This document shows, in pieces, positions 1 through 64,000 of a stretch of 64,000 nucleotides of DNA. A program made the position numbers and the translations under genes. Below the pieces are notes generated by a model. The model was not told the origin of the DNA. It worked only from the letters and a program-made list of their open reading frames with translations, and ran no database searches. Each line of letters starts with the position of its first letter. Position 1 is the stretch's first letter. Source of the stretch: Oryzias latipes (taxonomy: Eukaryota > Chordata > Actinopteri > Beloniformes > Adrianichthyidae); assembly GCF_002234675.1 (NCBI RefSeq), contig NC_019866.2:19947311-20011310 (forward strand), given 5' to 3'.

Positions 1-645
1 ATACAAATACAATACAGAGACAATACACTGAGGGTACAAACACGATAGAGAGAGGCTACAGACAAATACATAAATGATTTAGAGGGGGTATAAACATGAA
101 ACAAAGACAATGCCGTGATCATCATAAGATGATACAGAGAAAGGACAGAAACAATAAGGACACAAAACAAAGACTACAGGGAGTGTGTAGAGACAATATT
201 GAAATGATACAAAAATGTAACAGACTCAGTACTTTATGTCTGTACAGAGAGGGTACAGACACTATAAAAGAGCCCAACAAAGGCACGATACAAAAGGTAC
301 AAATACAATATAGAGAGAGTACAAACACGATACATAGGAGGCCACAGACAAGATATGGAGACAATACAAAGACAATAAAGAATCAAAGATGCGATACAAG
401 GGGTATATAGAGGGTATAGAGACAATACAGAGAGGGTACAAACACGACAAACGAGGGTACAGACACAAGAAAGACACAATAAAGAATGTTTAGACTTAAT
501 ATAGAGTTGATGCAAAGAGAACACAGACACAATATAGAGGTTAAAGAGGCATTAAAGCGTGTAGCGGAGTATGGCATATACATACAGAACACCATGACAG
601 GAAAAATAGGGTATAAAGGCACTATAGAAAGACTGGGGGGAAAAA
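1..645. repeat. Degenerate minisatellite / tandem repeat array
   Basis: The first ~645 bases are built from imperfect copies of a purine-rich unit that keeps returning as variants of gacaatacagagagggtac and aaacacgata. Units differ by substitutions and small indels, so this is a decayed array rather than a fresh one, and it probably continues beyond the left edge. It gives long open frames on the minus strand rich in Leu, Tyr, Cys and Ser, but these are by-products of the repeat and not genes. Confidence 0.8.
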
Positions 646-3096
646 AGTCAAAATAATTGAGTTTCCTCAACAGAAACTGGTTGATCAGTCAGAATTTAAG
701 GTCAGGAAAACTAACGAATTTGTGGTTTTCCAATTTACACACTTCAGATTGCTTCTTTACTGTTTGCAGGAATGCACAAACTATCTGCAGCTATGGGCCA
801 CATGAGTGCACACATTACACACTTACTCTGTACTACATAATTGGCAGACATTATTTTAACTGCTTCTTACCCACAGATTTTCAGAGGTACACACAGGTTC
901 CAGACTGGGCTAATTGTTTATGGAAGAATGTGACTTGTTTTGCGCTGCATTTTTCAGCTGTCAGGAAGCTGCAACATTCTGGTTCATTTAGAAACTGCAC
1001 ATTATAGCTTTTTAAATTCCACTGGTGCACATCATATATTTAGCCCACTTGCAATTTTTGAGTTATCTATAATTGAAACGTGTTGCAAAAGAATTGTGGG
1101 ACTAAATTGTTTTTTTTTCTTTCTTGACAAGTAATTTTTCAGTGTTGTCCAGTTCTCTTAAAGGACATATTAAAGCAAGCACTGGTCTCAAGGTTGATAA
1201 AAAAGAGTAAAGAGCTTAACAGGATATACAAGGAATCTAATATTTTTAAATGTCATTTCAGATAAAGGTTAACAGATTTCATAGAGAATAACTCAAGCTG
1301 GTAAGAATACGGCACTGACCCAGAAACCAGCTGCTTTATAGAAAGAACAGAGGCTGAATAAAACAAATGAATAAAAGAAATCAAAGCAAAAAAACATCAG
1401 AGGCCAAAATATATGACTACTGTGTGTTTTATTGCATTTTAGCCCTAATTGGCAGAGATCAGATCTAAGGGGATGTGTTATGATGGGGTTACTGCACCAT
1501 GAAGGTCATGCTTGTATAAATGTTCTTTATTGTAGAGAAGAGTACCAGCCCTCCAGTCTGCTCACCCTTCAGAGGATAAAAAACAACAGATTTATAATGG
1601 CTTCCTACAAGTCTGAGTATCTTAGCCTTTAAAATATCTACCGTTTCTGTTAACTGTCATGTCTCTGCACCTAATAAAAAGAAGAATCAGAAGTTGCAAT
1701 GCATGTTTGTATAGTTTCCCCCTTGCTGTGTTGCCAGGAATTATTTATATATATTTCAAACGGCTGTCGTCCCTAAAAACAGTCTGTCAGCATATTGTCA
1801 GCAGTCTCAATATATATGAAACCTGAAAATTTGCATTAGGTGATATTTTCACATAATAACTGGATAAAACATTGTCTTGCCATTCCAGATGTGTCGACCC
1901 CTTCTCTTATTTTTCTCAATATACCCATAAAAAGGAAAACTTTGTCTCTCTGCCATATGAATTTAAGGTCTTGCAACCTTAATATACTATAATAATCCCA
2001 TGATATAGATTAATACAGTGGTGTTGCATTGAGTTGTTCCAGCTTTGCTTTTAAGATGTTTTTCTTCAGACCAGAAAAGGATCTGCATTGCGCTGCATGG
2101 CCTTCTATTCTGCATGTATTTCAGGGTTCTCTTTCTTTGCTAATGTCTGTTTTTAGAAACTCAATTTTCTCTTCATGTCCTTTATCATTCAACAACCATG
2201 TCTCAGTGACAGGAACACACAATGGAATCGAAATGTATTAATGGAAATTGTGAAATCAGCAAATGCTCCTTCATTATCTTCCCAGAGTTTGTGTAAATCA
2301 TAGTTTTGTCTTGTCTTTGTTCACAAAGACAGTTTATGAACGTTGGTATGAAATGTCTCACACTGACTCTGTTTATTTGTATACAACTATATATCTTTCT
2401 TTTTTTGAAGAAGCTCTTATTTTGTTTAACACTCTAGTCTACTCAAAGTAAATGCCATTGTTTCAACTTGTAGAATTAGTCATATTACAGATTTTTAGAC
2501 ATCTTAGATATGTCGATTGTTTTTTGGAATATGGTAAACACCTTATTTTACCGTTCATTCAAAACCAAATGTTCTAGGTGAGTAGATTGAAGAGTAAAGT
2601 GAGTGCTTTACCAACTTCTCCAACCCTGGAGAGCCTATTCCTTCTCTTTCTGGAGAAAACCTCTGAGGGAGTGACTGGCCACTGACTTGGTGCTCATTCT
2701 CATCCCAGCTGCTTCACACTCGGCTCCAAAATGAGAGCTACAAGTGATGGCTTAGGAAAGCCAAAAGGACCGTGTCATCTGCGAACTGCAGAGACGGGAT
2801 TCTGTGGCTGCTAAAGCCAAACCCCATTTGGCTGTGAGAAAATGAGAAAGGCTGTTTATAAAAGACAGAGATGGTGTAAAGATGCCATGGATCAATTATT
2901 TAAAGTAGGAATCTTCCTGCTGCAGCTTCTTCAGATTTTTACCTTTACAGGAAATGTTTGAGATTCAAAGTGCATGTAAACATATTCAATCTCTTGTGGA
3001 TTTCTGTTTCATTTGACACTTTTGCCGATTCACTTCACTGTCTCCCTGAAGAACTGATTATCAAACTGCTCTTGTGTCTGCTTTCTCATTCCACAG
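646..3096. other. Noncoding DNA, probably a 5' intron of MEI1
   Basis: AT-rich sequence with no exon I can support. It precedes the first recognised MEI1 exon, which begins in the middle of a codon (position 2). An earlier MEI1 exon must therefore exist, but I could not find an exon ending at phase 1 here. Short open frames in this stretch show no recognisable protein pattern. Confidence 0.55.
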
Positions 3097-6000
3097 ATTT
3101 TGAGGAGGTGGAGAATCTGCTGGCTCACAACCTCCCCTCTCTTTGTTACCATCCGTCTGATTGGCCCTCTCTGTTTTGTGAATACCAAGAATCAAGGTCC
3201 AGTCAATATTGTCTGGTGATGGTCCTTTACCTTGCCCTGCAGGAAGGAGACAGGTAATATTTGTAATAGAAAAGAGAAAGAATAATAAATCTTTATTGTC
3301 ATTGCACAGTGTTACTTCGTACAAAGTACAATGAAATTGGGATTCTATCTCACATCAGTGCAATTAGAGAAACAAATAAATAAATAAAAAAGGGGAAGAA
3401 AAAAAGAAATACATAGTTCAAATTTTTACCAATGACCTGGTGTTAATGTTTTGCGATAATAAGGTTATTGCCCGGTTGTAAAAACTGTCCCTTAGTCTAT
3501 TTGTCCGTCTTTCAGCACTCTGACTCTCCTGCCAGAGAGCAGCCGCTCAAACACCCGGTGTCCTGGGTGTGTGCAGTCTATCAAGATGCTGCATGCGCTT
3601 AATCAACATGCATCTATCTGCATGCATCTATCGACCAAAAAGGTCTCAGAAATTCTTGAAAATTTGAAATACCTTTATTATTTAATCACATTTCCTAGGT
3701 CTCAGGACAGTGTTTCTTTTCAAATGACATTAAATTGCCAAAAAGATTCAAGGTTTTATTGCTGTTTGCACATGCAGTACATCAGAATTTTTCTTTGGCA
3801 TCTCTCATGTCAGGGTCAATAAAGAAAGGACAAACATTTAAAAATAGATAAAATAAAGTAAAATTAGACAACAAAAGTACAAAGTATCAAATATAAATAT
3901 GAATATATGAATATTGCAGCGTCCCAATCTATTCAGAAGAATTATTGCACATGTGGAGTTAATTGTTTATTGCACTTAGTGTCCTAGTTGGATGGCATGT
4001 CGCATGTCATATGAAAATGTGCTATTGATAATATATTCTGTTGAAATGAAAGAAATCAATAGATTTTTCCAGAAAAAACATTTGCTGATTCAAATTCTGA
4101 ACACATGCAGAGTGCTGATGTGGAATGGTTTGGTAAGAGGAGTAAGCATATTTTGATGCAGAAGCAGCGGCTGCTTTCTTTTAACAGCGCCCATTTTCAC
4201 GGCAACAAAAGGTGTTCAGGAAAGCCATTTACAGCTTCTAATGGCTAAGAGCACGGCATTAACTGTGCTGGGAACTGATAGATGAAAGTACAATGTCATC
4301 ACACCTCTGGGTTTCTCAGTGCCAGCACTGGTATCCAGCAGACAGAACCACAAATCTGTGCTCCAGTTTAGTCTGCTCTTAGGTTTTATTGCAGCTGTGG
4401 AGTCTGCAGTTATCCGGGCTGATTAATGGAAGGGAACCTTTGCAAATGTTGTTGCTAAGACATAAACTTAGAGAATTAATACTAGTCAAGGTGTAATCAA
4501 TTTCTTTCCAACACATCCTGTTGACAGCGTTTTTAAATTAAAAAGTTTGTATCTGCATGACCTCAATAGTAAAAGACTTGAACAAAGTGCTGCCACTATT
4601 TGAAAATTCCTAATAAAATTAAAATTGACTTTAAATCTTTAATGATTCAAATGCTGTGACTCGAACCGTTTTAAATGTGTTTTTAGTCCTGGAAAACCTC
4701 CTGAAGCAGCACAGAAATGACAAAGTCTGCGACACAAAAGGTAGCAGGTATAATGGAGGCGAGGCAGAAAGGAAGTTAGAAGACCTAATATAAGGGGAGA
4801 CAATTACACAAAATGAACCATACTATAAAAGCACAAACTCTGCTTTTATGTTGTTAAATTGTCAAATCCTTTGTAGCCATCAAACAGTGCAGGTTTTTTT
4901 CTGCCCCATAATGTTCTCTTTTATGATGTAGCAGATCTGTTGAGTTTCATTCTGCTGTTCTGATTAAAAATAATCTGTATTAAGTTTGAAACCAGCTGGA
5001 TTTTCTGTCACCACGACTTTCTTCGAGCTTTAACTCGGCTAATAGTGGGTTGTCAAATGCATATTTTATACCCTCAAAGGTGCACTTTACTGGTCCCCCT
5101 GCAACGTCCTTTTTGCCCCTCTTGACTTTGCGGCTCCGTTCGGGAAAGGGGATAAAAGCTTCTCGCTGTGTCGGAGCCGTCTCAGCGGGATTAGAAAAAA
5201 TGTTCTCAGAGGTTTGTACATTTTTGGTCCACTGAGAGTGTTTGAGCTCGAGAACAGCACTGGTGACTAGGTTCATTGTGTGCTGGGATGTAAATGCTCT
5301 TGTTTCTATCCGGTTTACACATGTTGAGTTTGATTGCTTTGTTTTTGGATCATTTTTGGGTTCATTTAAGAGGAACTTGGGGACATGTTTTTGTGCATTA
5401 CAGGCTCCTGCCTGACCAGACCGTGTTCTCCAGCATGTTGTGGCTGCTGCAGTCCGTGCAGGAGCAGGGCAGCTGCGCCGTGCCGCGCTTTGTCCTCCGC
5501 TCCGCCCTCTACCTGTTGGCAGTCACTCAGGACAAGAGCCTCACTCTTGACAGGGTAACTTGCATCAAAAAGAAAAAAGTTGGATTTTATTGGCTTAAGA
5601 AATGTATTAAACTCTGCTTTCACTTTAAGCCTTCACTCATAATTGTAGTGAAATAAACTTTTGTTGATTTCTATAAACTTTTTAGGATAAGAAACTGTAT
5701 TTGCACCATAAAAGTTTAGTTTCCATAATTCATTTTATTTGTATTTACTCAATATGTCACATAAAATAAAAGACCGTAAATGATTTGACATTCTTTAAGA
5801 CATATTTACTTCAAGTACTTTTTTTATTTGTGTCAAAATATATCAGGACAAAAGTATTTTTGCTCTTTTTCTCTGTGAACTTTTTTTTTTTTACTTTCAA
5901 ACCTTTAAAGGACAAGTCTTGAAATTCAAAGTATCAAAGCTTTTCCCCGAATTATCCTGAATTGCAAAAACTTATTTTGAATCTTTTGTTTATGCTGTGC

Positions 6001-9000
6001 TTAGTCCGTCTTTTTGCAGTATATTCTTTTTGCGCTGAGCAGAACAAAAAAGATTAGCTGTAAATAATGTGTTCTTTTGTTTTCAAACCTCTTTGAAAGT
6101 GCTTTCTGGCAAATCCTGCATTTTAATGAGAAATGGCCTAGAAGAAGCCTCCTGCTGAATTTAAGGTGTCTGTTTAAGTAAAGATAACAGGAAATCGAAC
6201 ATTCAAACCATGACCAAGAGGCTAATCTACTGCAAACTTTGTTGCGATTACTCCTGACAAAGCTGGTTCTTCATCTCTTTGAGGCATTGCTTGTACTTTT
6301 TCTTTCTCCCGAGGTTGCTTTGAACAACATCAGTAAGGTGCTCTCCTCCCAAAGCTTTCCATCTCTCTACTTTCACCATCCGGCGCTCCTCCGCTTCATC
6401 TGCGGCTACAACCAACTGGCAGAAAAGTTTGGGTCTATGGTTTTAGAACTGTGGCTGACCGAGCAACCACATCACACAGAAGAAGAGCCGGCTTCAGTAA
6501 GGACAAATATCTTGTTCATTTAGTTTCACAAGAATTTAGTCCGTCCAAAACGCCTTTGCCATTTTTTATTTAACTCATTAGAAGTTAGAAGTGACTGAAA
6601 GCTGATTGGATTTCACTCTTACTTGCAGGTAGTCATGCAGAAGAAAGGTGAAGACCAAGAACACCTTGAAGAGAGACGACAGGATCAGCAACCAGACACA
6701 GAAACCATGGAGCTTCTGGCTCTTGTGCAGAAAAACCCAGATGTCACACTGATTTTATTGGTAAGATCAGTCTGAACTTAAATAAGATTAAAAAAAAAAG
6801 GGATGCCAGATATTTTGTAAGGTTTTACATTAAAAAAAAAAGACTTAAAGTAGAACCTGCCAAATTGCTGTTCTAGGACATGGTGAGTACCAAACAGGCT
6901 CCCCTCTCGGAGCGCGCTTTGGATGTCCTGCAGTTTATTCTGCAGCACCAAAAGGAGAACACGGCAGACCTGTGTTTGAAACTCGGGCCTGCCCTCCTCC
7001 AGGCATTACAGCGAATCAGCGTGGAGAGCATGGAACAAGGGCGTGACCAAGGCTACAACGCACGAGGTACCAAATGTGATCTAGATCAGTGGTCTCCAAC
7101 CTTTTTCATGGAACGCTTATCTTCGTCCTCCCTATATGCAACTGGTTTCAGCTTTATTACACGCTAATTCTTGGGTGAAAACCAATAAAATGTCATATAA
7201 AACCCATGACTCAGTTTCAACCTCATCTGACTTGCAGCGGATTAATAAATATTAACCATAAAGCTCACGAAAACTGGTATTTTCTAAATATAATCATAAA
7301 TGTAATTCCACCATTTAAGAAACTTTATTAGTGGCATCCTTCGTAACATTAGACAGTCGGTTGAATAATATAATGCGTTACTATTATGGTGTGTGGGAAC
7401 AACTGTCACAATAAATCCATATTTGGATTAAAGACTCCTGATTTTTTTTGTCTATCAAACATAGTTAGATAGGTCAAAGTCTTCTGCTTCCTCCGTTTCT
7501 GCAAAAAGAAAATGTCCTAATACATTTGTTTTTGTGAACTTTGCTAGCGTGAAGGTTTCATTTTGCGGTCAGCGCAGCTGCTATAAGAAAATATTTTCAA
7601 CATGTGACCAAGTGACTTGATATGCGTCAAGAATGAGTTGGATGGACAGAATCCAGTAGTTTTCCAAAATAAAACTTCTTCAGAATCAGAAAAAAAAAAT
7701 GTAAGTTGTGTTTTTTTTTTCTCTGCACCTGGGTATTAACTGTACCACGGACTGGTACCATTCTGCAACCTGGGGGTTGGGGACCACTAATCAAACGAGA
7801 CTAACCATGACACACGACACCCAGAAGGTGGAACCATTTGACATCAGGGTGATATTAAAACTATTGTTGCCTTTTATTTTTATAATGCACTTGTCAGTAA
7901 TTATGACATTTCCTTCAGCTTTATTGGTTTGTAAATGTTTGGTTTGTTGACAGAATGTCTTCCTCGATCTAATGTTTCCTGGATATAAATCTTGTCAACC
8001 AAGTAAATGTTCTAAACTCAGGTCAGTCTGATAGATTCTTGTGTCTTCTCTTATTTTTCTCCATTTCGAGGCTGCAGTGCTTCAGTGAATTCCATTTAAG
8101 TCTCCTCTGGTTGAAGTTAGATTGAGATGAGCAGGTGTTTCCCTGAACACTTGTTACTCTGGATTAATGTTAGAGGGGAAAGAGCCCCGATAGCCCTTCA
8201 TTAAATGAGTCTACCCAACATTCTCTGACAGTGTAATCTGTGTAGGGTGAGATAATTTTTTAATTAGGCAGCCCTAGTATATTAATTATATTTTTTACTA
8301 ATTAGACATATTTTTTCTCAAATTTTAGTACCAATCAGAAAGAATTTGATTGATGGTGTATGATGATGTGCTTCTGTTAATGGGCCTTTTGTCAGCTGGA
8401 GTGACTCGCCTTTATGTTTCTGGAATTCAAGTACTCCAAAGTTATCAATCATCAGACAGAAGAGTCTTGCTTTTTTTGAATCATTAATAAGAAGCCGTTG
8501 TTCAAGTAAAGTAGTGATAAAGGATAATTGCATTGCAAGTTCCCATAAAGCAAATGAGTGTAGAAGTTGCTGTAATTATCATTAATGCAAGCCTCCTGCA
8601 TTTCTCCATAAAACAGCAAACTCATTTATGGTGGAGAAAGTCCTGCGCCGTGAATACTAAAAAGATTTGGAGGAAAAACTGTGACAGGAATGCTTCAGTT
8701 ATTTAGTAAAGATTTCAAGTGAAAATGACATTTATTGTGTTTTAGTTAAATGTATTTTATGGGTTATTCTGGTTTGGCTGCATATGTGGCTGTAGCGTGT
8801 TGAAAAGGGCCTTCTGTAAAGTTGTTATCCAGATGTTGTTATGATGGCTGTAAATGTGAGCAGGTTAATGAGAGGCGCTAAAGGGCGCCTCACCAGCGCG
8901 GCATCTGGGGATTCAGGAAGTGTTGCTGTGGTTAGCCTCAGCCTGCTCTCTGTTCATCTCAGCTCCTGGGGGCATTCGACTGTTATCCCACACATGTTCC

Positions 9001-12000
9001 ACTTTAGCTCGGAGTCATTTGCATTAATATATGCTCTATATTAGATGCAATGTGGTGCTATCCCAATGGGAGGGATTTTAATGATATGCAGTGCAGTGGT
9101 GAAAGATGACTTCTCTCCCTCCTCTTCATCCGATCTGTTTTTTGGTGGGAACCCTATGTCCTTCATCTCCTTTCACCTCCTTTTCCTCTTCACGCTTGCT
9201 CTCCTCTTTCTGACCCAGAATATTGTTATTGAAAGTGTGAAGGAGAACACAGTGTGCTTACTTTTCTCTGCTCTTTTCTTTGAACGGCGGCTGACCACGT
9301 CTTAGTGACCAACCAGAGCTTCATTAGGTTCACAAGTGAATGCACCACACTCTCCCTTGTTAAAGCAAATGTACTCCACCTGAGGGGTGTTAGTTTGAAC
9401 TGTGTCCTCTGTTTTGGCTCCACTGACAAGTGCTAAGGGAACATCTTGTCTTGATCTTGGTAATGAGTTTATGCTAATTCTGGATGAGTGCAGGCGGTCT
9501 CTTAGCTACGCCAGTCCCTCATCTTCCTCTCACATTCACACTTTGACAACTTCTTCCCCTTTTTTTCTTTGTGTTTTTCTTTTTGCACATCTTTTTGCAG
9601 CTGCTAGCTCGCTTCCTGTGCTGCTGAAGCTGCTGTGTGCAACTCTGACCACCGACCCGCCTTCACCTTCCCTCTACTCGAACATGGAAGGGATACACTT
9701 CAAGCTGCTTTACCACGGTGAGGTCAAAGGGTGCTGCAGACAGCTGTCTCCCTCCCAGCATGCATCTGCAGAATCTAATGCATCATGATGCGTCATGGGA
9801 GAACAGACATTTTATACTTTTAAATACAGACCCTCAAAGGTGCTACATCATTACAGATTTGCAGCTTATTTCCTGGTTTGCATCATGCATGGAGACAGTG
9901 TGTTTTAAACGGAAAGGCAATAAGTAAAGACTTCTTCAGGAGTTAATTTCTCCAAATGGTTTGATCTCTTTCTTTATGTGCAAAGGCGTAACTCATTTTA
10001 ATTTGTTATTATCATTTCCACACTCAGACCAGAAGTTTGGTTTAGAATTTCTCCTGGTTTAATTTGCATACTATAATTAGTCTTACAATGGCTGGTCTTG
10101 TTTGCTTGAATTCAGGCCATTTGGTGAAGCATATGTGCTTTGGTAATTATTTTTCTTTAGGACGTTTTGACAAATAAACATCCCTCAAATTGCAACACGT
10201 CCAGGTAAAGACAGGCCTGGTGTTGCTGTTTTTGATCTGAATCCATGTCTGATTCTCTAGAGATAAATACTGAGAATAACCTACGGTGGCCAAGAGGTGC
10301 AGACACGTTTACATTTAAGATACAACAACAACAAATGCCAGTACAAATGAACAAATGCTGAAACACAACAGCAAATCACGAAACACGACAGCAAATCACA
10401 AAACTCAACAACAAACTACAAAACTCAACAGCAAATCGCGAATAGCCACACTATTTGTAGTAAGGTGTGTTGCCCACTACCCCCACCTCAAACATGCAAA
10501 ATGTTTGATCGACAGATTCCCCCGAGCGGCTTTCAGTAGAAGGGGTGGACTTCCTACAAGCTCACTTCTGATTGCCATAGAAACGTTGGTTCAGACTGAC
10601 TTGAACCAATCACTGCATGTTAATGTTACGTAATAGGTGACGCCACACTCAGTCCAGCTTTCATATACATTCAATGTGCACAGTTCATAGTTATAAACAT
10701 AGAATGTCCATTAAACAAAGCTTTTTAAGTTCTTTTTCCTCGACATTGTCAGGAACACAGTAGTGTGTACACCACGCCGATCAGTTCCCCGGTTGTGTCC
10801 GAATTCCTTCACTACTCACTATATAGTGCGTCCGAATCTACAATTCCAAAATTGAATGCCCTGGAAATTTCCCAGAAGTCTCTGCGAAAAATCAGTGTGC
10901 ATCGATGCTCACTAGATCAGCAAATATAGACTACAATGTATTGCGTCAGAACAATTTTTGCCAAAAAAAAATGGACTTAAATGTATTTTTTTAATAAACC
11001 ATAAACATTTTTATCTTCAGAACACAGTGGACTCATAAATAAAAGGTTAGGGTGGGAATTTGGACAGAGCCCCCTACTTTTGAACCGAATTCTTACACCT
11101 TTTAAACTCCTCCAGTTCTGTCATTTCAGAGAAAATTTCAATCTTGTAATAGAGTGATAATTGTGGCTACAATAAAAGATTCATGACATGTTTTCTGTGT
11201 TAGTGAGCAGCATTGTGGGGATATTAAAGCCATGGAACACAGAGAGCCTGCTGCCAGCCTTCAACTACCTGCACTGCTGCCTCAGTTTGTCCCCTGCACA
11301 CTGCACTGACAGAGGTGAGAAACTTTTCTGCTGCCTCTGTCTGTCAGTCAACATCCTCCTCACAGTCCTCTGCCCCTCTGTGCCTCCCACTTTGTGCTCA
11401 GTGGGTTGACTGACAGAAATGAGACGCTCATCTTGATCTATGTTCCACTGAGGCTCAAAGGAAACTGTAGTCACACAAAATGTTTTTCAGTCCGACTTTC
11501 TCACATACAGCTGTCGTTTTTGTGCTGTCTGTGAACTGCTCACTTTTTCCACAAAAACATCCGTTTCATCATTACATTTCTGTGTAAATATGACCCACAC
11601 AGAAAAATTCTGACAAAACTGCATGATAAATCTTCACAGGAATCTTTTTTTATAGCAAAACTAGCACATAGGTTATCTCAAAAATATAATTAGGTACTGT
11701 TTTTGTAAAAAAAAATTCTATTTGGAGATTGATATCTTCTTTTTAACAGCTGGAAGTGACCGTCATCTACTTCTAATGACAAATTACACAATTACCCCAG
11801 AGTTCATAAATCTCTTATTGAACATAATGCAGCAATTAAGGACTTTCATCAAAAACAATGAGTTTCACCTTTCGGAGTTTAAAAAAATGACAACCTAAAT
11901 ATAAAGATGTGAACATTTCATTAGGAATTTAACATTTAATCATTAAAGTTTTGAGGCTGTAAACACTAAAAAACAGGAAGACATTTTCCGTTTTCAGAAT

Positions 12001-15000
12001 TTAGATGAAGTCTCATTCCAATCATCTTTTGATCTATTTTTTAAGAGTTCCCAGTGGTCTTTAAATTATGATTATACCATTTTTAGCCCAAATCAAAAAA
12101 GCTGTGCCGTTTTCTTGGACATAGTGTCTGCAGAGCATCAGGAGTTCATTAGTAATTCGACTCAGAGTTGACGCGGAGCAACCCCGTCCCCATTTCCAAT
12201 CACCCGTCTGTTCACATCCTCTCCTCCTAGCATACACCCCCTCACATCCCCAACCTAACATTAGCGGTGCAACAAAAATGGCGAGCAATATTGGAGCTAT
12301 CCAACTGTACAGTTTTAAGCCAGATGTCAAGGAAAACAAAGACGTACACAGATCTATTTGTCTGTAAGAGGATGCATCAGAATGGAGTTGAGCAAGAAGT
12401 TTGTGGTCTGCCCAGCGTATTTTCAACATCACAAATACAATCTTTTTCCAATGGGATTTTTTTTTTCTGCTCCTGCTTCACAATTTGCATAAAGAGATAC
12501 TCAGAAATGCAATTTTCTTTATACATGTCCTCCATCATCAGAAAAAGGCCACAAAAACATGATAAAAACCCAATTATCAGAGTGAGCCTTTAACTGTTCT
12601 AAGGAAAATTCAATTGTCGACTAAAAGTGGGGGCGACAGTGGCTCAGGTGGTTGAGCGGGTCGTCCAATGATCGAAGGGTTGGCGGTTCGATCCCCGCTC
12701 CCACCAGCCAAAATGTCGTTGTGTCCTTGGGCAAGACACTTCACCCTCCTTGCCCCCAGTGTGACTCCACTGGTGTGTGAATGTGCATGAATGGTCCCGG
12801 TGATGGTCAGAGGGGCCGTAGGCGCGAAATGGCAGCCACGCCTCTGTCAGTCTGCCCCAGGGCAGCTGTGGCTACAACCGTAGCTTACCATCACCAAGTA
12901 TGAATGAGGAGTGAATGAATAATGGACATAATGTAAGCGCTTTGGGTGTCTTGAAAAGCGCAGATAAATCCAATCCATTATTATTATTATTAATGAACTG
13001 AAAAAGATTCTTCCTGTAAAAAATGATCTAACTATTTATTATAATTATTAGTTAGATGTTTTTGGTTGATTAAAAACCGCAGGGGTCAGTGACGAACTGC
13101 TCTGTGGTTCTGAAGGTGGCCCTGCTGGAGACTATTAGGTGGCAAAACCTGTTATTCCTGCAGAATTACTCTTCTGCTTCTGCGTCAGTGTTACTTTGTA
13201 TTGACTGTTTCTTCATTACTTGTGAGTACAGAATTATGTTTGCCTCAGGTTAAATAGTGTTTGCATCTGCTTCGTCAAAGAATATGGGAAATCTTTTCTA
13301 AATGCAGCTCTGCAACTTGCAAATGAATGACACATCCATCCCCCACTACTTTTTTTGTTAAATTACTGTTTTAGTTTTTCAATGTTACCAGCCAATAATC
13401 ACTTTGCAAGTAAGCCAAGTCATTTCATTTAATTAAACATAGAAATTCTAAGAGGTGTTGCTTCACCTTTATTTTTAGAGAGGAATGTTCATAAAGCTTC
13501 AAGCAATTCTATCACGTTTGGGATGAGAACTAAAATAAAACAAGAAACTCCGGAAGCGAGGAGGCAGATATAGGAGCAAAGGAGCTTTTATTTAACTAAA
13601 AGAAAACCTGAGGCGCTGCCAAAGCAGGGATTCCAAAAATGAAAGAACCACTAAACATGAAGGTCCAAAAACAAGACTGAGTTGTAATGAAAAGAGCAAC
13701 AAGGATAAGAAGTCCTGAAATATGAGTAGACTGTGGAAGAAACTGGTTGTGGTGGGATTTGATTTAGCAGAACTGGTCTGTTACTAGTGCGTAAACCTAA
13801 AGTCTCACTCTGTGTCAGAAGTCGGAGCCCTGTCTCCCCTCTGGTCACCGGCGGGAACCGTCTCCAGAGTTCTTCATTTGCACTTCATTTCCCAGCAACC
13901 CCGGCTTACAGTTTCTGAATGCCGCACACCTGATTTTTGTTCGACCATTATATCCAGACCCGATCTTCTGATTTCATGACCCTGTTGAGGTGTTTTAGTT
14001 AAAGCTGTTCTTGTTCTGAAAACTACTATATTAACAGAGACTGTAAAGTATAAAGGCTTTAAAGATGTACTCCGATCATCTTTTGATCTATTGTGAAAGC
14101 ATTCCCAGTGGTCTTTTAATTATGATTATGCCATTTTTAGCCTAGTTTCTGTAGAGCAGCAGGAGTTCATAAGTAAGTTGTGACATTACTGGTGCAGTAC
14201 ATATAGATAGCAATAGCAATATTGGAGCTATCCAGCTGTACAGTTTTGAGTTAGATGCCAGGCCAGACGGGGAAAATAAAGACGTTCATGGACCTAATTG
14301 TCTACAAGTTGCAGGATGCTTGGTGCCCGCCCAGGGCATTTCTTACCTCACAAATAAGATCTTTTGCAAAAGCTGGATTTTTTTGTAATCTTCTGATTCA
14401 CAACAATTTGATTCCAGAAATGGTCAAAAATGATATTTTCAGCTTGTTACAAACACCTACAACACAATTTTCACCAGAGTGGGTCTTTGAGATCGAAGTT
14501 AGAACACCTAAACCGTAAAAACAGGAAGGAAATAAAACCCCAGAATGCCCTTAAAGGGTCCCATAAAGGTGGTTCTTTTCTTTTTCCGGCTCCTGCTGCT
14601 ATAAATAGATAGAAAGATAGAAAAGGCTTGGCGGCATGAGCAAGGAAAGTTATTGGAAAATCCTCGTGAAGTGAAGGTGTGCTTTGGTTTGAATGCACCC
14701 CCTGCAGTCACCAGGACCATCTGTTATTCCAACAGCAGCACACAGCTTTATGTGTAACGACAGCATGCTTTCTCCATTCCAGCTGTCTCCATGCTGCTCT
14801 CCAACGGCGGGCTGATGGACCAGCTGCAAGCAGTCATCTCATCTGCTCCGTCCCTCCCTCCATCAGCATGTCCTCCTCCGGCGCTGCGGTGCAGCGGCCA
14901 TCTACTGCTGTCCTCCCTCATTACCTTGCAGCGTGTTCACTCCGCTCAGGTACAGCTTTGCTCTTATCACAGCTGTTGGCTTAAACGTCACAACATCAAG

Positions 15001-18000
15001 GTGCAGTCAAGGGCAAACAAAGCAGAAATCCAGATGACCACACTCGATATGGTGCATGCAATTCCATCTGTCTGATGGAAATCAGAGGATGGCTTTGATA
15101 TGCAAAATCCTTTTTTTTTTGCTTCCTACATCCCTCCACAGATAATCCTTTTAGTCCTAATGTGGTTAAAATTCTGAGTTTCTTGCCCTTTTTTTGTCTC
15201 TCTGTGTTCTCTTATGTTTAAGGTCTGTAAAAGCATCAGCTTGAGTCTTGACACTGCGGTGCATCGACTCCTTCTTCAGAAAAGAAACACAGAAAATCTC
15301 CTACTGGGTAAAAATAATGTGAACTTCATTGTTTTACTGATTTTTAAAGCCTTTGTTTCTTGCTGAGAGCAGATAAGTCGAGCCCTGGGTTGTTTGCTAA
15401 TAAACATGCCTTCCCTCATCTTCTCCTTTCCTTCTAATTAATATTGTCATCTGAGCTTCATCTTTTCTGCAAGTTTCTGCTCCTTGTCAGTCGACAATCT
15501 CCATCAGCCACAGTGTCGCGGAGAGCTTACATAAGATCACAGTTCCTTATATATATATCAGCAGCAGCAGGTTAGTGACAGGTATCTGTGATTATGGCTC
15601 CGGCTTCCATGTACAGCAGCAATCCAGGGTTACTAATGGGCTTCTCCTCAATTTTGTGACTTCATTGCCACGCGGGTAAACTGATTGTCAGTCATCTTCA
15701 GTAGAGTTAACCAAACCCCAGGCCCGCATTTCACACAGTCATTATATTAAGTGGCCCGCATCCCACTCCAGCTCTTGTAGACGGATCGTCCCTGCTCCTC
15801 CTGTGTCTCTGTCTGTCAGCTGGATAAGTGGTCTGCCAGGGTCTTGCTGATGTATTGGCTCCCTCCCTTGGCAAGCCCGTCTCCCTGTCTCTCCCCTTTC
15901 TTTCTGTCTTTTTTCACTCTTCTTTCTCCTCTATCTGTTTCTCTGTTTTCACCTCCCTTGAGTATCCATTCCACCCCTCTCTTTTCTGAGTCTTTGCTCT
16001 GCCTCTTCTTCCTGTTTTCTGCTGCCACTAATTAGCCCTCCTCCTCCCCTCGGAGAGCTCTGATCTCAGTCTATGGCATAAGTGTGTTTCAGATGGTTGG
16101 CTGTGCTCACGCTGGAGTTTTACAGTCTTTTTTGGACCTGTCTCTCTTACTTTCTCCTTCCCTCTTCTGCTTAGATTTTTTCCTTGGCTGTCTCTCACTG
16201 CCTCCCATACTCCGTACTTGGCTCTGACATTTTTGACTGCTTGCCCTCACCCTCTGTCAAAATCAGTTGGAACTTTTTTTGGTATTTCGTTTCCTCTATG
16301 CCTCCAATTTCAGCACCATTAGATTTTACCAGCTGTTCTCCCTTCCTCGTTTTGCAACATTTCTCTTGACTTTTGTCTCTTCTCTTTATTTAGTTGTTTC
16401 CAGATTCTCTGATGGTCATTTAATCTTACAGCTACTGTTTTTTCCCCCCAGTGAGCTACCTGAGGTTGCTGCAGGCCCTTCTTGATGCAGACCTTACTTC
16501 AGCCGTAGTCCTTCTGGACTCTGGGCCTGGAATGGTGGGATCTCAACCACTGGGGATTGAAGATGGAGCTTTGTACCCGCTTGGCTTCAAAGGAGCTATG
16601 TGCCTCTTAAACGCTCTCAGTGGACTCATTTTGCAGGTTGGGCAACTTTTAGGTTTGGTTTTAAGGACTCACTCCAATGAAAATTTGTTTTTGTGTTTTT
16701 AACGTGGTCTAGTAGTATTTTTCTTAAGATGGAGGATATAGATAAATAGATAATTAAGATTAAAACTGAATTTCTGCATGTTTCTCTATTCAAATCATAG
16801 TGATTAAGGAGCAGACAAAAAATTACAGTTGGAAAAATCTGCTACAGCTGGCGGGACACAAGCTACCTGCTTCTCTCCATTCTGATGCATCCACTTGCAG
16901 ACAAACAGTCAGATCCATGTACATCTTTGTTTTCCTCGTCTGCGCAGGTATCCGGCTCTAAACTGAACGGCTGGACAGCTCCAATATTGCTCGACATTTT
17001 TGTTGCACCAGTAATGTTAGGTTGGGCTAATGGTGGGGCTGTAAGCTAGTAGAAAAATGTGTAAACAAAGGGATGATGGGAAATGAGGGAAGGCTTACTC
17101 TGCACCAACAGCTCCGCCTACAACTCCGAGGTGAATTTCTAATGAACTGCTGCAGCTCTGCAGAAACTATGTCCTAGACAATGACAGGTTTTTGTATTGG
17201 CTAAAAAAGCCCTAATCATAATTAATAGAATTCCGGGAATGCTTTTAGAATTGATCAAAAGATAATTGGAGTGGGACGTTAACGTTTGGGCAGAGGTGTG
17301 TTTTTTATCTACCTGAATAAAGATCGAGGTATTATAGCAAACAGGCCAATCAATGCTAAAGATTGGTGTAAATTTGTCTGGGATTTAGATCTACACCTTG
17401 TTCTGCAAAGTGACTGAGGAGAAATAAACAAGCAGAGGCGGGTCAGAGCGCTTGCTTGATCAGATTTGAACAGTTAATCCAATTGCTATACAGTCTAATT
17501 GTCAGTGCTTGTGCAGATTGCTCACTTCTTTTCACTCTTGATTTGCCATGAGTGCAGTATGGATTTTACATCACGATAAGAATGAGTGGGCTGTTGCAAA
17601 GACTACCATTGCACAGCAGCATTTCCCACTTCTCTTGTTTATGGAGGACATGAATTAACACAATGCCCAGCGGTGCATTTGTGCGTAATAATGGAAGGTG
17701 GAAGTCACAGTCCAGAAGGACGGCGGAGCTGGGGCTTATAACTCAATTTTTTTTTTTTAAAAGGAGGAGTACACAAAGAAAAATAGGAAAAACAACTGTC
17801 CTTTTTTGTAAATCTCTTTAGGTAAAATCACAAAAGTATAAGTGGTAAATTTGTCAAATATACAACGGAATCAGTTTGATTTCGCTTCACAAGTTTAAAT
17901 TATAAATTTAAATTGTTTTTTAAGAAACACAGTTGGATTATTTGTAACAATTTTAATTTTAGCCATTTTTATTAAATAGGAGAAACTATTTTAATAAAAC

Positions 18001-19992
18001 TATAAATTTAAACTGATCAACCATGGACCTTTTATTGATAAAATTATACGATTTTGTGTTAAAAACCAAAATGTTTTTTGCCTGGAAAGTAGAGAAAGTT
18101 TCTTGAAAAAAATTAATTTTTGGATTTGATCAGTCAGGCTTACAGTTTTTCTTAGAATACATCAAATGTAATAAATCTGTATACTAGAAGTATTATTTTA
18201 TTCAAAGAAGACTATTTTAGTAGGCCACAACAATTTTATTAATTTGTGTTTGCTAATCAATAACAATAAAAAATAAATGTGTCTGTATAGATTACTACCT
18301 AAAAGACTCACTCTAAGGAAAATAATCTTTTTGGTCTTTTAACATGTTCTTGTGGCATTTTACTCATGATGGAAAACATACATGAAGAAAATTGAGCTCA
18401 AAATTGCATTTCTGAGTATTTCTTTATGCTAAATTGTTGTATCACAAAGGCTGTGACTGTCTATTCTTAGCGTATATATCTGTAGATCATTTTTCCCCTA
18501 AAGGGTATAAATACTGCTTATTAAATAATAGTATTTGATGATGCTGAATAGCTGTTGCTTCCTAGGATCACCTCAGTGGCTTCTTTCTGGCAGAGACTGT
18601 GGGGCTGCACTGAGTTCTCTGTAGTTTATATGAGGATGACTTTCCCAGCCCCTCCTCCCTCCCGTGTTTTTCTGTTTCTCTCGACGCTCCAGCTCAGCTG
18701 CAGGAGCAAACACTGCAGCTCCACAGCCCCCTCGCCTCTCCACTTGTTGTATCTCATTCCGTCTTCCACTCCTGCACACACCCTCTGCTCTCCTCGTTCT
18801 CTTTCATCTCCCTCCCTGACTCTTCCCTGCTCCTTGCTCCCATTTTGACTCCATTCATCTTTGTGTGCTTATCTGGTCGTCTCTCGTCTGTGCTCGCTCT
18901 AACCTCTGCCACCTCACCTCCCATGAGCTCTCCCGCCCACTCATCCTCTTGATGCCTTACTTGCGCTTCCTCGTCTCTGCCTATGGATTAAGGTATATAA
19001 CTCATTGGCCGTCTTGTGTATTGGCTTGATTCAGTGCCTCTGGACCCTAAGCAGTGTTCACTGTCAGCTATGCCTCTGAGAGACACATGTATTATTAAAA
19101 CCTCATTGAATACTTCCCTTCCATTGGTGCCCTTATTCCCTCTTTAGTTTCTGGCAGTGTCTTTGTCCTCTCTGCTCATGCTGGTTCATATGGAACCCTT
19201 ATTACCAAGTTACTGCAGAAAGGCAAACCCCATAATAAGGTGCGGTCCTATTTAAAGATCTTTGAAAGTGTCGCTTTTTTTTAATAATCACAGTTGTGTT
19301 GCAGAAGTTTTTAAATTTACATAAAAATATCTGTTTTAGCAGTGCACTTAAGGAAATGTTTGCACAGAAATCCAACCCGCAGTGGTTTATATTAAAGCTT
19401 TAATGTTGTTTAGTTAGTTAAACTGAAGAACAACAATAATTTCTGTGTTTTGGATCAACCATTGACTTGATTTACAGTGGGAAAAAATCCTATCATGTTT
19501 GTTTTCCTTGCTTCTGCATCCTTGGATTTCATCTCATTTTCAGGTGTGGTGTTTCTCTTCCTTCTCAGAAACATGAGGTGCTGTTAAGAGCCTCCGTCAG
19601 CTGTCTGAGATCCCTGCTGGGCTTCCTGAAGAGGAAAAATCTCCCAACAGGTACTAAACACGCAACAGTGAATGTAGTAGCTGTAACAGAGAAGGATATT
19701 ATGATATGTTTACTGGAAGCTTAAATGAGATGTGGAGTATTATGATGGAGCGAACATGTAATAGAGTTAATGGATGTTTGTTTCATTTTCTTAAATTTTT
19801 AGTCATAATATCTCGTGCATTTTTAGCTGTAGAAATCGTGCTTGTTTTTGCAAACCTGCCACATGGCTTCGTGTTCTCTACGGTCTGTCAGACTGGAGCC
19901 ACTTTCATCTATAACCCCTGGAAGATTAGAGTCAAATTAAGCTGACATCTTTCTCTTTCTGGGTTTGCCCTTTTTGTGCTTGTGTGTGTGTG

Positions 19993-20027
<35 letters not shown>

Positions 20028-23000
20028 TAGCCGTGTATGCAGTGTGTCATCCATGGACCCGATTCTTGCTACACTGCCTGCTCAGCTCTGGAGAGAGCTG
20101 CTTCCTGCATCCCGCTATCCTCCTCCTCATCACAGTCGTAAGATGTTCCACACACAAAAACACTCCAACCAAGAACAATTTCTCCCAGAGTTCTAAACAG
20201 CAGTGAGTCTTCCATATTAATGGTTTTATTGAACATAATAAAAGTGTAGTAAAGTATTTACACCGCATGAATAAAGAGGATGAATTCAGATTCATTCTCT
20301 GTAAATCACAGCTAAATATAAAGTATTTCTGCGTTGGCTGTTGTGAGCCGTCCCTCCAAACACACTCATGTCCTACTCAACAACTCCGTGGCAGAAACTT
20401 GTCGGACTGGTAGGAGCTGCAGTTCAGTTGCTAAACCACATTTTGAACCAGTTCAATCTTCCACAACACTTAACGTGTCTTATGGGATGGGATGTACTCG
20501 CCAAAATGTGGACTTGAAAGCCACCCAAGCTGATAAACCACAGATTCATAATTTACAGCCTGGAGGACAATCATGTTCCTCTATAGAATGCATAGTGATC
20601 TGGGAACATACCATGAATGCTAATGTATAATACAGACGGTCCTTTTGGCCATATAACCAGTGAGGGTGTAAAGCCAAACACAGGAAACGGATCAAGGATA
20701 AAATATCATTCTCCCACATAAATATTACACAACAAACATTCAATTAAACCCCTAAAACTCAAAGTTCTGGTTTTTATGTTGGGTTCTTTTTTGGGATTAT
20801 TACCAACTAGAACAAGATTTATCTGCTTAACCATCAGTTTTCATAAATGTTTTGATAACCTGTGACATTTTTAAATAGAGACTGAAAAGGACATTTTAAG
20901 CTGGGCTTTAAAAAATAGTGCATGCCCTCTGGTTTAATCTGGCTCTGCCCATCAACACGTCACACTGAAAACTTGTGAATTTTAGTGATCCCATGTCTGT
21001 ATTTTGAAAATGGTTTTGAAAAAATGCTCATCAATTTAGCTTCTTTTACCTTAGTGTCTTAAACAAAACACGTTTTTTTGTAATAAACACCATTGCCAAT
21101 GCAAATCCTATTTAAACTTTAACATGAAATATTTTGGACGTGACAAAAACCCTAACAGTTGTGGTTATACAGTGTTCCCTCATTTATTGCAGTGGTGAAA
21201 TCCACAAAGTAATATTTCAGATGTTTTAAGGCTGTAAAACCCCGAACTTACACACACTTCATAAACTTTTCTCAGACATACATGAACATTTTCACACTTT
21301 TCTCTCTTGTTCAAACTCTCAAACTAAAACCTTCATAGAAATGTATGGTTCTGATCACGACCAAAGATTTACGTAACTCTGGCAAGCGGCATATGACATA
21401 TTTAGACATGCCATGGTGGAGACTGACTGACAATGGTCTACAGCCAATCAGCACACAGACCAGTGTCCTGTTAAAATAAAACCCTGCAAAATAGCAAAGG
21501 AATACTGTTTTGCATCACCGGGACATTCATGCACATTCACACACCAGTGGAGGGTGAAGTGTCTCGCCCAAGGACACAGTGACAGTTGGCTGGGGGGAGC
21601 AGGGATTGAGCTACCAACCCTTTGATCATTGGACGACCGAGCAGGTCGCCTGAGCCCACTGCCGCCTCAAAGTAATCATCTTTTGGAGCATCCCCATCTA
21701 CACTCACTAGTTTTGGATAAAAATTGATCAACTCCTGATAAATTTCTGATGAAACTCTGACTCTAATCTTACATCAAATCATGAAGCATTAAAATATGTA
21801 AAACTACCAGAATGGGAGGAAAACAGTAATAGTAAAGCTTTAAAACAGTAAAACTTTGATAAGTCTAAGAGAAAATAACTGTTTTATTTGTTCCTCCAAA
21901 ATGAAAGAAGGAAATTGTGCATTAGTTTTATGCCTTCTGCACATGCACCCGCACGGGTGCTGGGGGTTTTGGGTTGTCCGCTCCTGCAGAGGGGTTGCAT
22001 CTTAACAGGAGCACTGGTGTGTCTTGCTGTTCCCTTCAGGCTCATGCCACCACCTTTAGGGACGTCATAACAACGGAACGTACCATTGTCGTGCGAGTGG
22101 CAAGTGTATTGTGAAGCATTTGTAAAGATAATTTAAACTGCACGCACTTGACGTACAGGTGTTGCTGTTGTAGGCTGCCCTTTACGTAGCACTAACACCA
22201 ATAGTAAGGTGCACATACTCCCTGCAGACTGTGTACAGATGCTTACACGGATGCCTACACAGATTTTCTCATTTCTAACAGCCAGGTTTGCTCGGAAGGG
22301 ACGCCCAATGAGGGCGCACATTTCACTTGAGCAGCACTAACAGGCTCCTTGAGCGGTGGGCGGGATTTGAAAAAAATGAAAGATCCGTACTATGAGCCTG
22401 AGTCCCGCCTACTTAACCCTTACCCATCTTTACGTGTTGTATAAGTGTTCACTACGACCTGTCGCCACCAGCATGCTGATTGAAACAAATGATCATTGAC
22501 GTATTCGTCGGGCTCACTACAGGCTTGATATATCGGGCGGGTCATCTGCGTTCCCCTTACAGGTTTGCTCTTTTATTGCCTGCAGACAGCCCCCATCTCC
22601 CCCCGCAAGGGCAATTGTAAGTAAAGGTTCAGTATATGGTCATTACAGTTGAAGGGATATGTGTTGTAGTCTTTAATTTATTAATTTATTTCAAATGTGG
22701 AGAGGGGAACATTTGTCTCTGCTCCTTTATTTTTGTGTGCTCCTTTTGTAGGCCTCCTTTTGGAGATCTCTGTAGCCTTTCAGCTTCCTCCCATCCCTCT
22801 GTCTAAAACAGAATTGGGACTCCCCATTCCAATTCAAAAGTAGGTCAAGGTGTGGAACTGGAACTCACCCAAAAGTCTTTAGAAGCGACAGAAAAAGAAA
22901 AGAGGAGAATTTTCTAAAATAAATCAGGACTCCTTTGACTTCTGAGTCCTGCCGGGTGGAAGTCTTTCTAAGCCGCTTCGCTTTTGTCGCATTCCCAGTG

Positions 23001-26000
23001 GGTGTTTCTGCATGCTGTGATCTCTCTGTATGTATTACTCACATGTGAGGCCAACAATAAAAGCCTGAATAAAGTGAAGTCATGGAACAAAATAATGCAC
23101 TTCACACAGTGTGGCTAATTCTCACAGTCACACTGTTTGCTGGGAACACCTACAACTGATCCGAATGAATGCTTAGGACCAAACCACTGCTGACTGGATG
23201 CTGTTGCAGGACACAGTACACACAAAGCAGTATGGAGTTGTCTGTAATCACCAGGTTCCAGACTACAAAAAAGCCCAAACTCCCATGCGACCACCACCAT
23301 GCTGCTGGCATAATGGGCTTCTCTTCACTCTGTTTTCAATGCATTAATTAACCCATCTAAATTAATGAGGAATGTATTTTTTCCGTCAAATAAAAACAAA
23401 GAACACGCTACAAATCAGCAGAAGCTTTTGATTTCTGGAGGTTTTCTCCCATTAGTGGTTGATAAGTCAATGAAGTGAATGTGATTATTATAGACCGGTT
23501 GGCTCTGACCCCCATCATTCTTATGGAAGCTGCATAAATGAGCTTTTTCGCTGTGTTGCTGCATGTGTGCATAATAGTTTTTTAAATAAATAATGACCTG
23601 TTGTAATGTGACACGTGTTATAATTCATCAGAGGTGTTGTGCACAGATGTGCCAAAGACCAGCTGGTTTTCACCGCCCTGCTCTCATGCTCAGAGTCGTA
23701 GAATAACCCGTGTCCGCTTTGTTTTTCCATATTTTTTATTTCTATGTGCAGCTTCTGTGGAGTAAGAGGTGTTGCTTTTGAACTCAGGTGTGAATTATTA
23801 TAATTGAAAAGATGATGTTCCCTAAGATTTGACCATGGAAAATGCTGGATATAATAGGGAGTTGTGGCAGATTGATAGCATATAGTGTCCCCCTCAGTGC
23901 TTCAGTCTCCATCAGGTTGCTAGGACACCAGTGTGTGAGGCCAAAGCATTGGGACTGACAGAACAGTGAGCAATGCAGCTTGACACAGATAATTCTTCTT
24001 TTCTTATTCTATAATTCCTCTTTAACTTTCACATTTAGACGGGACACCCGTTTGTTTGACACTGTGTTTGCTGCTAAACCAAAATCTGATTCCCAACTTG
24101 TGTTTCAGTCCTTTTAACACGCAGGCACAAATTTAACTTAATTAATGTTGTCAGATTCTATTATGAGAAGTGCTGTGAAAGCATTAACAATCACTACATC
24201 AGTAATTGTCACGATCATGTTTATTCCATAAAGGTTTTTTTTCCATTTATTCCTGTGTAGATCCAAGGTTGTAAAACCTTGTTTCTACCTCACAAAATCA
24301 GTTTCTTTAAATTTAAATTTGCTTAATGTTTGGTTTTTTGGAAATTGATTTCATTTAGATTATTATTTAAAAGCCAATTTACAACTGTGGATCCAAAAAT
24401 AGCAAAATAAGGATCAAACCAAAATGTTTTTGAATACATCTGTTAAAACCAATTTATTCCATATACTGCAGATTAGAAAAAATTAGGATTAAAGAATTTT
24501 TTTACTTTAAATAAAGAAACAATGTTACGTTTTTTGAGTCAGTTAAGAGCTAGCAGAGTAGATTTGTAAACTGGAAAAACCACCGTCTCATCTCTAACTG
24601 CCATCTAACACTTGGAGCAATTAATCGGCCGCGCCCTCCCGCCCACCACCGAAATACAGAGTAACTAACTGGAATAAAGTGCCAGACGGGCTAAACAAGA
24701 TTTCCTGAAGATAAACAAGCTTTGTCTCAAGTCTAACGCTTAAAAACGGACATGATATTTCCACAATGCAGCTGGTTTCTTTGTATTCAGCACAGCTTTT
24801 ATTAAAATTTTTAGAGGGCAAACATTACAATCAGGAAGGTAATGTTGGTTTTTTTATGCTACATGTGACGGTGACCCTTGATAAAGCTGAGCAGGAGACT
24901 TTAGCCTCTACACAGCTTTAATATAGAATTGGCTGGTAAAAAAAACACACTACTGTAACGAAGCAGCAGATCTTTTGAAGATCTGATTGCTGTTTGTTGT
25001 AACTCTTAATCTGTCTTTAAACACAAAGTTCAACTTTGCCTGTGCTTCACGGCTCATTTCCCTTTCAATTACAGAAATGCGCTTTTGTAAGCTCACGTTT
25101 TGCCTCAGGCTTCTGAAGCACAAAGGATGCAGTGAAGGGGTGTTTGAGCAAAAAGGATTCTGGCTTTTGGAAGGGTTTCTTTTAATAGATTTTCTCTTTA
25201 TTTTTACATGACTGCAAACTAGCAGATTAAGCAGATTTCAATGTTCAAACTTGAATACTCTGGTGAACTTGACACGACCAGAAATATCAAAAAATGTATT
25301 TTATTTAGTTTGATTTAATTTACCTAACGCCCAAAAAAAAAAAAAAAGGTGAGGTGAGGCCCAAATTGAGGACTGGCCAAAATCATCTCTACACCACGTT
25401 TATCAAAAATTATGTTTCCTTTTTCGGTTACCATTTCCAGATCTCTGACTTTAAATGCATTGTACCTACATCTCTTACTGTCATTGCAGAACTAAATGTC
25501 AAATGACTTTATTAAACTCCGATCCAGTTCAAAGTCCATCTGTATTTACACTGCAGTGACACACACCAGAATTCACTTGCAAGCCGACCAAATCCCCCAT
25601 TGTTCTACAGACCACGGTTAGCGTACGTTTTTACACCCGCCAAACAAAGAGAATGATGTGGAGCAGATCTGGAACAGAATATATGAGGACATTGACTGTA
25701 TATGAGAACTGGACTGAGCGAGTGTGACATCACCCATCCGGTTACAGCAACATGAAGCCAATTCTTTACCTGAAAGAGGCTGGGATAGGCTCCAGCAACC
25801 CCATGACCCCAAGGAGCGGGTTTAGAAAATGGATGGATGATGTAGGAGCAAATACTTTGGTATCTGTTTATGTTTGTCTTTTTTACCTTTAGCATGTTAG
25901 TTAGTACACAAAAAACTGTTGAAAAACAATTATTAGTGCTTCAAGAACTGGGATTTTTGTTATGTTTGAAACAAAGTAAACCAGATGAATGATATTGCAT

Positions 26001-29000
26001 TCTGTTTCTTTATTATTTGTGGAAAAATCCTTTTCTTAATCTGCTTCTATTTATTTGTCATGCATAGGAGTACACACAAACAGCAACATGACAGACAACA
26101 CAGCAGTGAAAAAATCTGTAAAATATTTATTACAGATGAATTCCCTGACATTAAAATAACTTTACAAGTCATTTTTCCTATCTGAATCTTTCACACAGCG
26201 TCGTGCTTAACTTCTTGTTTGTCTCATTAAGGTAAACGTGTGAGATTTTGTGTCTTGACAGCTGCTGAAGCACAGCAGCTCGGCGGTGCCGTGGGAGCCG
26301 GACCTGCGGCACGTCATCGAGTCGCTGGAGAAGAGGGGGCTGAAGGAGCTGAGCTGGGAGGCAGCACACACCTTAACTTTGCTTCTGAAGCAGGTAATCT
26401 GTGTGGACCAGTGTTCCCGTCATGAAAGAACATGACAGTAGCCTTCAGATTTTTGTGAAATTGTCACAATTGCTTTGAAAATGCACCTTTTGATGAACAA
26501 TAGAAAATAAAGTTGAAACAGGTTAATGGTTGTCTGAACACAAACCCAACGTCCTGTTTTGCTTCATCAAAAACAACACAAAAGCTTTGTTTTCATGAGC
26601 CCTGTGCCCCAAAGTTTCTGAAACAAAGTCAAAAAATGTGAATTTTCCTAGATTAATGTAAAGTTTTATTATTTTTTTATAAAGAAACTCAGAAATAGTA
26701 GTAGAACTGAGGGATCACTGAGGTTCCAATGACCTCAGTTGTGTGAGGTGCTTGCTGCTCCTTGTCGAGATGTCTTTCACGTTTCCTATCACTAGCTGAC
26801 AATAACTACACAAAAGCGCTCATAACAAGAATCCAATACTCCGTCATGAGCTTGTGCAGAGCCGGTTCCAGCTGTCGGTGCACAGCTGTCAGGACGAAAC
26901 GTTCAAATCCATCTCCAACTCTCCCTGAATGAGGATCGTCTCCTTCATCCTCCTGCACACATTTCTGCTGCAATAGAGATGTTTCTTTCAAAGTTATTGT
27001 CGCCGGGAGGTTGGCAGATTTTTAGAAAAATCAAGTTACCGTTTTCATTTATTAGACTGGATGTAAAATGATCAATTAGAAGAAAGCATATGTATTTCCC
27101 TGCAGACATGCTGTGGCTGTGGTTTGAGGATGACTGCTCGCCGTCTCATCCTGTAAATACAAATGATCTGCAGCCTCTCTCTGTAAACTACTGCGACTTT
27201 CACTGATGATGATGAATGAGGCCAGAGCAGTTTCAGTCCAGCTGAAGGCCTGTTCCATCAGTGAACTGATAACAATTTATTGAAGGCAGTTGTTATTCCT
27301 ACACACTTCTGTTTATATGAAAATTAACCTGACTGAAGATGGATGGATTTTTTTTTTCTTCTGGATATTCCGAACAAACTCAAATGACTAAAAATAACTC
27401 AAACATTTAGGCCACAAATAATACAATAAAAACTTTTTTTTTTCTTATTAAAGGGACAAAACTAAGAATCCTTGAAAAATTTGAAAAAAATATGATTCAT
27501 CTAGTTAAATCTTTAAATTCTGAAGATCAGTTCAGCAGAGTAACAAAGCAGCAATTTTCTCTGCCTAATAATTGTGATCCAAACACGAAAAACAAGCTGC
27601 TTTTTTATTAATCTGATACCATTTGGTATTAAAAACATCATCTGATGTACGTCCCTGTGATCCCCTTTCAGCTTTGCAGCAGGTGTCAGAACCTTGTAGC
27701 TGGTCTTCAGATGGAAAAGCAGCCACGTCTGATTGAATAGATGGACTCTGGCAGCTTACATGGATGGGAGCAGAAATGAATTTGGTATTCTGAAAGGAGC
27801 TCGACATGGGAGGAGTGACAGAATGATGGCATGATGGCAGCTCCCACTGCTGAGAATCCTCAGCTGCATGCACGCATGCAAATGTGTCGGCTTGCTTGTT
27901 TAAGCGCGCGTAAAAACATGTTTGTGGGTTATATTCGACATTTTGCGGTTTCAACGCAGCTCGATTCTTGTCCCTTCTCATCCCCACTGCTCCAATTAGT
28001 CAAAAAAAAGACAACCTTTCCTTTAAAAACTGTTGATCTCCCCATGAACTGAAAGCAAATCAGTACATGAAGTTTGTTGTTTATATCTTTAAATATTTCA
28101 TGAGATTAATTCTTTGTATTTAAATATACTTTTTCTCTTCTCTTTCCGCATCATTAACTGCCCCGTCATGTATTTGCTTATGCATCTCATTCCAGCTCTG
28201 TATCCTGCAGCCACATTCACGGTTAGTGGGGGCGAAGCTCCTATATGCACACTTGACCCGTCGAGTTTTCTAAAGCTGGCAGACTTATAATTGCTTGTCC
28301 TTGACCGGCAGGCTCTGTAACCCAGCACTTTATTATTCTTGCATAGATTTGACTATATTTTAATCTTTGCTGTTCCCTTCTTTTCTTCCCTACCTCTTTC
28401 ATTAAACACAAATTGTTCTCGTCACAATAACCCCGTTGTCCCCCGTCTCCCCCACTGCTCCTTTCAATTACTGATCAGTGTTGGAGCTCTATTTTTAAAG
28501 CAGGTTGGGACTTCATGATGTCAGCGGGACACAGCTTTAATATTTTTTAATGTGCTATATCACACAGATATTCGGGTTTGTTCATTAACTAAACTGAAAA
28601 GACTTGAATATTGTAATTTTCTCTCTTTTCATTCCAATCATACATTATGTTTTCTAAAAACTTCACTGTAATTCTTTTGCTTTCCTCCTGCAGAATTGAA
28701 GCCATCTATCTGGATCTATTTTTCTTCATTATATGCTTATTAAATCAGATGGACCTTTACAAAATCTATATTTGTGATAAAGCTGCCCCATTGAGTTTTA
28801 AAATGATGATAAATCGAAATACAGATTGGAACGTTAATTGGTATGACAGGAACTGCTCTCATTTAATGCAGTTATTCTGTTCATGTAAATGAAAAATCTT
28901 CCTCATAAACATTAGAGTCAGTCATGGTGTCCCACAGGGCTCTGTAGTAGGCCAAGTCCTATTTTGGCTTTGCACTTTTTATTACATATAAAAAGATTAT

Positions 29001-30650
29001 TCAGTGTAGCTCTAACTCAATTTTACTAACCGTTTAAGCTTTAAGTAACCAAGTCCCTCCTTCTGTGCCAGAATTCTAGTGCATTAAATATAGCAGTTAC
29101 CTCCAAGCACCACTGGAGGCAGAAGGGACTAATTCCTTATTGGCTCCACTGACTGTAAATGAGAACTGGACTGAGTGACCCCTCCCCCCTCACATTCCTG
29201 TTGGCCCCATGTTGAACGTTCGAATCGTTCGACAGATTCCGTATGGCCCGCTTTCAAATGCTAGGGGTGTGGACTTCCAAAAAGTTCATTCTTGATTGGT
29301 AAGAGCGGTTGGCATAGAAACGATGACTCAGACCAGCTGGAACCAATCACTGTTTACGGACGACGTCTAATTCCAACATGGTGGCGTCCGCGTTGTGAAA
29401 AAGTGGTGACTGAATTGACTGAATTTGGTTGGACATGAAAGTAAGTCATTTTCTGTGGGTGACGTCACACTCACTCAGTCCAGTTCTCTTATACAGTCAA
29501 TGTTTGACTCCCATGTTTAAAAGTCCACCATTGCATCTGAAATGAACTCCACGCATTCTGATTTTATATGCTTTTTGGTGTTTGTTGCTTTATTTATTAA
29601 TGCAAGAACTGGGGTGATTTTTTTTGTTTTTGTTTGTTTGTTTGTTTTTGTAACAGCTGTTTTGTTCTTTAATCAGAGATCAAATATGTGGTTGTGTGTT
29701 TCTGTGTGGTCTTGCAATGGACTAATGGACCATCCAGGGTGTACCACACTTTCACCAGACAGTGGCTGTGATAGGCTCCAGCAACTCCATGACCCTGAAA
29801 TGGATTACGAGGGTTGGAAAATGGATGTATGGATTAAATGTGGGCTGTCCAGATGTTATTTACAATTATTGTTGAATTGGGGGAACCAAATTCCACTCAA
29901 CGAGCCCTTCATGCCTGAAGCGTCATTTTTCACCGAGCAGAATCCTGTTACTCCATATTGTTGATGGTTTGAAAAAGACTTAATGTCATCGTTTCACTTA
30001 TAAACAGATCTTTTTTTGGTCCAATAACATGTTCCAGGGTTTTTGCGTCTTTTTCTGCTCTTTTCTGACCCCGAGTGGTCGCAGCGGATGATCAGACCTG
30101 CTCTGATTCAGCCTGAGCTTTCCTCCTCCTGGGTGAAGTAAAAACTCCAACCAAATTCATCCTCGATTCAAAGGTTTACACTGAAACCTACAACTTAAAC
30201 TTCAGTAAGAAAAGCATTGTGACTGACATTTAGACCTAGTTGAACAAATTTGGACTGAATTCTGTCTCAAAATCTTTACATTTTTTGCTTTGTTTTGACA
30301 TTTGTCTTTGTATTGTTTCAAGGTTCAGACGCCTGTCATGACCTCTGTTGTGAAATGGCTGTTAGTGTTAGTCACCTTTCGGCATATCCCTTCAGGGGTT
30401 GCCATAGCGAATCAGCTTAAGCAAAAGTAAAGATATAGATATTCTTAATGGCCATTTAACACCAAACATTAAGTGTCAGTTTTGTATTCAGATCCAGATG
30501 ACTGCTTTGCCAACCACAGAGGAGTATAAGCTCAGAGTGAGGAGAATGATGGAGGCGCTGGAACGGCAGACGACAGATGAGAGCCCTGACTTCACCCCGC
30601 CAAGCAGCACTGTGTATCCATCACTTGAATTTAAACAAACTCTTCCCTAA
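3097..30650 (+). CDS. mei1: MEI1, meiotic double-strand break formation protein 1 (C-terminal part, 5' end missing)
   Basis: Fifteen exons join in one continuous frame: 3097-3253, 5404-5554, 6314-6496, 6629-6760, 6877-7066, 9601-9717, 11204-11314, 14783-14949, 15223-15307, 16452-16636, 19148-19239, 19544-19650, 20031-20137, 26262-26393 and 30492-30650 (stop TAA). Every donor is GT, every acceptor AG, and all phases match. The joined product is about 690 residues, leucine-rich and helical, as expected for an armadillo-like repeat protein; I see no catalytic motif. It ends with a charged segment containing EEYKLRVRRMMEALERQ and a short polar tail. The identification rests on its place next to CCDC134 and SREBF2, as in human 22q13.2, and on its overall character. 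MEI1 is known to act with REC114, MEI4 and IHO1 on meiotic chromosome axes so that SPO11 can cut DNA. The mammalian protein is about 1,270 residues, so roughly half is present. The first exon starts at codon position 2, proving missing upstream exons. Confidence 0.82.
3275..3600. repeat. Dispersed teleost repeat in a MEI1 intron
   Basis: The stretch from 3281 (aataataaatctttattgtc) through the cacatcagtgcaa segment resembles a common fish interspersed element. A GC-richer tail follows with ctctcctgccagagagcagc and a tgtcctgggtgtgtgcagtc segment. No coding capacity. The rest of the intron to 5403 is plain AT-rich sequence; a second ttttattgctgtttgcacat-like stretch near 3751 may be a weak relative. 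Confidence 0.45.
5555..6313. other. MEI1 intron
   Basis: AT-rich intron between two well-supported exons. It has homopolymer T runs near 5820 and 5880. Nothing else recognised. Confidence 0.7.
7087..7789. mobile_element. hAT-like nonautonomous DNA element
   Basis: The left end reads cagtggtctccaaccttttt and the right end reads ggttggggaccacta, which are inverted copies of each other. The subterminal parts, with catggaacgc on one side and accacggactggtacc on the other, also recall the CAGTGGTCCCCAACC family seen in many vertebrates. About 700 bp, without a transposase frame. A flanking 8 bp duplication is not clear (atctagat against atcaaacg), so the copy is old. It sits just after a MEI1 donor site. 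Confidence 0.65.
7790..9600. other. MEI1 intron, unremarkable
   Basis: AT-rich intron remainder. Near 8547-8636 the sequence holds ccataaagcaaatgag and, further on, ctcatttatgg, a loose inverted pair that could form a stem, but no known RNA was recognised. A GC-richer patch at 8870-9010 has no protein pattern. Confidence 0.6.
10321..10447. repeat. Short tandem repeat, about 18-20 bp unit
   Basis: Successive units of the type aaacacaacagcaaatcacg are repeated at least five times with small changes. It lies in a MEI1 intron. Open frames over it are repeat artefacts. Confidence 0.75.
10450..11080. repeat. Degenerate inverted-repeat elements in a MEI1 intron
   Basis: 10500-10680 matches part of the element at 29148-29506, sharing catagaaacg, gaaccaatcactg and acactcagtccag. 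A second piece from about 10796 to 11070 begins tgtccgaattccttcactac and ends with gtgggaatttggacagag, which looks like another teleost inverted-repeat element. Both are noncoding. Confidence 0.5.
11315..12008. other. MEI1 intron before repeat copy
   Basis: AT-rich intron sequence. Nothing recognised apart from a pyrimidine-rich stretch right after the exon. Confidence 0.6.
12009..12596 (+). repeat. ~600 bp interspersed repeat, copy A
   Basis: This copy runs from tctcattccaatcatctttt to tatcagagtgagccttt, so its two ends are roughly inverted (cattccaat against gagtga). Landmarks shared with the other copies are cccagtggtctttaa, cctaacattagcggtgcaac, gcgagcaatattggagctat and actcagaaatgcaatttt. 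Other copies lie near 14064, 16667, 18301, 35242 and 37880. No coding capacity is shared among copies. Confidence 0.75.
12628..12995 (+). mobile_element. tRNA-derived SINE
   Basis: A polymerase III A box (tggctcaggtggttgagc) starts at 12640, and a B box (ggttcgatccc) lies at 12685-12695. The body contains tgtgtccttgggcaagacac and a taagcgctttgggtgtct segment. It ends in an att repeat at 12976-12993. This architecture is that of a teleost tRNA-derived SINE, in sense orientation to MEI1. A diverged reverse copy lies at 21530-21668. Confidence 0.85.
12996..14063. other. MEI1 intron, no recognised feature
   Basis: AT-rich noncoding sequence. A somewhat GC-richer piece at 13790-13960 shows no clear identity. 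Confidence 0.5.
14064..14495 (+). repeat. ~600 bp interspersed repeat, copy B (shortened)
   Basis: Shares gatcatcttttgatctattg, cccagtggtcttttaattat and caatattggagctatccagc with copy A, and ends near ccagagtgggtctttga. The middle is shorter than in copy A: the segment with the cctaacattag landmark is missing. It lies in the MEI1 intron before exon 14783-14949. Confidence 0.7.
15308..16451. other. MEI1 intron with long pyrimidine-rich tract
   Basis: Between about 15850 and 16430 the + strand is strongly C/T-rich (runs such as ctgtctctcccctttctttc), ending in the acceptor of exon 16452-16636. Open frames across it on either strand are low-complexity artefacts. Confidence 0.6.
16667..17283 (-). 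repeat. ~600 bp interspersed repeat, copy C (reverse)
   Basis: Reverse-orientation copy from ggactcactccaatgaaaat to taattggagtgggac. It contains gctccaatattgctcgacat and ttgttgcaccagtaatgtta, the complements of copy A landmarks. Its two ends, cactccaat and attggagtg, are perfect inverted 9-mers, which supports a DNA-element origin. Confidence 0.75.
18301..18450 (-). repeat. ~600 bp interspersed repeat, copy D (fragment)
   Basis: Only one end of the family remains: aagactcactctaaggaaaa, then ttaacatgttcttgtggcat, then tttctgagtatttctttatg, matching copies C and F. It breaks off at about 18450. Confidence 0.65.
18600..19147. other. MEI1 intron, pyrimidine-rich, with an unused-looking exon candidate
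   Basis: From about 18640 to 18990 the + strand is C/T-rich. An AG at the end of cctcccatgag followed by 65 open bases and a gtatat donor looks like an exon, but it does not fit the phase of its neighbours, so it is not included in MEI1. Confidence 0.45.
19981..20027 (+). repeat. TG microsatellite against a MEI1 splice acceptor
   Basis: About 23 TG units with one CG interruption at 19999-20000. The repeat ends only three bases before the acceptor dinucleotide of exon 20031-20137 (tgttag then ccgtg). The usual pyrimidine tract (ctttctctttctgggtttgc) is displaced upstream of the repeat. Confidence 0.95.
20138..21529. other. Start of a 6.1 kb MEI1 intron
   Basis: AT-rich intron. An open frame at 20334-20630 shows no protein character I recognise. 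Nothing else found. Confidence 0.55.
21530..21668 (-). mobile_element. tRNA-derived SINE, reverse truncated copy
   Basis: Reverse complement carries the same features as the SINE at 12628: gtcgtccaatgatcaaaggg, a B-box-like gctcaatccctgctc, and tgtccttgggcgagacactt. Only the tRNA-like head and the start of the body are present. Confidence 0.75.
21930..22630. other. GC-richer unexplained block in MEI1 intron
   Basis: About 700 bp with many CpG dinucleotides (cacccgcacgggtgctgggg, tattcgtcgggctcactaca, gatatatcgggcgggtcatc), in contrast to the AT-rich intron around it. No long reading frame, no clear terminal repeats and no RNA gene were recognised. An old mobile element is the likeliest explanation, but I cannot name it. 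Confidence 0.4.
22631..25559. other. MEI1 intron, no recognised feature
   Basis: AT-rich intron sequence. No exon, RNA gene or clear repeat boundary seen. Confidence 0.55.
25690..25845 (+). repeat. Two repeat fragments: inverted-repeat element end and LINE-type tail
   Basis: 25690-25735 (attgactgtatatgagaact, then ggactgagcgagtgtgac) matches the terminal part of the MITE at 29148-29506. 25775-25845 holds gggataggctccagcaaccc and ttagaaaatggatggatgat, the tail of the family also found near 29760, 46570, 60440 and 63940. Confidence 0.65.
26806..26967 (-). other. Possible terminal exon of an unknown minus-strand gene or pseudogene
   Basis: Reading the minus strand, the acceptor-like tctattgcag at 26977-26968 is followed by 53 codons and a TAG stop. 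The peptide is charged and balanced (it includes GDGFERFVLTAVHRQLEPAL and ends MTEYWILVMSAFV). An AATAAA on the minus strand lies ~140 bases further on (tttatt near 26665). I do not recognise the protein. It sits inside the last MEI1 intron in opposite orientation. It may be a nested gene, a decayed retrocopy, or chance; see the companion patch at 27088-27265. Confidence 0.35.
27088..27265 (-). other. Second minus-strand coding-like patch
   Basis: On the minus strand, an acceptor-like tgttatcag ends at 27266, and an open frame of about 58 codons follows, including SLMEQAFSWTETALASF and SLQREAADHLYLQ. The amino-acid mix looks like real protein. No good donor closes it in a phase that joins simply to the patch at 26806-26967, so the two cannot be linked with confidence. 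The product is not recognised. Confidence 0.3.
27300..28890. other. MEI1 last intron, mostly unassigned
   Basis: AT-rich. A 140-codon minus-strand frame at 27565-27987 overlaps this stretch, but it has no recognisable domain or splice context. Nothing else supported. Confidence 0.5.
28900..29000 (+). mobile_element. Non-LTR retrotransposon (LINE) reverse-transcriptase fragment
   Basis: The + strand frame at 28924-28985 reads HGVPQGSVVGQVLFWLC, matching the conserved GVPQGSVLGP block of LINE reverse transcriptases. Only some 30 codons survive; a stop lies upstream and no other domain is present. It is a relic in the last MEI1 intron. Confidence 0.7.
29148..29506. mobile_element. MITE with long terminal inverted repeats
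   Basis: The left end, ccactgactgtaaatgagaa then ctggactgagtgac, is the inverse of the right end, gtgacgtcacactcactcag then tccagttctcttatacagtc. The interior has gaaccaatcactg and catagaaacgatgactcaga. About 360 bp, noncoding. Fragments of the same family are at 10500-10680 and 25690-25735. Confidence 0.75.
29725..29840 (+). repeat. LINE-type tail repeat fragment
   Basis: Contains catccagggtgtaccacact, gataggctccagcaactcca and ggaaaatggatg, all diagnostic of the tail family. The open frame of 140 codons over this site is a chance reading. Confidence 0.7.
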
Positions 30651-31612
30651 TATCCCCAAAGTACTCTGATAAACAACATCCTTCATGCAAAATATGCACA
30701 CTTAGACCAAAATGACTTGATGTGAGCCTGCAGCTTCTCTGCAGGTAATGACATATACCAAAAGGGTCAATACTTACAGTACATGTGGTGTGTCAGCGCA
30801 GCGTGCAGGATACCCATCAAACATCAGCAGCGCGCTGCCATTGATTTTTTTCTGGCAGCTTAATAGATATCTGTTGTTGCTTTTACTGACAGTGTGCTGA
30901 ACAGAATATGCTCTGCCATACACTAAAAGTACATCTTTTTTTGACTCACCTGGACAGCACAAGTATGAATTCATCTTTTGTTTTTCTATGTCAATCCAGC
31001 CTCATAGACAGCATACTTTTAATAACTAAGACAAGAAGTATGATGTATTTGTGCACATTTTGTGATGATAAAGACTTGCAGTTATTTGTATTTAAAATGT
31101 AATTTAGTTACTTATTTCAAATGACTAAAGTATTCCTTCATTCTGGTTTACAGTTATGTTGGAGATGTCCTCGTCTGCATGGCTGACTTCTCTCTGACTG
31201 CAGACTCAAGCTTGTAGTTTCAGAATGATTATTTGCTTTGTATTGGACACTTTTTTATTATTTTTTTATTATTGTATTGTTTCCATGTTCACTCTCTTTG
31301 TTCTGCTTAAATAATACATAATGTTTAGTTACAGATACGCAGACTTCAGTTAAAAATTAGCTTTTGTTTGCAGATTTGATGGATGCAGGAAATGGAATTT
31401 TAATTTTCAAAGTAAAACTCCAGTTGCGTGTTTTTGTTAATGAGTTATAGTGTTCAGAATTTATTGGATACATTTTTTTAAGGCCATACCTATAAGTAAA
31501 CTGTGCTTTACAGTGTTTTGGTACCATCATATTTTTTTATCTGAACTTTTCATCCATAAAATATCCTCATCTTAAGACTGACGTGGCTAAAACAGAGCAG
31601 TTTATAAATAAA
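30651..31612 (+). other. mei1: Probable MEI1 3' untranslated region
   Basis: Follows the MEI1 stop directly. The first clear polyadenylation hexamer on the + strand is AATAAA at 31607-31612, giving a 3' UTR of about 960 bases. The CpG-rich CCDC134 start region begins within 150 bases of it, so the two genes are close together in tandem. Confidence 0.5.
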
Positions 31613-31739
31613 TTTCAGCTTCAGCTCTGAACAAGTCCTTGTATTATTCATTGAATTCACATGCATACGATGTTGTCTACATATTTATTTTTAAGTAAGC
31701 ATATTTAAACTGGTTCAAGTCTTGTAGTTTGGTAAAGAG

Positions 31740-32064
31740 GCACGTGAAAAATTGGAGTCACGGGCGGTGTCCCTGTGAAAGTCCGCCGTGTAGAAACCAC
31801 GTCCTCCTCCGCGTTTAGCGCCCGCTCGCTGTCATTCGTCCAAGAGAAACCAGCCGGTGCGATCGTGGCGCTGGTGGAGCGGAGCAGCCAGAGCCGCATG
31901 TGAATGAACCCCGTCCGCCGCCGTCACCTGACGAGCTAGACGGCCAGATTGCGTGCGCCCCGTGTGACTGAAGGGTCCGGAGAGATCAGGCAGCGCGCGC
32001 GCGCGGTGCTCCGGAGCAAACGCTGCCCGCCAACCGCTGCTGCTGCGTCGCTACCACTCAGTCG
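31740..32064 (+). promoter_or_regulatory. ccdc134: CCDC134 CpG-rich promoter and noncoding first exon
   Basis: A local CpG-dense block (gcagcgcgcgcgcgcggtgc near 31990) with a strong donor at 32065 (gtcg then gtgagt). It is the only CpG island-like sequence upstream of the CCDC134 start codon, and the first coding exon (34371) has its own acceptor, so an upstream noncoding exon is required. The transcription start is not defined. Confidence 0.65.
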
Positions 32065-34370
32065 GTGAGTAAAGCTCTGGCTCCGCTGTCCATCGCTTGA
32101 ATCTGTCTGCTGGTGTTTCATCTGAATGCGAAAGAAATACTTTGACTCATTTTTAAAAGCTGTTAGGAAATCCTGTTATTATTTATTTATTTATATTTAT
32201 TTACAATATGTTTTATGCTAGATTTGTGATTATGCATCACTTTTTCTCTTAAAAAATAAAGCTTTATAAAGATACCCCCCCCCCCCCCTAATCAGTGATG
32301 TGATTAAAATAAACCAGGGTCAGGCGGGGAGGCATGACATTAATTAAGCAGGCTGTAATTAATAGTCCACATAATTCTGCTCAGACACAGCAGTGAAACA
32401 TGAAGCATGTTGGTTAATCTGACTTTGCATGAATGGATGGAGCGGAGGATGAGCCCTTTGGATGATGGAGATGTGAAGTGTCAGTCCTTCAGATTCAAGT
32501 CTTCCTCAGCAGGCTTGCAGCCTGAAGGGAAACAGGATTCCCCCCCCCCCCCCCCTCCTGCTGCACATCCAGCTGCCCGTCTGATGGATGAACGTCTTAC
32601 GTTTCCATGCTCCCTAAAAGAGAAAACTACCTCCACCTCTTCTGAAATGCACGCCTAGCCATCATCAGCCTCACATTATCATCCTTCTCATTTTAAGGCT
32701 GTTATGATTCGAAGCCATTTGTGTGCTCAGAGTTCAAATCAGGCGATCCAATCACAGCTGATTAGATGCTGGATTGTTTCCTGACAAAGCAGGAATGTGG
32801 ATCCGCCACACAGGACACCAGGCTTCAGCATCTCTGCTCTGAGACTATTGTTAGAAAAGACCTGCAGCAGAGAGATTCGTGTGGGCTTGCCGTGACTTCA
32901 TCATGCTGCTCTAGTTCTCCACAACACAGCAGACCAAATCTGGATCCACCTTAAATGCTGACCATCATGAGCGAAGAACGTTTAGAAAAACTTCTTCTGG
33001 CCTTGTCAAACAAAAGATCAAGTCTCAAGCCTTTTCTCTTTCACTGTCAAACAGCTGCAGGATGTGTTAAGCTGTTCAAAGAGCTTTTTTGCTCACAAAT
33101 GTCTGGAGGAGCTACATGCCTACCTGCTTAGGAGCTTCAAACACCCTCCTGCCTCAGGAAGAGCAAAGCTGCTGGGCAGAAAAAGGACACCTCAAGGGTT
33201 GTCCGTGTCAAATTTTACAGAAAATCCTTCTCAGATCCTGTCGTCATTCAGCCAAACTTGTTTCTGATCAAATACTTTATAAAAAAATTGTCTGGGCTTT
33301 TACGTCTATAAATGATGTTTTTATGTGAAGTCCGAGCTGCCAGGCAGCCACTGAGTTCTGCTTTTGAACTGTGGGGTGAAGAGGGATGCTGAACGTCCAG
33401 GAGCGCATGCTTCTCCCCCAACCGATTCAAGTCCCACTCTTTAGGGGAATCACTCAACGTAGATTAGCACTCAGCCCCAGACATTTGTTCACTTCCGACC
33501 ACTTCAAATGACAGAAGTGCCGCCCAGGCACGAACAGATTCCTTCATTTAGCACAGAAATCAAGTCTCTTCCTCATTTTACTCCTGTCTGTGCCTTCCAG
33601 TTTCAGTGCGAAGGTGGATGAAATATTTACTGGGAAAGCTGTTGTTTTCCCACAGGGTTTTACCTCCTAACTCCACCCCTGCAACACATCTAAAAGCCTT
33701 AACTTCCCTTTCCTTTCCTTCCCTCTCATGGCTCTTACCCTTCGTTCAAACCCACCTCATCCCTCCTGAGAATCCCATTGACGAGGCATCGCTAAATTAT
33801 ACATCCATCCTGTAAATTACATCTCATATCCATTGTTTCGTGCATCACCACCGACACACTAATGCTTTATTGAAGGGTTCTTATGTCTCATCAAAATTTC
33901 ATTTGTTAGTTCCTCTGTTTAGCACTTTCTGATGTGGGAAACGCCTCAGAGGAGAAGGAAGATGTAACGGAGAAGACTGATAAGACAGCAGAGCGACAGC
34001 CGGGTACAGATTGTAGAAGTTCCTCCAGGGATTAAGCAAGTGCCAGACATCAGGTGTGTTTAAGGACATAAGGAGACCCTCTTTGAATGCCTGCTGCTGC
34101 CCCCCCCCCCCCCCCCCGTTCTGCCATATTGACTTTTTATTCCTGTAATGTCTCTCTGTTGCGCATTTCTGATGGTTATGGTTGAGGATCAGGGGAAAGA
34201 ATGTCTTAAAGCTTTGAGAGTAAAAAAACTGTCATGATTCAGAAATCTCTCTGAGGTAAAACGCACGACGAGCGTAACGGTTCTCTTTAAGGACGTCTGC
34301 TTCCAGGAGTGCTTAAGAAACGAAACCGTACATCTCTATAATCATATTCTTATGGTTCATTTGTGTTCAG
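32065..34370. other. CCDC134 intron 1 with three poly(C) tracts
   Basis: Runs of C occur at 32275-32288 (14), 32540-32555 (16) and 34100-34117 (18). No exon or gene recognised; several short open frames at 32407-33328 lack protein character. Confidence 0.7.
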
Positions 34371-34401
34371 AGCGGTGCCTCTCTGCCTCCCCCTGGTGAC
34401 C

Positions 34402-37400
34402 ATGTGGAGTGTGAGCGCAGTGATGCTGCTTCTCGGCGCTGCCGCCCTCGGCGCCGCAGACTCGGACCCGCAGCGGCCGCGCCACGACTCCAACCTGGAG
34501 ATCTGTATCCTCCCTGACGTGTTTCTGAGCCCGACTTAGCGAGAAATGTTGTTGCTTATCTTCCTGAGCGTTTCCCGCCAGACAAGCGTCTGTTTGAGAC
34601 GAAGAGGAAGGACCAGCTGAACGCTCTCAAGAACCTGGTGGAGCTGAATGACATCAACCAGCAATACAAGATCATAGACATCATGCTCAAAGGCCTTTTC
34701 AAGGTGCGTGCCGCCTCACAGCCTCAGTGAAAGCGGAGCGCAGAAGAGGCCCAAGCTTTATTTTAGTTCACAACCTTTCTGCGTTAAAGAATAAATGGTT
34801 TGCATCTTCAAACCCACCACTGCGGTGGTTTTTATTTGAATGCCATTCAGCAGGTCGGGCTTTGATTTACTCTGCCGGTGGACAGTTATCTGTGCATTTA
34901 CATACCTCACAAGGACACCTAACATAAGCAAGCTTCGCTGGCAGGAGAACATTGTCAGCACTTCTGTTCCACTCTGTGTGCATCGATGACGGGCTTTACT
35001 GTTGCCTCGCCGACTGTAATCTCAGTCCGGGCTCCTAAAGAGCTCTATAAAACATGGCCACGGGAGTGATGAAGATCAAGTTGCGGCCTAAAAGGTTTCT
35101 AAATTGAATTCTTCTCTCTTTTTTTCCAGGTGTTGGAAGACTCCAGACAGGTCCTGGTGGCGGCCAACTTGAAGCCTAACGATCCCTTCCCCATGGACGA
35201 CAAAATCAAAGAAGGTCTGACTTCCTGTCAAAGCTCATTAAAGACCCACTGATTGTCTTTTTATCTATTATAAAAGGGTTCCAGATGGTCTTTTAATGAC
35301 GGTTATGCTGTTTTCAGCCAAAATAAAAAAACAACCGTCATTTTCTAGGACAGGGATGCCTAAATCTAGGCCTCGAGGGCCGGCCTCCTGCTAGTTTTCC
35401 AGAAACCCTGCCTTATCTGCTGTTGATTACTGGATCAGGTGTGTTTAGCCAATGGCTAGCTTCAGTGGCAGGAGTTCATTAGAAATTCAACTCTGAGTTG
35501 TGGGCGCGACCATCGGCATTGAGCATCCCTGCCTCCACTTCTCCCCATTGCTGGGAGCTCTCTGTTTAGACTCTGATTAGCTTAAAGCCCCTCACAACCC
35601 CAACCTAACATTACCGATGCAACAAAAATAGCGAGCAATGTTGGAGCTTTACAGATGCCAGCTCAGACGAGGAAAACAGAGACTTTGTGTATTTTTCAGA
35701 GTATAAGTCACTGGGGTTTTTTGTGGTGACGTTTGGCCGGGGTGTGACTTTCATGTGATATTTAGAAATAAATAGCAACAACCACTAGAAGGCACTGTAG
35801 GCGTGTGTTTCAGTATTTACTACTGACAGCAACACAGAAGAAGAAGCGGCGCTCAGTCTTACGCCAGGCTTGTTCCAAAGTGACGCAGAGGATGAAGAAT
35901 TCAACCGATTTAGTGCTTTAAAGTGATATAAAGAGTTGAGTTAACACGTTAGCATGTTCTTTATGCTACAGTTGTCTGAATAACTCTTCACAAGCTGCTC
36001 TAATTTACTAGATTCATGTTTCATGAAGTTAAACTAGCATCAGTATGTTACAGTAGTGTTTATATTCAGTCTATTATTGTTATTTATTCCAAAATATGAT
36101 TTAAATGTCTGCTTTTCTTTTCATATTTTGTTAAATCAATTTCTCCCAAAAGTGTGACTTATGCTCCGAAGCGACTAATAGTCCTAAAAATATCTTGAAC
36201 ATGGATCTAGCCGTCTACAACTGGAGGCATTGTAGCACCTACGTCATTGCTCCATCTTTCCAAACAGCATTGTTTCGTCTGCTCCTGATCTACAACAATT
36301 AGAATCAAGAAATACTCAGAAATGCAATTCTGGGCTTAATTTTTTTTTACACACGTCATCCATTGTCTGCAAACTGCCACAGGAACATGTTAAAAACTCC
36401 TTTTTTCATTTGAGTGGTCTTCAACAATCACCCAGCAGTGAACAGAACTCCTCAGAACAGAGATTAGTATTTTGATGCTGCCGTGTAATCCCTCCTCTCT
36501 AAACTGCAGGTTTCTACCCTCTGTGGTGGAAACACATGAAGGATTCCTTGAAATGTTTATTTCTGCTGCCACCCCGTCCATCAGCTCTCCAAAGTGAGGG
36601 TGTAGACTCAGAGAGTCTTAGTCTAGTTTGGATCCTGAGTCATGCTTGATCTGCGAGGGGCTGTGGGCGTTTTGATTTGTGATTTAGGACGTCACCGCTG
36701 CCAAGCAGTCAGAGATTAACAGTGAATGTTCCAGGTCAATCCTTTGGCATTATTGGAACTCTCTCTCTTCATTTATTCTGGAGCTCGCTCGGCCATGGCG
36801 GCCCTCAGACATGAGCTTGAATGGCAGATGTTTACAAACAGGGAGAGATGCTCCAGTTTTTCTGTTTAAAGGTTTGAAAGCTGCTAAAATTATTTGAAAT
36901 TAGTTTTCTTTTTTTTAACCTGATGACTGATCAACTAACTTCCTCCTTTGTTTGCAGAAAACAACCTTTTTTTTCTGAAATAGTTTTTCTTTTGGGATAA
37001 AAAGACACACGTTTTTCCAAGGTAAATTTGTGATTTCTTTACAGTTCCTGACAGGTGCTGGAAACCATTAAGGTTCATTCATTCATTTTACAGAGAGGAA
37101 CTCCTTAAAATCATTGAATAGGAATGTCAATGAAAAGATCTTCCTGTAATTTGAGAGAAACACTTGAATGTAACCATCAACCAGAACTGGTGCAGTCAGG
37201 GAAAAATATTGCCGTGTGTTCAGAGCAGAATTATTATTATTGGATTTGGAATTAGCTGGAAGGCTGACCAGCCTTGAAAGAGCACGAGTTATACCTGCCC
37301 GAAAGTAACAAAGAAAATGAGGAAAAATGCTCATTCCAGCATTAGTCGATGAGAAACTAGGAATTCAGAGCGAACATGACTTGGAGCCAAGAGACAGAGG

Positions 37401-40400
37401 AATTTTTCAATGTTTGTAGGAAAAAAAGACAAAAATGTGTCTGGAGGTTTAAACATTTCCATCCAGCGCCTCTCCTCTGCATTTTTCAGCTTTTAAACAC
37501 ATCCAGACACGTCCTTTTTGGGGGGAAAACGCATCAGGATCTTAAAATAAAGCACATACTTGAATATTTTCTGTTAAAAGAACATGTTTTGTAGTCCTTG
37601 GTGTCTTAAAACAGAATGAAAGTGATGCTGCCTTTGCAGAAACTGGATTTTCTCAGATGGTTTCAGTGTAGCTGCAGATTCTTAACACATCTAGGGAGTA
37701 ATTTAACTCAAACTGATGCCTTGAAAAGCTAAGTCTTTATTAAATATATATTTGTTTTTAGCGCGATCCTCAAACTTGAACTTAGTGTGATTTTAAAAAG
37801 TCTTGTAATGAAGTTTCTCAAATCTGTAGACACCTTTTTAGAGGGGAAAAAACAAAAACTAAGACAGAAATAAAACCAATTTCTTTAAGAGGAAATTGTG
37901 TTTTTTATTCTTTTTAACATGTTCTTGTGGCATTTTTTTGATGATGGAGGACATGTATAAAGAAATCTAAGCATAAAGTTGTATTTCTGAGTATTTCTTC
38001 GTTCAAATCATAGTGAATCAGGAGCAGATGAAAAAGATTGTAGGTCTGACGTAGAACTTACAACAGCGAGCCACCAGCTTCCTGCTCTGCTCCATTCTGA
38101 TGAATCCATATCCAGAAGACTCGATCCATGTACGTCTCTGTTTTCCTCGTCTGAGCTGAAATCAGGATCAAAACTGCACAGCTAGGTGGCTCTGGTATGC
38201 CTCACCATTTTTGTTGCACCAGTGATGTTGGGCGGCTGTAAGCTAGCAGAAGAGAGTGTAAACAGAGGGGTTGTTGGGAAATGAGGGCAGGCTTACTATG
38301 CACCTACAATTCAGAGGTGAATTTCTAGTAAACCTACTGCCGCTCTGTAGAAACTTTGTCCAAAAAAACCACACAGGTTCTTTTAATTTTAGCTAAAATG
38401 GCAAAATCAGAATTAAATGACCACTAGGAACACTTTGAAATGGATCATTAGATGGTCTGAATGGGACTCAAACGAAAAATCTGCCGCACTTAAAGCAAAA
38501 CTTTCTTCTTGGGGGCAAATTAATTGACAGTAATTGTTCACCTTTACTTAGAGCTCAGAATTTGATCTTTTTTTTTGTCCATTTTTATTTACCGTAATTT
38601 CCGGACTACAAGCCGCTACTTTTTTCCTGCGCTTACAGTCCTGCGGCTTATTCAGTGACGCGGCTAATTATTGGATTTTATTGGCGGCCGCCATGTATGT
38701 ATTTTTGGACACAGTGAATGGTTTGAATTCTCTAACATCAAACACAAGTCATTTGTTTTTCAACACACCTCTAAGCAGCCAAACAGCATGGACCTGACTT
38801 CAGGTCTTAGACACTTCAGTCATGGTTCAACAAAACGAAACACGCATGTCCAGCCGCATCCCAGAATCCTTTGGTGCCATTAGACCCAACGTGCACGTGA
38901 TCGCCGCTACAATATGATGAAGCTTTCAAGATAAAAGCAATAATTAAAAGCAGCGTGAAAAAATCACCAACGGGTTTGGAAAAGCCGGTCAGCTGCGTGA
39001 CGGAGAGAACAGCGCATGCTCAGGAGTGCATTTACCTCTGAGTCATAGTGACTCGGCTGGCTGCACGTAAATATGTGGCAATAATATCAGCCTTTATTTT
39101 GTCGGGACACGACTGGAAACACAAATTGACGTGGTCGTTTTAACGGTTTCTAAGGACTGAGCAGAGTTTTGCATTGAAACGCTCACAGCCTCCGTGTGAG
39201 CTGGAGACTGCGTGTCGTGTGAGCTGCGGGGCCGATGGCAGTCTGAAGGCTCCCACACGTAACAACGCATCCGCCCCTCATACACAAAACGTACAGTATT
39301 AAGTCCGATTGCTCTGCACAGACACGATTTGCTCCGTCCACCGGCGCAATGGGGACGAAGCGCTCCTCCCTGTAGCCGCGCTGGCCAGAGCTGTCGGAAT
39401 AGATAGGAAGGGGAGACAAGGAGCGCGCGGGAGCGCGGAGGCGTCGAGCCATTCTGCAGGCTGCAGCCAGGGCTTACTCGAGGCGTCCGCGGAGCAAGTG
39501 TTTGTTGTGGAAGGAAACTTCTGACCCACGCGCCGCGAGGAGGCGCGCGTATCGCGCTGAGGCACGCGCTTTTCAGTCGTCGCTGCTTTATTTTACTAGC
39601 GTGTTTTTTAACCAGCCTGTTACTCCCATAACGCTGCCGCGACACAAGCGGAAGGAGAGCTTTACCCGTTCACCCCTCCATGCACTGCTGCTACTTGCTC
39701 ATTCTTAAACACGTACAACAGAATGGCGAGCCGGGCGTTGGCCCCGCCTTTAGCCCCTAAGACTCATGGGAAATGGGGGATCGGGGATGTAAATTTCCTC
39801 ATCATAACTGAGGGATGTAATGTTGATTTATATGGTTACTGTTTGTAATTTTATGTGTGATACCTAGATTGTCAATAAGTTAAAAAAAATAAAAATAAAA
39901 TAAAAACCATAACTGAGGAACTTGTGAACAGAATAGAGGTGCATACTGTTTGGCAGATGCAGATAGACTCAAATACATGAGCCTGAGGCAAAAATGACTC
40001 CACCCACTGTGTGCTAATAAAGCACACTTACACTCTGAGTCAGGAAGTGAACCGTCAGGATGACAATTTTGCTTAATTCATGCGGCTTGTACCCCGACGC
40101 GGCTTGTGTATGTATAAAATTAGTTAAACACGTGAAAATGGGTGGGTGCGGCTAATAATCGGGTGCGCTTTGTAGTCCGGAATTTACGGTATGTATCCAG
40201 GTTTACTTTCATTCAGCTAGTGTCCCTCTAACAAAACCGACTGATCTTTTTTCTTTCATCTTCCTAACGTGCTTCTGCTCTCTCTGCAGCCTATTCCCAC
40301 ATAGTGGAGAACACAGCATTTTTTGGCGATGTGGCGCTGCGTTTCCCACGTATTGTGCACCACTATTATGACCGCAATGCCGACTGGGGAGGCCTGCTGC

Positions 40401-41371
40401 GCTGGGGGCTGAACTTCTGCAACCAGACAGGAGTCTTCACAGGAGGAGCCCACCAGCACGTCCTGACTCTTGTAAGAGCGTAAAAACTTTCTTCCGCTTT
40501 CATGCTTTCTGAGCCGGCTGCACAGAAATGCAGATTCTTCTGGAGCCAAATCACGATGACATCATCTGGGAAATGTCAGGAATGAAGCTGTTTCTTTATT
40601 TTTGCCTCAAAGATGTGAACAGATTTTTGTGTCTATTGCTGGCTAAAAGCAGAATTCAATATCAGAGCAGGTTGAAGTGGAAACATTTCACTGCAGGGGA
40701 TGGAGGGGAAAAAATGGAAGCCTTGCAATAAAGCAGCAGACTGCAACAAAGAGAAAAAACTGCAGCAGCATGGTGGAGGTTTGGCTGTAGGTTATGCACT
40801 TTCAAAATAGACGTCTGCTGCAAAAAAGATTAAAATACTCCATCAATTTCCACCTTAATGGGGGAAAAATTTAAATAAACGTCTTCTCCTTTATAATTAT
40901 TAAATGAAACTTCAGTGGGATTATTCTGTGGTTTTTCGTGGTGGACCAGGAGGGTTAAGTCTTCGTTTTTTTGAATCCTTAAATCATTTTCAAGCTGCAG
41001 AAACTTCCCACTTTGCCCAAAAGCATCACAGATCACCGTGCTCCTCTCATTTCTTGTGTTCATATTTCAGATGTCACAGGAGCTGGGCATAACGGAGAAA
41101 GCCCCAGACTTTATAAACCCGTACCGCACAGAGAGAGATGATGTAAGTAAGAGAATAACCAGAAAGAAAGAAACTTTACTGTAATGCTCCGTTCTGTGGT
41201 TGCTTTTCAAATAAAAATAGCAAATATCTCTTTTGTTTTGCGTAGGTCCTTCACACCGCTGAAGCTTTCCAAAAAATCCTCAGAGAGGAGGAGAAGAGGA
41301 GGAGGAAGGAAGAAAAGAGGAAAGAGATCAGGAAAGGTCCTCGCATCTCCCGCTCTCGCTCCGAGCTATAA
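34402..41371 (+). CDS. ccdc134: CCDC134, secreted/ER coiled-coil domain protein 134
   Basis: Complete coding sequence in six exons: 34402-34504 (exon from 34371), 34582-34703, 35130-35214, 40290-40471, 41071-41142 and 41246-41371. It totals 229 codons plus stop, the same length as human CCDC134. Residues 1 to about 19 ([19 protein letters not shown]) form a signal peptide. The core contains the family-typical stretches [38 protein letters not shown] and NFCNQTGVF. The C-terminus is a charged helix ([20 protein letters not shown]) followed by [11 protein letters not shown]. The final SEL resembles an ER-retrieval signal, consistent with published ER and secreted roles. Human CCDC134 has been linked to ERK/JNK signalling, bone disease and the ER chaperone gp96. 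Gene order MEI1-CCDC134-SREBF2 is as in human. Intron 2 is only 77 bases; intron 4 is 5 kb and full of mobile elements. The start is the first ATG of the exon and begins the signal peptide. Confidence 0.95.
34704..35129. other. CCDC134 intron 3
   Basis: Ordinary intron of 426 bases. Nothing recognised. Confidence 0.7.
35242..36408 (+). repeat. ~600 bp interspersed repeat, copy E, interrupted by other elements
   Basis: Family landmarks are ccagatggtcttttaatgac, caacctaacattaccgatgc, gcgagcaatgttggagcttt, then tactcagaaatgcaattctg. Two other repeats lie inside it: about 35350-35465, with ggcctcgagggccggcctcc, and the inverted-repeat element at 35692-36194. This copy is therefore older than both insertions. 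Confidence 0.7.
35692..36194. mobile_element. Nonautonomous DNA element nested in repeat copy E
   Basis: Left end tatttttcagagtataagtc, right end gcgactaatagtcctaaaaa after gtgtgacttatgctccgaag. The reverse complement of the right end aligns with the left end over about 40 bases. About 500 bp, no coding frame. It interrupts the surrounding ~600 bp repeat. Confidence 0.6.
36409..37879. other. CCDC134 intron 4, unassigned part
   Basis: AT-rich intron. No exon or clear repeat recognised. Confidence 0.6.
37880..38475 (-). repeat. ~600 bp interspersed repeat, copy F (reverse)
   Basis: Reverse copy with ttaacatgttcttgtggcat, atttctgagtatttcttcgt, catttttgttgcaccagtga and gtgaatttctagtaaac, each matching copy C. 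It ends with gatggtctgaatgggactca. Confidence 0.75.
38590..40191. mobile_element. 1.6 kb terminal-inverted-repeat DNA element with GC-rich interior
   Basis: The left end (taccgtaatttccggactac, then aagccgct) and right end (gcgctttgtagtccggaatt, then tacggta) are inverted copies of about 28 bases. TA lies at each outer edge and could be a TA target duplication. Subterminal gcggcttattcagtgacgcggc on the left and gcggcttgtaccccgacgcggc on the right are also related. The interior at 39180-39720 is strongly CpG-rich. No transposase domain was recognised: the 183-codon minus-strand frame at 39094-39645 is Arg/Ser/Pro-rich with overlapping frames, as GC-rich DNA gives by chance. Lies in CCDC134 intron 4, upstream of exon 40290-40471. 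Confidence 0.75.
40472..41070. other. CCDC134 intron 5
   Basis: Intron of 599 bases with nothing recognised; a charged minus-strand frame at 40830-41063 shows no known pattern. Confidence 0.6.
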
Positions 41372-42143
41372 CGCAGCGTTCCTCCTCTTGAGGAGCGGAG
41401 TAAAGGAGAACAGGAGCTGGGAGCGAGAGCACGGTCCACAAGGAGCAGCCAATCTTGTAGACCGAGGATTGGGAGGACAGCGAGCAAAACGGAGGCGGCT
41501 GTCACTGAAACAAAAGCCAGGAGCTGCGATGTTAACAGGAGAAAAATCCTCAGTGTGACAAAAAAAAGGGGGGTTGAGGAGGTTAGTCAGAGTCCAACGA
41601 GACTTGAACCATCAGCTGTCGTTTAGAATCGGAGAATTTCATGGAGGGAAATGCATTTCTGAACATATGGGGGTTATCTAAGTGAACTTTGGGGTGTTAT
41701 TTAGCAGCAGTGGCATCAGGAGTTTACTTGAAACTTTGATAATCCAAAATTTACCGTCCGATCTAGATGCAGTGTGCGAGTGTGTGTGTGCGTGTGTGTG
41801 TGTAAAACCCATACGCTTTATAAATGTGTGAATGCATACATTCCACTGGTTTAGGTTCAGCTATGAAGTAAACATTATATTAAGGGACTTTTCTGATGGG
41901 ATCTCATATAACTTTGCCTATAAATGTTATTTCTTTGTTGTTCTCATCAAAGGGGCACAAACATTTTGTTGTGTTGGATTTTTGTATGCAGTATGTAACC
42001 CTGCAGTTGCCTCTAAATACCTTTAATTTTTGTTTTCATTTGCTGGGACTTCATGTATTTTATGGTTGAAATGTTTGTGTAAATTTATGACTGTTAAAAA
42101 TAAATGTCTATTCAGAGAAGGAATATTATTGCTGCAGAATAAA
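41372..42143 (+). other. ccdc134: CCDC134 3' untranslated region with polyadenylation signals
   Basis: Follows the stop codon. A short TG repeat lies near 41780. AATAAA hexamers occur at 42099-42104 and 42138-42143. The AT-rich stretch from there to about 42880 has purine-rich runs and no gene. Confidence 0.7.
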
Positions 42144-42967
42144 CAAGCCATTTTGTAAGAACTATAAACGAAATAAATCAACTCTGATATCTTTAACCTA
42201 AACTATTTTTTAAGTGTGTTGTGGTGTTGCATTTGCTGACTGAATGTTACTTAATCTGAAGTGTATAGGAACACGAAATTGTTTAAACCTTAAAAAAATC
42301 CAAACCTCTAATTAAAAACTGACTAGTACAAACAGAAAAACATGACAAAAAAAGAAAGAAGAAAAAAGTTGAAATTTTACAAGAATAAAGTTAAATTGAG
42401 GGAAAACCCAATTTTACAAGAATGACAATTAAAGAGATTATAATATAATGGGAAAAAAAGTCGAAATAAATTGTATTAGACTAAAGATGTGTAAGTTATG
42501 AGGAAAAAAGTCATTAATTGTGAAAAAAATCTCCATATTCTAAGAATGAAGTTGTACATCTTAGAAGTCGTAAACAAAAACTATCCTGTAATGTCTTAAA
42601 TCATAAAAATCTATTTAATCCCTTTTTTTTTTAGAAAATTGTCATTTATTTTAAATCATAAATTTATGATTTGTATTACTTTTCTGTCTAAAATTGTTGA
42701 CTTTCTACTCTTATATTAAAACCTTTTGTCATTTTTCTCTCTCACATATTTTGTTTTACTTTTATGGTGGCCCTATTACTCTGCTGTAAAAACAAAAAAC
42801 GTGAAAAAGTTTTTGAAATCGGAATTACTTAAGTTATTTTGTTTGTGTATTTGTTTGTTTGTGACAGTGAAGTAAACAGAGCCTTGTCCTTGTCGCTACT
42901 CCCCCAGTGGTCATTTAAGGAACTGCAAGGTTTTACTGCTTCCGGGTCGTGACGTTTGACTCCTGAA

Positions 42968-42984
42968 CCAGCAGGGGGCAGCAG
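42968..42984 (+). promoter_or_regulatory. CTCF-type motif upstream of the GIMAP-like gene
   Basis: The sequence ccagcagggggcagcag agrees with the vertebrate CTCF core (CCASYAGRKGGCRS type) at every core position. It lies about 110 bases upstream of the GIMAP-like start codon, in a short GC-richer block that also holds a TGACGT at 42953. It stands between the CCDC134 end and the new gene, where an insulator would fit. Binding is inferred from sequence only. Confidence 0.55.
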
Positions 42985-43091
42985 ACTGTCAGTCACAACA
43001 GTGTTTACATCTCGAGACTGAGCAGAGTTTAGCCCCTGACCTTAGTCCTTTGTCTCCCAGGATGAAATGGAAACCTTAACCATAAGTACAA

Positions 43092-45650
43092 ATGCCTTCA
43101 AACTTTAAAGAAGAAGGTAAGTTTTTGTTTTTATTCATCTTCTACCGGTACCTGTTTTTTTTATCATGTTGTTAGTATCTGACCCACTTAGTTAAATAAC
43201 TGAAGTTTTTAGTGCAATTTCTAACGATTATATGTGTTCAAACTCGACCTTTACATCTGAAGTTTGACTGAATGGCCTCGTTAAGCGTTGTTATGAATGA
43301 AGTAATGAATAGTTGGTGTTTTAGGCCTTCGTGTTTGAAGCTAATTGTTTGACTTTTGTGTGCAGAACCGTCCGGAACCGCGGACAGCATTTATGCTAGT
43401 TCACAAGATAGAGGCGCGTGACGCTAACCCAGAAAAACCCACCAAGTTCTCTCTCCCTTAATCACTAAATCACTGTAATGAAAATAAAAGAAAAACGAGT
43501 CTACCAATCAAATTTAGAGCCTCGGTTATTTTAGTGCAGGATAAGCTAAATGGTGTACTCCATATGTGTAATTATTGGAGTATTACTTTGTGTAATGCAG
43601 TTATTGAAACAAGAAAAAAACAAAATTTCTGCATTTTTTTCCAATTAAAGTGTAGAAATGCTTCAGCTGTTTTCACAAACTAAGTCAGTATTATAGCTGG
43701 TGTTTGTTTCTGTTGGGATTAAGCTTTTATAAGACAGCTGTGAAAATGGATGAACTATTTTACAAAATAAAAATGTCTCTTCTAGTTTTTCCTGCAGGTG
43801 AACAGAAAGTGAAAGAAGAACCTGTTGACATGGAGGTGGACGAAGAAGGTAAAACCTTAAGCAATGAGGAAGTCAGACTCGTCCTCATTGGGAAGACTGG
43901 ATCTGGGAAAAGCGCGTCTGGGAACACCATCCTGGGCCGCAAGCAGTTCCTGTCGCAGATCAGCGCCAGCTCTGTCACACGGATCTGTGAGCTTGGTAGC
44001 GCTGAGGTCATGGTAGAAGAGGACACAGAGGAAGATGGACTGGCTGCCAAAAAGGAAAGTAAGAGGAGAATTACAGTGGTGGACATGCCTGGTTTTGGAG
44101 ACACTCACCTCACTGAGGAGGAGACTCATGCAGAAATAGCCAAGTGTATTTCCATCTCTGCGCCTGGTCCTCATGCTTTCCTCCTGGTTGTGCCAGTAGG
44201 ACGATATACAGACTGTGAGGACCAGGCTGTTTGCCAGTTGATCAAGATCTTTGGAGAAGCTGCTGTTCTTCATCACACCATCATCCTTTTCACTAGAGGG
44301 GATGACCTGGAAAACATGACGATTGAAGATTATCTGGAGACTGCACCAGCTGGCCTCAAAGCTCTGATTGCAAGGTGTGGAGGAAGATACCATGTCTTCA
44401 ACAACAAAGATACCAACAACTCAGTGCAAATACAGAAACTACTGTTGAAAGTGGAAAAATTGGTTAAGCAGAGTAACAGAGGGTTTTATAGTAATGAGAT
44501 GTTTTTAGAGGCAGAGGCTGCCATCAGAGACGAGCAGACGAAATTGCTAAAGGAGCGAGGGCCTGCAGATGATTCAGATCAGGACGAGAATACACTACCA
44601 AAACGAAGAAAACAAGATTTGGAGCCAAATCATAGAGAGGAATCTGGTTTTAGGGTGGAAAGGTGGACAGAAGAAAGAAGAGATAACCCCTTTTCTCCTC
44701 TGAGAGGAAATGTTAGAGGCCGACATCAGGGTGGGAGCAGGTCGGTCAGCCAGCGGCGGACTCTTCGTTCATCCTTGGGTCGCATCAGAAGGGAAGCGGC
44801 TCTTTCTCCAAAGGTGCTGGAGAAAATTAAGATCCTGGTGGCCTCTGGGGCCACAGGCATGGCAGTGGGGGCTGCATTTGGAGCTGCCGTGCCGTTAGCT
44901 GCTGCAGCTGGAGTCTCTCTTGTGGGCAGTTCTGTTGGTTTTGCTGCCAGTCAGCTTGCTGGAATGTCGGTTGCAGGAGGTACGGGTATTGGGAAAGCGG
45001 TTGGTGCGATTGTGGCTGCAGCCTCAGGAAAAACTGCTGTGGCGTTAGGTGCAGCTACAGGTGTGGTTGTGGGCGGGTCCATCGGAGCTGTTGCTGGTAC
45101 TGAGGCTCTCGGCCCTCAGGAGGGCGCCCTAGATGCCCTTCAGCAAGTCAGTTTAGTAGGAGCGTCTGCTGTGGGGGTTGCAGCAGGTTTAGGTTGCACC
45201 TTGGGAGCTGGTGCAGCTTTAGGTGCAGCTCTGGAGGGAAGCAGCTTTAGTGCTGCAGCTCTCAGTGGAGCTGAAACTGCAGCTGTCGGAGCAGCAGATG
45301 CCGGCTCTGCAGCTGCAGCTCAGCTAACTTCAGCTGTGGCAGAACATGCAGCAGGCTCTGCTGGAACCATATCTGCAGGGACTCATCAGGGCACCTTTGC
45401 TGTGGCTCAGGATTTAGCTGCAAATGTTCCGGTGGTTGCTAGGACTGGCAGTGAGCTACAAGGATGCAGAGTAGCTACAACTTCTCGCCTTTTGAACGCA
45501 GTGGCTGAGATTGGAAAAGCTGCAGCAGGCTTCGCCCTGGCTGGAGGTCTGGTTGTGAAGGTGGTGAAGGAAAAAGTCAGAAGTTGTACAGGAACAGCAG
45601 GAACCAACTACTCTGAGAAATCATCCTATGAAGTCTACTGGAACAAATAA
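43092..45650 (+). CDS. GIMAP/AIG1-family GTPase with Ala/Gly-rich hydrophobic C-terminal region
   Basis: Two coding exons, 43092-43116 and 43798-45650, give about 625 residues. The start ATG (MPSNFKEEG) is chosen because exon 1 joins in phase across gtaagt/cctgcag. Residues 34-230 are an AIG1 G domain: P-loop GKTGSGKS at 40-47, switch DMPGFGDT at 104-111, FTRGDDLE at 173-180 with the GIMAP-style TRGD in place of NKxD, and FNNKD at 209-213. A charged linker follows. From about residue 355 to 605 the protein is dominated by Ala, Gly, Ser and Val, with repeated small-residue spacing (GAAFGAAVPLAAAAG, GGTGIGKAVGAIV, GVVVGGSIGAVAG), then a basic end. GIMAPs are membrane-tethered GTPases of lymphocytes and other cells, usually 200-350 residues, and teleosts have many. 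The length, the glycine-zipper-like C-terminus and the location are unusual. N-terminal VKEEP fits a SUMO acceptor consensus. Membrane insertion or self-assembly of the tail is inference. An in-frame ATG at 43704 lies in the intron and is not the start. Confidence 0.85.
43117..43797. other. Intron of the GIMAP-like gene
   Basis: 681-base AT-rich intron with a gtaagt donor and ttttcctgcag acceptor. Its last ~94 bases stay open in the frame of exon 2, which extends the apparent reading frame into the intron. Confidence 0.75.
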
Positions 45651-46260
45651 ATTCAAGCTAGGAGTCCAATTTTATGCAGTGGAATCATATTCATTTCTTG
45701 TGTACATATGATAAGTACATGCAGTGGCTTTCTCTCACTTTTAAGTTTTCAAATTGTTAGTAAGTTGAAGTGATTCACTAGAAGCTGTTTGCTTGAAACA
45801 AACAGAATTTGTACCCCAAAAAAACTATAATCTGAAGAGATTTTGGTTTGCTATTTAGATAAATACAAATATGATCAATATTATGTGTAATCATGTCATG
45901 AAAATAAACTCAAGGAAAAATAAACACTTGATTATTTGCACTCACAGATGACAGTGGGTGTTTGTACTACACTGTCTAACATTTATTATATAGCCCAAAC
46001 AGGAGCTTTGGACTTCTGTTCCTACCTCTGGTTTGGACCATCTAGAACCAGGAAATTATTTTTAAAATTTATTATTCTTATGTTTCCTAACAGATAAACA
46101 TGCACTTCTTTAGTTTTCCTACATTAACGATTATGTATTTTTCAAATGACTGATTTAATTCTGTTTACCAACTGGCATTTACCGTTAAGTGTTTTTTGTT
46201 ACCATTTCTCCACATAATGGAACAAAAGTATTTTAAGCACAATATGCACTAAATAATAAA
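45651..46260 (+). other. 3' untranslated region of the GIMAP-like gene
   Basis: AT-rich region after the stop. AATAAA occurs at 45903-45908 and 45919-45924, and further hexamers follow near 46254. The first pair gives a 3' UTR of about 270 bases. Confidence 0.6.
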
Positions 46261-46424
46261 AAGTATGTAAAATGACTTGAATGTATGCTGATTTATTTCT
46301 GTTTTTTGATATAAAACACCTTAAACCTGTCTTCTAATGTTCTATTTCTAAAGGCTTTTGCCTCACATCAAGAAGGCCCCCGGCTGGGAGACCTAAAACA
46401 GAACATCAATGGAGGACCTTTCTG

Positions 46425-46640
46425 TGTTCTCCCAGGGGACTCCAGCTTCCTCCCACTGCTTCATAGGTTAATTGGTGACTCTAAATGGTACCTAGGTGTG
46501 AGTGTACATGGGTGTGTGATGGCGACAGACTGGCGACCCGTCCAGGGTGTCCCCTGCCTTTGCCCACAAGTAGCCGGGATAGGCTCCAGCAGTCCAATGA
46601 CCCTGAAAGGGATAAAACAGTAAAGAAGATGAACGAATAA
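46425..46640 (+). repeat. LINE-type tail repeat
   Basis: Carries ctccagcttcctcccactgc, cataggttaattggtgactc, gacagactggcgacccgtcc and gggataggctccagcagtcc. The same order appears at 63778-64000. Lies between the GIMAP-like gene and SREBF2. Confidence 0.8.
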
Positions 46641-47399
46641 ATAAAAATAATAAACAAATAATTCAAAAAAAAAAATCTGGAGTCAAGTGTACCACAACAT
46701 TGCAGTTAGATGTTTCTAATTTACTTGCAGTTGAACCTGAGCACTATATCCACTAAGGTTTAAATGAGGAGGCTGCATGGCAGGTTAGGATGAGCTGGAC
46801 GTTGTGAGGGAACACAGCTAATTATGAATGGGAAGGCTGCTCAAATGAACTTCTCACACTGCAGATTTGTAGACTTACGGTACCTGTGACTGGGTGAGTT
46901 ATTGTGCTGATGTAGCACCGATGCTTTACAAGCGAGTAAATGTGCGAAACGGTATTTACACGCAACACAAAGCAGCCAAATGGTGAGGTGACAGGATAAA
47001 CTCTACCGCTCTTATATTTTAGACCCTTTTTTTTGCCTTTTTTATTCTTCATGTATATATACAAGCTTGTTGTTCAGTCCTTTATTAACTGTTGAATACT
47101 GCAAAAAAAGAACACATTTAAATGTTAAATACAAGTTTTATATTATTTTAGGTTTTACAAGCATTAGTTTCTTTAAAAATACTTATTTAAATATATGCGT
47201 TTTTATCATTTAAATATTTTATTAAAATAGAATTCAGAAAATGGTTAGAATTCAATAATTAAATGACAAAAGTTCCACATATTAACAGAAAATTTGATTT
47301 TCGCATAAGTAAATATTTTAAGATTTAAGTTGAGCTTATTTCTATCGCTGCTTTTAATTACAGTATTAATGTAAACTCATAAATAGTAACCGCCTGACG

Positions 47400-47852
47400 A
47401 ATCAGACTCTCCATTGCTCCTGTTTCCTTTATAAAGACAGGGGGCGCGGTTTATTCAAATGACACGCAGGCTTCTGATGGTTGACGTGCTATCAGACCAC
47501 GGTAAATCCCGCTCTGTCATTGGTCACTGATGACTGGTCCCATGACAAGAACAATTAGGTTTCCACCAATCAGATCCCGGCTTCAGCTCCGGAGTATGTT
47601 TGTGAATGACGTAATTAGCGTAAAACAAGATGGCGTCGCCTTGGCTGTAAATCGATGTAAAAGTGTTTATCGGAGTAAAAGTCAGCCTCTTTTGGCGGTT
47701 TATTGTTGTGTTACGACTACTTCGATACGGAACAAATATATCTAGCCGGTAGCTGAGCTGTAGGCAGGGCCCCTTCAGAGGAGGCGGTGGTTTGTGAGTG
47801 TCGTGTCCGGCAACCCCCGGCGGGAGAGTGCCGGAGAGCTGCTGCTGTCAGG
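47400..47852 (+). promoter_or_regulatory. srebf2: SREBF2 promoter and 5' untranslated region
   Basis: GC-richer block directly upstream of the SREBF2 start. It holds an inverted CCAAT box (attgg, 47519-47523), a direct CCAAT (47566-47570), a YY1-like aagatggcg (47627-47635), and a weak sterol-regulatory-like atcagaccac at 47491-47500 that matches 8 of 10 bases of ATCACCCCAC. In mammals the SREBF2 promoter pairs such a site with an NF-Y CCAAT box for self-activation. The transcription start is not determined. Confidence 0.55.
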
Positions 47853-50800
47853 ATGGACACCGGAGAGTTCATCTCCACCGTGGAGAACATGGACCCGAGC
47901 TTAACGGAATTAGGGGACGAATTCACTTTAGGAGACATTGACGGTGAGTTCACTGGGTTTTGTCAACACACTCAGGTGTTGTTATTATTTTTTAATTATA
48001 GTAAGTGTCCGTCTTCCACATATGTTCTAAGCCTAGAAAACTAAGATATTTCAGTAGCTCTTAACACACAGGGTTTATTATTAATTTAGTTTGTAGCTAC
48101 GTTTATTTTTGTGGGAAATACACGTAAACTTGTCTCTGCTTTTCCGTTTCCTGTTGGATTCATTCAATATTTTACTAAACAAAAGCTATTTTTCGTTATT
48201 TGTTAAATTAAAGGTGCAAAAAAAAAAAGCTAGAGATTAAAAATGACTAGAAATTCACCCAAACTAGTGTCATTTTTCAAAACTGACGTTTTTTTAATGA
48301 GGCAAAGCGGCTGTCGAGGAATACCAGTCAGTCAAAACTGAGAAAGCATCACCTGTGTGTTTATTATTTATATAAAACATGAAGGAAGATAGCATAAAAA
48401 TTATAATATAATATTAGCAGAACATAGGCTTCTATTGGTAAAGCAAAATGAAAAATATTTAAAGAAAGAACAAGACAGTTGAAAAGGTTGTGGTCGTTAT
48501 TTTCCAGCTTTATTATGAAGGAATTACTTAAGAATTGCACTGATGTCTGCATTCCTTGCGTTTTTTGATAGGTAAGACAGATGTGTTGTTACTATTGTCA
48601 AAGGCAAATCTGTCAGAGGGTAAAAGGACAGAGCTTTTGGTTGAACACTAGTCACCAGATCCCCATTAGTGTGGAATCTCATTCAATGTCACCAGACTGG
48701 ACTGATGAAATGTGGGTGTGTTCTACATAGAGAACTATAGAATGGTACTAGGTGTATAACATTATTATGAGGCAGAGACCATCAAGATGCAGTGAGAAAC
48801 TGCTCTTTTATTTTGAAATTCTGTCATTTTGGTTTTTGCTTCAATGCAAACTGGTGAAGAAACATTAAAGCACCCACCAGCAGAACATCTATCATTGAGT
48901 TAAAACAAACAAACCTTCTAAAGCTCTCATCCCTTACATGCATTTAAATTCTCAAAGCCTTTTGCTCACATTAGAAGTCATTTTTTGTTTTTTGATTGTA
49001 TGATTAAATCCTTGGCTTCCCTTCCCTGTCTTTTAATCTTTTCGACTGTTGGTTACATAACGTATTTTCTTTGCTCTCAGCTCCCCCTTTTGATGGATTT
49101 ACTTTGTGTCTGCTTGTTTAAAGCTTTGGAGGCTCAGAGAAGTGTTGTCCCGTCTGCTGCACAGTACGGATGAAGACGAGCATGTCTGCATGAGAATGCG
49201 TTCAAAAAACTGCTTTATGTCTAACTTTCACACCATTATTGCGTTTGTTGCACCTCTTTAAACACACGCTCAGAGATGAAGTTGTTTATTTTAAGACACA
49301 AAGGATCATTGCTTTATACGCTTTGTTTACTGTCTGCGTTCCCCCGGCAACAACCAAAAAAAGGGCAAACAACATTTTTCCGATGTGCCACAGGTGACCG
49401 GCGGAGTCTGAGGACTCACTGCCCATCGTGACATTTTCTGTAGGAGTAGGAAAACAAGTTATTTTAAGATCAAATGATGCTACAAAGCCATAAAATTGCA
49501 AACAAAATGACCAGTTTTAAAGATATAGAAGAAAAGGACTTCTTCCAAATGCTTTTATAAATTGCAGATCTTAGCCAGATTGTCTTAAAATGATTAATTT
49601 ATACCTTAACAGAAGCTTTGTCATCCTTCTTATTAAAAAAATCATTTGAAGGATTTGTTTGTTGGACTTTCAAAATGTATGTGATCCTGCTAAAAATGAA
49701 TTTCCTATATTTAGATTATAAAATTTACATTATACATTTATTAGAAACACAAACTGCTGTCATTTGTAAAATATTGATTCAACAAGATTTTAAAGCTAAC
49801 ATTTGTGAAATACTCTGTCAGTTTAAAGAATTTATGAGATTTATTTAAACAAGATTATACTTTGATTTAAAAGTTGTTTTATTTTTTACAATCTTGTTTT
49901 GTATTTTGGCCCAAATTAGCTTATTCATGAAACAGGTTTTACACAAAGCAGTTGTTAGATTATTCAAAAAAGGTGAAAGTTGCACTTTTAAAACTGTTAA
50001 TGCTTTTTTGCATTTTAAATATTTTTATTCTGTTTTTGTTAATTTGCTCATTCTGGTCCCAACCTCCAAATTTCAGTGTGTCTGTATTCGCACACGTGGT
50101 TATAAATTGAAACCCTGTTACGGAAGCATATTTTTAATCCTCAGTTGTTGTTTTTTTTCCAAGAAACTTGATTGAAGGAATATTTTTGAATAATGGCATG
50201 ACAAACAGTGAAATAAATATTTCTTATTCAAACTGTCATGATAAGGTATGAAAAAAAAATTGCATTCATTTTTTTGTTTGCTGATGATACTGCTGTTTCA
50301 GGAAACAACTTCAGAAAGTTAACAGAAAATTGAAGAAAATATTTTCTACTCAAAGTGCTTTCTTCAGAAGGAATTTTGTTGGTCTATTACACCAAATGAA
50401 GTTGGTAGTTGTAATTGGTTTACAGCTTTTAAATAAGGTACTTTGTGTATAAAAAAAAATTCACACTGTTTACATTCTGCTTAAATATGTAAATTATGTT
50501 TTAGGGGTTGCATGGAGGAAGAGGGAAGCATAGATTGTTGTCCAAACCTTAAAATTCTGTTTATTTTAAATATCTTTTATGTGATAGTTTAACACGTGGG
50601 TAGCTTTTGTTCAGCTTTTTTTTGTCAAATATCATGCTCCTGTTCACTCATGGTTGGTTTGTTCCTGTTTGGGTTTGACTTTTAGGTCATTTGAAGAAAT
50701 GGTAATTCAACATAACTGAATAAAACATTTGAAGTTTTCCCTAAAATCATCGTATAGACGGGTCATTTTATGTTTTAGGAGAATTCCAAGCACAGAAACC

Positions 50801-53800
50801 ATATTTTTTGCTGCACATTGGTGGTTTATTGTTCCCCATCAGCTGTGTATTATTGTATATCAGGACTGTAAAATCTGCAACAAATCGAATTTATAGATGT
50901 AAACTTAGCATTTAAAATCTTCATTGAAATCATTTCAAATCTTAATCTAAAATGCAGGTTGTTATTTTTAGTCTGGTTTGTTCTGCTAATGCAAATTAGT
51001 CTGTTTAGCCGTACAATTCCATCAAATTACTGTTTATTTCAGCACAAACTAAACATCTAAAGTCACAGTTCTGGCGTCTTTACTAAATGATTAATCTGAT
51101 CTACAATTTCCATCACAAAGAGAGAAAGTTTTAAATGTGACATTTGCCTATTTCTTTTTAATTAAAGCAATCTAACAATGAATAAATTATTTAGAGAGAG
51201 CTGAGTTGTAATGATCAATTAATCAAAATGTTATCAATCTTCTGTCAGAAAATGCAGTAAATATTAACTATTATTTGAAAACAATTGATTCATATAATTT
51301 CCTGAATTTCTTGAGCTAAATGAAGAAGTTTCTGATCGTTTTTAATGCAGGAGTTTATCATTTTACTCATGAAAAGTCGACCTTTGTTCAGTTTTATTCA
51401 CTCGTAAATTTGCATACATTTGCATAAAGCACTTAAACAAACTTTACTTTAAGCAAAACTGGTTCTATGGTAGATTTTAGGCAAACAAATTTAGCACTTT
51501 ATTATCTTTGTAGATGGCTTAGACATTTCATATATAATTATTAAGTTGGCCCTTTAAGAAAAAACTCTGTGGTGCTGAAAAAAGAGAAATCCCCAAGACG
51601 ACGGCATGCAGCTCCTCACAGCTGCGTCCATGGATGCCTTGTCGTTTGCATTGTCCTCTTCGCTTCTTTGCAGCAGGACTAAGTTCAAGGCTGCAGAGCA
51701 GTAGTGACCCTGACAGTTGAAGCCACGCGCTCCATCTGTGGCGTGGGGACCGTCACTGTCACGAACCCAGAGGCTGTTTGCCAAAGTCTTCAAGCTCCAA
51801 AGTCTGCTGAGTTGCACAACAGCAGTTCTTTGACAAATGTTGTGCTGGAATTCTGAAACATTTTTGTTGTGACTCTACTGTGGGTTGAATGAATGAATGA
51901 ATGAATGAAGGAATAAATGAATGAAGGGAATGAATGAAGGAATAAATGAATGGATGAATGAATAATTTATTTTTTTAAATTGATTCTTAATTATTAGATC
52001 CTTGTTTAATTATTTAAAACAGAATTTTTGCAGCTGTAGCTTGAATCGAGTTGCATTTAGTCAGTTATTGTGTTCTGGAGTGGTTCATCAGACACATTTA
52101 TGGAGACTGGAGTGACCTCCCTCCAACCATATCACCCCACATTTCCTCTAAGGTTAATCAAGGATACCTGTGGAGGCTGCTTTTTATGGATAGGTTATGA
52201 ACAGTAGCTCTGTTTATGTGTCGGTTCAAGGTCACATCAGGAACACGTGCAAACGCTCTTCGTCTTGTGCAACGAGCTTTATTTAAAACTACCTGGAGGC
52301 AAATCCACATTCATTTTCATAGCATTTTGAGCTTAAAGAAATTCCGTTTTCTTTATTTGTTTTAGTTGCATCTAGTGAAGGAAATGGTCGTTCTAATCTG
52401 AGTTTAAATAAGTGTAAGGCCTTAATGTTTTGATGCAATGTTTGTTTCTCTTCAGAGATGCTGCAGTTCGTCAGCAACCAGGTGGGAGACTTCCCAGACC
52501 TGTTTGAGGACCACATGACCCAAGCGGGCTCCCTGCAGAGCAGCGGCGCCGGCTCCGCCCCTCAAGCAGCCGCTCAGACCCATCAGACTCCACCTGCAGC
52601 CGTCTATCAGAGTCCTAACCCGAGCCTGGCTTCCTCCCAGTCTCTCTCTCCTCAGTGTGTACCCCCCACACCTCCTCTCACTCCTGCACAGTCTCCCCCC
52701 ACCATCCCAGCCGCCACAGTACAGCAGCACCAGGTGACGCGCAGTCCTCCGCTGCTGCAGCCGCGGCCTCCGGCTGTCCAACCCATCCAGCCTCAGCCAC
52801 AGCCGACGGCCCAACCAACAATCCAGGTAGAAACTCTGGAGACTCTATTCCAAATCCTTCGAGACGCATGAAAGTGTTGTTGAATAACAGACTGTTTGCT
52901 TCGCTGCAGGTGCACACTCAGGGCGTTCCTGTGCAGACTCACAGTTTCCCGGTCCACACCCTGGTTCAGACCCACAGCCAGACCCCCCTCCCCATCCAGA
53001 CGCAGGCTCCACAAACCGTCATGATTGCCTCTAATGCCGGACAGTCCCGTTTTATCCAGAACTCCGTCATTTGCCATCAGAGCCCAGGTCATAGTTTCCA
53101 AGGTGACTACAAAGGGAGATGCTGTTTGCATGAAGTTCAGACTTTAAAAGAGTCTCCTTTATATTTCTAGTCCTAGCTGTCCTTATGGGTTGTCGAGCTT
53201 CCACTTTATTGTGAAGGAAATGTTTTTTTTTTTAAATCTTAGTCTTGCAGCCACAAATGCAGAGCATCATGACGTCTCCCCAGCTGCAGCCAGTAACCAT
53301 TCAGCATCAGCGCGTTCTGACGCCCACTGGTCAGACCATCCAGACTCTCTCCACAGCGCCCACCACAGTGCACACCATGCAACAGCAGGTGCAACAAGTG
53401 CAGCAGGTGCCGGTAAGTAACTCCTCTGTTGTAACCAATAGGAAATATGTTTTCCTGTTTCACTCAGGGTTGGAATTTGTTTCCCTCCAGGTTCTGGTCC
53501 AACAACCTCAGATTTTGAAGACGGACTCTCTGGTTCTCACAACCCTCAAACCAGATGGAACACAGGTGTTGTCCACCATGCAGAACCCTGCAGGCATCAC
53601 CACCCTTACCACGCCCATCCAGAACACCGCTCTCCAGGTCCCGGTACATCTAGCACAGACCTCCTGGGTAAAATGCAGATGTTGTCCTTGAAAGTTTCGG
53701 CTGAACGCCTGATTTCTGTCCTCAGACTTTGATGGGAAGCAACATTCTGACCACCGTCCCGGTTATGATGGGAGGAGGAGACAAGCTGCCAATCAAACAG

Positions 53801-56800
53801 CTACAGGCAGCCTCCCCCAACGCTCCCGCCGGAGTCAGACCGAGCATGGAACAGAACCAAGGGATGGTAGGAGGCATGGGGCCTGGAGTGGTGGTTAAGG
53901 AGGGTGAGAGGAGGACAACTCATAACATCATCGAGAAGAGATACAGATCCTCAATCAACGATAAGATCGTGGAGCTCCGGGACCTGGTGATGGGCAGTGA
54001 TGCAAAGGTAGGACAGACAGGTTTAAAGGCTGTGGTGATGAAGAGCTGCTTTGAACCCCGCCCCCTCCTCCTCCTCTGTGTTGTGGTCAGATGCACAAGT
54101 CCGGAGTGCTCAGGAAGGCCATTGATTACATAAAGTACCTGCAACAAGTCAACCACAAGCTCCGGCAGGAGAACCTGGCTCTGAAAGTGGCGAACCAGAA
54201 GAACAGTGAGTGTTTGATCAAAGCTGAGTTCACGAGTCCACTTCCGACTGCGCTGACCTGATCTGTCTGTCCCAGAGCCCGTGACACTTCCTGAAGACGT
54301 GGAAATGAAGCAGGAAGTTGTGATGATGTCACCTCCAGCCTCAGATTCTGGTTCCGGTTCACCCCATCAGTACTCTCCTTACTGTGTGGACTCTGAGCCA
54401 GGCAGCCCCTTGCTGGATCATGATCAGGTGAAACACATGATAAGAGGATTAACCGATGCTCTGAGCTCAGTGATCACTGTTTTTTGATGCCAAGTGAACC
54501 TTCAGATCAGGAGTAAACCAACAGAAACTGCTTTAATCTCCCCCTTCAGGCCATGAGAGGAACTACATAAACACTGATAACAGGAGGTTAAGGTCATCAT
54601 CCTCTCAGTCAGACTTTCTTTTCCAAGTTTAAGTTTATTGCTTAAACACAGAGATTATTTTTATTTGAATGATCAACATCCTCCACCATTTTTTCCATGT
54701 GTATCCTTAATCTAAAAAAAAAAAGACTCTTAAAAAAAAAATCACGTATTGCGAATCAGAAGCAAAGTCTTCAGTCGGTCGGTAGGCGTCAGTGTTTTAG
54801 TGAACCCGTGTCTGGTCCCTCAGGTGAAGAGCGAGCCGGATTCTCCCTCATCAGTTGGAGTGATGGATCGCTCTCGGCTGCTTCTCTGTGCTCTGACGTT
54901 CTTCTGCCTGTCGCTCAACCCTCTGCCCTCACTGCTGGGCTCAGAGTCCTCCGGGACATCCGGCCCTCCTGCAGGCCATGGCCCATCAAGGACCCTTGTC
55001 TGGTTCCCAGCTCACACGCAGGACTTTGGTGAGCACATCCCCCGTTTATCTGAGGTCAACTACCTGAATTTAGTGACTTAGACCTCGTCTCATGTTTTCT
55101 TTCTCCTCCTCAGCGTCATGGCTGCGGTGTCTTGTGCCGTGGGTGATTGTGTGGGTGTTGAGTGGCGTGGGGGCAGTGTGGGGGTGTGTAAGGGTGCTGT
55201 ACCTGTGGGAGCCTGTGACACCCCTTCACTCGCCCAATTCTGTGTCCTTCTGGAGGCACCGCAAGCAGGCAGACGTGCACCTGCACAGGGTGAGCCAGAC
55301 TCATGAGGGCAGGATTTCTAACCCATTTTAGAGAAATTACAGTTTTGCTTTTTTTTCTGTTATTGGTGAAAAAATGAATAGACAATGTCATTTCCATTTA
55401 TTCCAGCAGGAAATGTCACACTTTACCCTCTTTGTCACCATTTCCCCCATGTCTCTCCTATCCTGCAGGGGGATTTTTCAGCAGCAATGGCCAGTTTAGA
55501 AACCTGCCTGTCCGTCTTGACCAGAGCTCTCCCCTCCTGCGGTCTGGACTTGCTCTGTTCTCTTTCCTGGAACCTGATTCGCTACTTATTGCATCGTCCG
55601 ACTCCTCTCGGCTGGTTGGTGCACCAAATTGGAGGAAAGCACGAAGGGGAGGAGTCCAGGACAAGCGCAAAAGACGCGGCGCTGGTTTACCACCGGCTGA
55701 GTCAGCTGCAGCTCACAGGTCGGTGTGGAAAACACCCAAACGCACTCAGAATCGTCTCAAAGAGTTTTGAAAGACGTTTTCAATCTTCTACAGGAAAGCT
55801 GCCTCAGCGCAGCAGCCTGTGGGCTCTGTCGGTCTCTCTGAGTGCTGTCAACCTCAGCGAGAGCGCTCAGGGAAAGATGGCGCCGGCTCAGCTCGCTCAG
55901 ATTTACGTCACCGCAGCCATCGCCCTGCGCACTGTCCTGGGCCACCATCTCTCTTGTCTGCCTGTATGTTTGCTGCTCGGTTCTTTGTCTTGTAGTGATC
56001 CGATATGCTCTCATAGTTGGCATCACTCCTACTGTCTGTCTCCCAGGGTTACCTTTTGAGTTGTGCAGAGAGCGTGGCAAACCAGTCGGACACTAAGCCG
56101 GTACCAGACTGCCTGCGCTGGCTCTTCACTCCGCTGGGGAGGCAGTTCTTCCTGAGCTGCGAATGGTCGGTGAAGTCAGAGACCAGTGACAGCGTTTACG
56201 CCTCTCAGAGGGATCCAGGTTGGTTTCTGTCAACTAAAGTGAAAGCTCGCTCTGGAAGAGTCACAGTTTTCCTTCTTCTGCAGTTGATCCCATCGCCCAG
56301 CTGCACCGCTGTTTCTGCCGGAAGCTTTTGGAGAGAGCAGTTCACACGCTAATCCAGCCACAGAGCGATTCCGACACTAACTGTCGCAACTCTGACTTTG
56401 GGTAAAACACCTAGCAGCTGACCTTCACTTGAAGAAACCCTTTTTTTTGTCCATAACTAACAAATAACCCGCTTACCATGCAGAGAGTTTTCCAGCGCGC
56501 TGGAGTTCCTCGAGTTGTTGAACAGCTGCACGGAGGACTCCTCTTCAGCTCCTCCCCCTTTCTCAAGCTCACCTAACCAAACCGCCATGCCAGGTATGAC
56601 CAGCACGAGAGGAAACTTTATGAAGAAAGTAAAGCTGATATTCGATTTAGTTCAGCCAAAAAAGGCAAATTCAAAATAAGGTCATTACAAGGAGTTACTC
56701 AAAGAATGCATCAAACCAAACAAAAACCACAAGGATCCATTTGAGTCTTTATTGTTCCAAAAAAGCCAAATGTTCTTTACTGTATTTCAATCAAAACTTG

Positions 56801-59310
56801 TATAAGTGATAAACCCACAGAGCAGAGGACACAATCCCTGTACTGAGCGTGCAGATGGACAACAGCAGGGAGAAAAATTCCTTCCAGGAACGTCCAGCAG
56901 AACCAGGATGTCTCTGGATTCTGTAGCAGTGTCTTCATTAAAAAGCATGTTTAAAATGAGCAAATCAAGAAGCAAAGGAGTTCGAGTTCTTCTTTTTATT
57001 ACCTCCTTTTTACTGACCCGGCATTTCTGAAAGAAGTTATGATCATCTTATCCCATAATTCCTTGTGTTTCAACATTCAGAGCAAAAGCATAATTTACCG
57101 CTTTTTCAGCTTTAAAAAAAAAACATTCCTCCTGTAATTCTCTCAGCGCACAAATCTCCATTTGAATCTTTCTTGTCTTAAAGAAACTGAGGACAAACTG
57201 AGAATTTAAACACAAAAAGAGACATAAAACAACAATGGAACACCAGTTAAAGATAAAAGAAAAAAGAAGATGGAAACTGCCACGTGACATTTCCATTCAT
57301 GAATAAAAAATCAGACAGAATGAAGGTTTAATAAGCAGAGAACAAACACCCTGTGCTTGTTGGATCAACTGGCTTCAATAGGAAAGAGAATGGATTTAAT
57401 CATCTTAGCAGATAAATGTTGATTTATTACCAAAACAGAAATGTTCCCCTTTCCTCTCATTAAACTGATGATTGAAAGGAAATGATAATTGATCACTTTT
57501 TTAATGGCAGTGGGAGACCCGGTGTGCCGTTGGTGGGCTCTGGTGCTGAAGGCGGCCGTCCACTGGCTGCAGGGCGACGATGTTGCTGTGAAGTCACTTC
57601 TGACCGAAGCGGAGCGAATGCCGAGAGCTCTGCACGTCCTCGAGTAAGTGTCGGACAACAGAAACGACTAAAACAGGTTGTTCCTGGAGAGTTTTGCTCG
57701 ATCGGGGAATCACCGTTCGGACTTGCTGTGATGGGATGTTTGCTCTGTTTCAGCCACCCCCTGCCCAAAGCCGTGCTGCTTCTTTGTAAGGTGGTTCAGA
57801 TGAGCCTGTGCTCTCTGAAGGGAGAAGGCCTGATCGCCTGCCTGGCTCACTGCGACCGAGCCAGCGGGTACCTGCGCTCCAGTGTCTCTGTGCCGCTCGG
57901 CCTGTCTGGAAGCTGGCTGAACAAGGTCAGGTGCAACAACGCATCAGCTTTTCCTACACATCTGCCCTGTGATCAGAGGCTTTAATCTGAGATCATCGGC
58001 CGTCCTCTTCATGATGCATGTTGGATACGCTCCTAAAGGTCACCATGCATCAGCGTGTGGGGCTGTGTGAGTGTGTGCACAGTGTGGGTGGCAGGAGGTG
58101 GCTGTGGTGCATTGTAGTTGCATTGCATGATCCTGAAGCTGAGTGCGATGCGTCTGCAGTGCAATACAGAGGCCTCCCAGATCTGCACGCACCCGCTCCA
58201 CACCGCTCCACATGCCACGAAATGGCTCTTGATTTTTGGCGTGCATGCTGGTGCTGGTGATGGGATCGGCTTTGATCAAACTTCTGCAACAGCTTCAACA
58301 ACAAATGCATTCCTTCAAATGTGTTCTAATGGATGTGAAAAAGCAGACAGTAACTCCCCTTCTCTTTCTTTCTCCTCCAAGGGGGTGGAGCTCCTGGTCT
58401 GTGATCTCCTGTTGACCTTAAGGACCAGTTTATGGCAGCGAGCCGGCAGCAGTAACGGCGAACCTGGTCCAGCGCCTGGAACACAGCTGTCTGGTTTTCA
58501 AAGAGACCTGAGCGCACTCCGAAAGCTCACGCAGTGCTACAGGCAAGCGCAGCACAAGGTACTGCCTGGCTTTACGGAACCACACCTTTCTGATTGATTT
58601 CTGGGCAAAACCCGCCTCATAGGTGACTCACCTTCGTCTTTCTGTAAATGATTCATTCACAACAACAGGCCTCTTATCATTAACGAATTGTTCTTCACTG
58701 ATAGCAAATGTCCTCCATAGGTTCTCCATTATTTCCCATCATGCTCTCTATGTCACCACAGGGACATATTTAAAAAATGCATAATCTTGTGAATATTTTT
58801 GATGGTTTTTTGCTCAAAAAGAGGCTTAAAAAATGAAATTCTTGCTGCATCTGCACTTCTTCATCTGTGGTGTGTTTACGTCAGCTTTTCCTTCATGAAA
58901 CCACCGTGCGGCTGATGGCGGGAGCCAGCCCAACGAGAACCCATCAGCTGCTGGAGCACAACCTGCGCCGCAGGACCCACAGCTCATACTCAGCCGGTAC
59001 AACACCATCCGCTCTTCTTTAAGTGCAACATACTTTGGGATGTCACTAATCTGTCTTTTTTTTTTCTCCCTCACAATCTCTGCTGTTTTCAGAGGGTGAG
59101 TGCATTCTAGGTGAAAGGGAGAGAGCCCACGCCATTCTGCTCGCCTGCCGTCACCTCCCCATGCCCCTGCTGACCCCACCAGGACACAGAGCGCGCCTGC
59201 TGGCCGAGGCCAAGCGGACTCTGGAGCGCGTGGGAGACCGCCGGTCCCTGCAGGACTGTCAACAGATCCTGCTGCGCCTCAGCGGGGGCACCACCATCGC
59301 TGCTTCCTAA
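47853..59310 (+). CDS. srebf2: SREBF2, sterol regulatory element-binding protein 2
   Basis: Complete in 20 coding exons: 47853-47943, 52456-52826, 52910-53102, 53243-53412, 53491-53643, 53726-54007, 54091-54205, 54276-54427, 54824-55028, 55114-55289, 55469-55718, 55794-55963, 56047-56218, 56284-56401, 56484-56593, 57511-57643, 57754-57925, 58382-58558, 58885-58996, 59093-59310. All phases agree; 1,179 residues (human 1,141). An acidic activation segment ([31 protein letters not shown]) is followed by a Gln/Pro/Thr-rich region and the bHLH-zipper at about 388-455, with [19 protein letters not shown] including the SREBP-specific tyrosine 399. DRSR at 524-527 heads the first membrane helix, where site-2 protease cuts. 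A luminal loop (543-579), a second helix (~580-602) and the C-terminal regulatory domain that binds SCAP follow ([54 protein letters not shown]). It acts as an ER-membrane precursor that, when sterol is low, moves to the Golgi and is cleaved to activate cholesterol synthesis and LDL-receptor genes. The luminal RSVL motif is altered to RTLV (565-568). It hosts mir-33. Confidence 0.97.
47944..52455. other. SREBF2 intron 1
   Basis: 4.5 kb AT-rich intron. It holds a tetranucleotide repeat (gaat)n at 51887-51965 and a GC-richer patch at 51554-51817 that is open on the minus strand for 87 codons. No other gene or RNA recognised. Confidence 0.7.
51887..51965 (+). repeat. GAAT tetranucleotide microsatellite
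   Basis: Imperfect tandem gaat/gaag units (gaatgaatgaatgaatgaat) in SREBF2 intron 1. Confidence 0.9.
54428..54823. other. SREBF2 intron 8
   Basis: 396 bases with A-rich runs near 54715 and 54733. Nothing else recognised. Confidence 0.7.
56594..57510. other. SREBF2 intron 15
   Basis: 917-base AT-rich intron separating MPxxG-coding exon ends. No RNA or repeat recognised. Confidence 0.7.
58102..58169 (+). ncRNA. mir33a: mir-33 microRNA precursor in a SREBF2 intron
   Basis: The intron 57926-58381 contains gtgcattgtagttgcattgc at 58107-58126 (mature arm to 58127), identical to vertebrate miR-33a-5p. The flanks fold: 58102-58128 pairs with 58143-58169 with two mismatches (58107:58164 and 58118:58153) and some G:U pairs, and a loop of about 14 bases lies between. 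In mammals mir-33a also lies in an SREBF2 intron; it is co-transcribed with SREBF2 and represses ABCA1, NPC1 and fatty-acid oxidation genes. That position is kept here. The 3' arm (cagtgcaataca) differs from the mammalian star strand, although pairing is preserved. Confidence 0.95.
58559..58884. other. SREBF2 intron 18
   Basis: 326 bases, AT-rich, with no recognised feature. A short atgttctc/gttctccattatttcc stretch near 58715 shows no identity. Confidence 0.65.
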
Positions 59311-61113
59311 ACACATTTTGAGTTTTTCCTGTACATAAACCCGCTTTCCTCAACTACTTAAAAGTTGCAGTGCTGCAGCACCCCACCTTCTGGCCATTAG
59401 TGGTACTTTGAGCCTCTTTAGCATTGAGGGAGCCCGCTCTTCCCCCTTCCAATTCAGATCAGATCAAAACCGTTTCAGTTCTATGTTAAATTCAATCAAT
59501 CTTGGGACAAACAAGCAAACGGGTCCAAGAAACAGTGATATGAGAAAAGGGAACATTATCTAAAAGCTGCTCACTACTGAGCTGCAGGACACAAAAACGG
59601 ACAATCAGAGTCGGACAGAAGCTCAGAGCGTGCTGCTGTAACAGCTTTAGTTTGAGACTTTGAAGGGTTTTGCAGTTTTCTAGAGGAGACGGCAAACGTC
59701 TGAGTTTGGCTGTCCTACAGGATGCAAACAGGAAAGCTTACTAGCTGTGCAGTGCAGGGTAGTGTGTCTTTGTATCTACCTCAAACACTGTAAAATACCA
59801 GTGTTGTACTTCGACGCAAATGTCCTTTGTTACCCTCGGTTGCAGCTAAATTCCCATTTGTTGTTAGGACCGCTGGCCTGCCTCCCCCTGCTGGAGACAT
59901 GCAGCAGCTTTAAGAATTTGGCTCGCAGCTGCAGAAGCTGCAATCACGATGAAGGCCCACTGATGAAGGCTCCAGGGAAACCTTTGGACTTGACAAACAT
60001 TTACATAAGGGAGGGAAGCGCCCATGCAAAGGCCTGTTTGCACACAGGCACACAAATGCGTATGCGCATTACTTTTGATGTCGTTATGCTTGTATATACA
60101 TGTACAAAGGCAGATACGCGGTTCTAGATGTAACAGGAAGTTTTTCTGCTTCTGCTTGACACTCGTCTGTGCTTGGGAGGCTTCAGGTTGAATTCCTCCA
60201 AACTTTTTCCTCAGACGTTCACGTAAGGTTGCCTTCCAGCAGCAGCCGTGGTCGTTTACCAGCTGACTCCATCCAGCTGTTCAGCTTCATACGTTGAGTG
60301 TTTGGAAGGATGTTTGGAAACATGAAAACAAAAACGGATGAATCAAATTTTCCAAAAGGAGGTTCCTGCCTTGGAAGACTCTGAAGCAAAATGACCTTGA
60401 TGTTCTGTATTCATTCATGTTCTAAGCCGCTTTGTTCCTTTTGGGGTCACGGGGCTGCTGCTGCCTATCCCGGCCACTGGAGGGTGAAGGCAGGGGACAC
60501 CCTGGACAGGTTGCCAGTCTGTCGCAGGGCCACAAATCACACCGGTCTGATCTGACAGAGTTTGTCTTTTCAGATCTCTGTCCTGTTTTCTTTTATTTGT
60601 AATTGTTGACGTGTATGTGCCGCAGCACTTTGGTTGTTATTTTTCTTTGCTCAGAGTAATGTATTTAAAGGTATTGGTAATGTTTTTGTGGGGCGGTTTT
60701 GTTAAAGGTGGGCTTTTCTTTTTCTTTTTTTTTTGAAGAAATCATCTTTAGGATCAGAGGGGCATCTCAAAAAAGCTCTTTTTTTGTTTGTACATAACAA
60801 TTCTTCATCTAAAATGTAAGCTTTGTCTGCAGAACTCACTCCTATAGTTAATAATAAATAATGTTTGGAGATTTTAGGATCTATGGGTATACGGGCTGGA
60901 AATGTCAGGAATCAGTTTTCACGTCAAACTACAGTCAAAGGAACATAGAAAGGTTTAATCCGTTTGCATTCAAACTCTCTGACCGGTCAAGCGTCGGTCG
61001 TCAGCCTTTAACCAGTGCTTTTTTTTTTTTTTTGGTTTTCTTTGAAATTGTTACTTTATTTTTGTCTTTTGCCCTATCAAATGTATGTCTTTCTTTTAAA
61101 GTTTTATAATAAA
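59311..61113 (+). other. srebf2: SREBF2 3' untranslated region
   Basis: Long 3' UTR of up to 1.8 kb. The best distal polyadenylation hexamer is AATAAA at 61108-61113, preceded by T-rich runs. A reverse-orientation LINE-type tail is embedded at 60412-60545. Frames at 59747-60127 are not convincing genes. Confidence 0.6.
60412..60545 (-). repeat. LINE-type tail repeat, reverse copy in SREBF2 3' region
   Basis: Contains tttggggtcacggggctgct, tatcccggccactggagggt and acaccctggacaggttgcca, the complements of landmarks in the copies at 46425 and 63778. Confidence 0.8.
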
Positions 61114-61538
61114 ATGTCACAACAGAATTTCACCTGCAGTTTGTGTACCTTTTTATATAGAAGATAATCAAGAAGTAAGACTCAAAACAACATCTCTGCT
61201 GGTTCGACTGATGGAAGTTTGCCATAAAATTGGTTTGACGAACAAAGTGGTGATGCTGCGTTTTGAAAATCAGTGTATCATAAAAGAAAAAGGAAAATAC
61301 TTAAACTCAATTAACAAAAAAGCGCGATATTTCCACGAAAATGTTCCAGTAATGAAGTTCCTTCTACCAAGATCTAAAACTTAATGCTAAATATGAAGCT
61401 GCAATTCTTTGTATGCAATACGCTTCTATAGATAATTGCAAGAAAAGCATGACGAGATTCCACAAGAAATGAGAGTTGAACTGCTTTATAATGGAATGTA
61501 AATTTAATAATAAACAATATTAACCTTTTTTCCTTAAC

Positions 61539-61770
61539 AGGTGTTGTGCCAAGAAATGTTTCCCCTGCCGGAATTTGTTTCCGCTGTCGCGGCACAACTT
61601 CTGGGACTGGGATCGTTGATTTGTTTCGTAGCCCTCATATTTTGCCACATTATATCGTAGACATGCACCTTCCTTTTACGCTTATATTTTAGTTTTAAGA
61701 GACAAATTAACGATATCAGATACAGGGGAAACAAATCCTGGGAGGGGAAACATATCTTGGCACAACTCCT
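61539..61770. mobile_element. Short MITE directly upstream of NOL12
   Basis: The left end aggtgttgtgccaagaaatg (continuing tttcccctgccggaatttgt) and right end tatcttggcacaactcct (preceded by ggggaaacaaatcctgggag) are inverted copies of about 40 bases. 232 bp in total, no transposase. It lies about 100 bases before the NOL12 start codon, so it must overlap or adjoin the promoter. Confidence 0.75.
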
Positions 61771-61859
61771 AGCTCGGCGGAACGATCCATAAGTACTTGT
61801 TTTCCGTCGGACGGAATCAAATGACGCGCATGTAAATAAAGTGGACCACCGCCGCTCAC

Positions 61860-61866
61860 TCACGTG
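61860..61866 (+). promoter_or_regulatory. nol12: E-box CACGTG next to the NOL12 start
   Basis: A palindromic CACGTG occurs at 61861-61866, six bases before the NOL12 ATG. This is the MYC/USF-type E-box often found at ribosome-biogenesis genes. Function is inferred. Confidence 0.4.
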
Positions 61867-61872
61867 TTCACA

Positions 61873-63190
61873 ATGAAAAACAGTAAAAACTTTAACCGGG
61901 CCTCAAAGAAGTCTACATTTAAGCCCAGATCTAAGAGGAGAGAAAACAAATGCGTCGTTACGTTTGATGACAAAGACAGACAGTAAGTTTAAAGACGATA
62001 AAAATGTTTTTAACGGTTAGCTTTGGCTAATATTAGCATAACATGCTTGTGAATTCAAACTGAAAACAGAGACAGGAGAAGTTGTTGGGTGATATCTATC
62101 TATCTATCCAGCTGTCTATCTATACTGGTATTTTAAAAAAGGATATGACGGAAATAACTAAACAAAAAATGAAAGCACCGTCTGTGGTCTGTTTTATATT
62201 TAAACACAGGTAATAAATGTCAGCGCTTGTTTGTTATTTTTCTTCCAAGCCTGGCATATACCTTATAGCAACTCTTTCACTTACTTTTGCTGAAACTTTT
62301 GACCTGTAATCACTCCACCACCTGTGATGACGACAGGAGAATACGAAATAATAGGGAAAAAGTGCCAGGCACCTTACCTGTGCCACGGGTTTATGTCCTT
62401 TAGGTTGGAGTTATGTTTCCTCTAGAAATTGCTTTATTTCTGATTCATGATTCATTTTTAGTCTCCTACAGTTTTCAGCTCAAAATGGGAGTTTGAATTT
62501 TAAATAAGAGGCCTTTTACCTTTTCCCCTTTTCAAGAGAGTATCTCACTGGATTCCACAAGCGGAAGTTGGAAAGAAAGAAAGCAGCAGTGAAAGAAATA
62601 GAAAATAAAATAAAGGATGAGCAAAAAAGAGTCAAAGAAGAAGTAAGGTTCAAAATTTAGGATCTGACTTCCATCAGATCTGCTTTGCCTAACAAGAAAT
62701 GCTGTCATTTATTGTGCTTTTATTTTTTTGTAGAGGCTTAAAGAATACATTAAAATGCTAAAGGAGAGGACAGAAGCTCTTGGTGAGTAAACCAAGAAGT
62801 AGATAGTTGTTATTTTTCCTTTTGACGCTAAAGTCCGATTACCTTCTTCCTTTCTGGGTTGCAGCTGACGATGATCTTCTGGAAGATGTAGTGACGAGTA
62901 AAACTGAGTCTGTACAGTATGATCACCCAAACCATACTGTTACTGTGACGACCATCAACGATCTAGACCTCTCTGGGAACCATCTGCTTGAAACAACACG
63001 GGTAAACATTTAAGTCTTTTCTTTGGTTCTTTGAGTAAAAAGGTTTTAGCAAAAAAAAAAAAAAACTGCTGGTATTTGGTTTTCCAAATGAGCAGGATGG
63101 GGATGAAGGCAGCAAGGAAGAGGACGAAGAGAAGAAAGAACAAATTCCCACCATGCCAAAAAAAGCGGGGAATCCAATCATCAACAAGAA
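61873..63190 (+). CDS. nol12: NOL12, nucleolar protein 12 (Nop25/Rrp17 family), 3' end outside window
   Basis: Five exons are present: 61873-61982, 62537-62642, 62734-62782, 62865-63001 and 63096-63190, giving about 165 residues; the last ends at phase 2, so more exons follow beyond the window. The N-terminus is basic. A charged helical core contains [20 protein letters not shown] and [16 protein letters not shown]. The strongest identity is [20 protein letters not shown] followed by NDLDLSG, a hallmark of NOL12. Yeast Rrp17, the homologue, is a 5'-3' exoribonuclease in 60S ribosomal RNA processing; human NOL12 acts in nucleolar rRNA maturation and genome stability. It is transcribed in tandem after SREBF2. 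In human NOL12 lies at 22q13.1, on the same arm but not adjacent to SREBF2. Confidence 0.93.
61983..62536. other. NOL12 intron 1 with short tetranucleotide repeat
   Basis: 554-base intron with atct repeats at 62091-62123. Nothing else recognised. Confidence 0.75.
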
Positions 63191-63364
63191 GTAAGTGGAT
63201 TCTGTTGATATACATGTATGTGTGTGTGTGTGTGTATATACACCCAAGAGTCACCCAAGGTCACCTTACAGGTACAAAACAATCATAAAACTAGTTACAA
63301 GAAGAAAACATTTGTTAAGTTCATTAAAAACAACAACAAAAAAAACAATAGAATTATAAATTAA

Positions 63365-63660
63365 TTAGGGTGGATTTGCTAGTCTCAAGAAGTGGGTTTT
63401 GAGATTTTTAGCAAACTGAAGGAGTGAGTCCATGTTCCGTAAATCAGAGGGAAGTGAGTTCCAGAGCTGGGGGGCAGAGCTCATGGAGGTGAGCCCACCG
63501 GTGGGTGCAACCAGCTGGAGGGAGGAGGCAGGACCCCAGGACAGAGCCTTGGGGCACACCTGTGATAACTGGAACTGTAGGAGAGGTGAATGCTTGCAAT
63601 TGGAGGGTTGACTGTTTGAGTTTGCGGACAGGTAAATACTTTTTGCCCCACTGCACATGG
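63365..63660 (-). mobile_element. LINE relic with internally deleted reverse transcriptase
   Basis: On the minus strand, one frame reads TGVPQGSVLGS, the conserved reverse-transcriptase block. Shortly after, in another frame, comes SAPQLWNSLPSDLRNMDSLL then FAKNLKTHFLRLANPP, the typical C-terminal end of L2/CR1-type LINE proteins. In a full element these parts are hundreds of residues apart, so this copy has lost its middle and shifted frame. It lies in a NOL12 intron in reverse orientation. Confidence 0.75.
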
Positions 63661-63727
63661 ATTTAGTCGTCGCAGGGAGCTTGTGACCCGTAAGACATAC
63701 ATAGGAGATGCGCTCCTTTCCATTTTT

Positions 63728-64000
63728 TCGTCTGCTCCTTAATCACAATGATTTGAATAAAGAAATATTCAGAAATAGACTCCAGCTTCCTCCCACCATC
63801 CAAAAACATGCTTCATAGGTTAATTGGTTACTTTAAGCTGTCCCTAGGTGTGAATGTGAGTGTGCAAGGGTGTGTGATTTGTGGCCCTGCGACAGACTGG
63901 CGACCTGTCCAGGATGTCCCCCTCCTTCGCCCACGAGTGGCCAGGATAGGCTCCAGCAGCCCCGTGACCCCGAAAGAGACAAAACGGGTTTAGAAAATGA
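63728..64000 (+). repeat. Repeat fragment joined to a LINE-type tail, running off the right edge
   Basis: 63728-63778 (tcgtctgctccttaatcaca, then gaaatattcagaaatag) is a fragment of the ~600 bp repeat family. From 63779 the LINE-type tail follows: ctccagcttcctcccaccat, gcgacagactggcgacctgt, aggataggctccagcagccc, gggtttagaaaatga. The tail continues past the window. Confidence 0.75.

Follow-up and report, generated by a model that had tools for sequence, protein, structure and literature searches.

A predicted medaka GIMAP GTPase with a long, glycine-zipper-like hydrophobic tail

The window analysed here, a 64,000-nucleotide stretch of the medaka (Oryzias latipes) genome (C8:19947311-20011310), contains a two-exon gene on the + strand (43092-43116 and 43798-45650) whose 625-residue product combines a predicted GIMAP-type GTPase domain with a hydrophobic tail of ~255 residues, the two sharing an exon and a reading frame. 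We give an even chance to the reading that this protein is a GIMAP GTPase carrying an enlarged, multi-segment glycine-zipper membrane module, which would make it a GTP-switched, membrane-inserting scaffold. In its favour are the intact GTPase motifs, the coding nature of the tail, its zipper-like periodicity and the zipper-like tails on paralogues; against it stand the modest hydrophobicity of the tail segments, the lack of a match to any glycine-zipper family and the zipper-less nearest relatives.

The list of open reading frames for the window contains one at 43656-45650 (+), and splicing of a consensus intron brings an ATG at 43092 into phase with the exon 2 frame. The span 43092..45650 proposed in an earlier note on this DNA agrees with the resulting two-exon model of 625 residues. 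By eye, the ATG at 43092 lies in a weak context and is preceded by two ATGs of short frames, and the context of Met20 is stronger than that of Met1; the true start is possibly Met20 instead, and the GTPase domain and tail are unaffected either way. Within exon 2, neither AATAAA nor ATTAAA was found ahead of the stop region. ISRE-like motifs number 13 in the window vs 7.2 expected, a count reached by 4/100 shuffles. The features of the gene are:

43064..43073, + strand: ISRE-like GAAATGGAAA, 5' of the ATG; weak
43092..43116, + strand: coding part of exon 1, residues 1-8 and the first base of codon 9, given the ATG at 43092; GT donor and phase
43117..43797, + strand: intron 1, GTAAGTTT ... TTTTTCCTGCAG, with donor GTAAGT at 43117 and acceptor TTTTTCCTGCAG ending at 43797
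43798..45650, + strand: exon 2, an open frame with the remaining part of the 625-residue protein, including the stop
43875..44525, + strand: predicted AIG1/GIMAP GTPase domain, residues 35-251 (Pfam PF04548, E 4.3e-56; PDB GIMAP4, E 1.6e-45; G motifs)
44568..44819, + strand: charged linker, residues 266-349, with 20 Lys+Arg and 14 Asp+Glu and KRRK at 277-280
45903..45924, + strand: two AATAAA polyadenylation-like signals, 3' of the stop

Farther downstream, the + strand of the window at 47757-60000 holds a gene that is srebf2-like by its bHLH region, and an Rfam search places a mir-33 precursor at 58102-58169.

The GTPase domain is intact and belongs to the GIMAP/AIG1 family, as judged from its AIG1 Pfam score of 190 bits (cut-off 27) and from the presence of all motifs looked for: G1 GKTGSGKS at residue 40, G3 DMPG at 104, the conserved box LLVVPVGRYT at 137, G4 FTRGDD at 173 and G5/IAN RYHVFNNK at 205. 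With this AIG1 match (E 4.3e-56) and these motifs, the GIMAP-type G domain described in the earlier note is borne out. The closest solved structures in a PDB search are GIMAP4 and GIMAP7, with both of which the G motifs align. An Arg-rich stretch of the linker lies immediately ahead of the tail, and basic residues are found at both flanks of the tail, before it and near its end. Two short stretches would be odd in a membrane protein: an N-terminal, SUMO-like VKEEPVD (window 43800-43860) and the linker KRRK (residues 277-280), which resembles a nuclear signal.

The tail and the segments discussed within it are:

44820..45587, + strand: Ala/Gly/Val/Ser-rich hydrophobic tail, residues 350-605 (composition, glycine spacing, coding test)
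44844..45023, + strand: possible first copy of an old internal repeat, residues 358-417 (60-residue diagonal, offset 104)
45036..45104, + strand: putative glycine-zipper core AVALGAATGVVVGGSIGAVAGTE, residues 422-444 (pattern common to paralogue tails; seven hand-chosen segments aligned)
45156..45335, + strand: possible second copy of the internal repeat, residues 462-521 (60-residue diagonal, offset 104)

Residues 350-625 contain 71 Ala, 45 Gly and 32 Val, so that Ala and Gly make up 42% of this stretch, and charged residues are sparse (24/256 in 350-605 and 7/149 in 352-500). The tail DNA behaves as coding sequence: of its six frames a single one is open and the other five have 8-13 stops apiece, and none of 5000 first-order resamples stayed open; its codon-position asymmetry is 1.213 vs 0.211 +/- 0.069 in resamples, and its GC content is 0.68, 0.61 and 0.37 at first, second and third codon positions. 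Gly-Gly pairs at a spacing of 4 occur 14 times vs 6.9 expected from shuffles (z 3.1), and a spacing of 5 gives z 2.1; a comparable spacing signal was not found for Ala in the tail. The tail thereby shows the Gly-x3-Gly excess expected of glycine-zipper membrane proteins. The earlier note had described a low-polarity region with regular small-residue spacing, and composition, low charge and glycine spacing all agree with that description.

The top 19-residue segments of the tail reach a Kyte-Doolittle value of 1.83, whereas the G domain peaks at 1.47. Four tail regions, 352-393, 421-443, 458-487 and 577-598, have maxima (19 residues) of 1.65 to 1.83; further tail segments come to 1.3 to 1.5, like some in the G domain, and each 19-mer of the tail has a slightly positive mean insertion cost. 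AlphaFold2 run without an alignment on residues 330-625 returned helices at a mean pLDDT of 44.8, which is not usable.

A search of the medaka genome (734 Mb, 25 contigs) with the whole protein (616-residue query) gave 45 places including the gene itself, and beyond residue 319 of this query the gene matched itself only. The tail alone matched itself and one other place, at E 2 and with two stops, which is a chance match. From 31 genome stretches we collected 47 open frames that match AIG1 or resemble it, the window gene excluded; some of them are exon fragments, others may be pseudogenes, and L037 (96 aa) is the truncated end of a frame that is also counted under L014. Searching C-terminal to the G domain for a low-charge segment with the pattern [GAS]-x3-G-x3-[GAS], we found it in 9/47 frames, two of which (L017 and L019) are by eye ordinary transmembrane pairs, leaving 7/47 with short zipper-like C-termini (L013, L016, L020, L022, L029, L030 and L032); the L016 tail looks frame-broken. 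Shuffled versions of these C-termini seldom contained such a segment (7/300 at most). By eye, the zipper stretches span ~20 to 60 residues in most of these paralogues and ~100 in L020. When hand-chosen core segments from the window gene and six paralogues were aligned, three glycines were invariant. Sub-threshold matches to Pfam glycine-zipper models were obtained for three of the five paralogue tails scanned (L013, E 6e-4; L032, E 0.0065; L030, E 0.45). The i+4 glycine excess, together with Gly-x3-Gly in seven paralogue tails, lends support to the glycine-zipper packing put forward in the earlier note.

The likeness between the window tail and those of its paralogues may be mostly one of composition. 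Compared directly with the window tail, those of L013 and L020 reach scores of 92 and 87, which 0/500 shuffles equalled, and because the reversed sequences still score 60 and 70, composition carries much of this likeness (L029, L030 and L032 lay outside this test). The window gene is, on the sequences compared, best described as an extreme form of an arrangement that recurs among fish GIMAPs and not as an isolated new system; since sister genes carry short zipper tails, the "undescribed system" of the earlier note is too strong. L029 (C1:10314602-10316095) has a long C-terminus in which several W/G-containing repeats, seen by eye, precede a glycine zipper, and L028 (C18:18755000-18759343) continues after its G domain for at least 1190 charged, coiled-coil-looking residues in a frame that reaches the end of the locus. 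On C4, L025 and L027 are two three-frame GIMAP clusters separated by ~40 kb; their domains are nearly the same, as if a segment had recently been duplicated.

A GTPase-domain tree of 40 rows, on which the window gene and the seven paralogues bore the zipper label, was built from matches of 150 to 300 residues, leaving out identical domains and L009_p4256; one L011 domain was restored. The label requires seven changes on this tree, at least three of them being forced by well-supported branches, and it clusters no more strongly than shuffled labels do (205/500 as low). Support is weak at most forks and the bootstrap had not settled, so the exact place of the window gene is unsure. Its nearest rows by path are L011, L010 and L014, which have no zippers and whose tails are long, charged and, by eye, coiled coil. 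Because zipper labels are scattered on the tree and the nearest relatives lack zippers, it seems that such tails arose or disappeared on several occasions; a single ancient origin followed by many losses is possible. The three nearest relatives end in CaaX-like boxes (L011, CTIL; L010, CVIL; L014, CVIQ), as does L018 (CCIQ), which has a long, charged tail that is also coiled coil by eye; these four sit on C9 and C1, and their C-termini suggest prenyl anchors on fish GIMAPs.

The whole tail had no match in Pfam, PHROGs or NCBIfam, and the Pfam glycine-zipper models (PF13488, PF13441 and PF05433) matched neither it nor any of six tail pieces at E 10. In the PDB the tail had no credible relative: four chains were returned up to E 10, and the best match, to a hydratase at E 0.01, seems to reflect composition. 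Pattern-based scans of viral and prokaryote contigs with the tail, and with the whole protein, yielded no relative. In the open-licence literature we found neither an account of such tails in work on fish GIMAPs nor a paper in which "GIMAP" and "glycine zipper" occur together.

Another reading, in which the tail would be low-complexity Ala/Gly sequence that has drifted in a single lineage, is soluble or disordered and has no membrane function, seems to us rather doubtful. The tail is unique in its own genome by the search made and belongs to no family, its 42% Ala+Gly (350-625) and moderate best hydropathy would fit such drift, and so would a loose DNA repeat family and a possible internal repeat. 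Yet long tandem DNA repeats are absent, the Ala and Gly codons are mixed, glycine is periodic, charge is nearly missing from 352-500 and paralogues show a similar pattern. Tandem Repeats Finder (minimum score 30) detected two short arrays only (scores 31 and 33), and a looser search detected a four-copy, 29-nt family, its other copies 69-72% similar to the reference, and one two-copy family; because the tandem arrays are so few and short and the loose copies have diverged, recent slippage-type expansion of the tail DNA is unlikely. The tail may also contain an old internal duplication at offset 104, for which the signal is no more than suggestive. This offset gives the best self-alignment of the tail, and at length 60 it is reached by 0/500 shuffles and 0/500 block shuffles; over lengths of 24, 30, 40 and 60, shuffles reached the best diagonal in 68, 13, 22 and 0 of 500 cases, another test gave weaker results (3/300 and 7/300), and the DNA of the two stretches is 47% identical. 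We regard as scarcely probable, and disfavour, a fusion of a GIMAP to an interferon-induced domain of the ISG12/IFI6 type, a comparison suggested in the earlier note. The ISG12/IFI6 family (PF06140) shares a small-residue hydrophobic composition with the tail, and local alignment to human IFI6 favours the fusion (z 3.0; 4/500 shuffles as high), the alignment to IFI27 being weaker (z 1.7; 39/500). However, PF06140 detects two human control proteins (E 4e-29 and 4e-20) but, up to E 10, not one of the six tail pieces, and a small ISG12 profile of our own scores 15.4 on the tail and 12.5 on the reversed tail, with 26/500 shuffles as high, so kinship is not supported.

A GTP-switched pore-forming or membrane-breaking effector, in which zipper helices would line an oligomeric channel in a pathogen-vacuole, lysosomal or mitochondrial membrane, is in our view unlikely. 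The tail could form several hairpins and far exceeds the length of an anchor, and one 100-residue piece has two Pfam matches far below cut-off, to bPH_10 and to Romo1 (E 0.14). The Romo1 match amounts to 13 bits, however, against a cut-off of 27.6, no pore former was matched in the libraries searched (Pfam, PHROGs, NCBIfam and PDB) and the AlphaFold2 model is not confident; a pore is possible, and beyond composition the tail shows no sign of one. At the opposite extreme, a single ordinary tail anchor, in which one hairpin (350-395 or 422-487) would insert and the remainder serve as a spacer, strikes us as very unlikely. It would accord with the short anchors of the GIMAP5 type (PMC8201404) and with the ~20 to 60 residues, by eye, of the zippers on most sister genes (~100 in L020), but the tail has four regions of similar hydropathy (~352-393, 421-443, 458-487 and 577-598).

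In the scaffold reading, the cytosolic G domain would bind GTP and dimerise or oligomerise, as GIMAP G domains do, and the basic linker would lie on the cytosolic face of the membrane. Within an intracellular membrane, the small-residue helices of the tail would pack together, both in the same subunit and between adjacent subunits, and the nucleotide state would control assembly of the membrane-bound scaffold. Because basic residues precede the tail and stand near its end, both tail ends may be cytosolic. Membrane insertion, hairpin topology, GTP control and an immune role are what we infer for this protein. According to PMC8201404, GIMAP1, 3 and 5 have hydrophobic C-terminal membrane anchors, GIMAP2 has a double hydrophobic segment, and GIMAP oligomers are proposed to act as membrane scaffolds; in rat cells, as reported in PMC13141973, GIMAP upregulation leads to lysosome fusion with the Toxoplasma vacuole. 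A GTP-switched scaffold with a multi-hairpin zipper is proposed because of these anchors and scaffolds (PMC8201404) and this lysosome fusion (PMC13141973).

Among known systems, GIMAP4, GIMAP7 and other vertebrate GIMAPs (PF04548) resemble the window protein in G1, G3, G4, G5/IAN and the conserved box, whereas the GIMAPs described in PMC8201404 end in a coiled coil, a transmembrane anchor or a double hydrophobic segment and not in a ~255-residue tail. The medaka paralogues L013, L020, L022, L029, L030, L032 and perhaps L016 likewise have AIG1 followed by a hydrophobic Gly-x3-Gly C-terminus, but with one or two zipper segments, and the likeness is that of the zipper pattern and not clearly more. 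Biomphalaria (snail) AIG genes form an expanded family with AIG1 and 1 to 3 transmembrane segments, although no glycine-zipper tail is seen in the part of PMC7053062 used, a comparison by description alone. The glycine-zipper Pfam families share with the tail a glycine at each fourth residue of a hydrophobic helix, but do not match it.

More speculatively, and we think improbably, fish GIMAPs would be a modular family of membrane effectors that have repeatedly swapped C-terminal membrane modules (zipper hairpins, transmembrane pairs and CaaX-like boxes on coiled coils). The window gene would then be the most extreme of them, its product a multi-hairpin zipper gated by GTP that would self-assemble in pathogen or organelle membranes and permeabilise or remodel them. 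For several GIMAPs, the C-terminal anchor decides which membrane is reached (PMC8201404). Fish paralogues with differing C-terminal modules offer a natural swap set in which to ask if the target membrane is chosen by the tail and if packing of the zipper links the GTP state to assembly at the membrane.
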